The notes below the pieces were generated by a model. The model worked only from the letters and a program-made list of their open reading frames with translations, made no database searches and was not told the origin of the DNA. From a virus: a stretch of DNA of 44,646 bases. Shown piece after piece: positions 1 to 44,646 of this stretch. The number at the start of each line of letters is the position of its first letter. Within the stretch, counting starts at the first letter, position 1. The translations under genes and the position numbers were made by a program. The stretch covers positions 1 to 44,646 of IMG/VR virus record IMGVR_UViG_3300046373_000009. One strand, written 5' to 3'.

Positions 1-127
1 AAACTACCCCGATTTGTTCGGACCCTCGGTAATCACGAACACCGAATTTCAAAAGCGGTTGAAAGAGACCCTGTCCTTGAAGGAACGATCGGACTCTTTG
101 ATCTGCAAAGTAAGCAGTATGGTTGGG
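1..127. repeat. Terminal overlap, left copy
   Basis: The first 127 bases are identical to positions 44520-44646. A perfect overlap of exactly 127 bases is what a de Bruijn assembler with k=127 leaves at the ends of a circular or circularly permuted molecule, so this is most simply an assembly overlap, not a biological terminal repeat. A true short direct terminal repeat cannot be excluded from sequence alone. Confidence 0.9.
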
Positions 128-483
128 AAGAATACCCCTTTCTTGAGTCAGTTCAAATCGCTGGCGTCAACTATGCTCATTATTTTGTCTCCGGTGTTGC
201 TGGCCGTCCAGTGCCTTCTGCTGCTGCTATTGTTGCTAAGAAGCTAGAGTCTTGTACTATGGGCCACGTACATACGTTTGACCATTGTGTGAAGGCCACA
301 GAATCCGGTCGTCGAATCCATGGCCTATTCTGTGGCGTTTTCCAAGACTACGATAGTGGTTATGCTGGCCCTGCTAATAAGATTTGGGATCGCGGTGTTG
401 CCATTAAGCACGGTGTCGAAAATGGTAACTACGATCTAGAGTGGGTGAGTCTTAAAAGGCTTAAGGAGATTTACGACAAGTGA
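1..483 (+). CDS. Calcineurin-like metallophosphoesterase, C-terminal part (gene continues from 44238)
   Basis: This is the second part of a 254-residue protein whose start lies at 44238; joining the ends at the 127-base overlap gives one open frame. Base 1 is the first base of a codon. This half carries the GNHE motif (residues 104-107), His154 and the GHVH motif (182-185), which with Asp17/His19 and Asp49 in the first half make the two-metal site of calcineurin-like phosphoesterases. The family includes nucleases and phosphatases. The replication neighbourhood (endonuclease I just upstream, small proteins and RNR downstream) suggests a role in DNA or nucleotide processing, but the substrate is unknown. 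The stop at 481-483 overlaps the next start (GTGA). Confidence 0.85.
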   Translation, partial: KLPRFVRTLGNHEHRISKAVERDPVLEGTIGLFDLQSKQYGWEEYPFLESVQIAGVNYAHYFVSGVAGRPVPSAAAIVAKKLESCTMGHVHTFDHCVKATESGRRIHGLFCGVFQDYDSGYAGPANKIWDRGVAIKHGVENGNYDLEWVSLKRLKEIYDK

Positions 484-650
484 GTTATCTGACACAAGAA
501 ACATTCTTCAAGGCCGTCTCAGACAAGCTAGAACCAACGGAACTTGTTGATCTACTTGGTTTGACGACCACTCAGATTGTCCAAAGGTTCCTTGATGAAG
601 TGATCGACAACCAAGCTGAGTTGGAGGATGTCCTAAAGTATGGTCGATAA
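480..650 (+). CDS. Small acidic phage protein (56 aa)
   Basis: A 56-residue frame starts with GTG at 480, overlapping the stop of the metallophosphoesterase (GTGA), and ends at 648-650 inside the start of the next gene. The overlaps at both ends and the unbroken run of tightly packed genes support it. The peptide is acidic and probably all-helical, with a Thr/Leu-rich middle and a Glu/Asp-rich C-terminal half. I do not recognise a family. Position in the operon suggests an accessory to DNA metabolism, which is inference. Confidence 0.6.
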   Translation: MSYLTQETFFKAVSDKLEPTELVDLLGLTTTQIVQRFLDEVIDNQAELEDVLKYGR

Positions 651-849
651 TCCGCTAACCGTGCAGGTTGGTGGCTCTCACTACAAAGACATGAAGATTC
701 AACCCGTTGAGTTCATCGTAGCCAACGGGTTGTCTTTTCTTGAGGGAAACGCCATCAAGTATATCTGTCGTCACAAAGTTAAGAATGGTCGCCAGGATAT
801 TGAGAAAGCAATTCACTACCTACAGATGATATTGGAGAACTATGAGTAA
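640..849 (+). CDS. DUF3310 family protein
   Basis: This 69-residue protein is nearly all one DUF3310 domain: a GGSHY motif near residues 11-15, then an aromatic/Pro stretch, a NAIKYICRH motif near 37-45 and a final helix. The domain is common in tailed phages, often beside nucleotide metabolism genes and sometimes annotated as a nucleotide kinase-like protein, though its biochemical role is not settled. A GGAGG lies upstream at about 622. Its stop (847-849) overlaps the RNR start in an ATGAGTAA arrangement, so translation of the two is probably coupled. Confidence 0.85.
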   Translation: MVDNPLTVQVGGSHYKDMKIQPVEFIVANGLSFLEGNAIKYICRHKVKNGRQDIEKAIHYLQMILENYE

Positions 850-2524
850 CTGGCGATCAAATGAGAATCCTGCTTTCCGAAGCCAGTTCTCAGAACACAT
901 CTTCAAGCAAAAGTATGCCCACGAAGGTGCAGAAACTTGGGATGAACTAAGTTCCACACTTATTCAAGAAGTCTGTGAAGACTATCTGAGTAAGGATGAG
1001 ATCAGTCAACTTACACGTTACATGCGTGATATGAAGTTCATTCCCGGCGGTCGCTATCTGTATTACGCCGGTAGGACTGCTAAGTACTACAACAACTGTT
1101 ATTTGCTACGAGCAGAAGAAGATACTAGAGAAGACTGGGCTAACCTGTCGTGGAAAGCCGAGTCGTGCCTAATGACTGGTGGTGGTATTGGTGCTGACTA
1201 CAGTCGATATCGTCCATCAGGAGCCTCTCTAAGCCGCACAGGCGGTACTGCTTCGGGGCCTATCCCTAAGATGCAGATGCTGAATGAAATCGGCCGTAGG
1301 GTGATGCAGGGCGGTTCTCGTAGGTCCGCCATCTACGCAAGTCTCAATTGGAAGCACGGAGATATTAATCATTTCCTTGAATCCAAGGATTGGCACAATC
1401 AACCGGTTGGGTCCACAGGCCTTACCTATTTTGACCTGAAGCAACAAGACTTCAATTTCCCCGCTTCGATGGACATGACCAACATCAGTGTGAACTACGA
1501 CACTGAATGGTTGACAAACTATTGGAAGACAGGTGAAGTTGGGGGCGTATTCAAGAAGAATGTCGAACAGGCCCTACGAACTGCCGAACCGGGCTTCTCG
1601 TTTAACTTTTTTGACAAAGAGAACGAAACTCTCCGTAACGCTTGTACAGAGGTGACAAGCGAAGACGACAGTGACGTGTGTAATCTCGGTTCAATTAATA
1701 TGGGTCGAGTGGATGACATGGATGAGTTTAATTCCATTGTTGAACTCGCCACTAAGTTTCTTTTGTGTGGCACCTTTAAGGCTCAACTCCCTTACGACAA
1801 AGTGTACAAGGTACGAGAAAAGAATCGACGTCTTGGTCTTGGCCTCATGGGAATGCACGAATGGCTGATCAAACGAGGATCATCTTATGAAGTCACCCCA
1901 GAGCTACACAAATGGCTTACTATATACCGAGGAACTTCGGATAAGATTGCAGCCCAGTTTGCTGACAGTCTTGGAGTTAATCAACCTGTTGCCAAGCGGG
2001 CCATCGCTCCAACGGGAACTATTGGAATCCTTGCGGGAACAACTACAGGTGTGGAGCCTCTCTTTGCCGTCGCCTACAAACGACGTTACCTTAAAGGAAC
2101 GCGTTGGCACTTCCAGACAGTGGTTGATGGATCAGCTCAAGAATTGATCAATTTGTATGGAGCTGACCCTGAGAAGATTGAGAGTGCAGTCGACCTCGCT
2201 GAAGACTACGAGAAGAGGATTAGGTTCCAAGCTGATGTTCAAGATTACGTCGATCAGTCAATCTCGTCTACCATTAATCTTCCTCAGTGGGGTAGTCGCC
2301 TCAATAATCCCGATACAGTGGGAGATTTTACTTCTACACTTGCTAAGTACGCTCACCGTCTTCGGGGCTTTACTTGCTATCCTGATGGTGCCCGTGGTGG
2401 TCAGCCTCTTACTTCTATTTCTTATCAAGAAGCTGTGGCAACTCTTGGAGAAGAATTTGAAGAACATGTGGAAACGCATGACATATGCGACATAACGGGC
2501 AAGGGTGGTTCGTGTGGGGTCTAA
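842..2524 (+). CDS. nrdJ: Adenosylcobalamin-dependent (class II) ribonucleotide reductase
   Basis: This 560-residue enzyme should reduce ribonucleotides to deoxyribonucleotides for phage DNA synthesis, using vitamin B12 to generate the thiyl radical. Visible landmarks are the first active-site Cys (C86 in NNCYL), the NxCxE signature at 266-270 (N266, C268, E270), the partner Cys in CNLGSIN (C280), a PTGTIG loop around residue 392 and a C-terminal Cys pair (C549, C558) that would shuttle electrons from thioredoxin. No separate small subunit or activase is present, which fits class II. Together with ThyX it gives the phage its own dNTP/dTMP supply. The 3' end overlaps an endonuclease VII-like gene by 20 bp. 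Confidence 0.93.
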   Translation: MSNWRSNENPAFRSQFSEHIFKQKYAHEGAETWDELSSTLIQEVCEDYLSKDEISQLTRYMRDMKFIPGGRYLYYAGRTAKYYNNCYLLRAEEDTREDWANLSWKAESCLMTGGGIGADYSRYRPSGASLSRTGGTASGPIPKMQMLNEIGRRVMQGGSRRSAIYASLNWKHGDINHFLESKDWHNQPVGSTGLTYFDLKQQDFNFPASMDMTNISVNYDTEWLTNYWKTGEVGGVFKKNVEQALRTAEPGFSFNFFDKENETLRNACTEVTSEDDSDVCNLGSINMGRVDDMDEFNSIVELATKFLLCGTFKAQLPYDKVYKVREKNRRLGLGLMGMHEWLIKRGSSYEVTPELHKWLTIYRGTSDKIAAQFADSLGVNQPVAKRAIAPTGTIGILAGTTTGVEPLFAVAYKRRYLKGTRWHFQTVVDGSAQELINLYGADPEKIESAVDLAEDYEKRIRFQADVQDYVDQSISSTINLPQWGSRLNNPDTVGDFTSTLAKYAHRLRGFTCYPDGARGGQPLTSISYQEAVATLGEEFEEHVETHDICDITGKGGSCGV

Positions 2525-2897
2525 GAAATACCCACAGATTACAGTCAATCAACGTAAAGATAAAAATGAATATCAAAGACAGTATCGTGAATTGAGCGGG
2601 AAAGTCTATCCACGAGATCACGAAAAAACACGAGAGGCTGCGTGGAAACGTCGATACGGAATTACACGCGAAGATTATAATCGCATGTTCTCTGACCAGA
2701 ATGGTTCCTGTAAGATATGTAAAACAACAGAAATTGGGCGTGGCCATACACATTTTCATGTAGATCACAATCATACTACAGGTAAAATCCGGGGCCTACT
2801 CTGTGATAAGTGTAACAGGGGTCTTGGTTATTTTGATGATCGATATGACTTGTTAAAAGATGCTTCTAGCTATCTTCAAGAGCATTTAGAAGTTTAA
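2505..2897 (+). CDS. Endonuclease VII / HNH-type nuclease, free-standing
   Basis: This 130-residue protein has the zinc-bound beta-beta-alpha nuclease core of the recombination endonuclease VII family: a CxxC pair at C69/C72, the HVDHNH catalytic stretch at 85-90 and a second CxxC at C100/C103, preceded by a basic N-terminal region likely to bind DNA. Such genes act as resolvases or as free-standing homing endonucleases. Its AT-rich codon use differs from RNR, and other nuclease genes are wedged into this genome, so homing is more likely. The GTG at 2505 gives a 20-bp overlap with RNR; a GTG at 2514 is an alternative. Confidence 0.8.
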   Translation: MVRVGSKKYPQITVNQRKDKNEYQRQYRELSGKVYPRDHEKTREAAWKRRYGITREDYNRMFSDQNGSCKICKTTEIGRGHTHFHVDHNHTTGKIRGLLCDKCNRGLGYFDDRYDLLKDASSYLQEHLEV

Positions 2898-3004
2898 TGG
2901 AACGCTGGAGATTTCAAATTGGTAGGTTGTTGATTAAATTGACAACTGGATATGGACTCAACACCGGTTGGTCCTTCTGTATTCATTACCTTTACAAAAA
3001 CTAG
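2897..3004 (+). CDS. Tiny basic protein (35 aa)
   Basis: ATG at 2897 overlaps the stop of the endonuclease gene (TAATG) and the frame closes at 3002-3004, just before the two-way terminator. The 35-residue product is basic and aromatic-rich (Trp, Tyr, Phe), with a hydrophobic middle too short and polar to call a membrane helix. Only the coupling overlap and position support it. It could be real or a chance frame. Confidence 0.35.
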   Translation: MERWRFQIGRLLIKLTTGYGLNTGWSFCIHYLYKN

Positions 3005-3014
3005 ACAAAAAGAA

Positions 3015-3055
3015 ACCCCGAGCGGCCCATCAAAAGGCTACTCGGGGTATTTTTA
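3015..3055. terminator. Bidirectional intrinsic terminator between converging operons
   Basis: The inverted repeat ACCCCGAG (3015-3022) / CTCGGGGT (3041-3048) is followed on the plus strand by ATTTTTATTT and on the minus strand by TTTCTTTTTG. It sits between the rightward operon ending at 3004 and the leftward late operon whose last stop is at 3053, so it can end both transcripts. Confidence 0.9.
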
Positions 3056-3574
3056 TTTGAACCACTTGGAGGTGGGTTTTGGAATATCTAATTTATCTAC
3101 TAGCGGGGATTGGTTGGGGTCTAGTGCTTTGGTGGGCTGTGGAACTGTTCCGTTCACCGAACTCGCCACGCCCCGCATCTTCTCAAATGTCCGACTCGCA
3201 GAAATTCCAAGCATTGCTAGAACGACTGGATAGATCGAGTCCCCCGGGAGGGCTGGTACATCTGTCACAACGTGAAATAGAGATGCTAGCCAACGTAATA
3301 GTGGTGCCGCCATCCACGTCCACCCAAGAGCTGTGGCGCACACCCAACCAATCGCTGGACGCCATCCAGCAACGAATAGGTTCGAACTCGACGCCTCAAC
3401 TTTATTTACTTCTATTTGACCTTGAAGCAACTGGGTGTCGCGAAGGTCTGCTCGGTCGGCAAGCTCGGCAAACTTATAATCTAGTTCTGCTTGAGCTTTC
3501 GGGTCGGGAAGCACTTGACGTACGACCCCACCAATCTCCCGAATGACGTCACCGAGTATTGGAATGGCCATCAT
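3053..3574 (-). CDS. Holin, 3TM/GTA-type
   Basis: The 173-residue product (start at the double ATG at 3574/3571 after GGGGA) has an amphipathic N-terminal helix, a charged central helix and then hydrophobic segments: the stretch around residues 80-110 containing GWRPAIGW, and a segment near 125-145. The RPAIGW-type motif before the first membrane segment is typical of the 3-TM holin family found in phages and gene transfer agents. It would form inner-membrane lesions that let the lysozyme (3841-4263) reach the wall. It is the last gene of the late operon and overlaps the preceding small membrane protein by 26 bp. Confidence 0.75.
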   Translation of the reverse strand: MMAIPILGDVIREIGGVVRQVLPDPKAQAELDYKFAELADRADLRDTQLLQGQIEVNKVEASSSNLFVAGWRPAIGWVCATALGWTWMAAPLLRWLASLFHVVTDVPALPGDSIYPVVLAMLGISASRTFEKMRGVASSVNGTVPQPTKALDPNQSPLVDKLDIPKPTSKWFK

Positions 3575-3809
3575 TATGATTCCCCGGAATGAAGTAACGT
3601 TCAAGCAGGTTTGTCAAGTGCTTGATCTGTTCTTGTAGACGGACTACTTCTAGCTTCGTTTCCCCGTAGCTTTTCACAGCACCTTCAAGGTTGTCGATAC
3701 GCCCAGAAGTAGACCCGATCTTCCCTTCGAGTCTAACCAACCATACGATTCCTGAAATGAGAAGTGGGAGTGAGATCGCCAGCAGGGCAATCCAGTTTGC
3801 AATAGTCAT
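3549..3809 (-). CDS. Small membrane / coiled-coil lysis protein
   Basis: I chose the ATG at 3809 because GGAG lies nine bases upstream; a TTG at 3824 would add five residues. The 86-residue product has one N-terminal membrane helix (about residues 5-25) followed by a heptad-like coiled coil rich in Glu, Arg and Leu (30-70). That layout resembles i-spanins and small lysis-cassette proteins. It lies between lysozyme and holin, so a part in lysis (spanin-like, or an accessory holin) is likely. No separate outer-membrane spanin lipoprotein was found. Confidence 0.6.
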   Translation of the reverse strand: MTIANWIALLAISLPLLISGIVWLVRLEGKIGSTSGRIDNLEGAVKSYGETKLEVVRLQEQIKHLTNLLERYFIPGNHNDGHSNTR

Positions 3810-3840
3810 GTCGCGTTGCTCCAACGCGGGTGAACTCGCT

Positions 3841-4263
3841 TCATCCCAACCTCATTAGTTCTGCCATTCTCTTGGCTCTTGCAGGGCTATCTTGTTTAGC
3901 CCACTTCGAATTGAGCATCCCCTTAGCGGCCCTTTCATATTGGCCGGTTCGGACTAGATCTAGGGTATTCTTGAAACCTAACAATCCCTTGGTCCCCAGC
4001 TGAAAAGCCATGGCCACGAGGACTTGTTGTCTAGTCACACTAAGGTCCTTGACCCAAGGTAGAGCCGCCTGGACTTCCATGACGAAGCGGGTGACGTCAT
4101 TATTGAGGAGATACATAATCTCGTCCTCACTAAGACGCCCACCCTTTCGTTTGTCAATCAGACGCCCAACCCCGATAGTCCAGAACCCTAGATGATCTTG
4201 ATACGCGTAAGGGACTTTACCCTCTTCGTGCACAAGCATGTCTAGGAATTCATCATCAGTCAT
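3841..4263 (-). CDS. Endolysin: T4-type lysozyme (glycoside hydrolase 24)
   Basis: This 140-residue muramidase cleaves peptidoglycan between N-acetylmuramic acid and N-acetylglucosamine. The catalytic triad of T4 lysozyme (E11, D20, T26) is present with identical spacing as E14, D23 and T29 (motifs EEG, YQD and WTIG). No signal peptide or anchor is visible, so export depends on a holin pore, which is encoded next door. The gene sits downstream of the tail-linked SGNH hydrolase in the late operon, so lysis would be timed with late gene expression. Confidence 0.93.
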   Translation of the reverse strand: MTDDEFLDMLVHEEGKVPYAYQDHLGFWTIGVGRLIDKRKGGRLSEDEIMYLLNNDVTRFVMEVQAALPWVKDLSVTRQQVLVAMAFQLGTKGLLGFKNTLDLVRTGQYERAAKGMLNSKWAKQDSPARAKRMAELMRLG

Positions 4264-4266
4264 ATT

Positions 4267-5709
4267 TTAACTCGGATAGGTGGATGGGATCGGCGTGATT
4301 TGGTTCATCGCCTGATGCCCGGCCGTGTTCGGGTGAAGCGTGTCCACCGTCAGCAACGGGTCCATCTGATAGATCGCGGATGGATCACGAAGCGCTTTGT
4401 CGTAGTCGAACACGCCGTAAATCCCGGCTGGAACCGCCCTGGCCCACGCATTGTACTGGTTGCGGTAAGTCTCCCCCGTGGACTGCACGACAGACCCAAT
4501 AGCGTGAGCCTTGGTCAGGGCTGCAACGGTTGTCGAATACGATCCCGGTGAGCCAGAGCTGACCGTCGAGGCCTGAACAAGCTCCTCGGCCGCGACAGTC
4601 GGATCAAGAGTGATGAACCGGCCAAGCGAGGTATCTGGAACCACAGGGCCTTGGGTGGTGATTGTGGTGTCGCCGATGTTGGCGGTTGCCGTCAAAGTCG
4701 ATCGGGAGAAATAGCCCGTCACCCCGCTGTTCATGCGCTGGGAGATCGTCCCGAGGTAGACCTTGGGAATGCCGTACGCCTTCAGAATGTTGACGATCGT
4801 GAAGATATTGGCTTCGACAGTCGCGGGGTTTTGTACGCCAGCGAAATCGTTGTTACCAACTGTCACGACCGCGTAGTCAGGAACCCAGCCAGAACCCAGA
4901 TCAAAGCGGGTGTAGACACCATTAGCCGAGGTCGTGAAATTGGACGTGGTGTAGCCGGAATACCCAGCGGTCGCGATGGGCGAGCCGGTCGCCATGCCAA
5001 CCCGCTGATGCCAAAGCTGATCGCCGCGCACCGGAATGCTGGTGGTGCTGTTGCCGACCGAGATGCTGTCGCCGATGACGATTCCTACCGGCGTATTGGT
5101 CTCGGTGGTGAACTCGTACTCGATGACGCGGTCAAGATGTGAGGTCCCGGTGGCGACCACGTTGGCAGGGTTGCCGGTCGTGCCGACTAAGGCGAACCCG
5201 CCATTGTTGATCACCGCCTGTTCGATGTACTGCGAACCGCTGGCGATCGTGCCGCCGTTTGAGGTCGTGAAGGCCTGGCTGAGCAGATAGGTCGTGCCTG
5301 CTTGAAACTGGCTACCGGCGTCAGTGATCCACCCGCTAGTGTAAAGCGCGCCCGCCGTTCCTAGGGACGCGCCGGCAAGCACATTGACCGGAGCCGAAGC
5401 GAAAGCAGCCACGACAGCGCCCGTGGAGCTGATGCTAGCCGGGCCGATGTACAGGTCAGATAGGACAACATCGGCCGTTCCAAGCGTCGCCGAAAACGGA
5501 ACCCAATTGCGAACGCGGATGCGCCAGCGCGTGGTCGTGACGGGAAGCTGAAGGGCGAAGCGCTCAAGCTTGTTCGTAACCGTCGTCGTGGCACTAGAGG
5601 TTGGCGCTGAGATGGCTAGAAACGCCCGTTTGGTGCGCTTTATTACCCCTCCAGCAGCAGAGATACCAGCAGAGGTCAACACAGACGGCGGAATAGAAGG
5701 GGTTGTCAT
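4267..5709 (-). CDS. Virion-associated SGNH/GDSL hydrolase
   Basis: The 480-residue protein has a beta-rich N-terminal half (about 1-205) that probably attaches to the virion, then an SGNH esterase domain: block I GDSIS at 213-217 (nucleophile S215), a Gly in block II near 250, block III GNND at 285-288, and block V DTLH at 456-459 (D456, H459). SGNH enzymes deacylate sugars or lipids; on a phage tail this usually means trimming O-acetyl or acyl groups from capsule, LPS or exopolysaccharide during adsorption. The gene is clearly more GC-rich than its neighbours, suggesting recent gain. Confidence 0.85.
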   Translation of the reverse strand: MTTPSIPPSVLTSAGISAAGGVIKRTKRAFLAISAPTSSATTTVTNKLERFALQLPVTTTRWRIRVRNWVPFSATLGTADVVLSDLYIGPASISSTGAVVAAFASAPVNVLAGASLGTAGALYTSGWITDAGSQFQAGTTYLLSQAFTTSNGGTIASGSQYIEQAVINNGGFALVGTTGNPANVVATGTSHLDRVIEYEFTTETNTPVGIVIGDSISVGNSTTSIPVRGDQLWHQRVGMATGSPIATAGYSGYTTSNFTTSANGVYTRFDLGSGWVPDYAVVTVGNNDFAGVQNPATVEANIFTIVNILKAYGIPKVYLGTISQRMNSGVTGYFSRSTLTATANIGDTTITTQGPVVPDTSLGRFITLDPTVAAEELVQASTVSSGSPGSYSTTVAALTKAHAIGSVVQSTGETYRNQYNAWARAVPAGIYGVFDYDKALRDPSAIYQMDPLLTVDTLHPNTAGHQAMNQITPIPSTYPS

Positions 5710-6021
5710 TTAATTTCCTACGACAAGAACATTGACCTGCGCTCCAACTACGGCCGTTGTTGCAGAGCTTAGGAGATCGCTACTAAGAACAGTAATCGAG
5801 GACCTTGTTCGTATTTGAACAGTGAAACCACTCGTTGTCGAAGAAGTAATCTTAAACAACTGTGTTTCCGTGGTATTAGCGATCACAGGTTGGATTGTTG
5901 GGGTGGTAACAAAAGACCTCGTGTAGACTACAGTATAATTACCACTTGCGTCTGTGGTGCCACTATAGTTTTCTACACGCTTAGGATCAGCAATGAGTGC
6001 GGGTACCCAAGGTATCGCCAT
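5710..6021 (-). CDS. Small beta-rich virion protein (103 aa)
   Basis: A 103-residue protein made mostly of alternating Thr/Ser/Val strands, beginning with a short Trp/Pro segment and ending in a hydrophobic VNVLVVGN-type tail. Small proteins of this style are common beside tail or head-decoration genes. It follows immediately after the 122-residue protein and stops one base before the hydrolase start, so it is part of the same translation-coupled late block. I cannot name a family. Confidence 0.6.
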   Translation of the reverse strand: MAIPWVPALIADPKRVENYSGTTDASGNYTVVYTRSFVTTPTIQPVIANTTETQLFKITSSTTSGFTVQIRTRSSITVLSSDLLSSATTAVVGAQVNVLVVGN

Positions 6022-6026
6022 CCCGA

Positions 6027-6395
6027 CTAGTTACCAGCGATGTAAAGTACGTCCGATGCCGTACCGATAATGTAAATTACATTAGTGTTAGTGACACCAA
6101 AGCTAATCGACTGACCTGCCAGAAGCTTGTAGCCAGTTCCAGAACCATCGTCTGTAGTCGTCACAGAAGCACCACCAATAAAGATCGGACCTGTGTTAGT
6201 CGACTTAGCCGTCAAGACAACACCATTGGCCAGCGACTGAGCTGTAAGGGCAACTGCGGATGCTGTGACAGCTTGCTGATCGGTGTAGATCGTGGCCGGG
6301 TTGTTGTTCGGATTTGTGGTAGGATCAGAACCTCCACTAGAACCAACGACGACAACCGGCCGTGCAATCGTACCTTCATAAGTTGGCATTGTCAT
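6027..6395 (-). CDS. Small Thr/Ala-rich virion protein (122 aa)
   Basis: A 122-residue, beta-rich protein with a Gly/Ser/Asn/Pro linker near residues 18-35 and repeating Thr/Gly/Val strands after it. It closes with a motif (VIYIIGTAS..VLYIAGN) typical of small phage proteins that trimerise or decorate virions. ATG at 6395 or at 6389 could be the start. It lies between the large ejection-type protein and a similar 103-residue protein; the two may work as a pair. Function is inferred from position only. Confidence 0.6.
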   Translation of the reverse strand: MTMPTYEGTIARPVVVVGSSGGSDPTTNPNNNPATIYTDQQAVTASAVALTAQSLANGVVLTAKSTNTGPIFIGGASVTTTDDGSGTGYKLLAGQSISFGVTNTNVIYIIGTASDVLYIAGN

Positions 6396-6397
6396 AG

Positions 6398-8365
6398 TTA
6401 TTGATTTTCCATATTAGCTGCATTTTGAGCAGCGACGATACGAGCTTGGGTAACGATCTTAGTGGCTTTAGCCGGACCGTATTTGGTAGTCAAAGCACGA
6501 AGAACATTCTTAGTCTGAGCAGGATCAACAGCAATCGTGGCAATCAACTCGGCTTCTTTGTCAGACATCCCTAGACCACGAGCCCACAGTTTAAGACTAC
6601 TGACGACAGCCGCAGCGGGTCTGCCAGTCATCACAGCCCCACCGATGGCAAGCATGTCACCACCAGCTTGAGCCGCTTCAGACACGGCGTCCTGTTCTGC
6701 GATACTGGACTGAGCTCCAAAGCGACGAGGGCTGACTTGTTGCAGATTCCTCAGTCGTTCCAGTTCAAGTCGGCTAGCCTCAGCCAAAGCCTCAGCCCGA
6801 TCATCACCAGCAAACTGCCCAATACGACGTTTAACAGCCGGAGCTTCAAAGCGTTCAGCAACACCCGGAGCGGACCCAATACCCTGACCCAGACGGTTCT
6901 TGAGCATTTGGCTCAGGACTTGGCGACTAGGTTCGAGTTGTTCAGGTGTGAGGCCTTGAACAGCATTTGTGATGTCTGTGTCGCTACCCAGCTTGAAAGC
7001 ATTAGGAGCTTCCTCAGCTGCCCCGATCTGACGAGACTGTTGACGATAGACGTCGCGAGCTTCACCAAGTCCGGGCACGTTGTCCAGATAACTGTTGATG
7101 ACCTTACGACGATCACTAACAGCGCCAGCCATAGATGGATTGGCATTCTCACCCTTCATCAGGTTCTCGGCCTTTTGACGCATAGCAATTTGAATGCGAT
7201 CAAGGACAGAGGCACGAATAGGTGGAGTCTCCCGAGGACTACCGACACCAAAGTAATCTTGGTTAGTCGGAAGTTGACTACGGGATAGACGAGTTGTCGA
7301 GGAATACTCTGGATCAGACCTAGCGTTCAAAAGTGGATCAACAACTGGAGATTGGACTTCTTTAACGGAAGTGTTAGGTCGCAACGTTGGTGTCGATTGT
7401 TGCATCTCACGTTGAAGTGTTTCTAGACCCCGAACATTAGGATCGCCCATACGTTCTTGGGCAACACCAAATGCATCATCAATAGCTGAACGACCACTAT
7501 TGGATTTCAAAGCATTGACGACTTCAGCCGGGACAGACAACTCTTCAGCATAGGGACCCGCGTAGGTTTCCTCTGCTGTCGCTCTGCGAATCTTCTTGAG
7601 GTCCTTAACAACAGGTTCAAGTTCACGAGGATCAGCGTGAATTGTACGGCTGACTTGAGCGTCCATTCGATCAGGGAACTGCCTGCGAGCCGTGTCCACA
7701 GCTGTCTGTACAGTTTGACGGGCTGGGGTTTGACGTGCAGCCGCAGCAGCAACCCGACCGTGGCTGGCTTCGTCGAGAACATCGAGCGGCGTAGGTTCGA
7801 TACCAACAGCCTCAAATTCATTCTTACGACGAACAACGTCGGCAACATTCTGACGACGGGTCAAACGTTTGATGGCTTGTTCGACATCGGTCAGTTTACG
7901 GATTTGAGCTTGTGGAACTTGAGGACCACGAAGACCGACACCAGTCTTACTAGGCATCAATGTTCCAAGGGCACCTTGAATTTGCCCACTCAACGTATCG
8001 GCAGCCTCGTTACCCTGAGGTTGTTGGACACCAGTCTTAGACATTAGATCAGTCTTGTAAACCGGTACGCCCGCTTTGACAGCAGCCTGAGCAAGGGGCT
8101 TAGTGACGATGTTGCTGAGACCTGTGATGGGGCTCGTAGCGGCCTCTAGGAAGTCAAACCCACGACCTTCCTTCATCTGTTGCTTGACATCAAAAGCCTT
8201 ACGAACAGGCTCCATGAAGTTCTCAACAGGATTAGTGAACTTGACGGGTTTTAGATCACTGGCCTTAAGGCTCTGAGACGCCAGATAACCGTCAATCTCT
8301 TGTTCACTAGCGCCTCCGTCAACCATGCGGCGGACGTTACGACGAGCCTTTTCGATGTCAGCCAT
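6398..8365 (-). CDS. Large internal virion / DNA ejection protein
   Basis: A 655-residue, Ala/Arg/Gln-rich, largely helical protein with no enzymatic motif that I can see. It begins with a basic helix (residues 1-20), has a Gly/Ala-rich hydrophobic segment near 575-600 able to enter a membrane, and ends in a basic helical tail. It is the largest of three consecutive genes placed downstream of the gp10-like hub, the position of the P22 ejection proteins. It is therefore the best candidate for the pilot protein that passes into the cell ahead of the DNA. Confidence 0.65.
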   Translation of the reverse strand: MADIEKARRNVRRMVDGGASEQEIDGYLASQSLKASDLKPVKFTNPVENFMEPVRKAFDVKQQMKEGRGFDFLEAATSPITGLSNIVTKPLAQAAVKAGVPVYKTDLMSKTGVQQPQGNEAADTLSGQIQGALGTLMPSKTGVGLRGPQVPQAQIRKLTDVEQAIKRLTRRQNVADVVRRKNEFEAVGIEPTPLDVLDEASHGRVAAAAARQTPARQTVQTAVDTARRQFPDRMDAQVSRTIHADPRELEPVVKDLKKIRRATAEETYAGPYAEELSVPAEVVNALKSNSGRSAIDDAFGVAQERMGDPNVRGLETLQREMQQSTPTLRPNTSVKEVQSPVVDPLLNARSDPEYSSTTRLSRSQLPTNQDYFGVGSPRETPPIRASVLDRIQIAMRQKAENLMKGENANPSMAGAVSDRRKVINSYLDNVPGLGEARDVYRQQSRQIGAAEEAPNAFKLGSDTDITNAVQGLTPEQLEPSRQVLSQMLKNRLGQGIGSAPGVAERFEAPAVKRRIGQFAGDDRAEALAEASRLELERLRNLQQVSPRRFGAQSSIAEQDAVSEAAQAGGDMLAIGGAVMTGRPAAAVVSSLKLWARGLGMSDKEAELIATIAVDPAQTKNVLRALTTKYGPAKATKIVTQARIVAAQNAANMENQ

Positions 8366-9027
8366 TATTGCTCCAAACTGTACTTACTGTACAAGCTCTT
8401 GACCTTGAGTTTATCCTGAACCTGTTTCGCAATAGGCTTAGTTGCGTCAAAGACTTTGGGATTACCTTTGTCGCCATTCATGTTCTTACGGATATTACCC
8501 CAAGGGTCTTTGTAGAAAGCCCCCTTGGGAAGCGACGTCCGCGTCTGACCTTCACTCAAGTCTTCGGGATTATCTTGAGTAACCCCCGGAACTAGTCGCC
8601 CAGTCAGCTCTCGGGCACGAGTAAGGTTCTTCTTAAGTTGGTCGGGAGACTGACGAACACTCAGGTTACCAATAATCGCCTTAAGGGCTTGACCTTCACT
8701 CTCGTTTAGACCACCTAGACCAGAAGCCCCATTGGGGGAGGCCTGTTTCATCTGCATCAATTGATCGATCATATTTCGACCTTGAACAGACAAGATATCA
8801 CTGTAGAGATCGTACCCAGGTGTACCGGCCATACCTTCTTTGAACAGCAGTCGCTTTTCATTAGGCGCTTGCATGGCCCCAAGCATACCCGCTGTACCGG
8901 GGTTCACACGAGGCTTAAGACTATCGATATCCTCAACCGTAGCCCTGGCTAGCTCAAAGGCTCGTTGGGGATCAGCCTTCTTACCGTGGTCTACAACCTC
9001 GTCAGCGTCCCACCAGTTTTCTGCCAT
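8365..9027 (-). CDS. Internal virion protein starting with a WWDAD motif
   Basis: The 220-residue protein starts with an ENWWDAD segment, a short N-terminal motif that I have seen in podovirus internal or ejection proteins, followed by helical, Gln/Lys-rich sequence. Its stop and the next start overlap (8365), as do its own start and the previous stop (9027), so it is tightly coupled to both neighbours. A role as a second ejection or core protein follows from this context and is not shown by a catalytic motif. Confidence 0.6.
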   Translation of the reverse strand: MAENWWDADEVVDHGKKADPQRAFELARATVEDIDSLKPRVNPGTAGMLGAMQAPNEKRLLFKEGMAGTPGYDLYSDILSVQGRNMIDQLMQMKQASPNGASGLGGLNESEGQALKAIIGNLSVRQSPDQLKKNLTRARELTGRLVPGVTQDNPEDLSEGQTRTSLPKGAFYKDPWGNIRKNMNGDKGNPKVFDATKPIAKQVQDKLKVKSLYSKYSLEQ

Positions 9028-9713
9028 TATCGTTTTGTCCTGATAGACCCGTCTGGGGCTTTATATGTTGAACCACTAGGAAGGGCCATGTACTGAGACT
9101 GACTAACTACGGCAATTGGACCCTTAGCCGCCGCCGTCTTACCAACACGAGGCCGTTGGGGTGCGTACGGTTGAGCTGCTTTAGCCCGACTTGCAGCACC
9201 CGAACCTCTACGCTGTTCAGCCAAGGCAATTAGTGCATCGACCTTAGCCTTCTTTTCTTCTTCCGTGACGTCCTGATACGGATTAGGAGCTTGGTGAAAC
9301 TGAGGCTTACCTGTGTCGGAATCAACTACACCAAGGGCACCACCACCAAGATTGAACGAGTCATACTTGGTAGGTTTGATGTAATCCTTGATTGAACCCG
9401 GATCGTATTGAGCAGCGTATTTAAGCAACTCAGGGAGAATCATCTGACGCGGGTCTTGGGTCGGTGCAGACTGCTGACTATTATCAATACCTTCAATGCT
9501 TCCATCAATCCCCGGTGCAGAACCATAAGATGTCGGTTGAGGCGCGTAGGCTTGACTGACAGCTCCAAGGAGGCCACGACGGGCTTCCATCATCTGAGCT
9601 TGTTGAGCCTTGGCTGCTTTCCGATCAAGACCGTTATAACCACCAAGAGCAAACGTGGCCGCATCACTGTTAATGAATTTCTTTAGAGCGTTTCCAAACA
9701 TGCCCATTTTCAT
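9027..9713 (-). CDS. Internal virion protein (228 aa)
   Basis: The start is at the ATG at 9713, or at 9707, which has better spacing from the GGAGG at about 9718-9722. The 228-residue product has an N-terminal helix, an Ala/Gln-rich segment (30-60), a proline-rich disordered middle and a basic C-terminal tail with Ala/Pro/Arg repeats. It resembles disordered internal virion proteins. It lies in the row of ejection-type genes and overlaps both neighbours by a base or more. Confidence 0.6.
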   Translation of the reverse strand: MKMGMFGNALKKFINSDAATFALGGYNGLDRKAAKAQQAQMMEARRGLLGAVSQAYAPQPTSYGSAPGIDGSIEGIDNSQQSAPTQDPRQMILPELLKYAAQYDPGSIKDYIKPTKYDSFNLGGGALGVVDSDTGKPQFHQAPNPYQDVTEEEKKAKVDALIALAEQRRGSGAASRAKAAQPYAPQRPRVGKTAAAKGPIAVVSQSQYMALPSGSTYKAPDGSIRTKR

Positions 9714-10690
9714 TAACCTCCGAAGCTGAAGCCAGTTGTCGGGCTCCAACCAGCGCTGATGCTCGACGTACTCGTCTTACCCGTTGTAGATCCAGTCCCT
9801 GTGCTGTTACCAGTCGTATTCATCGAAGTGAACGCGCCAGTCGGAATAGACCCGTACATAGCGCCAATCGACTTCAACCAATCAGGCAGAGCATTAAGTT
9901 GGTCTTGATCCAGTTGATGTTGAACCTCACCGGCACCCAGTTGAGTGGCGACATCGGCTCGACCTTGATCACCAGACATCGAACCAAAGTTAGCCATGAG
10001 TTGAGCCGCCTGAAGTTGACGAGCCTGATCTTGGTCCATCTGACCAGCGTTGAACTGGTTAAGTTGTTGACCCTGACCAGCGTTAAACTGATTATTCTGT
10101 TGAGCCCGGTTTGCCTCAGCCTGCATCGCTGCTGTAGCTTGATTGAATCCAGCATCCCGCAGACCAGCCTCAGACGCAGCCCGTTCCCGAGCCAGATTAC
10201 CCTCAGTCTCAGCCGCCTGAATGCCAAACCGACTACCACCAAAGGCGTGATTCTTAGCTGCCAAGGCATCTTGAGCCGCTCGGACACCACCGGCATTCTT
10301 GTCGAACCCGGCCAGCGTCGTGTTGACTACGTCGTTAGTGTACGGGTTGGTGAATGCACCACGGTCCATACCGAGGATCGACACACCATCTGAGGTCGTA
10401 CCCTGAGCCGTATTAGGACCAGCATTAGCCACACCGGTTGTCGCATCGCTAGCCTTGTTCAAGAAGTTCTGCCAACCACCGAGGTTCTGCGCACCACTGA
10501 ATGCAGTACCCTGTAGATCAGACTGACCAGCAACGTAAGACGACGAATCAGTGTTGGCGTAGTTGCCAATCTGACTAGCGTAGTCTTGGTACCCTTGGGC
10601 AAGCCACGGAGCCACTGTGGGGGTAGACGTAGAGTTCTGAGTAGACGCAGTATTCGACGTACCGGAACTTTTAGTAGAAGTCTTAGACAT
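9713..10690 (-). CDS. Gln/Asn/Ala-rich ejection-type virion protein
   Basis: A 325-residue protein with a Ser/Thr-rich low-complexity start (residues 1-28), a conserved core containing NPYTNDVV (near 119) and AFGGSRFGI (near 150), a long Gln/Ala/Asn helical region (175-245) with a near-repeat of QQLNQFNAGQ and QQNNQFNAGQ, and a Ser/Thr/Gly tail. This layout is common for small DNA-transfer or ejection proteins of podoviruses. I infer that it is the first of the ejection genes, analogous in position to P22 gp7. Confidence 0.65.
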   Translation of the reverse strand: MSKTSTKSSGTSNTASTQNSTSTPTVAPWLAQGYQDYASQIGNYANTDSSSYVAGQSDLQGTAFSGAQNLGGWQNFLNKASDATTGVANAGPNTAQGTTSDGVSILGMDRGAFTNPYTNDVVNTTLAGFDKNAGGVRAAQDALAAKNHAFGGSRFGIQAAETEGNLARERAASEAGLRDAGFNQATAAMQAEANRAQQNNQFNAGQGQQLNQFNAGQMDQDQARQLQAAQLMANFGSMSGDQGRADVATQLGAGEVQHQLDQDQLNALPDWLKSIGAMYGSIPTGAFTSMNTTGNSTGTGSTTGKTSTSSISAGWSPTTGFSFGG

Positions 10691-11039
10691 ACTGTTTCCT
10701 TAGTTCCCCGTCGATCATCGTGAACCCTTTTGATTTGAAGACTTTTGTCCAGCCCTTGCGGCCGTTGATTGATGCATACCGACAACCCCGAGCCCGAGCC
10801 CACGCTGAGATGCCGGGTTCCATAGCCAGCAATTCCCTGATGTCTCCAGTCCCCAACCAGACGTGCAAGAAGGGGCCAGATTCATCACAAAACAACTGGG
10901 TGACTAGGACCCCGTTTTCTCCGGTCCACAGGAGGGCTTTACCTGTTGCTAGCTGTTCCTCTAGGTTGACTAGCTTCATGCCCTCCTGGGCCTGTTCCAG
11001 AGCCTTTACGAGGCCTTCCTTGATGGATTGTGCATCCAC
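10683..11039 (-). CDS. GNAT-fold-like small virion protein
   Basis: The 118-residue product starts with GTG at 11039, overlapping the stop of the hub gene. Its C-terminal half (WARARGCR, then GRKGWTKVFKSKGF, then LRKQY) looks like the acetyl-CoA end of a GNAT fold as seen in several podovirus core proteins, including T7 gp13. The canonical acetyl-CoA-binding loop is not obvious, so it may be a structural relic and not an enzyme. The position between hub and ejection genes fits an inner-core or assembly role. Confidence 0.55.
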   Translation of the reverse strand: MDAQSIKEGLVKALEQAQEGMKLVNLEEQLATGKALLWTGENGVLVTQLFCDESGPFLHVWLGTGDIRELLAMEPGISAWARARGCRYASINGRKGWTKVFKSKGFTMIDGELRKQYV

Positions 11040-12559
11040 TAGCGATCACCTGCGGGCATTACGTCAAATGTGGGGATACCAAGACGCATATCTGACGGGG
11101 TTGTGTTACCTGACAGGCGCATCCTGATAAGACGACCACTGAAACGGAAATCAATCTTAGTTGTATTGGCGGTCAAGATTTGATCTGAGAAGACAACAGG
11201 TGTCGACTGAGGATACTGAAGACCTCTGAGGGTCATCATAATAGCCCCGGTTTGACGTTGGAAGTCTGGCCACATCCTGTTGACCATCATGCATCGTTGT
11301 TCTTCGTCAATGAAGAAGTCTGATGTCTCGATGAACCAACTACGTGCAGCACCATCTGCTGTCGTGCCCTTTTCGTGGTAGTAGATATTACCGCCGTAGG
11401 TCACGCCAATCGGATACACATTGATCCCAGCTGTCACGTCACTGAAGGCTGTCCGAGCAATCGTGCCCTTTGAAGAAGCACCTTCCGTCAGGCTTAGAGT
11501 GACGTACCGACTGTTTTCAATCCCGTCCCGAGCATCTGGATAGAACCACCAGACTTCGTTAAATCTCGACAGACTAGCTCCGACAATCTTATCACCCTGA
11601 GATGAAGCCACATTCGCAGCCATATCATCACCAACAGCGATCGGAATGATTGTGGGCACACCCCCGAGACTGCACGAGAAGAACCGACCTTGGGTCGAGA
11701 ACCAATAGGCAGTTTGAGAGACTACAGCAGCAGCGTTAGCTCCGATCAGACCACAGTTGTCACCAAGCTTAGTGAAGACCCACGGATTGACGTTGTCCCC
11801 ACTGAAGACACCTTGGAAGATCGAATTGTTGGTCCAGACAAAGACGTAGTCTCCAACAATCTCAGCCCCCACAATACGCCCACCGCCCTCTAGGATAACC
11901 TCACCAGCGTTGTTGTCGCTAGCTGTCGTCCACTGTTCCGGGTCTTGAAGGTCCGTAAATCGGATACACATTGGGTTGAAGTCACCGGACAACTCTTCGT
12001 TACAACCGAGAGCCATGACTTGGCGTGTGTACGTAACCAGCATAAACGTGACATTGTCTGGGGCATTAGTTAGGGCCGCAGCGGGAGTGCCCGTGTCGTT
12101 CTGCCACCAGAAGATTGTCTGACCACGAGGATTAGCCATCAGGCTTTCACCATAGTTAGCCAAAGACCAAGTCAAGGGAAAGTAGTCGACAGACGAAGGT
12201 TCTGAGTAGTCACCCGTCCCATACGTACCTGTACCGTAGCCCGAACCACCAGTACCATCAATGGCCCCTGGCGTGAAACCAGAAGCGGGTGTGATATCGT
12301 ACAGAGTGGAGTCTTGGCAGATTGTCAGAGCGTTGTGTTGACCAAGTGCAATGTTTGTATTACTATTGTTGTCAAACCAAGTTAGGGCTGAACGACAGAC
12401 GCCATCAAGTAGGTCTGTGGAGACACTCTCCCAGCCACCTACGACTTCAGGAGAGCCCTTCCAGAACCGTACCTGATCACAGTCGTGCCACGTACCCGGA
12501 TATTTATACGCGGTATCGTCCGTATTAATGCCGGGTGGAATTTCTAGACGATTGCGCAT
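11039..12559 (-). CDS. P22 gp10-like tail hub / DNA stabilisation protein
   Basis: A 506-residue, beta-rich protein with repeated aromatic strand motifs (WESV, VVSQTAYWFS, NEVWWFY) that suggest a beta-propeller. It opens with a NxxRLEIPPGI-type start and a KYPGTWHDCDQVRF segment seen in hub proteins of P22/SU10-like phages. Such proteins close the portal channel after packaging and carry the fibres. It lies after the adaptor and fibre genes and before the ejection proteins, as expected for this assembly order. Confidence 0.7.
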   Translation of the reverse strand: MRNRLEIPPGINTDDTAYKYPGTWHDCDQVRFWKGSPEVVGGWESVSTDLLDGVCRSALTWFDNNSNTNIALGQHNALTICQDSTLYDITPASGFTPGAIDGTGGSGYGTGTYGTGDYSEPSSVDYFPLTWSLANYGESLMANPRGQTIFWWQNDTGTPAAALTNAPDNVTFMLVTYTRQVMALGCNEELSGDFNPMCIRFTDLQDPEQWTTASDNNAGEVILEGGGRIVGAEIVGDYVFVWTNNSIFQGVFSGDNVNPWVFTKLGDNCGLIGANAAAVVSQTAYWFSTQGRFFSCSLGGVPTIIPIAVGDDMAANVASSQGDKIVGASLSRFNEVWWFYPDARDGIENSRYVTLSLTEGASSKGTIARTAFSDVTAGINVYPIGVTYGGNIYYHEKGTTADGAARSWFIETSDFFIDEEQRCMMVNRMWPDFQRQTGAIMMTLRGLQYPQSTPVVFSDQILTANTTKIDFRFSGRLIRMRLSGNTTPSDMRLGIPTFDVMPAGDR

Positions 12560-12567
12560 AATTAGGT

Positions 12568-13389
12568 TTAGCCCCAGATTTCAACAACAACTTGGCCACC
12601 GCCACCAGCACCGCCAGCACCGCCTGTGCCTGCGGCACTAGAGCCACCACCACCACCACCGGCACCACGACCACCGGCACCACCGGCACCACCCGCAGTA
12701 GCCCCGGAGGACCGGCCACCACCACCCCCGCCGCCGCCAGGACCTGTTGTTGGCGATGAACCTGCACCACCAGCTGTAGGGGATGCACCGTTAGTCCCTA
12801 CTGTCCCCCCGGAACCAGTACCTAGAGGACCAACAGACCGTTGACCTGCGACAGGACCAGAGTTCGCACCACCGCCATAGGCACCAGCGGGGGCAGCCGT
12901 AAATACGGGAGTACCCACAGGGCTTGCGCCACCAACAAGAGGCGTTGCACCAATAAACGTGCCAACACCACCATTACCGGGGTTCTGGTTCGGTGAAGAA
13001 GCAGTAGAAGCTAGTCCACCTCCGGCAGCTACAAAAGCGCCAAAGACACTCTCACCACCAGCAGAACCACCTAGACCCGCACCACCACCAGCGCCACCGG
13101 TACCAACAGTCGCAGTTTCTGTGGCCGACAGAAGATTGAGCGGAATCACCGCTACGGTAAGACCGCCACCGGGTCCACCACAACCAGCCGTGTTAGCACT
13201 AGTATCACCACCACCACCACCACCACCAGCTCCAAGGACGAATACACGAGCAAACTTACCGGCCCCAAGGGAGACATTACCCGCAAAGTCAGAAGGCCTA
13301 GTCCACGTACCTGAGGCGTTAAAGATTTGGCGGTCTAGTAGCTTTGCACCACCGGCACCGTTGAGAATGAAATCGGTGAGTTCACTCAT
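12568..13389 (-). CDS. Glycine-rich tail-tip adhesin
   Basis: The 273-residue protein starts at ATG 13389 (sharing a base with the previous stop). After a short N-terminal attachment segment comes a GTWTRPSDF motif (about 31-39) and then an extremely Gly-rich body with runs such as GAGGGGGGGD, separated by variable loops, ending in VVVEIWG. Poly-Gly stretches of this type form polyglycine-II sandwich tips with exposed host-recognition loops, as in the gp38 adhesins of T-even-like phages. It is thus the likely receptor-binding tip. The low-complexity DNA makes this a spot for recombination or slippage. Confidence 0.75.
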   Translation of the reverse strand: MSELTDFILNGAGGAKLLDRQIFNASGTWTRPSDFAGNVSLGAGKFARVFVLGAGGGGGGGDTSANTAGCGGPGGGLTVAVIPLNLLSATETATVGTGGAGGGAGLGGSAGGESVFGAFVAAGGGLASTASSPNQNPGNGGVGTFIGATPLVGGASPVGTPVFTAAPAGAYGGGANSGPVAGQRSVGPLGTGSGGTVGTNGASPTAGGAGSSPTTGPGGGGGGGGRSSGATAGGAGGAGGRGAGGGGGGSSAAGTGGAGGAGGGGQVVVEIWG

Positions 13390-14261
13390 TAGACAAATTT
13401 CCAATCACCAGATTGATAAGACAATGAGAACGAAGCCCCTCGAACTCGACAATTCATGACACCAGACGAGCCCATGACGGTGTTAACGCCAGGGTCAAAG
13501 ATGAACCGATTACCAGCCCAACCAGCGTCTGTAGCTGTGTTACCACCATCGGCAAAGCTCAGTACGTCACCATTAGCAAGGCTACCGGGGGCTGTACAAG
13601 TAACGACACCGGTTCTTGTGTCCACACTGTAGGAACCACCTCGGACAGCCGTGAAGTTAGCTGTCTTAGGAAGAGGACCTGTATCCCAACCAACAGATGT
13701 CTCAGTAGAGTTGACCACAAGCGGACGACCAGCATTACCCGGCAGAGCAGGGAAGGCGGGGACAGTTCCGGCAAAGGCCAGAGCATCCGCATAGGCCTTA
13801 GTGACCAAGTCTGTCGTATTAGTTGGGCTTCCAGCATTAATGGCCTTGAAGCCATTCATATCTAGGTCACCAGAGACGATACGACTATCAAACAGGATAA
13901 TATCAGCGCCATCTGTGATGACGATAGAGACGTTACCAGCCGGAACAATTGCTGTCGAACCACCGTTACTGATGGTCACAGCAGCACTCTCAGCGTAGAC
14001 TAGATACCACTTCTGAACACTCGGGATCACCACAGTGCCAGGGGTCGCCGCCGAGTAGTGGATAACCCGCATTCGAGCTTGGTTAGCCACGTATTGAGTT
14101 GCGGTTAGGGTAGTCGTACCACTTGCACTGACTTCGACCCAACCATCCAGACTATCGTCTTCTAGATCAAAGACAGCAGAATTGAGTAGCGCCCCCCACG
14201 TGTTGTTGTCCGCACCGGGGTCTGGTTTACGGAATCCATTCCGCGTAGTGGGTGTAGGCAT
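13389..14261 (-). CDS. Tail fibre protein
   Basis: A 290-residue protein starting at ATG 14261 over the previous stop. It contains the segment GDLDMNGFKAINAGSPTN near residues 132-149, followed by TDLVTKAYAD, a motif widespread in tail and head fibres just before the triple-stranded shaft. The N-terminal region (NGFRKPDPGADNNTWG) resembles fibre attachment sequences. With the Gly-rich protein encoded next it would form shaft and tip. Confidence 0.75.
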   Translation of the reverse strand: MPTPTTRNGFRKPDPGADNNTWGALLNSAVFDLEDDSLDGWVEVSASGTTTLTATQYVANQARMRVIHYSAATPGTVVIPSVQKWYLVYAESAAVTISNGGSTAIVPAGNVSIVITDGADIILFDSRIVSGDLDMNGFKAINAGSPTNTTDLVTKAYADALAFAGTVPAFPALPGNAGRPLVVNSTETSVGWDTGPLPKTANFTAVRGGSYSVDTRTGVVTCTAPGSLANGDVLSFADGGNTATDAGWAGNRFIFDPGVNTVMGSSGVMNCRVRGASFSLSYQSGDWKFV

Positions 14262-14497
14262 TAGACAATTGTCCCATCATCGGTTCGACGCCAGTCTGTT
14301 CCATCACTGATCAGGAGACGATTGAGGTCTTGTGTCCACAACTGTCGGCCCTTCCAAATCTCTGGATCGGGCAGCAGGCTTGTATCAGCAATAATTCGTG
14401 TCTGAACAGAGATTAGACTATTGACGACTAATTGTAATTTCTCTGACCACTTGTTGGCCCAGTCGGGTGCTGAAGATGTATTAAGGCCTAGTGCCAT
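14261..14497 (-). CDS. Small fibre-linked protein (78 aa)
   Basis: This 78-residue protein overlaps the adaptor gene by 10 bp and shares one base with the fibre gene. It has an N-terminal helical part and a C-terminal part (GRQLWTQDLNRLLISDGTDWRR) that resembles the short beta-stranded attachment repeats of fibre proteins. It may be a connector or chaperone for the fibre. I do not recognise a named family. Confidence 0.55.
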   Translation of the reverse strand: MALGLNTSSAPDWANKWSEKLQLVVNSLISVQTRIIADTSLLPDPEIWKGRQLWTQDLNRLLISDGTDWRRTDDGTIV

Positions 14498-15138
14498 CCA
14501 GCCCCCGTTGTACCCGAAGCAATGAAGCCTCGATCTCGAAGACCAGAACTAGTCTGTAGTCTCGACCCCTGGAGCTCTCGACGACCATACCGATTGATTT
14601 CATCGATCAGTGCGTCGTGCTTACCTTGCCACATGACAATACGTTGATCGTCATTCAGGAAGGGGGCAGAGTGGATAGCAGCGCCGTAGAGGTAGATATC
14701 CGGGTGCTGAGCCAGAAGCCAGTTCGACGGAGCGTCATCGGACAGGGGGACTAGGTTCTTCCTGTAGCGGAGACGAAGGGTGAACGTACCACCGGGGGGC
14801 GGTGCAAAATAGAAGTCTTCACCAGAGATCGTGTAATAATAGGGCGTATCCGCTGTATCCGTGATGTTATCAAAGACATCAGGTGTGACGTATTCAAGAG
14901 CCCTGCCTGTGTCCTGATCAAGCCAGAAAGACACGACAGCAGAGAAACCATCTGGAAGCGGATATGTACTACCGGTTACCGTGATGGTCTCAGTAGTGAT
15001 CAAGTAACGAGATGTGATATTGCGATTAAAGGTTGCCTCCGCCATTGTGATCCAATCAGGAATGTAGTCCGTTAGATCAGAGCGATTCAGCAGTTGGGCT
15101 ACAGCCGTCTTAAGACCAGAATAGGAGGCAAGACTCAT
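14488..15138 (-). CDS. Head-tail adaptor (SU10/P22 gp4-like)
   Basis: The 216-residue protein begins with SLASYSGLKTAVAQLLNR, and its first half contains DYIPDWITMAEATFNR; this YxxLKxAIxxxLxRxDL...IPxFIxLAExxINR pattern is typical of the adaptor ring that docks below the portal in SU10- and P22-like phages. The middle is beta-stranded (residues 65-130) and the C-terminus is helical and basic. It is encoded downstream of the major capsid gene, in the normal order portal-scaffold-coat-adaptor-hub. Confidence 0.75.
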   Translation of the reverse strand: MSLASYSGLKTAVAQLLNRSDLTDYIPDWITMAEATFNRNITSRYLITTETITVTGSTYPLPDGFSAVVSFWLDQDTGRALEYVTPDVFDNITDTADTPYYYTISGEDFYFAPPPGGTFTLRLRYRKNLVPLSDDAPSNWLLAQHPDIYLYGAAIHSAPFLNDDQRIVMWQGKHDALIDEINRYGRRELQGSRLQTSSGLRDRGFIASGTTGAGWH

Positions 15139-15479
15139 CGAATGGTTCCGTTAGTTACGCCAAGGTGGCCATCTGCTGTTCGGAGGGCTTCCCAGTCAGA
15201 CGAATTAAGTCTACGGGCAACCTCAGCAGCGTGATCAGGATTGTAGATATCGACGCCTTCGTTCTTCCACATCTCGATCACAACGTTAGGAATGTGGGCG
15301 GCTCGACGAAACTCTCGGGTCTTCGAATAACCATCGTTGGTGTTCCGAAGTGCCTTGTTGTGGTCGAGACTGGCTCCGACGTCTTGAATGTGTCGGTATT
15401 GAAAGTCTTCTTCACCTGTCTGTTTGACTTGAGTGATCAGACCACCAGGACGGACACCTAGGGTCTTCCAGTCACTCAT
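15135..15479 (-). CDS. Conserved virion-region protein (114 aa)
   Basis: A 114-residue soluble protein, overlapping both neighbours by four bases (ATGA). It has an amphipathic middle helix (residues 50-75), and a second helix containing HAAEVARRLNSSDWEALR. Proteins with this layout are often found between coat and adaptor genes of podoviruses, but I know no assigned function. It may be a head-completion factor. Confidence 0.55.
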   Translation of the reverse strand: MSDWKTLGVRPGGLITQVKQTGEEDFQYRHIQDVGASLDHNKALRNTNDGYSKTREFRRAAHIPNVVIEMWKNEGVDIYNPDHAAEVARRLNSSDWEALRTADGHLGVTNGTIR

Positions 15480-15754
15480 TTAGCGGCGACCTTGACTTCC
15501 TTCGGTTCAGGAACGACAGCGACTTCAGGTTCAACGATGAACACGTAGCCACGCTCTTCAAGAACTTCAGCAATATCACCAGCGACGGTAAACTTCTCAT
15601 TGTGAGCGTACAGTTCGTCGCCGTAGGTTCGATCGTGAATGCCGGTGGCAATCTTACCGTGACCTTTACGGGTGACTTGGACCTCGACAGCAGCCTTAGG
15701 CGCGGGAGGCGGAGTGACCGAGCGGCCTTCGATTTGAGCAGCAGTAACAGTCAT
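15476..15754 (-). CDS. Small head-region protein (92 aa)
   Basis: I chose ATG at 15754, preceded by AGAGAT; the longer reading from 15808 would run through the coat-gene terminator. The 92-residue product has a Pro/Ala-rich N-terminal third and a compact domain (KIATGIH...DELYAHNEKF...VLEERGYVFIV) ending in a charged tail. It follows the major capsid gene, a common place for head-decoration or completion proteins. Function is inferred only. Confidence 0.6.
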   Translation of the reverse strand: MTVTAAQIEGRSVTPPPAPKAAVEVQVTRKGHGKIATGIHDRTYGDELYAHNEKFTVAGDIAEVLEERGYVFIVEPEVAVVPEPKEVKVAAK

Positions 15755-15764
15755 AAGAATCTCT

Positions 15765-15800
15765 TTAAACAAGTGGGGGAGACCACAATTAGCCTCCCCC
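15765..15800 (-). terminator. Leaky terminator / attenuator after the coat gene
   Basis: On the minus strand the repeat GGGGGAG (complement of 15794-15800) / CTCCCCC (complement of 15775-15781) forms a 7-bp GC stem followed by ACTTGTTTA. The U-run is weak, so partial termination or 3'-end protection of the coat mRNA is likely. That would raise coat protein relative to downstream genes. Confidence 0.6.
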
Positions 15801-15808
15801 GTAGTCAA

Positions 15809-16762
15809 TTACAGCAGGTCGGCGATGATAGCCGAGGCACGCTGGTTACGGCAGAGCAGAGTCTTTTCCGCAACGATCTGGAACTTCGAACCGTCACCGG
15901 TCTTAGCCAGGGGTTCGACCTTCATCGGTCGCAGAGTACCGACAGCCCACATCGAGGGGTCAACCAGCAGCACTTCGCGTGTCAGCGGGTACTGGACCGG
16001 GACGACTGTCAGCGCACCGAAGTCGGATACGTAGACATCAGCACCAGCGTAGATGGTAGCCTGATTGGTGCCCTTGACGTCCGCACGGATATCAGCGATA
16101 CCAGTGAAGGCACTGAAGGTTTGTTTGTGCGTAGCGGACACCAGGGCGGTCGTAATATTCGACGCACCGTTGCTGAACGAAGACGCAAGAACAGTCTTCA
16201 GGAGGGTTTCGGTAAGTGCTCGCTGAGTACCGTTAGTGGCGGCAGCGACAGTACCGGCCGAGAAGCCACCCGAGGAACCACCAGCACCACGGGAGACGTT
16301 AGACGTCAGCCAGGCTTGGAAACCACCCAGCTGGGGGGCCGTAGCGTCGGCAGCAGTCACCGAGGCTTGGTTGGTCAGGAAGGCGTACTCGATGTCCTTG
16401 ACAACAGCTTCCGACTTTTGGAGCTTTTGCCAGGCTTCCGTGTCCGACTGACCAGCAACGGTCGAAGCCTTAGTGGTTTCCGAGATGATACCCGCATCCT
16501 TGAAGATTTGGGTTCGGTTACCGACACGGACGGGTTGTTGCGACGCACTGGCCGAGGTGTCATCACCCTGGACGTTGGCGTTAGCAGCAGCAGCACGGGT
16601 AGTGTAGGTTTCCCATTCATGGTACGGCTGAGCAACGGATGCCTTGCCGATCATGTTGGTAAACGGGGTCAGATTGGCCGACACCTTATAGATGTTGTTT
16701 TCCAGGTCTTCCCGGAGGCCGATCGTCCCGTAGGACATTTGGGTATTAGTAGGAGCAGTCAT
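15809..16762 (-). CDS. Major capsid protein (SU10-like, HK97 fold)
   Basis: The 317-residue protein starts with TAPTNTQMSYGTIGLREDLENNIYKV-type sequence and has the PFTNMIG, HEWETYT and GRRTQI-like (VGNRTQIF) segments typical of the SU10 (DUF5309-type) major capsid proteins. It lies directly after the scaffold gene and is followed by a GC-rich hairpin that probably caps its transcript. Around 400 copies per head would be expected for a T=7 shell, which is general knowledge and not something visible here. Confidence 0.85.
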   Translation of the reverse strand: MTAPTNTQMSYGTIGLREDLENNIYKVSANLTPFTNMIGKASVAQPYHEWETYTTRAAAANANVQGDDTSASASQQPVRVGNRTQIFKDAGIISETTKASTVAGQSDTEAWQKLQKSEAVVKDIEYAFLTNQASVTAADATAPQLGGFQAWLTSNVSRGAGGSSGGFSAGTVAAATNGTQRALTETLLKTVLASSFSNGASNITTALVSATHKQTFSAFTGIADIRADVKGTNQATIYAGADVYVSDFGALTVVPVQYPLTREVLLVDPSMWAVGTLRPMKVEPLAKTGDGSKFQIVAEKTLLCRNQRASAIIADLL

Positions 16763-16775
16763 TGGTTATCCTTGG

Positions 16776-17759
16776 CTAGCCAAAGGCACCCATCTTGAAC
16801 ATTGCAGCGAGGTCATCTCGACTACCGGTTTGATTCAAGCGGTTCTTGGCCTGTTGCAACTCACGTTGCTGGGGGGGAAGTGGCGACTCACGAGACGTAG
16901 CCGGAGCTAGCGATTTCTGAGCAGCCGGTTTAGCCGCCACGGGTGCAGACGCCTTCGCCGCTTGAGCCTTAGCCATCATCTGGTCGTACTTCATTGCCTT
17001 GTAGACGATATTCAACTCTTGAGCACTGGCTTGACCAATGGCTTCAGGCGGAATACCGGATTCGACAATGTACGTGGCAACAGACTTGAGTTTCTCAGTG
17101 CTGTTGGCCAGATCGGGGGCTAATTCAAGCAACTTGGTTCGTTGCTCGGCATAGAACTGCTTCTGGGTCTCCGCAGCGGCCTGTTCTTGAGTTGCGCGCA
17201 CGCTCTTCAAGGCATCCTGTTCTGCGTCGTATTCCAGTTTCAGTCTGAACGCCGTTTCTGGGTCTTCCTCAGCGAGGGCCGACCAGATTTGAGGCGTCAT
17301 GCCATCCCATTTAGACTTGAATGCTTCGTCAGCACGACTAACAACGTCGTTGAGCTTAGCGGTGAACTGATCTAGTTCCCGTACCTTATTCTCAGCGGCT
17401 TTTACGGCTTCAGAAGCTTGTTGCTTAGCCTTTTGGGTGATTGCTTCTCGCTTGTCCTCCTGTGCTCGCACAATGGCTTGCAACTCGGGGGCCAATTCGG
17501 CAAACTTACCCTTGGCATCGGCATCCCACCAGTTCGGTGCATCAACAGGTTCGACCTCAGCCGTCTCTGCTTCTTCCGTTTCTAGTTCACCTTCATCGCC
17601 GGGCTCAATATGGGCCTCGCTGTCGGTGTTGTCCTCAGGGGGGGCCTCGGACGTAGTCTCGGCAACCTCAACCACAGGGGTTTCGGTCGCAAGTTCTTCT
17701 TGAGGTGCATCCATCGCAATGATTGCAGCCACGGCATCTTCACGAGTAAACTCGCTCAT
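16776..17759 (-). CDS. Capsid scaffolding protein
   Basis: The 327-residue product is strongly acidic in its first 75 residues (many Glu, Asp and Thr), then Ala/Lys/Gln/Glu-rich and helical with coiled-coil character (90-260), and ends in a basic tail with Pro/Arg/Gln. This acidic-then-helical, basic-C-terminus layout and the place just before the major capsid gene fit a scaffold that guides procapsid assembly and leaves before packaging. Confidence 0.8.
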   Translation of the reverse strand: MSEFTREDAVAAIIAMDAPQEELATETPVVEVAETTSEAPPEDNTDSEAHIEPGDEGELETEEAETAEVEPVDAPNWWDADAKGKFAELAPELQAIVRAQEDKREAITQKAKQQASEAVKAAENKVRELDQFTAKLNDVVSRADEAFKSKWDGMTPQIWSALAEEDPETAFRLKLEYDAEQDALKSVRATQEQAAAETQKQFYAEQRTKLLELAPDLANSTEKLKSVATYIVESGIPPEAIGQASAQELNIVYKAMKYDQMMAKAQAAKASAPVAAKPAAQKSLAPATSRESPLPPQQRELQQAKNRLNQTGSRDDLAAMFKMGAFG

Positions 17760-17998
17760 TCGTCACCTTCAAAATGGGCAGCGAAGTTGCCGCCTGTAAT
17801 CACCGCTCGCAAGCGATGCATGACACTGTCGATAGCTCGGTAGTCTCGATACAAACTCTCTCGTAATTCACCTTCCAGCGGATCGCTGAGGGCGATTTGA
17901 GACAACAGATCGGACTTGAGGTAGTCGACAGCATCAACAATAGACTTTCGATCAATCAGAGCTTGTTGCGCCGCAGCGATCTTGGCTTGACTGTTCAT
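17756..17998 (-). CDS. Small helical protein between portal and scaffold (80 aa)
   Basis: An 80-residue helical protein that overlaps the scaffold start by four bases and begins right after the portal stop. The body is a run of amphipathic helices (SIVDAVDYLKSDLL, RESLYRDYRAIDSVMHRLR). It could help portal assembly or scaffolding. I do not recognise a family. Confidence 0.55.
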   Translation of the reverse strand: MNSQAKIAAAQQALIDRKSIVDAVDYLKSDLLSQIALSDPLEGELRESLYRDYRAIDSVMHRLRAVITGGNFAAHFEGDE

Positions 17999-18000
17999 GT

Positions 18001-20127
18001 TTAACCAGGGTCTCCACCGGGTCGGACGTCAGACGACACCGAAACCGAAGTCTCATAGTCCTTACGCTCGCCGTCCCGATCAATTTGTTCTTTTTGGAGT
18101 TGTAGTTTAGCTGCCAACTCTTCTCGCTTCATTTGTAGTTCGGCGATCAGAAGTTCACGCTTCAACTCAAGTTCTGCTTGGGCCGTCTCCCGTTGAATTT
18201 GAAGCTTCCCTTGCATCTCTTGCATCTTCAGTTCGTATTCAGCTTGACCCTTCTCTTGATCTTGAGCAATCTTGGCTTGATCAGACTGGGCCGACAACTG
18301 AAGTTTGGCCTTCTCAATCTCCATTTTACCTTGGACCTCGACCATCTTGGGATCGGGCTGAGGTGGTTGCGGAGGCTGGGGATTTTCCTCAGGATTAGTG
18401 AAGAATTGACCGGGGTCTTTGACACCACCACGCTCAGCAAAGCGGGTGACAGCGTTATAGATGTTCTGGATGTCCACGAGGGGCCCTTGAGCACCACCTT
18501 GGAGTTCCACACCCTTCTCTTGAAGGGCCAGAACTTGTTGCATGAACAACAGGTCTTGGTCACGACCACCAGCGCCAAGGCCAATCTCGATCTTCATCGA
18601 AGTACGAGCGGACCAAGACGACGGATTAGTCTCAACCCACTTGCCACGTAGACGCACCACACGGGCCTTAGAGGCTGTCTGGCGAAGCATGGCGTGGACG
18701 ATCATGTACAGGTCTTTGAAGCCCGTCTCGGCCAGTGTACGAGCCAGCATCCGCACCCGGCGTTGGGCACGACTAAGCAGGGCCATAGCACCAGAGGCAG
18801 TGTCGTGCAGGCTGTCGGGGTTGAGGCCCTGAGCACCACGGATGATGCCGGTACGTTCTTCCAGAACAGTCGCCATGTGTTCCAGTTGTTCCATGACGTT
18901 GAAGTTCAGGGGAACAAGTTGGATGGGCTTGATGGCGTTGCCGGTACGACTACGGACAGGACGACCGGGCTCGTTCAAGAGGAAGTCGTCAACCGTGTCT
19001 TCAGTGCTGTCCATTTCCGAGATTTCAGCGCGCTGGTTGAGGGCAAAGTAGCCTTCATCAAGCATTTGTCTCAGTAGGACGGTCTTAATACGTTGGACGT
19101 CAATAGCCAAATCGGCGACAGACAGACCATAGAAGTGGTGAGTGACCGGATAGGGGGTGAAGACAGCAATTGGAATCTGGCTGACTTCTTCGTGTCGAAG
19201 GTAGGTCTGTTTATCCTGTTCACCACCAGTCAGGACACAATAGAGCTTGTCGCCCTTCTTGTCCTTGATCCGGATGTAGTGTTCAGTGACCAGCACTTGT
19301 CGCATTGACTGGTCAGCTGACCCGTTGACCATGGTCTCTTCGTTAACCGTGTCCCGACTGTAGCGCTCTTGGGCATATCCGGGGTTCTGCCATTCAGACA
19401 GTTGGTCGACCTTGTCCTTGGGAATACCCTGGGCGATCAAGTCTTGGGCGCGGGGACGCATTCGGACTGCACAATAGGTGGCCTCGGAGATACGACCAGT
19501 GTCGCGGGCAACTGTGATGTCCTCGGGGGCCACCGTGGCGATCCGGACCTTGTCGTCGTCCTTAGGCTTCTTGAGCGTGAAGTCAAACAGGGGTTCACCT
19601 GCCAGTTCTTCTTGCTCGGGGTCGTCACATGGCTCTAGGTCGACAATCTCGCCATCCTCGGAAGCCAATTCGACCTCAGCCCAAGTCTTGCCCTCGAATA
19701 GCTCTTCTTCGCCCGCCACTGATTCTTCAGTGTAGACCTTGATCACACCAGTCTTGGCTTGGAAGGCGTCCAGTAGGGCTTGGTAGATGACCCACCAGCC
19801 GTCGTTGTCCTCGAAGACAGTGTACTCGACGTAGTCTGTCTCTTGTTGGGCCTGCTCCTCGTCTTCCGCTGTGCGGGGGACAAAAGAGGCCACGTCGTCG
19901 CCACCAGTGAAGATGTCGATGATGTCGGGGATGACGGCTTGAATGGTGTCCCGTACGTCCATGCTTACCGCCGCTGAGCGATTGGGCATATTGGGGACAT
20001 CGGTCATCTGACCCTTGTAGTATTCAAGGGCTACTTGTCGTTGTCGTGTCAATTCAGCGTCGAGATCAAAACCAATAGAGCGGCGTTGTTCAGCGACACA
20101 CAGATTAAGAAGGTCTTCTTTATTCAC
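18001..20127 (-). CDS. Portal protein
   Basis: The 708-residue protein starts with GTG at 20127 behind AAGGA. It matches the P22-type portal layout: an N-terminal helical region with RQRQVALEYYKGQ, then DIIDIFTGGDDVASF, wing and stem regions with EHYIRIKDKKGDKLY and ATVLEERTGI, and a long coiled C-terminal barrel (about 560-690) extremely rich in Gln, Lys and Glu. The portal forms the 12-subunit DNA gate at one head vertex. The long barrel is typical of P22-like phages. Confidence 0.88.
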   Translation of the reverse strand: MNKEDLLNLCVAEQRRSIGFDLDAELTRQRQVALEYYKGQMTDVPNMPNRSAAVSMDVRDTIQAVIPDIIDIFTGGDDVASFVPRTAEDEEQAQQETDYVEYTVFEDNDGWWVIYQALLDAFQAKTGVIKVYTEESVAGEEELFEGKTWAEVELASEDGEIVDLEPCDDPEQEELAGEPLFDFTLKKPKDDDKVRIATVAPEDITVARDTGRISEATYCAVRMRPRAQDLIAQGIPKDKVDQLSEWQNPGYAQERYSRDTVNEETMVNGSADQSMRQVLVTEHYIRIKDKKGDKLYCVLTGGEQDKQTYLRHEEVSQIPIAVFTPYPVTHHFYGLSVADLAIDVQRIKTVLLRQMLDEGYFALNQRAEISEMDSTEDTVDDFLLNEPGRPVRSRTGNAIKPIQLVPLNFNVMEQLEHMATVLEERTGIIRGAQGLNPDSLHDTASGAMALLSRAQRRVRMLARTLAETGFKDLYMIVHAMLRQTASKARVVRLRGKWVETNPSSWSARTSMKIEIGLGAGGRDQDLLFMQQVLALQEKGVELQGGAQGPLVDIQNIYNAVTRFAERGGVKDPGQFFTNPEENPQPPQPPQPDPKMVEVQGKMEIEKAKLQLSAQSDQAKIAQDQEKGQAEYELKMQEMQGKLQIQRETAQAELELKRELLIAELQMKREELAAKLQLQKEQIDRDGERKDYETSVSVSSDVRPGGDPG

Positions 20128-20136
20128 CTGTAGTCC

Positions 20137-21471
20137 TTAAACATTAGTGCCATACTTGGGCATGACGATCTTGCCGCCAATGGTTGACCGAGGTTCTGTG
20201 TAGTGGATGGCCATGAGACCAAAGGCGTCTGCACCGTGGGAAGCCCAGTCGTGGTTGGGACCTAGACCGATCTTCCGTTGGTCATCCCGCTTCTCATGGT
20301 ACGCACCGAGAGACTTGCGTCCGGGTTCCGTGGGGACTGTGTTGAACCACATACGGGGGAATAGTTCGCGTACCCGCTCAATCCGCTGCATGGCCGCCCC
20401 CGGACCTTGGTTGGGGACGACAACAGTATCGAAACCGGCCTTGCGAAGTGCATCTTGGTAAGTAGTGGCGTAGACGAACTCAGACTTCACCCCATCGTGA
20501 GGTAGGATGCACTGTACTCGGTCATAGCCTTTACTACGTAGCCAGTTGATATGGGCCTCTAGGGGTTGTCCCTGTGCTTCGTAGTAGTCGAGAACTAGTA
20601 TCTTCATCCCAACGAACTGAGTAATCCAGATAGCCGTGGCATCTGCCTTAGCCCCTGTGCCCCCGATGTCCCAGTAAGCGCGGAGGCTTAGATGCGGGTC
20701 ACGGGTAACGTCACTGATACGGCCCTCGTTCTTGGCAACACTGAGATGCTGAGCAAAGTAACTGCCCTCACGAACAGTCACGAAGTCACCTTCCCAGATG
20801 TGGTCGTAACTATCGGGACGCTTGCTTAGGTCCGCTTGGCGTTCATTCTCAAGTACATTGGGGAACCACGGGTTGTCCCGCCAGTTTAGTTCACAGCCCT
20901 TGCCGTCGTCTGGTGGGTTGTCCCTGAAGCGCTTGTGAGTAGCACTACGGTCACTCTCGGGGTTCCACGTCACCCAAATCTCACTGTCGTCTTCACGAAC
21001 CGTGGGGATGAGCTTTTGCCATGCTGTCTCTGAGACGTTCTCAGCCTCATCTACCCACACTAGGATGATGCGGGACTTGGACTTGAGACTATCCAGGCTG
21101 TGTCGTAGTCCAACGAACTCAAAGCGTACACGTCTACACTTAGATCGAATGTAGTTCTCGCCTAGTTCATAGAACTGATTGAGGAAGGGTTCTTCACGAA
21201 TAGCCGCCTTGATCTCTTCCATTGAACTGTCGTTGAGACTGTTCATGAACTCACGGCCACAGAGTATTTGACCGGACTGACCCGGCTTAGCGGCCTTTGC
21301 CCACATGAAGCCCCTGACAGCGGCCATCTTAGCGAAGCTGCGCGTTTTACCCGATCCTCGACCCCCGTAGGAGTACCTGTAGCGGGCTTTCCCGAGGAAC
21401 ACGGGGATGAGCTTAGGCGGGAGGCGAACAGTGACTGTAGCGCCCTCTGGGGGGCTTACAGAGGCATTCAT
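20137..21471 (-). CDS. terL: Terminase large subunit
   Basis: This 444-residue packaging motor has an N-terminal ATPase with Walker A GGRGSGKT (36-43) and Walker B plus catalytic Glu in ILVWVDEAE (136-144, E142), then a coupling motif near TWNPES, and a C-terminal RNase H-like nuclease with metal-binding Asp in YWDIGG, a central Asp in LPHDG and DAFG near the end. It cuts and translocates DNA through the portal. Its start overlaps the end of the small subunit gene. Confidence 0.95.
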   Translation of the reverse strand: MNASVSPPEGATVTVRLPPKLIPVFLGKARYRYSYGGRGSGKTRSFAKMAAVRGFMWAKAAKPGQSGQILCGREFMNSLNDSSMEEIKAAIREEPFLNQFYELGENYIRSKCRRVRFEFVGLRHSLDSLKSKSRIILVWVDEAENVSETAWQKLIPTVREDDSEIWVTWNPESDRSATHKRFRDNPPDDGKGCELNWRDNPWFPNVLENERQADLSKRPDSYDHIWEGDFVTVREGSYFAQHLSVAKNEGRISDVTRDPHLSLRAYWDIGGTGAKADATAIWITQFVGMKILVLDYYEAQGQPLEAHINWLRSKGYDRVQCILPHDGVKSEFVYATTYQDALRKAGFDTVVVPNQGPGAAMQRIERVRELFPRMWFNTVPTEPGRKSLGAYHEKRDDQRKIGLGPNHDWASHGADAFGLMAIHYTEPRSTIGGKIVMPKYGTNV

Positions 21472-21902
21472 TCGTTGCTTGGACCCTGAAGACTGATCGC
21501 GACCACTTCAATAGGTCCTTGATCAGGCCCAGAGACTTCCACTTGGTTCTTGTCGCCGTACTTCTTAGGAACGATCTTCGACACAACCCACTTCATTGTA
21601 TCCACTGTGAGGCGGTCACGATGAACGTCAGAGCCTTCCTTGCCACGGGCGACTTCAAGTAGTTCTTCGAAGAGGCTTTCGGCTTGGAGTTCTCTAGCTC
21701 GCGCGTATTGTTGGGCAAAGTCTTGCTTGTCTGCATCACTTAACCACTTAAAGATCGTCGTAATGTCAGGCATTTCAGCATCGCGGCAAACAGATCGAAT
21801 GCTTTCACCAGCGCTCATTCGAGTAAGAATCTTTGTCTTCAACTCTTCAGAGTAAAGCGAAGGGCGACCCATTTTCTTTTTGATTTTATTATTATCAGTC
21901 AA
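21468..21902 (-). CDS. terS: Terminase small subunit
   Basis: The 144-residue protein has an N-terminal basic segment with a GRPSLYSEELKTKILTR start, a helix-turn-helix-like region with SIRSVCRDAEMPD (about 36-48) and IFKWLS, then a helical oligomerisation region and a short acidic tail. This is the usual small-terminase pattern of DNA recognition first and ring formation second. TTG at 21902 gives the length shown; the internal ATG at 21872 (GRPS start) is a credible alternative, since neither site has a strong Shine-Dalgarno. Confidence 0.85.
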   Translation of the reverse strand: MTDNNKIKKKMGRPSLYSEELKTKILTRMSAGESIRSVCRDAEMPDITTIFKWLSDADKQDFAQQYARARELQAESLFEELLEVARGKEGSDVHRDRLTVDTMKWVVSKIVPKKYGDKNQVEVSGPDQGPIEVVAISLQGPSNE

Positions 21903-21969
21903 TAGAGTCGCCCTAATTTAGTTTAAGTTTATTAGCTTCGTTAGAAGCGTTGAGAGAGCTTTAGCTCGA

Positions 21970-22485
21970 TCAATAAGTGTCTGCAATCGGACCAACGCCA
22001 GTCGTAAACGAATTAGGCGAAGTAATTACTGTTGCCGTTCCGTAGGTTTCACCGGTCTTCTTGAAGGCTGTGAAGTTACCTAGAATGTGCGTACGGAATC
22101 GTGCACTTGTGTTGTTGAATTGGAAGCCGATGAAATACAATCCAGGACCCACAGCGGGGAACGGAGTTGTAAATGCAAACTGTTGATAAGCGGCTGTACC
22201 TGACTGTGCAGTCGAAGCACTTTGCGCTACTGGATTACCATTCCAATCATACAGAATAGCAGTCACGTTGCCCGCCACAGCTGAACCATTCAACAGACTT
22301 GCACCAGTGATGGTCGCATTAGCGGGAATGAATACGCGAGCAATGTAGGTTTCAGTTACGACCGGAGTTGTATCTGTACCAGTTGTTGTAGTGTCTGGAG
22401 CGGCTCCACCAGTATGATGCACTGAAACTGTGCCTCGACCGCCGTAACCAATACCACCTTTAGAGAGTTGACCACCAGTAGACAT
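21970..22485 (-). CDS. Virion surface (head fibre/decoration-like) protein
   Basis: A 171-residue protein with a Gly-rich start, a Thr-rich linker (30-45) and a beta-sandwich-like domain (IARVFIPANATITG...VTAILYDWNG...GLYFIGFQFN) ending in TTGVGPIADTY. Such domains with a GVGPI-type end occur on phage head fibres and decoration proteins. It is the first full gene after the late promoter, ahead of the terminase, with GAGG ten bases before its ATG. First-gene placement suggests high expression, which suits a decoration protein. Confidence 0.6.
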   Translation of the reverse strand: MSTGGQLSKGGIGYGGRGTVSVHHTGGAAPDTTTTGTDTTPVVTETYIARVFIPANATITGASLLNGSAVAGNVTAILYDWNGNPVAQSASTAQSGTAAYQQFAFTTPFPAVGPGLYFIGFQFNNTSARFRTHILGNFTAFKKTGETYGTATVITSPNSFTTGVGPIADTY

Positions 22486-22522
22486 GTCTTATTGTCCTCA
22501 AGCATCTTACGTGCTAAATGAG

Positions 22523-22567
22523 TTAAATAGCGTTATGTTTGGGATATAAGAGGTGGTGAAGATGCAT
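22523..22567 (-). CDS. Histidine-rich leader peptide of the late operon (14 aa)
   Basis: On the minus strand the late transcript presents a near-perfect AGGAGG five bases before an ATG at 22567, opening a 14-codon frame that encodes a peptide with four His, ending at 22523. The site is the best ribosome-binding site of the region yet lies 38 bp upstream of the first virion gene. It could be a translational leader, an attenuation peptide or a standby site. Supported by RBS and spacing only. Confidence 0.4.
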   Translation of the reverse strand: MHLHHLLYPKHNAI

Positions 22568-22586
22568 ACCTTCCTCCTACTCTACC

Positions 22587-22615
22587 ATTATAACATATTA
22601 TAAAGGGTTTGTCAA
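22587..22615 (-). promoter_or_regulatory. Late leftward sigma70 promoter, perfect consensus
   Basis: Read on the minus strand: TTGACA (22610-22615), 17 bases, TATAAT (22587-22592). The start point would be near 22580, 95 bp before the first virion gene. It is the only strong promoter found for the 19-kb virion operon. Since it is consensus, late timing would need a repressor, antisense effect or copy-number effect. Confidence 0.85.
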
Positions 22616-22664
22616 GTCTTTTCTTTAGTTTTGTAACTTTTTTTATGATTATTGAAAATAACAC

Positions 22665-22693
22665 TTGACAGATCGGGAAATGTGTGGTATAAT
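22665..22693 (+). promoter_or_regulatory. Early rightward sigma70 promoter, perfect consensus
   Basis: TTGACA (22665-22670), 17 bases, TATAAT (22688-22693). Transcription would start near 22700 and run into the early region with its small genes and folded spacers. The start lies in the centre of a small inverted repeat (22694-22707). Confidence 0.88.
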
Positions 22694-22707
22694 ATCCTTG
22701 TGAGGAT
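22694..22707. promoter_or_regulatory. Candidate operator at the early promoter start
   Basis: ATCCT-TGTG-AGGAT forms a dyad centred on the predicted start of the early promoter. A near copy (ATCCTC-ATT-GAGGAT) occupies the same place at the promoter at 28543-28571, and no other promoter in the window has it. It could bind a regulator or form a 5' hairpin on the mRNA. Confidence 0.5.
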
Positions 22708-22745
22708 GAGGAAATAGAACCTATATAATAGATAACATAAGAAGG

Positions 22746-22814
22746 GTGACTGACTACAATGTACATCCAAGAGCCATGATCAAGAAGCACGGGGACGACA
22801 ACAACAAAGGATGA
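22746..22814 (+). CDS. Possible early leader peptide (22 aa)
   Basis: GTG at 22746 opens a 22-codon polar frame that runs into the left arm of structured element A. The GAAGG directly before it leaves almost no Shine-Dalgarno spacing, so translation is doubtful. If translated, ribosomes would disrupt the base of element A, which could couple translation to RNA folding. Confidence 0.2.
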   Translation: MTDYNVHPRAMIKKHGDDNNKG

Positions 22815-22926
22815 CGTCTTTATTGTAGTTCTATCCTTAGGGTCGGTCCTGGCGGACCTCGGCGAACCCGCTTAGCTTCGCTCAATCGAAGCGTTGCTTC
22901 TCAGTAGGGAACCTTTGTTGTCGTCC
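22793..22926 (+). other. Structured RNA element A (three-way junction)
   Basis: The outer stem pairs GGACGACAA/CAAAGG on the left (22793-22810, with a 3-base bulge) with CCTTTGTTGTCGTCC at 22912-22926. Inside are two hairpins: GGGT-GGTCC/GGACC-ACCC (about 22840-22870, TGGC loop) and GCTTCG/CGAAGC (about 22875-22892). The outer-stem core matches elements B and C at 26.2-26.5 kb (GACAACAAGG type). No convincing gene lies here. Confidence 0.55.
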
Positions 22927-22977
22927 TTTGTTAATCGTTGACCTGAGATCATCTTGAGGTACCCCAACTAAGAATTA

Positions 22978-23006
22978 TTCGCAAATAGCCCTTTTATGTA
23001 TATAAT
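22978..23006 (+). promoter_or_regulatory. Possible second early promoter
   Basis: TTCGCA (22978-22983), 17 bases, TATAAT (23001-23006), with a TG just before the extended -10. The -35 box matches four of six bases. It lies downstream of element A and just upstream of element E, so it could boost expression of the first early gene. Confidence 0.4.
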
Positions 23007-23026
23007 GTGTAGTGGATTTATTGATT

Positions 23027-23095
23027 GATAAACGATAAGACATCACGGGTCTGTGATCACCTTGTGAACGTTCGTTACCACTTTTATCGTTTGTC
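23027..23095 (+). other. Structured RNA element E (three-way junction)
   Basis: The left arm GATAAACGATAA (23027-23038) pairs with TTATCGTTTGTC (23084-23095) over 12 bp with one G-U. Inside are ATCAC/GTGAT (23042-23046/23053-23057) and an ACG/CGT hairpin within GTGAACG...CAC (about 23063-23080). Compared with element D, three outer pairs change on both sides together, which supports a real RNA fold. Confidence 0.6.
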
Positions 23096-23426
23096 GATAC
23101 TGCAAAGAGGCCTGGAATGTTGTTTATGGTCCTTGCCGCCGGGGAGACCTAGCGGCCCGGGAAACCGGTCTTTGACATTGTCGAATGTGTGAGACAGCAA
23201 ACGACCCGCACGGCTTGGTAAGTCCCAACGCTAGCGGTATCGGGAGAGGGATCATAGCAGTCCGGTCGGTAACCACTCCGACAGCGTAGTAAGGCCTTAG
23301 GAAGCCTGAAAGTGTAGTGAGGATAGCTTTGGTGACGTTAAAACCCCTCGTGATCGACCTAACGTTTTGGTCGTGACACACAAGAGACAATGACTAACCA
23401 AGTGGTTCTCACTGGGAGACGATCTA
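23096..23426 (+). other. Folded leader upstream of the first early gene
   Basis: No convincing gene is seen here. The stretch is a chain of hairpins: GCCGC/GCGGC (about 23135-23155), CCGG-GAAA-CCGG with a GNRA loop (about 23157-23168), GTCT-ACATT-GTCG-AATGT-AGAC (about 23168-23195), GTCGG/CCGAC (about 23264-23281), and CGACC/GGTCG (about 23355-23375). Short frames at 23117-23152 and 23185-23289 have weak or no further support. Confidence 0.45.
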
Positions 23427-23663
23427 ATGCGTCTGGGAAAGCGTGAGCGCGAGATGCGCCGGGAAGCCTTCAAGGTCCGGTCTGGCATCATCGCCAATAA
23501 CGTGGCCAATATGGCTGCGATCAAGGAAGAGGCTCGTCTGACGGGTCTTCGTTCCTCCGCCAACCCCACGTTGTTGAAGTCGTCGACCAAGTATGGGTAC
23601 CGCGACAACCTGCATGGCAAGGCCGCTAAGGTCAACAATGGCTCATGTCGGGTTGACAAGTAA
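23427..23663 (+). CDS. Small basic early protein (78 aa)
   Basis: ATG at 23427 has GGGAG ten bases upstream and the frame uses GC-rich third positions, unlike the surrounding spacers. The 78-residue product is strongly basic (many Lys and Arg), begins with a charged helix (RLGKREREMRREAFKVR) and ends in an unstructured basic tail, as seen in small DNA- or RNA-binding proteins. As the first early gene it could be a host take-over factor. I do not recognise a family. Confidence 0.7.
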   Translation: MRLGKREREMRREAFKVRSGIIANNVANMAAIKEEARLTGLRSSANPTLLKSSTKYGYRDNLHGKAAKVNNGSCRVDK

Positions 23664-24082
23664 AATCCTTTGACACGCCACCCAATGGCGTGCTAGGTGT
23701 AGCATACAAAGTCGCGCCGTCTTTCGAGACGTCGTATGGGGGGCCAAGGCCGGGGCTCTAAAAGCCGGTTGAACTAAGGTGACGCTTAGGCGCTCACGTT
23801 ACGCTAGGACTAGCTGCGCACTTCAATGGGCGTTGGTGTGGCTTAGTACGCGATGAGCAACACAAAGCGTGTAAATCCCTCGTGTTTGTCTCCCGAGCCC
23901 GTTAGGGCGTTGGCGAGCGAAGCGAGCTATTGACGGGTGATCCGTGAACGCGGCGTGATGAGCGCAGCTAGTAATGGGTCCGGTGTCTTACCCCTTCAAA
24001 AAGGGTTTGTTCACTGTAGAAAGCTAGTCACTTAATGGAAGTCCAATCCTCTATGGGTTGGCAACGCTAGTTAATCGCTAGC
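23664..24082 (+). other. Folded spacer between early genes
   Basis: Nothing here is convincingly coding. I see hairpins CACGCC/GGCGTG (about 23673-23691), CGTCT-TTCG-AGACG with a UUCG loop (about 23719-23732), GTGACGC/GCG-TCAC (about 23780-23797), CCAATCC/GGGTTGG (about 24043-24061) and ACGCTAG/CTAGCGT (24064-24084). Two short frames (23853-23933, 26 aa, and 23937-24035, 32 aa) lack good ribosome-binding sites. Confidence 0.45.
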
Positions 24083-24188
24083 GTAGAACGACAAGATAAG
24101 TATTCCCGCCTGAGAGTGCAAAGATTACAAACGGTCTCAGGGTCCCAGCTACGGCACACGGGGTAAGGTCTGGGTTTTGTCGTTCTAC
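24083..24188 (+). other. Structured RNA element D (three-way junction)
   Basis: A perfect 12-bp outer stem joins GTAGAACGACAA (24083-24094) and TTGTCGTTCTAC (24177-24188). Inside are two clean hairpins, CCTGAGA/TCTCAGG (24109-24115/24135-24141) and CCCAG/CTGGG (24144-24148/24170-24174), giving a three-way junction. It ends 52 bp before the start of the 227-residue early gene. The outer stem covaries with that of element E. Confidence 0.65.
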
Positions 24189-24239
24189 ACTGGCGATTGG
24201 CCAGTCACCAATAGTGGTGCAACTCTAGGAGAAGCTACT

Positions 24240-24923
24240 ATGACTATCGCTCAAAAGACCCTCCCGAAGGGCTCGAAGAACGCCGCCAAGCTGGTCCTGT
24301 TGGAACCCGCTGTCATCGGCAAGATGGTGGACGCCGCGATCAAGCACACCCTCAAGGGCGATGCGATGATCCACGAGGCGGCCCTGCAATGCATGCTCCA
24401 CGCGGCCCCCAAGGAACTGGGCGGCACGGGTTCGGGCGACACCACGCTGGCCGACCGTCTGATCCAAGGTCTGGGCAAGTCCGTCCGAGTCCAAGCCCTC
24501 AAGCTGTGGTTCCACGACTTCTCGCCCATCCGCTGGAACGGTGACGGCAAGGTCGGGCAACTCCGCGCCGATGCGAAGGACTTCAAGCCGTACAACCCGG
24601 CCATGGCGTCCGAAAACCCGTTCTTCTCCTACGCCCCCGGTGACGAACGCACCGCCCGACCGATCTCGATCGACAACATTCTGAAGATCGTCGATGGTCT
24701 GGATGAGCGCATCACCCGCGCCGTCGAGAAGGAACAGTTCAGCGGCGACGCGACGGCGGCGTTCCAGTACGCCAAGGCGATGCAAGCCTTTTCGAAGTCG
24801 TGGATCGAAGGCAACCACTTCGGGGATGCCAAGACCGTCGGCGAAGTCGTGGCTGAGGGCGACAAGCGTCAAGCTGAGGCCCCCAAGGCCGCGCCCCGTG
24901 TCCGCGCGAAGAAGGCCGCGTAA
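24240..24923 (+). CDS. Early protein of unknown function (227 aa)
   Basis: ATG at 24240 is preceded by AGGAGA at a good distance; the longer reading from 24177 would cross element D. The frame has very strong GC bias at third positions, consistent with high expression and host-like codon use, unlike neighbouring genes. The 227-residue protein is helical, with an N-terminal DNA-binding-like basic/Ala region, a middle segment containing LWFHDFSPIRWNGDG, and a basic Lys/Arg/Ala-rich tail similar to histone-like tails. I do not recognise a family; host take-over or DNA binding is a guess. Confidence 0.8.
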   Translation: MTIAQKTLPKGSKNAAKLVLLEPAVIGKMVDAAIKHTLKGDAMIHEAALQCMLHAAPKELGGTGSGDTTLADRLIQGLGKSVRVQALKLWFHDFSPIRWNGDGKVGQLRADAKDFKPYNPAMASENPFFSYAPGDERTARPISIDNILKIVDGLDERITRAVEKEQFSGDATAAFQYAKAMQAFSKSWIEGNHFGDAKTVGEVVAEGDKRQAEAPKAAPRVRAKKAA

Positions 24924-25008
24924 CGTCGACTCCGACTGGTCTGCAATAGGATGGATGGCGGCTGTAATGGTCACCGTCTATCTTGTTGCCATCCGTCTAT
25001 TCGTTTAA
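24898..25008 (+). CDS. Possible small membrane peptide (36 aa)
   Basis: GTG at 24898 (or ATG at 24955) opens a frame ending at 25008. The longer form has a basic N-terminus (RRRPR), a short polar stretch and a 20-residue hydrophobic helix (about 16-35), a plausible inner-membrane protein overlapping the end of the previous gene. There is no clear Shine-Dalgarno, so support is weak. Confidence 0.3.
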   Translation: MSARRRPRNVDSDWSAIGWMAAVMVTVYLVAIRLFV

Positions 25009-25036
25009 GCCGGAGCCCCCAACCCCCACCGGCTTA
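25006..25036 (+). other. Hairpin before terminator
   Basis: TAAGCCGG (25006-25013) and CCGGCTTA (25029-25036) form a perfect 8-bp stem directly after the stop of the possible membrane peptide and just before the terminator at 25045. It may act as a processing or 3'-protection hairpin. Confidence 0.5.
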
Positions 25037-25044
25037 AAGTGAAG

Positions 25045-25084
25045 CCCCGTAGAATGCCCCACAAGGGTGTTTTACGGGGTTTTT
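25045..25084 (+). terminator. Strong intrinsic terminator in the early region
   Basis: CCCCGTA (25045-25051) pairs with TACGGGG (25073-25079); the stem continues inward to about 15 bp with several G-U pairs around a short CACAA loop, and a run of five T follows. It would end or sharply reduce transcription from the early promoter after the 227-residue gene. Confidence 0.85.
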
Positions 25085-25373
25085 GCTGGGGGTGTATCAC
25101 GATACCCCATTAGACCACTGTAGCGTCGTTAAATCGGCCCTTACGGCGGTCTTTTGCTGCTAAGGAAACCGTACAGACGTAGACGCCTCGCGTTTACACA
25201 ACACGGAACCACTTGTGACACGTCGGAGAACGGATCAACCAAACGGGAACGTTTACCATGGTCTAAGTAATGGGCGCGCGGCTAAAGCCCTAATCGCCGC
25301 TTTTGAATGATCATCTTATACCGGGCCTCATACGTGCTTTCACGGGCATGTGTGGGGCCTTTCCTTTGCAGTA
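25085..25373 (+). other. Folded spacer after the early terminator
   Basis: I see no gene. Hairpins visible are GGGGTGTAT/ATACCCC (about 25086-25105), GCGGC/GCCGC followed by TTTT (about 25276-25304, a possible weak terminator) and ACGTGC/GCATGT (about 25331-25350) nested in GGCC/GGCC. No near-consensus promoter was found here, so the genes at 25.5-27.2 kb may depend on read-through or on an unseen promoter. Confidence 0.4.
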
Positions 25374-25433
25374 GACACATCGGCTCGACCGTACCCCTAA
25401 AGCCGGGGGATCGCGATACGGCTCCGGTGTGTC
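25374..25433 (+). other. Structured RNA element G
   Basis: GACACATCGG (25374-25383) pairs with CCGGTGTGTC (25424-25433) over 10 bp with one G-U. Inside, CCGTA/TACGG and CCCC/GGGG stack toward a small loop. It is flanked by GTA before and TTCTC after, as element B is, and is followed at 25442-25462 by another hairpin (CCA-TCGAA/TTCGA-TGG) just before the next gene. Confidence 0.55.
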
Positions 25434-25479
25434 TTCTCCAATCGAAATCATTCGAGTGGGTTAAAGAGGGTTACATCAT

Positions 25480-25686
25480 ATGTACGAAGTGTACGCTATC
25501 GTCCCTCCCCAAATGACCATGGCTAAGGTCGGGGAAGGCAACAGGCGCAAGATGGGGGAACTCATGAACTACAAACGCCACAATCCATCCACTCAGACTG
25601 AGAAGTCGTATCGATACGCCATGTATCGTGACGGCAAGCTGGTCTCGTCCACCTTCTCTGGTGGTGGCCTCAATTCGGGGAAGTAA
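25480..25686 (+). CDS. Small basic early protein (68 aa)
   Basis: ATG at 25480 follows an AGAGGG ribosome-binding site and two hairpins. The 68-residue product has a hydrophobic start (YEVYAIVPP), a basic middle with GNRRKMGELMNYKRHN and a C-terminal beta-hairpin-like part (YRYAMYRDGKLVSSTFSGGG). GC-rich third positions support coding. I do not recognise a family. It heads a run of four tiny, overlapping or adjacent genes. Confidence 0.65.
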   Translation: MYEVYAIVPPQMTMAKVGEGNRRKMGELMNYKRHNPSTQTEKSYRYAMYRDGKLVSSTFSGGGLNSGK

Positions 25687-25690
25687 GGGA

Positions 25691-25819
25691 ATGTCCAACT
25701 ATCAACAACGCCATGCGGGCGGCCTCAACAAGTACCAGTGGCGCTGGATCATCGTGGGCGGCCTTGTGGCCGTTTGGGGAGCCTTCACGCTGGTTCTGGT
25801 TATGGCTGGTCAGTCGTGA
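25691..25819 (+). CDS. Single-pass small membrane protein (42 aa)
   Basis: ATG at 25691 lies five bases after the previous stop, behind an AAGGGA site. The 42-residue product has a polar, basic N-terminus (about 1-18) and one strong membrane helix (about 19-39, IIVGGLVAVWGAFTLVLVMAG), which predicts an inner-membrane protein with its N-terminus inside. Small early membrane proteins often act in superinfection exclusion or host inhibition; that is inference. Its stop overlaps the next start (GTGA). Confidence 0.65.
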   Translation: MSNYQQRHAGGLNKYQWRWIIVGGLVAVWGAFTLVLVMAGQS

Positions 25820-25983
25820 CAAAGTGTCAATCAGTCCTGGGTCACAAGTTTCAACCTCGCTACGACGAGGAAAATGTTTATTCATACCACGGAACCGGTG
25901 TCGGACACACTTCGACTACCAAAAGACCGTACATCCGTGATGTGTGTGTCAGGTGTGGCCACACAGTGGAGAGGGTTAAATGA
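25816..25983 (+). CDS. Small zinc-binding-like protein (55 aa)
   Basis: GTG at 25816 overlaps the previous stop (GTGA). The 55-residue product has one Cys and His near the N-terminus (C4, H10) and a CVRCGH motif near the C-terminus, a pattern fitting a zinc ribbon or small treble clef. The middle is aromatic and His/Tyr-rich. The stop overlaps the next ATG (ATGA). The overlap at both ends, the Cys pattern and the coding bias support it. Confidence 0.6.
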   Translation: MTKCQSVLGHKFQPRYDEENVYSYHGTGVGHTSTTKRPYIRDVCVRCGHTVERVK

Positions 25984-26141
25984 GCGGCTTCACAATCGGA
26001 TACGTCACCCCCTCCGGCGCGGTGCGTATCCAGACCCGCCTAACCCCGGCTGGTGTATCCAACCTGATTGGTCAACTCCGCTCTAAGTCTTGCTCGGGGA
26101 TCAGGGTCGATGGTTCGCTACGCTCCCAAGTCACTACGTGA
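25980..26141 (+). CDS. Small early protein (53 aa)
   Basis: ATG at 25980 overlaps the previous stop in ATGA. The 53-residue product begins with a beta-hairpin-like region (GFTIGYVTPSGAVRIQTRL) and then a helix (AGVSNLIGQLRSK). No family is recognised. It is the last of the four coupled tiny genes before another folded spacer. Confidence 0.55.
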   Translation: MSGFTIGYVTPSGAVRIQTRLTPAGVSNLIGQLRSKSCSGIRVDGSLRSQVTT

Positions 26142-26228
26142 CGGGATAGAGGCAACCGGAGTCGCGCTCCGGCCTAAACGTCAGGGACAGGCGTGACAGA
26201 CGGGGAGAGACCCGTACATTGTTTCAGT
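26142..26228 (+). other. Hairpin-rich spacer
   Basis: Two clean hairpins occur: AGG-CCGGAG/CTCCGG-CCT (about 26150-26175) and ACGGG/CCCGT (about 26198-26214). They continue directly into element B. No coding frame is supported. Confidence 0.45.
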
Positions 26229-26330
26229 AGACAACAAGGCTAACGGGATCATTGGCCTAGATCATAGAAGGTGTTGATAGTTAGAACGGTACCCACCCCG
26301 TAAACTTGAGAACACCGTTCCTTGTTGTCT
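26229..26330 (+). other. Structured RNA element B
   Basis: A perfect 11-bp outer stem pairs AGACAACAAGG (26229-26239) with CCTTGTTGTCT (26320-26330). AACGG/CCGTT can extend it inward, and the interior holds a long hairpin GGTGTT-AGTT-ACGG/CCCGT-AACT-AACACC (about 26270-26317). A 6-bp hairpin CAAGCA/TGCTTG (26334-26349) separates it from element C. Confidence 0.6.
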
Positions 26331-26366
26331 TCTCAAGCAATGATGCTTGGCTCTATCATTAGCGAT

Positions 26367-26464
26367 AGGCAACAAGGCGACAGGCCCTTAAATCTTACGG
26401 TAAGGGCGGGCGAATAGTCCTCTGGTCAGGTCCGTAACCTAACTACCGGCGTTCTTTGTTGTCT
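26367..26464 (+). other. Structured RNA element C
   Basis: AGGCAACAAGG (26367-26377) pairs with CTTTGTTGTCT (26454-26464) over 11 bp with two G-U pairs; these are exactly the positions that are A-U and G-C in element B. Inside is a CCCTTA/TAAGGG hairpin. B and C are therefore similar-sized tandem units, and C ends 72 bp before the next gene. Confidence 0.55.
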
Positions 26465-26535
26465 TTCCCTCGTGGGAGGGCGTCACGCGTCGCGGTTGAC
26501 GCAACTGTTTTGTTCTAGCTGAAGGAACTGAAGCT

Positions 26536-26676
26536 ATGAAGTGGACTCTTAACATTGCTGGCCAGAAGGTCACCGTCGACAACCCGACTTCGGTCAAGGA
26601 ACACGGCAAGTTCTTGAACTTCATGCGGAAGAACAGCCGCACGTTCAACGACATCTTCGATAAGGCGGGGATGTAG
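26536..26676 (+). CDS. Small early protein (46 aa)
   Basis: ATG at 26536 behind GAAGGAAC opens a GC3-biased 46-residue frame. The product starts with a beta-hairpin (KWTLNIAGQKVTVDN) followed by a basic amphipathic helix (KFLNFMRKNSRTFNDIF). It may be a compact nucleic-acid- or protein-binding module. No family is recognised. It precedes the 75-residue acidic protein by five bases. Confidence 0.6.
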   Translation: MKWTLNIAGQKVTVDNPTSVKEHGKFLNFMRKNSRTFNDIFDKAGM

Positions 26677-26681
26677 GGGTC

Positions 26682-26909
26682 ATGGGCATCAAGCTCTATT
26701 TCGTCCTATACGAGGGATACGACGACGAAGGTAAACAGGGGAAGTTCGATACAGAATCGGAGGCCCTTCAGTTCATCGATGATCATGTTTCCGACGTTGG
26801 TACTGAAGTTGACGACTTCACCCTGTACGTCGCGGAAGACGTGTCCGAGATCAAGCTGGAACGCAAGGTCACGGTCAAGGAAGTCGTCAAAGTAGTTAAG
26901 GCTCGCTAA
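26682..26909 (+). CDS. Small acidic protein (75 aa)
   Basis: ATG at 26682 follows GTAGGGG. The 75-residue protein is acidic with alternating strands and one helix (IKLYFVLYEGYDD, SEALQFIDDHV, DDFTLYVAEDV) and a basic end (KEVVKVVKAR), suggestive of a small alpha/beta or DNA-mimic-like fold. Function unknown; an anti-host or anti-defence role is possible but unproven. Confidence 0.65.
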   Translation: MGIKLYFVLYEGYDDEGKQGKFDTESEALQFIDDHVSDVGTEVDDFTLYVAEDVSEIKLERKVTVKEVVKVVKAR

Positions 26910-26923
26910 GGGCCGACTGGGTT

Positions 26924-26984
26924 CCCAACGTTCACTACGACCCTATTAATTCGCTGAACGAACGGCAACCGGGTGAACGTTGGG
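26924..26984 (+). other. Structured RNA element H
   Basis: A perfect 12-bp inverted repeat, CCCAACGTTCAC (26924-26935) and GTGAACGTTGGG (26973-26984), can be lengthened by GTT/AAC on the outside with one bulged C. Inside lies TTCG/CGAA. It ends 21 bp before the next start codon, the same kind of placement as elements D and G. Confidence 0.6.
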
Positions 26985-27005
26985 CAACACTCAAGGGGAA
27001 TTTCC

Positions 27006-27188
27006 ATGTCTCAAAATAACGCCGTAGAGCCCCTAGAACACCTCGCGGCTCTGTTCGTACCGGCAACCTTCTTTAGGCACGCTGACGGCCCGGAAATGCG
27101 CCTTGGCGGGGACGTCTACAGGCGTACTCAGCTAGATGACGGCCCACGGTACCTTCCTGTTGCATCTGGAGTGCCTCAACGTGGCTGA
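27006..27188 (+). CDS. Small protein (60 aa)
   Basis: ATG at 27006 has AAGGGGA upstream and follows element H. The 60-residue product is mixed charged, with a hydrophobic helix (LEHLAALFVPATFF) and a DGPEMRLGGDVYRR segment. Its 3' end overlaps the next gene by eight bases. I do not recognise a family. Confidence 0.6.
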   Translation: MSQNNAVEPLEHLAALFVPATFFRHADGPEMRLGGDVYRRTQLDDGPRYLPVASGVPQRG

Positions 27189-27618
27189 AGTTGGTGATCT
27201 GTACAAACCAAGCCCTCGCGCATTCACGTTAGACCAGATCATTCAACGTGGAGGAGACGCGGGTCACGATACAGTTCTAGTCGCGACCCAAGTCAATGAC
27301 ATTGATGGTGCTGTCCTGTGTGTACGGTCTACAGGACGGGAGTTCTCACTGTGGACAAACCATTTCTGGCACTTAGTTGGAGATGCTACTTTTGTCCCGT
27401 ACGTTGAACAACCCTCCGAGCGGTTCGTGATCTGGAACGAGACCGCCAGGAACCTATTCGTCACGGGTAACAATCCAGACAGCTATTCGTATGAAGAGGC
27501 CGTGGCCAAGTGTCGTGATGTACTCACTCGGCGCAATCATGTTGTCCTCCACATCATCCCCCTCCGCTCCGTGACCCAAGTCAGCGCTGCTGGCGTAGAG
27601 GACTGGCGAGCCGCCTAA
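27181..27618 (+). CDS. Paralogue family 1, member a (145 aa)
   Basis: GTG at 27181 was chosen because the start then aligns with that of the paralogue at 28091 (both AEVG/AEIG). The 145-residue protein shows the family layout: an N-terminal beta-rich domain (about 1-75), the PSERFVIWN strand (about 80), a helix, and the signature HIIPLRSV followed by an AGVEDWRAA tail. Related genes are at 27648, 28091 and 29173. The function is unknown. The family lies directly upstream of the amide-ligase cluster and may be functionally tied to it. Confidence 0.65.
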   Translation: MAEVGDLYKPSPRAFTLDQIIQRGGDAGHDTVLVATQVNDIDGAVLCVRSTGREFSLWTNHFWHLVGDATFVPYVEQPSERFVIWNETARNLFVTGNNPDSYSYEEAVAKCRDVLTRRNHVVLHIIPLRSVTQVSAAGVEDWRAA

Positions 27619-27647
27619 AGCCGCCTCGCTGAGAAAAGGAAGAAACT

Positions 27648-28085
27648 TTGCATCATCCAATTGGAACTAAACTACGAACCACGCGTCCAGCGGCGCCTCC
27701 CCTAGACGGGGTCGGTCTTGTTGTCATCGTTGTTGCTAATCTTCCCGGAGGCTGGAATACGCTCTCGTACGAAGATGGGCGACTAGTCGAGACTATGGGT
27801 CATCGAGTAGGGTGGCAATGTGATATCAACGCACCATTCAACCTGTGGGAGATCGTCGAAGAGGCCCCCGTGATCCCCGAGACGTACACCTTGGCCTACA
27901 TCCGCCCCGACGGCAGTGCTAAAATCGTGTCTGGGGAATATGACACCCTAGACCATGCCCGTGCTATAGCCAACCAAGAGGTTGGTGCTGGAAACTTCTG
28001 GTCCGAAGTCCATATCGTGCCGCTCCGGTCGATCGGTAAGGTCACGCCCGGCGGCGGGTTCGAAGACTATAGAGTTGGAGCGTAA
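27648..28085 (+). CDS. Paralogue family 1, member b (145 aa)
   Basis: TTG at 27648 is preceded by AGGAAGAA. The 145-residue protein begins with HPIGTKLR, like the IGTNLR start of the 29173 paralogue, has a beta-rich first half with WNTLSYEDGR, then PETYTLAYIRPDG, a helix, and ends HIVPLRSIGKV...GGFEDYRVGA. The gene end sits in a 23-bp direct repeat (28074-28096) that recurs at 28628-28650. Confidence 0.7.
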   Translation: MHHPIGTKLRTTRPAAPPLDGVGLVVIVVANLPGGWNTLSYEDGRLVETMGHRVGWQCDINAPFNLWEIVEEAPVIPETYTLAYIRPDGSAKIVSGEYDTLDHARAIANQEVGAGNFWSEVHIVPLRSIGKVTPGGGFEDYRVGA

Positions 28086-28096
28086 GCGACATGGCT
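28074..28096 (+). repeat. 23-bp direct repeat, copy 1
   Basis: These 23 bases cover the last codons of one paralogue, the 5-base spacer and the first two codons of the next gene. They are identical to 28628-28650. The repeat probably marks a duplication or a recombination between paralogues. Confidence 0.9.
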
Positions 28097-28546
28097 GAAA
28101 TAGGTGAACGGTACGAAATAGGTCCACGGTTCCGTGACTTACAAGTAGAACGTGAGTACGGTGTGACTGTAGGTGATATTGTCACTATTGCCGCAAGACA
28201 TGAGACAGTCCAAACGTGGTACATGAACCGTGCTGATGGTACTCGGGTCCCCGGTCATTGGACTGTGGACAATGACGCTGGATGGTTCATCAAGGTCGAA
28301 GATGTCCCGGCCGAGCGGTTCATTGTGCTGTTCGAAGATGCTCGTCACACCCTCAAGGCCTACATGGGTGGGGAAGACGGCGCACAAAACCGTGGTTTCC
28401 GGATATTCAACGGTCTTGATGACCTTGACCACGTGATTGGCACATCTGCTGCAAATGCTGGTGGTGTGCAGTACCACGTGATTCCACTACGGGCCGTGGC
28501 TGGTATTTTGAACGGTGTTCTGGAGCGCTACGACGAAACTGCTTGA
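28091..28546 (+). CDS. Paralogue family 1, member c (151 aa)
   Basis: ATG at 28091 opens a 151-residue member: AEIGERYEI start, a beta-rich N-terminal domain with an acidic DNDAGWF segment, the PAERFIVLFEDARHTL strand-helix matching PSERFVIWNETARNLF of member a, and a HVIPLRAVAGI signature with a divergent tail (LERYDETA). The stop TGA (28544-28546) is part of the -35 box of the promoter that follows. Confidence 0.7.
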   Translation: MAEIGERYEIGPRFRDLQVEREYGVTVGDIVTIAARHETVQTWYMNRADGTRVPGHWTVDNDAGWFIKVEDVPAERFIVLFEDARHTLKAYMGGEDGAQNRGFRIFNGLDDLDHVIGTSAANAGGVQYHVIPLRAVAGILNGVLERYDETA

Positions 28547-28571
28547 CAAAACCGTAATTCCGTGTTATAAT
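28543..28571 (+). promoter_or_regulatory. sigma70 promoter, perfect consensus (middle region)
   Basis: TTGACA (28543-28548), 17 bases, TATAAT (28566-28571). The TGA inside the -35 box is the stop codon of the upstream paralogue. It would drive the rest of family 1 and 2 and the amide-ligase cluster. Confidence 0.9.
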
Positions 28572-28586
28572 ATCCTCATTGAGGAT
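28572..28586. promoter_or_regulatory. Candidate operator at 28543 promoter
   Basis: ATCCTC-ATT-GAGGAT is a perfect 6-bp dyad centred on the predicted transcription start. It corresponds to the dyad at the early promoter (22694-22707), so both promoters may respond to the same regulator. Confidence 0.5.
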
Positions 28587-28606
28587 GACCAAAAGGGAAT
28601 ACATAG

Positions 28607-28639
28607 ATGGATAAACAAACTCCGGACGTTGGAGCGTAA
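28607..28639 (+). pseudogene. Ten-codon remnant of a family 1 gene
   Basis: ATG at 28607, with GGGA nine bases upstream, opens a 10-residue frame ending VGA-stop, identical in its last codons to the end of the gene at 27648-28085 because it lies in the 23-bp repeat. The simplest reading is a deletion that fused the start of one paralogue to the end of another. It may still serve as a leader for the next gene. Confidence 0.5.
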
Positions 28640-28650
28640 GCGACATGGCT
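28628..28650 (+). repeat. 23-bp direct repeat, copy 2
   Basis: Identical to 28074-28096. Here it joins the ten-codon remnant to the start of the 175-residue family 2 gene. Confidence 0.9.
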
Positions 28651-29172
28651 CTAACTCTCTATAGTCACGGTAACTGCTGTGGTGCCGGGATCATCGATGG
28701 CTTCTGGGACCAAGCTGCATACAAGGACAGTCTCATCCGTCGGGGCTACAGTGAAGGTGAGGCTGAACGATCGTCGAAGTCTTACCCCACGCGGGAGGCC
28801 CTACTAGACCAACTCCGGGGCCGCTTGGAGACCGTCGAGGCCAAGTCCAAGGGTCAGATCATGATCGTCCTCAACGAGGCTCAGGGGCCAATCTGGAAGG
28901 ACGACCTGGAGAAGTTCGGGTTCAACCTGATCTGGTCTGATGTCTCCAACCCCAACCACCCCAGCAAGCCCGATAGTCGGTTGTACACCTTCATGCGTGT
29001 GCAGGAGTATTATCGTGGGTCCGATCGGGAAGACGAAGGTCTTGGCCCGAAGGGTGAAGTGGTTCCGTGGCCCGTCAAGCCCCCACCCCCGCCGAAGCCC
29101 CCACCCCCGCCGAAGCCCGCTGTCCCGGCCATCGCCAAGGCTGTTGGTCAGACGTACGGGAGGGCAATCTAG
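28645..29172 (+). CDS. Paralogue family 2, member a, with Pro-rich tail (175 aa)
   Basis: ATG at 28645. The 175-residue protein has a Cys pair at the start (GNCCGAGIIDGF), a charged helical middle, and a core (IMIVLNEAQGPIWKDDLEKFGF...NPNHPS...LYTFM) matching the ILNEFQKDFWEPELFKRNFEL...NPNSD core of the 29551 gene. It then carries an extra Pro/Lys-rich linker with two PPPPPK runs and a basic tail. The function is unknown; the linker suggests a modular or substrate-like protein. Confidence 0.7.
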   Translation: MALTLYSHGNCCGAGIIDGFWDQAAYKDSLIRRGYSEGEAERSSKSYPTREALLDQLRGRLETVEAKSKGQIMIVLNEAQGPIWKDDLEKFGFNLIWSDVSNPNHPSKPDSRLYTFMRVQEYYRGSDREDEGLGPKGEVVPWPVKPPPPPKPPPPPKPAVPAIAKAVGQTYGRAI

Positions 29173-29550
29173 ATGGCGTTTCCAATTGGCACCAATCTTC
29201 GATTAGTCGTTGATTATGGTGGTTGTTCTGTCGGCGATGAATTCGTTTCTGTAGGTGATGCTGGTCCTCGGATCACCGTTGCTCGTAGAGTGGGCGACAA
29301 CAGACAGATTTCTGCTTATGATGATCGGTTTGAGGTCTTTGAACCTGTCGCGGACAAGTACGTCGTCATCGTCAAGCAACCGGATGGTGTCATCAGGACG
29401 TTGGCTAACCGTACTCACGTCAGCAACGATCTAGCTTCGGCCGAGGCTATGGCTCGCAGAGAGTCGGCCCTTGGTAATAACGAGTACTACGTCGTTCCCG
29501 TCCGTGCCGTGGCCAAGTTCGTTGGTGGCGTCAAAGTGGAGGATTTCTAG
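29173..29550 (+). CDS. Paralogue family 1, member d (125 aa)
   Basis: ATG at 29173 directly follows the previous stop. The 125-residue protein opens FPIGTNLRLVVDY, has a VGDEFV strand region, then ADKYVVIVKQPDG, a helix, and YYVVPVRAVAKFVGGVKVEDF. It is the shortest family member and ends right at the ED motif of the shared C-terminal tail. Function unknown. Confidence 0.7.
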   Translation: MAFPIGTNLRLVVDYGGCSVGDEFVSVGDAGPRITVARRVGDNRQISAYDDRFEVFEPVADKYVVIVKQPDGVIRTLANRTHVSNDLASAEAMARRESALGNNEYYVVPVRAVAKFVGGVKVEDF

Positions 29551-29904
29551 TTGCAATTCCAAGATTTCATGGATTGTTGTGGGTTCGAGATCGCTTACGA
29601 CTTCCGCTGTGACGAATGCGACGAATACGGTGAATATGACGACAATTACAGCGATAAAGAAACCATCCTAGAGAAACTCGACAAGGGCCTCTCTCGTCAG
29701 ATGGGTGTCGTCCATGGAGATCTATTCCCTCAGAAGCGCGCAGGCTCGTTCGCCATTCTCAACGAATTCCAGAAAGACTTCTGGGAGCCCGAACTGTTCA
29801 AACGAAATTTTGAGCTGGTTAAGGGCGGCATCAACAACCCCAACAGTGACGCCCAGTTGTTCATTTATCTGGTTGTCCATAAGAAATGGCAGGAAGACGA
29901 ATGA
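29551..29904 (+). CDS. Paralogue family 2, member b (117 aa)
   Basis: TTG at 29551 follows the previous stop without a gap. The 117-residue protein has a CCG start and an acidic CDECDEYGEYDD segment, then the family 2 core (SFAILNEFQKDFWEPELFKRNF...NNPNSD...LFIYLVV). It lacks the proline-rich tail of its partner. The stop overlaps the start of the class I amidotransferase gene (ATGA). Confidence 0.7.
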   Translation: MQFQDFMDCCGFEIAYDFRCDECDEYGEYDDNYSDKETILEKLDKGLSRQMGVVHGDLFPQKRAGSFAILNEFQKDFWEPELFKRNFELVKGGINNPNSDAQLFIYLVVHKKWQEDE

Positions 29905-30560
29905 CGACTGTTTACATCACCCGTGGGGCGTTCCTCGGGGACGTCGAGGACATGTTCCGAGCACGTGGGTTTACCATCACCCACAATCAAGACGAGGCTG
30001 ATGTCCTCTGTCTGACCGGTGGAGCCGACATCGACCCACACCTGTACGCCGAGGCTCCTCTCAGTGGCACGTGGTTCAACCGCAACCGGGACGACCAAGA
30101 GGTGGCGTGCTACAAGCGGGCCGTTGAGTTGGGTCAGTTCATCTTTGCAATTTGCAGGGGTGCGCAGCTTTCGTGTGCCCTGAATGGTGGTCGTCTCTGG
30201 CAGCATATCGAGGGTCACGAGTATATTCACCCAATCCGTGAGATTGCTACTGGTCGTGTTCTACAGACTACTTCAATCCATCATCAGATGATGCGTCCAA
30301 CTCCGGATGCCGAGATCATTGCTGTGTGTAATGAGGCGACCCTCAAGATTGCACAGTTTGATCAATGGCACGCGGGGCAAGACGCACCGGAAGACGAGGT
30401 GGAGGTGTGCTACTTCCCTAAGTCACGGGCTCTGTGTATCCAAGGTCACCCTGAGGTGGCGGACAAAGAGTTTGTTGACTGGTGCTTTGAGTTGATGGAG
30501 AACCGGATCGCTGCTTGTCAAGTAAATAATGAAATGGAGAAGCCGCATTGTGTGGGCTGA
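29901..30560 (+). CDS. Class I glutamine amidotransferase-like hydrolase
   Basis: ATG at 29901 (ATGA overlap) gives a 219-residue protein with the class I triad: nucleophile C85 in the elbow FAICRGAQL, and H183/E185 in QGHPE. The LTGGADIDP segment near 38-46 resembles gamma-glutamyl hydrolase/PuuD-type enzymes. It would hydrolyse a glutamyl amide, either making ammonia or removing a gamma-glutamyl group. Next to amidoligases and an ATP-grasp enzyme it most likely acts on the same product or precursor. Confidence 0.85.
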   Translation: MTTVYITRGAFLGDVEDMFRARGFTITHNQDEADVLCLTGGADIDPHLYAEAPLSGTWFNRNRDDQEVACYKRAVELGQFIFAICRGAQLSCALNGGRLWQHIEGHEYIHPIREIATGRVLQTTSIHHQMMRPTPDAEIIAVCNEATLKIAQFDQWHAGQDAPEDEVEVCYFPKSRALCIQGHPEVADKEFVDWCFELMENRIAACQVNNEMEKPHCVG

Positions 30561-31732
30561 TCGGGGCCGCTGGCAACTTGTATAAAGTCGATGTAGACGC
30601 CTTCAATCAACTCCTCTACGCGGACTACCTACGGGGCTCTCATGCTACTGGCGTGGCCAGCGTCCGGGGCAAGCGCGTTGAAGTCCTCAAGAAAGCTTGG
30701 GACCCTCTGAGCCTGATGCAAACGAAGGCTTACGATCAGATTGTCAGCCCGACCGCAGACGTCTTGATCGGCCACAACCGACACGGCACGATGGGGGACA
30801 ACGGCAACCACGCCAACGCTCACCCGTTCGTGTTCGAGAACGTCGTCGGGGCTCACAACGGCACCCTTGACCGATCGTGTCTCCGAGGTCTGCACGGCAA
30901 TCTGATCTACGACACCGACAGCGAGGCTCTGTACTCCGAGATCAACCAGAACGGCATCGACGCGGCCTTCAGCAAGATCGAAGGTGCGTGGGCTCTGACC
31001 TACGTTGACCGCAAGGACAACACCCTCAACATGGTGCGCAACAATCAGCGTCCCCTGTGCTTCGCCTACAAGAAGGGTCGGAGCGTCATCTACTGGGCGT
31101 CGGAAGTCCAGTTGTTGTGGTGGATCGTCGGACGCAACAAGATCGAGCTTGAGGATGACACCGTCTACGCCCTGCCCGAGGACACCTTGTTCACGTGGAA
31201 GATTGGCCGAGAGATGGCGGCTCCCGAGCAACGAGAACTTAAATCCAGCTATCAACCCCCGTGGAAGAACGAGGCCCTCTACTGGGACAAGGAGGCTTGC
31301 GATTGGGTCCCCAAGCCCGTCGGAGGTCAATCCAACGTGTCGCCCCCTTTTTCGGGGTCCCCCGTCTCCCAACTTATCAAGGAGGTCGAGAACAGTCTGG
31401 ACGAGAAGATCGTAAAGGGGATGTTCCCTGGTACGAAGACGACTACGACCAGTTCCGATACGGTCGTGAAGGGGGTGGTTGGCAAGGGGGTAGCTAACGA
31501 ACAGCCAACGTTTCGTATGCCCTATAAAGACGGGCAAGGTCAAATCCTTGGTAAGCGTCGCTTTGACGAAATCATGGAAAAGAACTGTTGCGTCTATTGC
31601 GGCAACGATACTGTTGTCTGGGGAAGGCCCGCTATTTTCCTCAAGTCCCAAGGAGCCCTAGGGGTTCCCGATTTCCTGTGTACTGAGTGTTGTACTGACC
31701 CTGAAAAAGTTGAACTAGCAAAGGCATTCTAA
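30548..31732 (+). CDS. Class II glutamine amidotransferase (Ntn hydrolase) with C-terminal zinc ribbon
   Basis: TTG at 30548 places Cys at residue 2, the N-terminal nucleophile (mature start CGLIGAAG). Further class II marks are GSHATGVA (about 30-37), IGHNRHGTMG (about 74-83), GAHNGTLD and DSEAL. The C-terminal part (about 345-385) carries two Cys pairs, CVYC and CTECC, a zinc-ribbon-like unit not usual for this family. It would release ammonia from glutamine for the ligases encoded next. No synthase domain is fused. Confidence 0.88.
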   Translation: MCGLIGAAGNLYKVDVDAFNQLLYADYLRGSHATGVASVRGKRVEVLKKAWDPLSLMQTKAYDQIVSPTADVLIGHNRHGTMGDNGNHANAHPFVFENVVGAHNGTLDRSCLRGLHGNLIYDTDSEALYSEINQNGIDAAFSKIEGAWALTYVDRKDNTLNMVRNNQRPLCFAYKKGRSVIYWASEVQLLWWIVGRNKIELEDDTVYALPEDTLFTWKIGREMAAPEQRELKSSYQPPWKNEALYWDKEACDWVPKPVGGQSNVSPPFSGSPVSQLIKEVENSLDEKIVKGMFPGTKTTTTSSDTVVKGVVGKGVANEQPTFRMPYKDGQGQILGKRRFDEIMEKNCCVYCGNDTVVWGRPAIFLKSQGALGVPDFLCTECCTDPEKVELAKAF

Positions 31733-31735
31733 ACA

Positions 31736-32560
31736 ATGGTTAAGGTTCTGCTGGGTTGCGATCCCGAGTTGTTTGTTCGCAATCCCAATTCCAAAGCGTA
31801 CATCTCTGCCCACAACATGATCACGGGCACCAAGGACCACCCCCAGTTCGTCAAAGACGGTATGGTGCAGGTGGACGGCACGGCTCTGGAGTTTGGCATC
31901 GACCCCGCCTCGAATGAGGACGAATGGGTTAGCCGGATCAACTCCGTCACTGGTCAACTTCGCCAGATGATCGACCCCGGCTACGAGATTGTCGGTCACG
32001 CTACGGCCACCTTCGAGCCCGCGTACTTCGAGGCCCTTCCGCGCTACGCCAAGGAACTTGGGTGTGAGCCCGACTACAACGCGTGGAGTGGCGACCAGAA
32101 TGTGCGTCCCAAAGGCGATCGACCGTTCCGCACCGGGGCTGGTCACATCCACATTGGCTGGACCCAAGACCAAGACCCGCGAGACTTCAACCACTTCGAG
32201 AAGTGCCGTGAGGTGGCCCGTCAGATGGACTACTACCTCGGCATCCAAAGCCTCCTGTGGGACAAGGACAGCAGTCGTCGGGAACTGTACGGCAAAGCGG
32301 GTGCGTTCCGGCCCAAGCCCTATGGTGTCGAGTACCGCACTCTGAGCAATGCTTGGGTCAACAACGAACTGTTGATGCGCTGGGTCTACCGGGCGGCTCT
32401 CAAGGGCGCTACGGAGCTTCTCGTGAACCAGAAAGATGCGGCCACCGAGTACGGCACTCTGGCCCGAGACATTATCGACAACAACGTGGTGGACTGGCAG
32501 TCGAAGAACAAGATTGAGCTCGGCTTGGTCAACCCTCCCACCCCCCGAATGGCGGCGTAA
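31736..32560 (+). CDS. phiEco32-type COOH-NH2 amidoligase
   Basis: The 274-residue protein has the glutamine-synthetase-like pattern of phiEco32-type amidoligases: GCDPELFV at the start, VDGTALEFGIDPA (about 46-58), the TGAGHIHIGW motif (about 133-142) and VEYRTLSNAWV (about 201-211). The acidic and His residues in these motifs bind ATP and metal. The enzyme is predicted to join a carboxyl and an amine, probably between peptides or amino acids. The substrate is unknown. Four bases separate it from the preceding stop. Confidence 0.85.
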   Translation: MVKVLLGCDPELFVRNPNSKAYISAHNMITGTKDHPQFVKDGMVQVDGTALEFGIDPASNEDEWVSRINSVTGQLRQMIDPGYEIVGHATATFEPAYFEALPRYAKELGCEPDYNAWSGDQNVRPKGDRPFRTGAGHIHIGWTQDQDPRDFNHFEKCREVARQMDYYLGIQSLLWDKDSSRRELYGKAGAFRPKPYGVEYRTLSNAWVNNELLMRWVYRAALKGATELLVNQKDAATEYGTLARDIIDNNVVDWQSKNKIELGLVNPPTPRMAA

Positions 32561-32561
32561 G

Positions 32562-32744
32562 ATGTCTGAACTCACGGCTATTCAAGAATTTGGGAACGCT
32601 GTCCTACGGCTAAGAAAAGAGTACCCAGGTTGTTACCTACAACTCTTGACACCTGCTGATGATTACGAAACGTCTTTCGATCTTTCCTTCACTACCGAAC
32701 TATCGATTGTGGAAAAGAACCCTAAAATCCAGGTGAAAATCTAG
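32562..32744 (+). CDS. Small accessory protein of the amide-ligase cluster (60 aa)
   Basis: ATG at 32562 starts one base after the previous stop, and the frame ends at 32744 where the next gene's GTG begins (TAGTG). The 60-residue product is a helical start plus an acidic, beta-rich end (SFDLSFTTELSIVEKN). Its position between the ligases makes it a candidate substrate or carrier; no family is recognised. Confidence 0.6.
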   Translation: MSELTAIQEFGNAVLRLRKEYPGCYLQLLTPADDYETSFDLSFTTELSIVEKNPKIQVKI

Positions 32745-33394
32745 TGGGCTGTATCCCTTATCAAACCGTTGATGACGCTTCTCGTTGTCTTCGTCACTCG
32801 ATCATCATGTACAACGACAACCCGGTCTTTGTTCGTTCGGTTGACGGTCCCGGCGGTGTTGTCGACCTAGAGGATATTCGTATCCACGCTGATCAACTGC
32901 CTTTCCGGTCTGGTGAACCTCGGATGACCTTCCCGCTGTCTGATCCCCTCGTGGACATCAGCAACATGCGGATCGGATACGCCAACAGCACCCACGACGC
33001 CGTGTGGTGTGAACGGTTCCCCAATCGTGGCAACACTCAGGGGCTCAACGAGACCAACGTTCAGACGACAGTGCTCCCCCGTCCGGATGGTGACGCCCCA
33101 CACTATGGCATCATCGACCTTTGCTCTGGTTCGTCGCTTATCGACATGTTCAAGCAGAACTACCCCGATGTGAAGCACATTGTGGCTAAGTTCGACAGCA
33201 CGGGTCGGTTTGGGTCCGCCGCCTTTAGTCGAGTGTTTGCCCTGTCGAAGGACAGCTTCCGAGGTGACTACTTGATCCACTACAAGGGTACTCCGGTGGC
33301 CTTTGGTGACATCCATAACGGGGTCAACTTGAACAAGAACTATCGACACCTCAAAGAACAACTTGTGGAGTACGGAATTAATGTCGCCGCCTAA
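32744..33394 (+). CDS. Amide-ligase cluster protein of unknown fold (216 aa)
   Basis: GTG at 32744. The 216-residue protein has a beta-rich first half (IIMYNDNPVFVRSVDG...LEDIRIHADQLPF) and a second half with IGYANSTHDAVW, then KFDSTGRFGSAAFSRVFALS and HYKGTPVAFGDIHNG. No catalytic motif is certain. Its persistent place between the two ligases and the coupled start (33381 lies inside its end) suggest it works with them. Confidence 0.65.
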   Translation: MGCIPYQTVDDASRCLRHSIIMYNDNPVFVRSVDGPGGVVDLEDIRIHADQLPFRSGEPRMTFPLSDPLVDISNMRIGYANSTHDAVWCERFPNRGNTQGLNETNVQTTVLPRPDGDAPHYGIIDLCSGSSLIDMFKQNYPDVKHIVAKFDSTGRFGSAAFSRVFALSKDSFRGDYLIHYKGTPVAFGDIHNGVNLNKNYRHLKEQLVEYGINVAA

Positions 33395-34514
33395 CAATTT
33401 CTACGACAAAACTATTCGAACTGTCTTCGCCTTGGGTGGGGCCCCGAAGGGTGAAGTCGGGATCGAGATCGAAGTAGAGGGTACTCGCCTCCCCGGTATG
33501 TTTGTCGACCAGACCACGGGCAACATTGCGGCTCAGATGCGCTATCACTGGCGTACCGAGAATGACGGCTCTCTTCGCAATCTTCGTCCCGGTGACCTGA
33601 GTGCGGAATACGTCCTGCGTGAGCCGGTTGATCGATCCGCACTCGACAAGGTTCTCGACTACTTCACCAAGAAGTGGGAAGAAGCCGGGGCTACGTCGTA
33701 CAACTCCTATCGGACCAGTGTCCACGTCCACATCAACGTGTCTGACTGGACTGTTCGGCGTGTGTACTCGTTCCTGACTGCCTACTTCATCCTTGAGGAG
33801 CTTCTGACCGAGTTCGCTGATGGTGGCACCAAGAGCCGGGTGGCCAATCGTTTCTGTCTCCGTCTCAAGGATGCTGAGTTCATCTCGAACCAGCTTCAGG
33901 ATGCTCTCAAGCGCAACATGCGTGGTCGGTTCTCTGAGGGTAATCTCAAGTACGGGGCGGTCAACATTGCTGCCCTCAGCAAGTACGGTTCGTTGGAGTT
34001 CCGAGCCCTGCGTGGTACGACCGATACTGGTTTGATCAAGACGTGGACTAAGCTTCTCCTGGCTATTAAAGATTACTCGGAGAAGTTCGATTATCCACAT
34101 CACATCATTCAGGAGTTCTCTGAGCGAGGTCCGGATGAGTTCATTCGACGTATCCTCGGGGCTGACGCGGATCATCTTGTCGGTTCGACCAACTATCGAG
34201 ACAAGCTGTTTGACGGTATGAGACTGGCTCAGGATGTGGCGTTCGCTACGAACTGGGAAGCACCTCAGGCTGTCAAGGAAGAAGTGGTTAAGAAACTCGA
34301 CATGTACTTTACTGACTTTGGTCAAGTCAATGCGGAACCCGTTGATGATTGGGTCGTTCCCGCCCCTGAGCCCCGCATTCGTGGTCGTATCCCACCTATC
34401 CCGGCCGGTTGGGGTGAAGTGCGAGCACCCGCCGTGCGTGACACAGTTCGAATGCAAGAACAGATTGCCGCGATCATGCGGGCTGGTAACGCTCAATACG
34501 GAAGGCCGATCTAG
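33381..34514 (+). CDS. Amidoligase-2 family enzyme
   Basis: I chose ATG at 33381 (SPPNNFYD start); the longer frame has no RBS. The 377-residue protein has GIEIEVEG (about 26-33), HWRTENDGSL (about 56-65), AEYVLREP (about 74-81), the SVHVHINVS motif (about 114-122) and SLEFRALRGTTD (about 204-215), all marks of the Amidoligase_2 branch of the glutamine-synthetase fold. It should form an amide or peptide bond using ATP. The Pro-rich tail (residues 330-375) is unusual. It is the second ligase of the cluster. Confidence 0.85.
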   Translation: MSPPNNFYDKTIRTVFALGGAPKGEVGIEIEVEGTRLPGMFVDQTTGNIAAQMRYHWRTENDGSLRNLRPGDLSAEYVLREPVDRSALDKVLDYFTKKWEEAGATSYNSYRTSVHVHINVSDWTVRRVYSFLTAYFILEELLTEFADGGTKSRVANRFCLRLKDAEFISNQLQDALKRNMRGRFSEGNLKYGAVNIAALSKYGSLEFRALRGTTDTGLIKTWTKLLLAIKDYSEKFDYPHHIIQEFSERGPDEFIRRILGADADHLVGSTNYRDKLFDGMRLAQDVAFATNWEAPQAVKEEVVKKLDMYFTDFGQVNAEPVDDWVVPAPEPRIRGRIPPIPAGWGEVRAPAVRDTVRMQEQIAAIMRAGNAQYGRPI

Positions 34515-35282
34515 ATGAGCATCAAACTCTTCGCCCACAATCCGAATTCCGAGGGTGCTAAAGCCCTGAGTGCTGCTCTGGGGATAAACCGACTTCGACA
34601 CGAGGGGAGCCGATGGCGACCAAGGACGGATGACAAGGTGATCAACTGGGGGTCTAGTCGGGCTCTTGATTATGGCCCAGCCATGATCATCAACAATCCG
34701 GTGTTTGTTCAACGAGCCTCGAACAAACTTCAATTCTTTCAGCAACTTGATCAGTTTGAGTACGATCAGGCTGGGGAAAATTGTCGTGTCCCAGAATGGA
34801 CGACAGACATCAATGTAGCCCGTACGTGGCTACCCGAGACCAAGGTTGTTTGTCGTACCCTCTTGACAAGTCACTCTGGAAATGGTATAATCATAGCGTC
34901 GGAGATCGACCAAGTTGTCCCAGCCCCCCTTTACACCCGCTATGTTAAAAAACAAGCTGAGTACCGTGTACACATCGTCCGGGGACGTATTATTGACGTA
35001 CAACGGAAAATCCGGGACCCTGACAATACCCCGGTGGACTGGCACGTCCGGTCACATCGCAATGGCTTCATCTTCGTTCGTTCGGGTTTTGAACTCCCTG
35101 TGGATGCGGAGACCCAATCTCTCCGTGCGTTTCGAGCCAGCGGACTAGACTTCGGGGCCGTCGACTGTATCATCGATCGAGACGGAAATGCCTGGGTGCT
35201 TGAGTGTAACACAGCCCCAGGTCTAGTTGGGACCACTGTAACTAAATACGCAGACGCTTTCCGAGAAGCATTTTTTACTTGA
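34515..35282 (+). CDS. ATP-grasp ligase (RimK-like)
   Basis: ATG at 34515 right after the previous stop. The 255-residue enzyme shows ATP-grasp marks: QAEYRVHIVRGRIIDVQRKIR (about 152-172, nucleotide-binding Lys/Arg region), DFGAVDCIIDRDGNAWVLECNTAPGL (about 211-236) with the metal-binding Glu-x-Asn. Related enzymes join amino acids to peptide ends, as RimK does with glutamate. Its stop TGA forms part of the -35 box of the next promoter. A further perfect promoter lies inside the gene. Confidence 0.85.
   Translation: MSIKLFAHNPNSEGAKALSAALGINRLRHEGSRWRPRTDDKVINWGSSRALDYGPAMIINNPVFVQRASNKLQFFQQLDQFEYDQAGENCRVPEWTTDINVARTWLPETKVVCRTLLTSHSGNGIIIASEIDQVVPAPLYTRYVKKQAEYRVHIVRGRIIDVQRKIRDPDNTPVDWHVRSHRNGFIFVRSGFELPVDAETQSLRAFRASGLDFGAVDCIIDRDGNAWVLECNTAPGLVGTTVTKYADAFREAFFT
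34863..34891 (+). promoter_or_regulatory. sigma70 promoter consensus inside the ATP-grasp gene
   Basis: TTGACA (34863-34868), 17 bases, TATAAT (34886-34891), fully inside the coding frame. The motif is perfect, but no gene start follows before 35338, so it may drive the downstream HNH gene with a long leader, or be a chance match. Confidence 0.65.
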
Positions 35283-35307
35283 CAAATGACTCCGGGTATG
35301 TTATAAT
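35279..35307 (+). promoter_or_regulatory. sigma70 promoter, perfect consensus, before HNH gene
   Basis: TTGACA (35279-35284), 17 bases, TATAAT (35302-35307); the -35 box overlaps the ATP-grasp stop codon. An inverted repeat ACTCCGGG (35289-35296) / CCCGGAGT (35325-35332) spans the -10 box, and its right arm includes the Shine-Dalgarno of the HNH gene. Confidence 0.88.
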
Positions 35308-35337
35308 AGTGTATTATTATAGCTCCCGGAGTATATA

Positions 35338-35763
35338 TTGCCATATAAAGACCCTATTAAAGCTAAAGCCGCATCTAAAGAAAGTGCTGCACGTTGGTCA
35401 AAACGTCACCCAGAAAAAGCCGCTGAAAATGCCCGGCTCTGGAGAGCGCGTAATCCAAAATATATGTTACTTCACTCAGCTAAACGTCGATCTAAACGTG
35501 ATGGTATCGAATTGTCTATTACGCAAGACAATATCCCAGATATACCTGAGATGTGCCCAATCGCTGATATCCCTTTATTTGTAAGAAATGATGGAACTCA
35601 GGGACCTTGTGAAAATTCCCCAACACTTGATCGGGTAAATCCAAAGTTGGGTTACCTTCCTAATAACATTCGTGTGATTTCTCATAAGGGAAATCGTTGG
35701 AAATCAGATATGACAATTGAGAATCTAGAACGCATTCTTCAATATATGCGTGGTGAACTATGA
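35338..35763 (+). CDS. HNH-type homing endonuclease-like protein
   Basis: TTG at 35338 lies six bases after CCCGGAG. The 141-residue protein has a basic helical start (PIKAKAASKESAARWSKRHP) and a C-terminal nuclease-like signature, SPTLDRVNPKLGYLPNNIRVISHKGNRWKS, in which the LDRxNPxxGYxxxN and the N/H later form an HNH-type metal site. It is AT-rich, unlike its neighbours, and has its own promoter, all typical of a mobile homing gene. Confidence 0.8.
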   Translation: MPYKDPIKAKAASKESAARWSKRHPEKAAENARLWRARNPKYMLLHSAKRRSKRDGIELSITQDNIPDIPEMCPIADIPLFVRNDGTQGPCENSPTLDRVNPKLGYLPNNIRVISHKGNRWKSDMTIENLERILQYMRGEL

Positions 35764-35975
35764 GTGGGGCATCTCCATGTTGGATTTGCTCCTCCCCGAT
35801 TACGGAACTCGCTCTTGATCCCCGAGACATGAAGACCAAGCCGTGCGCCACGTGCATCACCATTATCGCTGAGACAGCCAACACCGGGAAGCCCGATGAC
35901 GAGATCATCGCGTATCTCGATAGTGATCTGGATGACTACAGTGATGTGATTTTCAAGGAGTTTATTGTTGACTAA
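35760..35975 (+). CDS. Small zinc-ribbon-like protein (71 aa)
   Basis: ATG at 35760 overlaps the HNH stop (ATGA). The 71-residue product has CWIC near residues 7-10 and CATC near 29-32, a pattern that can hold one zinc, then an acidic tail (DDEIIAYLDSDLDDYSD). It probably belonged to the amide-ligase or replication block before the HNH insertion. No family is recognised. Confidence 0.65.
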   Translation: MSGASPCWICSSPITELALDPRDMKTKPCATCITIIAETANTGKPDDEIIAYLDSDLDDYSDVIFKEFIVD

Positions 35976-36237
35976 AAAATATGCCGGTAAGATCGATGGT
36001 TGGTGGAAAGAAGACATTACCGAGTGGTTGGGTGACGCATCCAAGGTCAAGCAAGCTTACGGCATCGATCCGCCTTATGCTGTCTATCATGGGCGACTTG
36101 GTATGGACCACAAAGGTCGGGGCTTTGATAATGGCCCTATTCGTACGTCCTTGGTGGTCAAGGAAAGCCCAACCCAGATTGAGACCCTCAATTCTATCTA
36201 TGATCTAGGTGACCCCTTGAAGGTAATTCCACATTGA
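35968..36237 (+). CDS. Small conserved-looking phage protein (89 aa)
   Basis: TTG at 35968 lies seven bases after AGGAG; TTG at 35965 is an alternative. The 89-residue protein has a tryptophan-rich start (GWWKEDITEWLG), then AVYHGRLGMDHKGRGFDNGPIRTSLVV and a TQIETLNSIYDL end. It looks like a compact mixed alpha/beta protein. I do not recognise a family. The stop overlaps the next TTG start. Confidence 0.6.
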   Translation: MTKKYAGKIDGWWKEDITEWLGDASKVKQAYGIDPPYAVYHGRLGMDHKGRGFDNGPIRTSLVVKESPTQIETLNSIYDLGDPLKVIPH

Positions 36238-36371
36238 AAATTGATGAGTTACTTAAAGAATTTGCGCTTAAATTGAGTTTTAATTCTGTTCAAGACATCT
36301 ATGATATAGAAAAGATTCTCTCTGACTTTAGTGAAGCAATCATAGATTGGTGGGAGAATTATGACCGTTAG
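36234..36371 (+). CDS. Small acidic helical protein (45 aa)
   Basis: TTG at 36234 (TTGA overlap with the previous stop) opens a 45-residue helical, acidic protein ending inside the start of thyX (11-bp overlap). The overlaps at both ends support translation coupling. Function unknown. Confidence 0.5.
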   Translation: MKIDELLKEFALKLSFNSVQDIYDIEKILSDFSEAIIDWWENYDR

Positions 36372-37026
36372 TCTTGTCTGGGCGACCCCAGAGGGTGAAA
36401 AGCTCGTAGCCTATATGGCTCGTGTGTCCAACGTTGATGCCACGATTGACCAACCATCCGAGCGGTTGATCAAGTACCTGTTGGACCACAAGCATTTTAG
36501 TCCGTTTGAAATGGTGAATCTCTGTGTCCAAATTGAGTGTCCACGAGATATCTCACGACAAATTCTCCGACATACTAGCTTCCACTTTCAAGAGTTCTCG
36601 GGCCGCTACTCCCGATACGGGTTTCTTCAACAAACTCGGGAGTGTCGGCTACAGGATAGTAGTAATCGACAAAACTCACTTCCTTGTACGGACGAGAAAG
36701 TTGCTCGAAGCTGGGACCGACTCGTGGCGTTGGTTCGAAGTACGTGTTTCGCAGCCTACGATGCCGCTCTGGCTCTTGGAGTCGCTAAGGAAGTTGCCCG
36801 AGTCCTGCTTCCCGAAGGGCTAGTCCCCACTAAGCTTTACGTAAATGGTTCTGTGAGGTCATGGTGGCACTATCTTTTGGTTCGTCTTGAAAAAGGAACT
36901 CAAAAAGAACATCGTGAAATTGCTCAACAATGCTTTGAAATTCTTAAGCAAGAATATACCCTTATTGGTCAGTTGTTGACTGAAGAACTTGAACGACAAG
37001 GTATTCGATCAGAAGAATTGTCTTGA
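36361..37026 (+). CDS. thyX: Flavin-dependent thymidylate synthase
   Basis: The 221-residue enzyme methylates dUMP to dTMP with methylenetetrahydrofolate, NADPH and FAD. The ThyX signature (normally RHRxxSxxExSxRY) is present as R70-H71-T72, then E78 and S80-G81-R82-Y83, so the third position is Thr instead of Arg, and the first Ser is His. The rest (ISRQILRH, FSGRYSRY, LLPEGLVPTKLYVNGSVRSWWHYL) is intact. It complements the class II RNR. The stop TGA lies in the -35 box of the next promoter. Confidence 0.92.
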   Translation: MTVSLVWATPEGEKLVAYMARVSNVDATIDQPSERLIKYLLDHKHFSPFEMVNLCVQIECPRDISRQILRHTSFHFQEFSGRYSRYGFLQQTRECRLQDSSNRQNSLPCTDEKVARSWDRLVALVRSTCFAAYDAALALGVAKEVARVLLPEGLVPTKLYVNGSVRSWWHYLLVRLEKGTQKEHREIAQQCFEILKQEYTLIGQLLTEELERQGIRSEELS

Positions 37027-37051
37027 CAAGCATATAAAAATATGTTATAAT
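37023..37051 (+). promoter_or_regulatory. sigma70 promoter, perfect consensus, before second HNH gene
   Basis: TTGACA (37023-37028), 17 bases, TATAAT (37046-37051); its TGA is the thyX stop. AATAGAGAG (37049-37057) and CTCTCTATT (37074-37082) form a 9-bp dyad around the start point, its right arm holding the AUU start codon of the next gene. Confidence 0.88.
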
Positions 37052-37079
37052 AGAGAGTAACCTCAGTAGGAGTCTCTCT

Positions 37080-37652
37080 ATTAAACGCTGTAATAAATGT
37101 AATATTGAAAAAGAAGATTCTGAGTTTTATAAAAGAAGTGACGGATCAAACGCACCTAGACCGCAGTGTATTCAATGTATGTCACGCAAAAGAATTCTAA
37201 TTTGTTGTGACTGTGGTGCAGAAAGAATTTCTGATCGAACAGGTGCAAGTGGGAGAAACGGAAATCGCTGTGATGACTGTTACGGTCCATACCGACAAGC
37301 AGAAAAACTTCTACACTCTACTCGATCAAGAGCTGCCCAACGCGGACTGGCCCATGATCTAGATGTGGAGTTCCTAAGACAATCCATTATATCTGGATGC
37401 CCTCGTACAGGCATCAAATTTAAAAAACTTCTTCAAGCAAATTCAGATTATTCAAATCGGGATCCATGGTCTCCCTCCGTGGATAAAATTGATCCAACTA
37501 AAGGGTACACCAAAGATAATGTACAAATTGTATCTTGGTGGTACAATGTTTCAAAGCAACAATTTACTGATGATGAAGTCTTAGAATTTTGTCAAAAAGT
37601 AATTTCTTGCGCCACCAAAATTGCCCCGACTGTGGAAGTTCGGACGGACTAG
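37080..37652 (+). CDS. HNH-type endonuclease with zinc ribbon, apparent AUU start
   Basis: The frame from ATG 37179 would lack a zinc half-site: extending upstream to ATT at 37080 restores CNKC...CIQC at the start, and GTAGGAG lies seven bases before the ATT. The mRNA start (near 37058) leaves no ATG, GTG or TTG in between. The 190-residue protein then has CCDCG...CDDC, a helical region and a C-terminal nuclease signature (WSPSVDKIDPTKGYTKDNVQIVS). It is AT-rich and overlaps the primase start by 64 bp, as expected for a homing insertion. Confidence 0.7.
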   Translation: MKRCNKCNIEKEDSEFYKRSDGSNAPRPQCIQCMSRKRILICCDCGAERISDRTGASGRNGNRCDDCYGPYRQAEKLLHSTRSRAAQRGLAHDLDVEFLRQSIISGCPRTGIKFKKLLQANSDYSNRDPWSPSVDKIDPTKGYTKDNVQIVSWWYNVSKQQFTDDEVLEFCQKVISCATKIAPTVEVRTD

Positions 37653-39229
37653 CAGTATATACTGATCACCATACCCACTGTTTTGTCTGCTCTAAAACCA
37701 CCTTTCCCGAACAAGAAGAATCCTTCGAAAGGATCACGACGACGACTAAAGATATCCAACAACCAACACGTGACTTCCAGCCGCTCGTTGATCGCCGCAT
37801 TACGGCCGAGACAACCAAGCGCTATGGCGTGTCCCTCGTAGGTGACACCCACGTCTACCCCTACTATAATCTGGATGGTGTCCACTGTGCCAACAAAATC
37901 CGCCACGTCCCCACCAAGGGCTTCCACTCCGAGGGAGCTATCGGCGAAGCCGGGCTATTCGGGCGTACTGCGTTTCCGGCTGGGTCCGGACGGGCAATTA
38001 CTCTTACCGAGGGTGAATGCGATGCAATGGCTGTCTATGAACTCTTCGGGAAACGGTATCCGGCAGTATCGGTCAAGGGAGCTTCATCGGCTACAGCGGA
38101 TGTAGCAAAAGACTTCGAATATCTCAATAGCTTCGAGAAGATTTACATTTGCTTTGATAAAGACGACGCTAAAGTCAATCCCAAGACGGGTGAAATTCGC
38201 TATCCAGGTCAAGAGGCAGCCCTCGCTGTGGCCGGTATGTTCCCCATCGGCAAAGCCTTCATCGTCACCCTTCGTGAGTTCAAGGACGCCAACGACTATC
38301 TGATCGCGGGCAAGTTCGACCAGTTTCGAGACGAGTGGTTCAAAGCCCCTCAGTACACCCCCACGGGCCTCAAACTGGGCCGGGACATGTGGGATGAGAT
38401 CAGCACTCCGAAGAACTACGAGACCGTGGCATACCCCTGGGAGGGCATGAACGCCATGACCTATGGTATCCGGCTGTCCGAGCTTGTTGTCGTCACCGCT
38501 GACACGGGTGTCGGTAAGACTTCTGTGCTCAAGGAGATCGAGCATTACATCCTCAACAACACCCCACAAGACCGAGGCATCGGACTCCTCCACCTTGAAG
38601 AGCCCAATTCAGACACAGCTCTGGGCCTCATGTCGATTTCCGCCGATAAACCTCTACACCTACCCGACGTTAGAGAAGCCACATCAAAAGAAGACCTGAG
38701 GAAGTACTATGATAGCACTATCAATAATAATCGGATTGTTATTTGGGATCATTTTGGGTCTAACAATGTCCAGGAAGTGCTTAACAAAATTAGACACATG
38801 CACAACTTGGGTTGTAAATATATTGTACTTGATCACCTTAGCATCATTGTTAGTGATCAGTCAGGTGATGAGCGGAAGCAACTAGACGAGATCACGACAA
38901 AGATTAAGACCCTTTGTATGGAACTCAACATTGCCGTCATTGTCGTCATCCACCAAAACCGCTCTGGGCAAATCCGGGGCACGGCTGGTGTGGAGCAGTT
39001 GGCCAACATCGTCATCAAGCTCTATCGAGACAAGACCGATGCAGACGAGTGGCGTCGAAACGTCACCAAAATCATCGTGGAAAAGAACCGCTTCTGTGGT
39101 CGTACTGGACCCGGTTGTTATCTGTTTTACAATGAGTTTTCCGGTCGTCTCGTCGAGTTGACCAAGGAAGACATCACCAAATATGAATCTGGCTCAACCA
39201 AAACTGGAGAAGAAGCGCCATGGACATGA
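37589..39229 (+). CDS. T7-type primase-helicase
   Basis: The 546-residue protein starts at TTG 37589. Domains in order: zinc-binding C12/C15/C31/C34, TOPRIM primase with EGECDAMA (141-148) and FDKDDA (189-194), a linker, then a RecA-like helicase with Walker A ADTGVGKT (304-311), Walker B-like KYIVLDHLS (about 418-426) and VIVVIHQNRSGQIRGT (about 454-469). It makes primers and unwinds DNA 5'-3' at the fork. The HNH gene overlaps its N-terminus, so TTG at 37607 is an alternative, but the zinc Cys need only the region after it. Confidence 0.92.
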   Translation: MSKSNFLRHQNCPDCGSSDGLAVYTDHHTHCFVCSKTTFPEQEESFERITTTTKDIQQPTRDFQPLVDRRITAETTKRYGVSLVGDTHVYPYYNLDGVHCANKIRHVPTKGFHSEGAIGEAGLFGRTAFPAGSGRAITLTEGECDAMAVYELFGKRYPAVSVKGASSATADVAKDFEYLNSFEKIYICFDKDDAKVNPKTGEIRYPGQEAALAVAGMFPIGKAFIVTLREFKDANDYLIAGKFDQFRDEWFKAPQYTPTGLKLGRDMWDEISTPKNYETVAYPWEGMNAMTYGIRLSELVVVTADTGVGKTSVLKEIEHYILNNTPQDRGIGLLHLEEPNSDTALGLMSISADKPLHLPDVREATSKEDLRKYYDSTINNNRIVIWDHFGSNNVQEVLNKIRHMHNLGCKYIVLDHLSIIVSDQSGDERKQLDEITTKIKTLCMELNIAVIVVIHQNRSGQIRGTAGVEQLANIVIKLYRDKTDADEWRRNVTKIIVEKNRFCGRTGPGCYLFYNEFSGRLVELTKEDITKYESGSTKTGEEAPWT

Positions 39230-39456
39230 AGCGACCTAGGGTAAAGATGGCAAGTACCGAGACGTTTGAGGCCCCTAAGTCTCAAGCCGTTGTCGTCTCC
39301 GAAGTCCCGTTCGGGCGGACCAAGGAATGGCAAGAAGGCTGGAATGCTAGTCGATCTGGTGTGATCCGTTCGAAGTGTCCGTACAGTACGGGGACTATTG
39401 AAGCTAACTCGTGGACTGACGGCTGGATCAGCAAGTTTCATGGAGAACATATCTGA
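39220..39456 (+). CDS. RMF/CrpP-like small protein
   Basis: ATG at 39220 overlaps the primase stop by 10 bp. The 78-residue protein has, from residue about 34, the pattern EWQEGWNASRSG...CPYS...SWTDGW, i.e. GxxAxxxG, CPY and WxxGW, which is the signature of ribosome modulation factor and CrpP-like proteins. RMF pairs ribosomes into inactive 100S dimers; phage and plasmid relatives are not well understood. A role in host translation shut-off is possible. The N-terminal 30 residues are extra. Confidence 0.75.
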   Translation: MDMKRPRVKMASTETFEAPKSQAVVVSEVPFGRTKEWQEGWNASRSGVIRSKCPYSTGTIEANSWTDGWISKFHGEHI

Positions 39457-41316
39457 TTGTACCTAACCCATGAAGACCTCAAGCGCTACTGGGCAATCGA
39501 CATCGAAACGGATGGCCTCAAAGCCACTCGTATCTGGCTCATTGTTCTCACCAATCTCGCTACTCGTGAGCGCAACGTTATTGCTAGCCACGACGGGCGT
39601 GTTACTCCTGATTGGCTACGCTGGCTGGCTGAACACCCCGACGTAATATTTGTAGGACACAACCTCGTTGGCTATGACATCCCTACGCTTAATCGGCTTA
39701 CGGGCAGCACTGTGCTGTTGTCTCGTTGTGTGGACACTTTGGTACTTAGCTACCTTTATGATCCCCAGATGGCTCGGCCGGAGGGCCTTGAGGGCACACG
39801 TGGGGCGCACAGCTTGGAAGCTTGGGGACTACGCCTCAAGATGCTTAAGGGCGATTTCCACGACTGGGCGAAGTATTCTGAAGAGATGCTCGTCTACTGT
39901 GTTCAGGACGTAGACATCACTATTCAGGTGTTCTTCAAACTAACTGAGCGTATGCGTAAGCGGGGCTTCTCTGAGAGGTCCTGTAGACTTGAACATGAGA
40001 TCAGACATGTCATCGACAAACAACAACAGCGAGGCTTCTTCTTTGATATTGGAGCAGCTAATCGACTGTACGACGACCTTAGAGGGCGTGAAGCAGCGCT
40101 TGCAGTTCCTATTCGCGAACTATTCCCAAGAACTCTCGAAGTCGCCGGAACGTACACTTACCGAGTGCGAGCAGATGGACAGCCTTATGCTTCCTATCAT
40201 CGTCACCTTGAACGATATCCACAAGTTGTCATGGCAGACAGCGGCCAATCGTATGATGTCTTCGATTGGCAAGAGTTCAATATCGGCTCCCCCAAACAAC
40301 GGATTGACAAGCTTCTGTCAATTGGCTTCAGACCTTCCAAGTTTACAAAGAAGGGCAACCCACAAGTAGATGAAGAGACGCTTCTAGAGTTTGCCAAGAC
40401 GGCTAACACTCCAGAAGTGACCATGATTGCCGAGTGGCTTGTCCTAAATGGGCGGGCTAACATGATCAATACTTGGCTCAACAACGTAGACCCCACAGAC
40501 AGCCGTATGCACGGGTTCGTGCTGAGTTGTGGTGCTGCATCCCGCCGGATGACCCACAGTGGTCCCAACACGGCTAATATCCCATCTAACGAGGCTAAGT
40601 ATGGCAAAGAGTGTCGAACTCTCTGGACTGTCCAAGATAGCGAACGAGATACTCTTGTTGGCTACGACGCTAAGGCGGCACAGATGCGTTGCTTTGCCCA
40701 CTTCTTGCCGGATCCAAATTCCGGACGGAAGTATTGGGACACTGAATTTTGTAAGGACCCCCACCAGCTTAACGCTGACCTTATCGGTATCGAACGACGA
40801 CCAGTAAAGAACGTCTTCTATGCCAACATGTTCGGAGCTTATCCCCCCAAGCTAGCAGCTACGGCGGGTTTCCAGGGGTCCAAGAAGGAGGCTGAAGCGT
40901 ACGGGACGTGGATCAGAGAGCAGCTATATGAGACCACCCCCGGTCTTCGAGAACTGACCGAGCAAGCCAAGGACGAGTTCAAGTCTAATGGTGGGTTCAT
41001 GGAGTGCATCGATGGTGGGTACGTCCGGTGTCCCGCTGAGAATGCTGCACTGAACTACAAGATTCAACCGGCTGAAGCGGTTCTGATGAAGACAGCAGCA
41101 GTCATGATCGACAAACGAGCAATGGAGCGGGGTATTGAACACTACAAGGTCTGCGACGTCCACGATGAGGGACAACATGAATGCCCGCGTGGATCAGCAC
41201 AAGCGTTCGGAGAGCTTTGTGTCGAGAGCCTACGGGATGCCGGTGAAGAGCTTGGATTCCGCGTCCCAACTGCGGGCGACTTTAAAATCGGAGAAAATTG
41301 GAGTTTGACGCACTGA
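39457..41316 (+). CDS. DNA polymerase, family A (T7 gp5-like)
   Basis: The 619-residue polymerase starts at TTG 39457. The 3'-5' exonuclease has DIET (D15, E17), GHNLVGYD (D74) and Y147/D151. The polymerase has motif A D404-AKAAQ-MR, motif B R447...K451...Y455...F459-G and motif C VHDE (D570, E571). At the steric-gate position (E480 in T7) there is Gln409, an unusual change; Y530 of T7 is Phe459. Y455 equals T7 Tyr526. It would be processive only with host thioredoxin or similar; no separate clamp was found. Confidence 0.93.
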   Translation: MYLTHEDLKRYWAIDIETDGLKATRIWLIVLTNLATRERNVIASHDGRVTPDWLRWLAEHPDVIFVGHNLVGYDIPTLNRLTGSTVLLSRCVDTLVLSYLYDPQMARPEGLEGTRGAHSLEAWGLRLKMLKGDFHDWAKYSEEMLVYCVQDVDITIQVFFKLTERMRKRGFSERSCRLEHEIRHVIDKQQQRGFFFDIGAANRLYDDLRGREAALAVPIRELFPRTLEVAGTYTYRVRADGQPYASYHRHLERYPQVVMADSGQSYDVFDWQEFNIGSPKQRIDKLLSIGFRPSKFTKKGNPQVDEETLLEFAKTANTPEVTMIAEWLVLNGRANMINTWLNNVDPTDSRMHGFVLSCGAASRRMTHSGPNTANIPSNEAKYGKECRTLWTVQDSERDTLVGYDAKAAQMRCFAHFLPDPNSGRKYWDTEFCKDPHQLNADLIGIERRPVKNVFYANMFGAYPPKLAATAGFQGSKKEAEAYGTWIREQLYETTPGLRELTEQAKDEFKSNGGFMECIDGGYVRCPAENAALNYKIQPAEAVLMKTAAVMIDKRAMERGIEHYKVCDVHDEGQHECPRGSAQAFGELCVESLRDAGEELGFRVPTAGDFKIGENWSLTH

Positions 41317-41732
41317 ATAGACATCAGACTGGTTTTGTAGCAGAATTAAAAGCTGCTACATATTATGCAGAACAAGATTACGAAATATACTGGCCGAATT
41401 TAACTCAAAGTTCTATTGACTTCATAGCACTAAAAGGGCGTGAGATACGTCGAGTACAAGTTAAATCTGCGTATTGGATTCATCGTAAAACAGGTGCTAG
41501 TTATCTGCAAGCTACAATTAGAAAAGGTTGTGACAGTAACCAATCCTATTCTAAAGAAGACTGTGATGATATCTGTATCGTCGGTGAGGGTCGTATCTGG
41601 ATTATTCCAGTAGAGAAAGTTCCCTCACTACAAACTGTAATTGTTGAGAAAGGACAACAGACTAGACGTGGTGATCCTCGAAACTTTGATCCGTCACCGT
41701 ATTTAGTAGTTGACAAACTAGCTAAAATGTGA
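41298..41732 (+). CDS. PD-(D/E)XK homing-type endonuclease
   Basis: TTG at 41298 overlaps the polymerase end. The 144-residue protein has N-terminal NRHQTGFVAELKAATYYAEQ, then SIDFIALKG and RRVQVKSAY, the D...QVK pattern of PD-(D/E)XK nucleases, in the arrangement of intron-encoded and free-standing homing enzymes of this fold. It is AT-rich and lies directly after polA, a preferred homing target. The tRNA promoter begins inside its last codons. Confidence 0.8.
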   Translation: MEFDALNRHQTGFVAELKAATYYAEQDYEIYWPNLTQSSIDFIALKGREIRRVQVKSAYWIHRKTGASYLQATIRKGCDSNQSYSKEDCDDICIVGEGRIWIIPVEKVPSLQTVIVEKGQQTRRGDPRNFDPSPYLVVDKLAKM

Positions 41733-41738
41733 TACAAT
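41710..41738 (+). promoter_or_regulatory. tRNA promoter, near-perfect sigma70
   Basis: TTGACA (41710-41715), 17 bases, TACAAT (41733-41738), one base off consensus. The start would be near 41745, 14 bases before the tRNA. Confidence 0.85.
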
Positions 41739-41758
41739 ATAGAGTAGTAGGAAGATAA

Positions 41759-41834
41759 GCCACGTTAGCTCAGATGGTAGAGCGCCTGTTTTGTAATCAG
41801 GGGGTCAGGGGTTCGAGCCCTCTACGTGGCACCA
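41759..41834 (+). tRNA. tRNA-Thr(UGU), CCA encoded
   Basis: A 76-base cloverleaf: acceptor GCCACGT/ACGTGGC (perfect 7 bp), D-arm GCTC/GAGC, anticodon loop TTTGTAA with anticodon TGT reading ACA (the 31-39 pair is U-U), TTCGAGC T-loop, discriminator A and encoded CCA. It is the only tRNA I find. It may support ACA codons or replace a host tRNA cleaved by a defence nuclease. Confidence 0.93.
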
Positions 41835-41954
41835 TATGCGAACAAGGGTTAATAGTAGCGGCGACAAACGAGTAACCCCGAGAAACCCGGTAACCAGTCC
41901 AGCTCTTAGGTCGTCAATCAATTAAAACAACAACAAAGAAAGAGCATAATAAAC
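41835..41954 (+). other. Short spacer after tRNA
   Basis: No gene is seen. GGGTTA/TAACCC (about 41846-41876) forms a weak stem, and the last 35 bases are an A-rich leader before the ssDNA-binding protein gene. Confidence 0.4.
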
Positions 41955-42419
41955 ATGCCAATGATTCGTGGGCTCTGTAAGTGGGCCAAGATTACTGATC
42001 CCGTTCTGACGTACGACAAGACGGACAAGGAATGGACTTTCGATCTGCTGGTCGACAAGGAAACTAAGAAGACCCTCTCTAGTCTCGGCTGTGCCAGTCA
42101 GATCAAGGTCAACAAAGAGGGCGACGACGTGATCAAGTTCAGTCGTCGTGTGACCAAGAAGGACCCCCTGGACCCCAACAAGCGCGTCCCGAGTACCCCA
42201 CTTCGAGTTGTCGACCGAGCGGGCCAACCGTGGGACAACAGTAAGAAGGTGGGCAACGGTTCGACCCTCAACGTTCAGTTCGCAGTCAACCCCAAGCAGA
42301 CGGGTGGCAACAAGGCCAACGTCATCGCGGTTCAAGTGTGGGAACACGTTGAGTACGAAGGTGGTGGTGATCGAGAAGAGTTCCCGATTGACGCCAGCGG
42401 TCAAGAGGATTGGTCGTAA
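41955..42419 (+). CDS. Phage single-stranded DNA-binding protein
   Basis: ATG at 41955. The 154-residue protein has a beta-rich OB-like body (IRGLCKWAKI, VLTYDKTDKEWTFDLLV, IKFSRRVTKK, LNVQFAVNP) and an acidic, Gly/Glu-rich C-terminal tail ending EDWS, like the acidic partner-binding tail of T7 gp2.5-type proteins. It coats single strands at the fork and recruits polymerase and helicase. Its stop overlaps the next ATG (TAATG). Confidence 0.8.
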   Translation: MPMIRGLCKWAKITDPVLTYDKTDKEWTFDLLVDKETKKTLSSLGCASQIKVNKEGDDVIKFSRRVTKKDPLDPNKRVPSTPLRVVDRAGQPWDNSKKVGNGSTLNVQFAVNPKQTGGNKANVIAVQVWEHVEYEGGGDREEFPIDASGQEDWS

Positions 42420-42568
42420 TGAATGTAGAAGATTACACCGTTGAACAAATTCAATATATGGCAAAGGAAGCTGATTTGATGCAAGCTTGTCGCATTGCTG
42501 GTATTGATAATTGGGACGGGTTTTCAGATGCTCTTGATATTTACGAACAAGAGTTTAAGGTAGACTAA
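42419..42568 (+). CDS. Small acidic protein after SSB (49 aa)
   Basis: ATG at 42419 overlaps the SSB stop (TAATG). The 49-residue helical acidic protein (NVEDYTVEQIQYMAKEADL...DALDIYEQEF) has no recognised family. The coupling suggests a partner of the SSB or a replication accessory. Confidence 0.6.
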   Translation: MNVEDYTVEQIQYMAKEADLMQACRIAGIDNWDGFSDALDIYEQEFKVD

Positions 42569-42609
42569 AACCTAGTTTGTCGAATTCCTATCGGGACCTG
42601 CCGGGAAGA

Positions 42610-42642
42610 GGCGAGATAAGTCACATTCGGGGCTCGCCACCA
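42610..42642 (+). other. Hairpin ending in ACCA, acceptor-stem-like
   Basis: GGCGAG (42610-42615) pairs with CTCGCC (42633-42638) and is followed by ACCA. It resembles an acceptor stem with discriminator and CCA but lacks a T-arm and anticodon arm. It lies in a 91-base gap between two small genes. Confidence 0.35.
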
Positions 42643-42659
42643 TTTGAAAGACACCAACC

Positions 42660-42830
42660 TTGAAAATCAAATATACTCGTGTCGTCACGTACGAAGAGAC
42701 AATTGAAGCAGACGTGAATGGTGATGACCCTCTGAGGTCCATCGTTGCCGAAGACTTCAATTCGTTTCTTGTTCGTGATCGTAAACTGCTCTCCGATAAG
42801 CTAGGAGAAATTCATAAAGTCGCTCAATGA
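42660..42830 (+). CDS. Small protein before exonuclease (56 aa)
   Basis: TTG at 42660 opens a 56-residue frame that ends at 42828-42830. The product starts with a beta-strand (KIKYTRVVTYEETIEADV) and then a charged helix (RDRKLLSDKLGEIHKVA). Its last part overlaps the exonuclease start and RBS. Function unknown. Confidence 0.5.
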   Translation: MKIKYTRVVTYEETIEADVNGDDPLRSIVAEDFNSFLVRDRKLLSDKLGEIHKVAQ

Positions 42831-43665
42831 CATCATACCTGATCTGGACCGCCTTCATACAGCGGGTCACAAACCAACTCCGGAGTCTCTCGATCAGCTT
42901 GGTCGTGAACTTGCTGGTCTTGTTGGTCGATCTCTCGAACGCGCCTTCGAAACGGACAGACCACGAACCCTACGAATGTCCAACCTCGGTAAGCCCGACC
43001 GACAACTTTGGTACGAACTCAAGTCGGACCTTCCTAAAGAGCAGTTCAACGGGGCCACTCTACGTAAGTTCCTATTCGGGGATCTCTGGGAGAGCCTCCT
43101 CCTCTGGCTCGCAGAAGAAGCTGGTCACAAAGTTGAGCTGAAGCAAGGTGAGGTCGAAGTTGACGGCGTCATCGGTCACATAGACGCAGTCGTCGATGAT
43201 GTGGTGGTTGATGTTAAGTCCGCTTCTTCTTTCTCCTTCAAGAAGTTCAAGGATGGTTCTCTTCAAGATAATGATCCGTTTGGCTACTACGATCAGCTTG
43301 GGGGTTATACTCACGCTCTTGGTCGTGACGGTGCTTGGCTGGCCATTGATAAACAAACTGGTGCCCTGGCCCTTTTAGAAGTCCCTAGGGACGACCTACA
43401 GGCCCTGGATACACCCGGGCGGGTCCAGCACATGAAAGCTGTCCTAGCCTCTGAGGAGCCTCCTGAGCGCTGTTACGAGCCCATCCCTGAGGGTAAGTCC
43501 GGTAACTTGAAACTTCCCACCGGTTGCTCGTATTGTGCGTTCAAAGACAGCTGTTGGTCTGATGCCAATAACGGTATTGGCCTGAGGAAATTCTTCTATT
43601 CAAACGGTCCTGTGTGGCTTACTCATGTTGAGAAAGAACCACAAGTCCGAGAGTACACTTTTTAA
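42814..43665 (+). CDS. RecB/Cas4-like exonuclease, apparent AUA start
   Basis: The obvious ATG at 42976 cuts into a conserved N-terminal region: the open frame extends upstream through DRLHTAGHKPTPESLDQLGREL to a TAG at 42802, and the only good start is ATA at 42814, six bases after AGGAG. The 283-residue protein carries LRMSNLGKPDRQLWYEL, the PD-(D/E)XK core GHIDAVV...VVDVKSAS and a C-terminal Cys set (CYEP, CSYCAFKDSC) as in Cas4/AddB-like nucleases. It likely acts as a 5' exonuclease in recombination or host DNA degradation. Confidence 0.75.
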   Translation: MKSLNDIIPDLDRLHTAGHKPTPESLDQLGRELAGLVGRSLERAFETDRPRTLRMSNLGKPDRQLWYELKSDLPKEQFNGATLRKFLFGDLWESLLLWLAEEAGHKVELKQGEVEVDGVIGHIDAVVDDVVVDVKSASSFSFKKFKDGSLQDNDPFGYYDQLGGYTHALGRDGAWLAIDKQTGALALLEVPRDDLQALDTPGRVQHMKAVLASEEPPERCYEPIPEGKSGNLKLPTGCSYCAFKDSCWSDANNGIGLRKFFYSNGPVWLTHVEKEPQVREYTF

Positions 43666-43684
43666 GAAAGAGACCATAAACAAT

Positions 43685-43897
43685 ATGGCAGATAATGTTA
43701 TCGACTTCAATAAGTCCACTAAAGACGACGGCCCCAAGAAGCACAACTACGTGTTCGAGTTGAAGAATCCCGAGGGTCGGGTAGAGAACTACGGCATCTT
43801 GAGTTTCTCGAACTACTTTGTGTCGGTCATCCATGACACTGAGACACCAATTTTTATGGCTCCGTATGATCGGATTGCCAGTATCTCGGTCGTTTAA
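43685..43897 (+). CDS. Small protein (70 aa)
   Basis: ATG at 43685 is the better start; the frame opens earlier at 43625 inside the exonuclease gene. The 70-residue product has a polar start and a beta-rich body (YVFELKNPEGR, GILSFSNYFVSVIHD, IFMAPYDRIASISV) that resembles a small SH3-like or PH-like fold. Its stop overlaps the next ATG (TAATG). Function unknown. Confidence 0.6.
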   Translation: MADNVIDFNKSTKDDGPKKHNYVFELKNPEGRVENYGILSFSNYFVSVIHDTETPIFMAPYDRIASISVV

Positions 43898-44250
43898 TGG
43901 GGTTTAAGAGCGGATACGAACGTAGCGTCGCAGCTAATCTAGCTAGTAAGAAGATCAAGTTCCAGTACGAACCAGACAAGTTCAACTACACACTGGAGAG
44001 AACTTATTGTCCGGATTTTAAACTTCCCAATGGTGTTTATATCGAAGCCAAGGGTAAGCTTGATCAGGAGACTAGGTCGAAGATGCTAGCAGTTAAGAAG
44101 AACAATCCTGAACTAGATGTAAGGATGATCTTCATGCGCGGCGAGAACAAATTGTCAAAAGGGTCTAAAATGACCTATCTAGATTGGGCAGCCAAGAACG
44201 GGTTCCCCGCAGCAGACGGTACGGAGGTTCCCGACGAATGGCTGGTCTAA
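43897..44250 (+). CDS. T7 endonuclease I-like Holliday junction resolvase
   Basis: The 117-residue protein has the endonuclease I active site: E8 in SGYERS, D40 in CPDF, E50 and K52 in IEAKGK, equivalent to T7 E20, D55, E65 and K67. It resolves branched DNA before packaging and may help degrade host DNA. It lies between the exonuclease block and the metallophosphoesterase, as in T7-like replication modules. Confidence 0.92.
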   Translation: MGFKSGYERSVAANLASKKIKFQYEPDKFNYTLERTYCPDFKLPNGVYIEAKGKLDQETRSKMLAVKKNNPELDVRMIFMRGENKLSKGSKMTYLDWAAKNGFPAADGTEVPDEWLV

Positions 44251-44646
44251 TCCTTAATCGACCTCAAACCCATTTGATTTTGCCCGATAGCCACGCAGCG
44301 CCCGGCCATCACAATCGTCGATATGAGTGGTTTGCCCATCTAATCAATGACCTTAAGCCAGAAGTCGTAACGGACATCGGTGACTTCTTTTCCATGGATA
44401 GCTTATGCTCATATGATAAAGGTACAAAAAGTTTTGAGGGTCGAAGATACAAACTCGATATTGAAGCAGGACTAGATGCTCAAGAACGAATTTATGACAT
44501 TACAAGACGCTCGAAAAAGAAACTACCCCGATTTGTTCGGACCCTCGGTAATCACGAACACCGAATTTCAAAAGCGGTTGAAAGAGACCCTGTCCTTGAA
44601 GGAACGATCGGACTCTTTGATCTGCAAAGTAAGCAGTATGGTTGGG
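44238..44646 (+). CDS. Calcineurin-like metallophosphoesterase, N-terminal part (continues at 1)
   Basis: ATG at 44238 overlaps the end of the resolvase gene. This part encodes residues 1-136 and, after the 127-base overlap is merged, joins the frame at base 1 to give 254 residues. It holds the first metal-binding motifs, DSH (D17, H19), GDFFS (D49) and GNHE (104-107). The stretch 44520-44646 is the same DNA as 1-127 and must not be counted twice. Confidence 0.88.
   Translation, partial: MAGLILNRPQTHLILPDSHAAPGHHNRRYEWFAHLINDLKPEVVTDIGDFFSMDSLCSYDKGTKSFEGRRYKLDIEAGLDAQERIYDITRRSKKKLPRFVRTLGNHEHRISKAVERDPVLEGTIGLFDLQSKQYGW
44520..44646. repeat. Terminal overlap, right copy
   Basis: Identical to positions 1-127. 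Merging the two copies gives a circular map of 44,519 bp. Confidence 0.9.

Follow-up and report, generated by a model that had tools for sequence, protein, structure and literature searches.

Gene content and transcription of the operon

The window, a 44,646-nucleotide stretch covering positions 1 to 44,646 of IMG/VR record IMGVR_UViG_3300046373_000009, belongs to an uncultivated virus of bacteria and carries seven coupled open reading frames on the plus strand at 29901–35282. All seven are present where the earlier note placed them, and their neighbouring ends overlap by at most 14 nt or are separated by at most 3 nt. In order, they encode a peptidase C26 enzyme, a class II glutaminase, a COOH-NH2 ligase, a 60-residue protein, a 216-residue protein, an Amidoligase_2 ligase and an ATP-grasp ligase.

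Six exact matches to a TTGACA-17-TATAAT-type promoter were observed in the window, against a chance expectation of 0.10 even allowing one mismatch. A perfect extended sigma-70-type promoter (TTGACA-17-TATAAT with TG), identified by exact-match scan and by reading the sequence, lies upstream of the cassette at 28543–28571 (+). Two further perfect sites were found by exact-match scan, one inside the ATP-grasp gene (34863–34891, +) and one at the 3' end of the cassette (35279–35307, +), where it would drive the downstream genes. Transcription probably starts at the 28543 promoter, and the operon would thus be longer than seven genes and also include the contiguous genes at 28645, 29173 and 29551. 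The first of these encodes a small 175-residue accessory protein of the ‘CCG’ family (28645–29172, +; cmp16 neighbour-family HMM, 4e-17), and the second a small 125-residue accessory protein (29173–29550, +) that is a weak paralogue of the 27648–28085 product (BLASTP, 6e-9). The third encodes a 117-residue ‘CCG’ family protein (29551–29904, +; cmp16 HMM, 2e-27) that is a paralogue of the 175-residue protein (1e-6), and its stop codon overlaps the start of the C26 gene. No kinship was detected between the upstream families cmp8 and cmp24, or between either of them and phi32_87/88 or UFV-P2 ORF19/20.

Within the genome, the cassette occupies the half devoted to DNA metabolism, with the thyX, primase/helicase and DNA polymerase genes lying downstream of it. 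This location would suit the attachment of a group derived from an amino acid to phage DNA or to some other nucleic acid, but ordinary early genes share the position, and no base-modifying enzyme (hydroxymethylase, kinase or DpdA) was found among the genes scanned in and near the cassette; we regard such a role as highly improbable. The cassette of the related phage HP1 is transcribed immediately after infection (PMC7082346) and, taken with the promoter found here, this suggests by analogy that the operon is expressed early. Such timing is more easily reconciled with early manipulation of the host, or with metabolism, than with decoration of the virion. A PADLOC scan returned no match, and the operon is therefore not a defence system of a known type.

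The peptidase C26 enzyme and the class II glutaminase

The alignment check proposed in the earlier note found the catalytic residues of the cassette enzymes intact and conserved, as invariant columns, across 25–37 relatives. The product of the first gene (29901–30560, +), previously taken for a class I amidotransferase, has the class I amidotransferase fold with a Cys-His-Glu triad (C85-H183-E185) and an HHQ motif at residues 127–129. It scores 62.2 bits for Peptidase_C26 (PF07722, 7.7e-17; cut-off 20.5), whereas its score for the plain GATase family (PF00117) is 20.5 bits, under the cut-off of 22.8. Its nearest PDB structures are Lin1909 and PuuD. Weak matches were obtained to the NCBIfam models of PuuD and gamma-glutamyl-CDP-amidate hydrolase; nothing in NCBIfam scored above cut-off, and the PuuD and EgtC model scores were far below the curated cut-offs. 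Five further members of the cassette family also exceed the C26 cut-off. Judged from its sequence, the enzyme is better read as a relative of C26 gamma-glutamyl hydrolases than as a glutamine amidotransferase, while the other enzymes named previously (a class II glutaminase, two amidoligases of the glutamine-synthetase (GS) fold and an ATP-grasp ligase) were all recovered.

The class II (Ntn) glutaminase gene (30548–31732, +) has a TTG start and encodes Cys as residue 2. Its product scores 56 bits for GATase_6 (4.9e-15), above the Pfam cut-off, and alignment of relatives places the glutaminase residues at Cys2, R78, N104-G105 and D124. Profile searches matched GlmS and PurF. The glutaminase region is followed by a variable linker and a C-terminal CxxC...CxxC zinc ribbon. 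A LysW-like amino-group carrier was considered on account of this ribbon and set aside, as nothing spoke for it except the ribbon itself.

Three ATP-dependent ligases

PF14395, Amidoligase_2 and ATP-grasp enzymes occur together in the operon, in agreement with the three ATP-dependent ligases originally predicted. The COOH-NH2 ligase (31736–32560, +; 274 aa) has the glutamine-synthetase/gamma-glutamylcysteine-synthetase fold and was assigned by Pfam (COOH-NH2_lig, 34 bits, above cut-off), PHROG and an AF2 model with a pLDDT of 92.6; its active-site motifs are intact. The model resembles the gamma-carboxylate-activating enzymes YbdK, GCL, PafA and GshAB, with VIA Z values of 15.2 for YbdK, 13.4 for PafA and 13.3 for both plant glutamate-cysteine ligase and Dop. 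Family and fold leave the substrate unfixed, since GS-fold ligases include the protein-acting PafA.

The second GS-like ligase, Amidoligase_2 (33381–34514, +; PF12224, 1.8e-13), scores 51 bits, above the Pfam cut-off, and its ExExE, HxH and E(F)R motifs are intact as invariant columns. Sequence-profile searches of the PDB with both GS-fold ligases found nothing. In three relatives (loci L016, L022 and L024) the long Amidoligase_2 carries an N-terminal extension, which was considered as a fused 216-residue partner; the match was not significant.

The ATP-grasp ligase (34515–35282, +) was assigned by PHROG 2599 (5e-76), its Pfam matches being sub-threshold (20.4 bits against R2K models, cut-off 26.2). 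Invariant residues are K71, E149, R151, K165, D217, E230 and N232. The nearest solved structures are RimK alpha-L-glutamate ligases, and the profile match to RimK (6e-16) is stronger than that to D-Ala-D-Ala ligases (Ddl; 2e-8). Among 25 relatives, 14 matched RimK and 4 matched R2K_2.

The 216-residue partner and the 60-residue open reading frame

The 216-residue protein (32744–33394, +) was assigned to PHROG 11055 and was further characterized by profile homology and an AF2 model with a pLDDT of 92.7. The model comprises an N-terminal Tudor/SH3-like barrel, whose resemblance to known domains of that type is weak (Z 5.8 at best), and a C-terminal domain. A Foldseek search of the model against the PDB returned no match. 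Its family profile matched phi32_85 of phiEco32 (prob 95) and ORF22 of UFV-P2 (prob 91), and its other relatives are phage proteins of the same cassette only. The protein is a folded, phage-only core subunit and not a carrier-like peptide, contrary to the earlier idea that it might serve as a substrate carrier. By contrast, the 60-residue open reading frame (32562–32744, +), read by position and coupled at both ends, is an orphan: its product has no detectable relative in the 120 loci described below, and its matches in Pfam and PHROG did not rise above noise. No small open reading frame family that could encode a tag or carrier was found to recur inside or beside the cassettes, in a search that would miss carriers shorter than 35 residues and any tag whose gene lies at another site in the genome.

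These results bear on the proposal that the operon tags a host or virion protein with a peptide or amino acid, as PafA/Pup, RimK and R2K enzymes do. The alignment of the first ligase with PafA and Dop, a fold shared with the Pup ligase and depupylase, is consistent with it, as are the RimK-like ATP-grasp enzyme and its sub-threshold R2K_2 similarity, R2K enzymes having been predicted to modify host proteins (PMC4431377). However, YbdK-type metabolite ligases align slightly better, the window ligase is far shorter than PafA and Dop (about 450–500 aa), and the slot hydrolases are of the small gamma-glutamyl-amine type. There is also no Pup-like tag gene, and no conserved small tag gene was found in or beside the cassettes. 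The lack of a conserved ribosomal tag or carrier makes a metabolite or small conjugate likelier than protein tagging, which we consider quite unlikely.

Distribution and closest relatives

The first ligase was found in 120 loci, mostly on phage contigs. More than 300 phages with sequenced genomes carry the cassette, among them phages of E. coli, Pseudomonas and Vibrio as well as crAss-like gut phages. In environmental virus contigs, the matched stretches number at least about 590. The same conserved genes are found together in phiEco32, UFV-P2/LUZ24-like phages, PA11, RIO-1 and crAss-like phages. On sequence grounds the window cassette is a member of the predicted phiEco32-type kind, whose substrates, as the earlier note stated, are not established. 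Cassettes of this kind have been noted since 2009.

The operon is a set of early genes for six conserved enzymes and partners, of a kind already known from phiEco32 and LUZ24. The window shares with phiEco32, RIO-1, PSA-HP1, LUZ24, PA11 and CW02 a core of COOH-NH2 ligase, partner of ~200 residues, Amidoligase_2, class II glutaminase and ATP-grasp. As in phiEco32-type cassettes, the partner gene lies between the two GS-fold ligase genes, a gamma-glutamyl-cleaving enzyme is present, and the location is the early region near primase/helicase. Unlike them, the window has the orphan 60-residue frame, and it lacks the ~300-residue gene that lies directly upstream of the cassette in 70 relatives. A near-identical order (C26, GATII, ligase, partner, Amidoligase_2, ATP-grasp) was observed in Zobellviridae PA11 and KZY1-k141_1938105; their ligases are ~45–50% identical to that of the window with no long nucleotide similarity, and PA11, unlike the window, has two small open reading frames between C26 and GATII.

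Bacterial genomes are nearly devoid of the set, which was present in 1 of 299 sampled Pseudomonadota genomes, on two contigs only in the genome-contig scan, and in none of 14 controls. Given this near absence, the set is not a borrowed host pathway. The near absence also counts against an auxiliary nitrogen or glutathione-type metabolism that passes nitrogen from glutamine on to glutamate and further amino acids and thereby nourishes the infected cell. Such a role was proposed for phage ZRK32, which carries an amidotransferase, an amidoligase, a ‘glutathione synthase’ and a gamma-glutamyl cyclotransferase (GGCT) and promoted growth when nitrate or ammonia was supplied (PMC10945688). Plain nitrogen assimilation has no need of three ligases or of a conserved subunit confined to phages, and this role appears very unlikely.

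The gamma-glutamyl-cleaving slot

The window contains C26, and no GGCT was found in it. PA11 likewise has C26; phiEco32, RIO-1 and UFV-P2 have GGCT. PuuD, of the C26 class, and the GGACT family, of the GGCT class, both act on gamma-glutamyl amines. Among the 120 loci, most of which are related by descent and were retrieved by searching with the ligase, so that the counts are not independent, 82 have C26 only, 11 have GGCT only and 15 have both, giving 108 with at least one. The 15 loci with both indicate that the two are not strict alternatives. A full-contig search found C26 at the opposite contig end in one further locus (109/120). Ten of the 11 loci without either enzyme end just upstream at a contig edge, and the eleventh is a fragment of 5.5 kb with the ligase alone. 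The GGCT-only state requires at least three separate origins on the ligase tree, and within one crAss-like subfamily the same cassette carries C26 in cr108_1 and GGCT in Cellulophaga phage phi14:2. Alternation of C26 with gamma-glutamyl cyclotransferase across relatives is general. A minimal pair of C26 and ligase only was observed in loci L030–L032.

In RIO-1-like phages the set was named a ‘peptidoglycan modification cassette’ (PMC5498523), a published guess repeated for LUZ24-like (PMC11945000) and OM43 phages (PMC10580990); the set of phiEco32 goes by that name as well. The three ligases would then place unusual amide links on cytoplasmic peptidoglycan or other envelope precursors, in superinfection block or lysis preparation. 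Superinfection exclusion suits early expression, and the ATP-grasp enzyme shows a secondary profile match to D-Ala-D-Ala ligases; it is nonetheless nearer to RimK, and the set has no envelope transferase- or flippase-like gene. The cyclotransferase mechanism works only if the alpha-amino group of the glutamyl residue is free, and the D-Glu of the stem peptide is acylated; GGCT and C26 are therefore not simply ‘peptidoglycan degradation’ enzymes. Envelope modification is considered unlikely.

Proposed gamma-glutamyl pathway

The prevalence of C26 and GGCT, together with the phage-only core subunit, points to a gamma-glutamyl-amine intermediate. We predict, with slightly better than an even chance of being right, that the operon is an early, phage-specific biosynthetic pathway that proceeds through a removable gamma-glutamyl group to a small molecule or low-molecular-weight conjugate. 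The working analogy is provided by PuuA/PuuD, SpuA, ergothioneine EgtA/EgtC and butirosin BtrG, in which a GS-fold ligase installs the gamma-glutamyl group and its removal falls to a C26, Ntn or cyclotransferase enzyme; the phage set differs in having two extra ligases and the phage-only subunit.

In the proposed pathway, the COOH-NH2 ligase (glutamylcysteine-synthetase/YbdK-like) would use ATP to join an amine to the gamma-carboxylate of glutamate, and Amidoligase_2 and the RimK-like ATP-grasp enzyme would each form one further amide bond. The class II glutaminase may supply ammonia or glutamate from glutamine, or may trim gamma-glutamyl groups in the manner of EgtC. A structural or tethering role in the ligase pair is suggested for the 216-residue protein because of its fixed place between the two GS-fold genes. 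C26, which in relatives is replaced or joined by GGCT, would remove the gamma-glutamyl cap. The product would most likely be made in the infected cell as a small molecule or low-molecular-weight conjugate and not as a ribosomal peptide tag.

A bolder form of this proposal, put forward tentatively and at somewhat less than an even chance, is that an almost virus-only pathway makes an undescribed amide-linked metabolite within minutes of infection by gamma-glutamyl protection and deprotection, with C26 and GGCT as interchangeable deprotecting enzymes in podoviruses and crAss-like phages. The presence of an enzyme that cleaves gamma-glutamyl amines in essentially every complete cassette goes beyond the earlier note and yields a first specific chemical prediction: removal of C26 or GGCT should cause gamma-glutamyl intermediates to accumulate. 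As a core subunit, the 216-residue protein is a candidate for co-purification.

Window layout and operon extent

The 44,646-base IMG/VR virus record carries its structural genes (terminase, portal and scaffold) on the minus strand, while the plus strand encodes ribonucleotide reductase, ThyX, primase/helicase, DNA polymerase, a Cas4-type exonuclease and a Holliday-junction-type nuclease. The seven amidoligase-cassette genes described in the earlier note were all confirmed as genuine ORFs, forming a single coupled run at 29901–35282 in which neighboring ORFs overlap slightly or lie no more than 3 nt apart. The window contains six perfect matches to TTGACA-17-TATAAT, all with TG in front, compared to a chance expectation of 0.1 even with one mismatch permitted. 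Two of these perfect 12/12 extended sigma-70 promoters, at 22587–22615 (minus strand) and 22665–22693 (plus strand), form a divergent pair at 22.6 kb that marks the boundary between the late minus-strand block and the early plus-strand block. The remaining four, all on the plus strand, are located at 37023, at the end of the ATP-grasp gene (35279), within that gene (34863), and in the gap ahead of gene 28645 (28543). Genes 28645, 29173 and 29551 and the seven cassette genes follow the 28543 site in an unbroken run, and therefore probably constitute a ten-gene operon. The simplest reading is that the cassette is an early unit transcribed by host RNA polymerase; in a relative, PSA-HP1, transcription of this cassette starts right after infection (PMC7082346).

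The small genes at 27136–29904 show weak mutual similarity and comprise one paralogue set (27136, 27648, 28091 and 29173) and a second, the “CCG” family (28645 and 29551), which also adjoins the cassette in about 23 related loci. None of these small genes could be assigned to a Pfam or PHROG family.

Enzyme identities and catalytic residues

Pfam and PHROG searches assigned the seven products, in order, as Peptidase_C26, class II glutaminase, PF14395 COOH-NH2 ligase, an orphan, PHROG 11055 (the 216-residue partner), Amidoligase_2 and an ATP-grasp ligase with a profile closest to RimK glutamate ligases. The expected catalytic residues, whose absence would have counted against the earlier note, were present in alignments of relatives. 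Conserved positions included the C26 triad and HHQ motif and, in the glutaminase, Cys2, Arg78, Asn104-Gly105 and Asp124. Both glutamine-synthetase-like ligases likewise retain their E, HxH and E.R motifs, and the ATP-grasp enzyme its Lys, Asp, Glu and Asn. A sequence-profile search of the PDB returned no match for the PF14395 ligase. Its predicted structure was confident (pLDDT 92.6) and matched YbdK (Z 15.2), PafA (13.4), plant glutamate-cysteine ligase (13.3) and GshAB (13.1); the modeled fold is that of gamma-carboxylate-activating enzymes.

Distribution of the cassette

The window ligase retrieved 35 loci from IMG/VR, and scanning with a ligase profile matched at least 591 stretches, 80 of which were retained. 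Adding annotated phages and two contigs from bacterial bins brought the compilation to 120 ligase loci. In 58 of the 120, the C26, glutaminase, ligase, 216-residue partner, Amidoligase_2 and ATP-grasp genes follow one of two standard orders; most other loci deviate only by ATP-grasp position, an additional gamma-glutamyl cyclotransferase (GGCT) gene, or truncation. The ligase, 216-residue partner and Amidoligase_2 genes are almost always neighbors whose ends overlap (median gaps −8 and −11 nt), and the partner is also detectable, by profile only, in phiEco32 and UFV-P2. Phage PA11 has the same gene order as the window, and this kind of cassette is already known. The C26/GGCT alternation and the universality of the 216-residue partner seem to be unreported within the one open-access literature collection searched, where absence is no proof of newness.

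A genome-wide scan of 84,980 species, its sensitivity confined to one seven-residue pattern, yielded two ligase contigs, and a profile search yielded one ligase-bearing genome among 299 Pseudomonadota. The system is therefore essentially viral. The near-absence of the gene set from bacteria weakens the case for a proposed role in nitrogen metabolism (PMC10945688). One bacterial metagenome bin (G001) holds two distinct cassette ligases on contigs C220 and C117, which are probably binned phage contigs.

Several variants were observed. A conserved family of ~300 residues (cmp8), not found in the window, lies directly upstream of the C26/GGCT slot in 70 loci (L006, L039, L041 and 67 others) and is a possible additional component. 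Loci L030–L032 show a minimal form, a 389-residue C26 protein adjoining the ligase (3.7–5.7 kb in L030), with no remaining cassette genes detected within 8 kb. Two ATP-grasp genes bracket the glutaminase-to-Amidoligase_2 block in several cassettes (L080, L083 and others). At L034:7022–8803, the 216-residue partner is fused to ~390 additional N-terminal residues including a duplicated motif, which could hint at its interaction partner.

The first slot and a putative gamma-glutamyl pathway

The first product had been labeled a class I amidotransferase; instead, the slot is occupied by a C26 enzyme in most loci and by GGCT in others, calls that were checked against Pfam for five members of each. 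Across the 120 loci, C26 occurs alone in 82 and GGCT alone in 11, the two are found together in 15, and 12 have neither. All but one of these 12 end at a contig edge just upstream, and one of the truncated loci, on a near-complete contig, has C26 at the contig's opposite end, bringing loci with either or both to 109 of 120; the twelfth is a 5.5-kb fragment with the ligase alone. Under independence, ~8 of 108 carriers would be expected to have neither enzyme (Fisher p about 2e-8, indicative only, as loci share ancestry and the table covers only those carrying one or both enzymes). On the ligase tree, the GGCT-only state must arise at least three times, and within one crAss-like subfamily the same cassette carries C26 in cr108_1 and GGCT in phi14:2.

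Known C26 and GGCT family members act on gamma-glutamyl amines (PuuD, SpuA, GGACT), and a gamma-glutamyl amine would be the common denominator of C26, GGCT and the ligase. From gene content, residues, fold and distribution, we favor a pathway in which gamma-glutamate would be attached to a molecule, two further ligases would extend it, and the glutamyl group would then be taken off. Protein tagging by the cassette ligases, suggested in the earlier note, was not borne out: no candidate tag gene emerged, as no small ORF family was seen to recur inside or beside the cassettes.

Cyclotransferase chemistry requires a free alpha-amino group. The acylated D-Glu of the stem peptide is without one, which makes the earlier suggestion that GGCT degrades peptidoglycan unlikely. 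Cell-wall modification, the published reading (PMC5498523, PMC11945000, PMC10580990), is a possible destination for the product of the favored gamma-glutamyl pathway.
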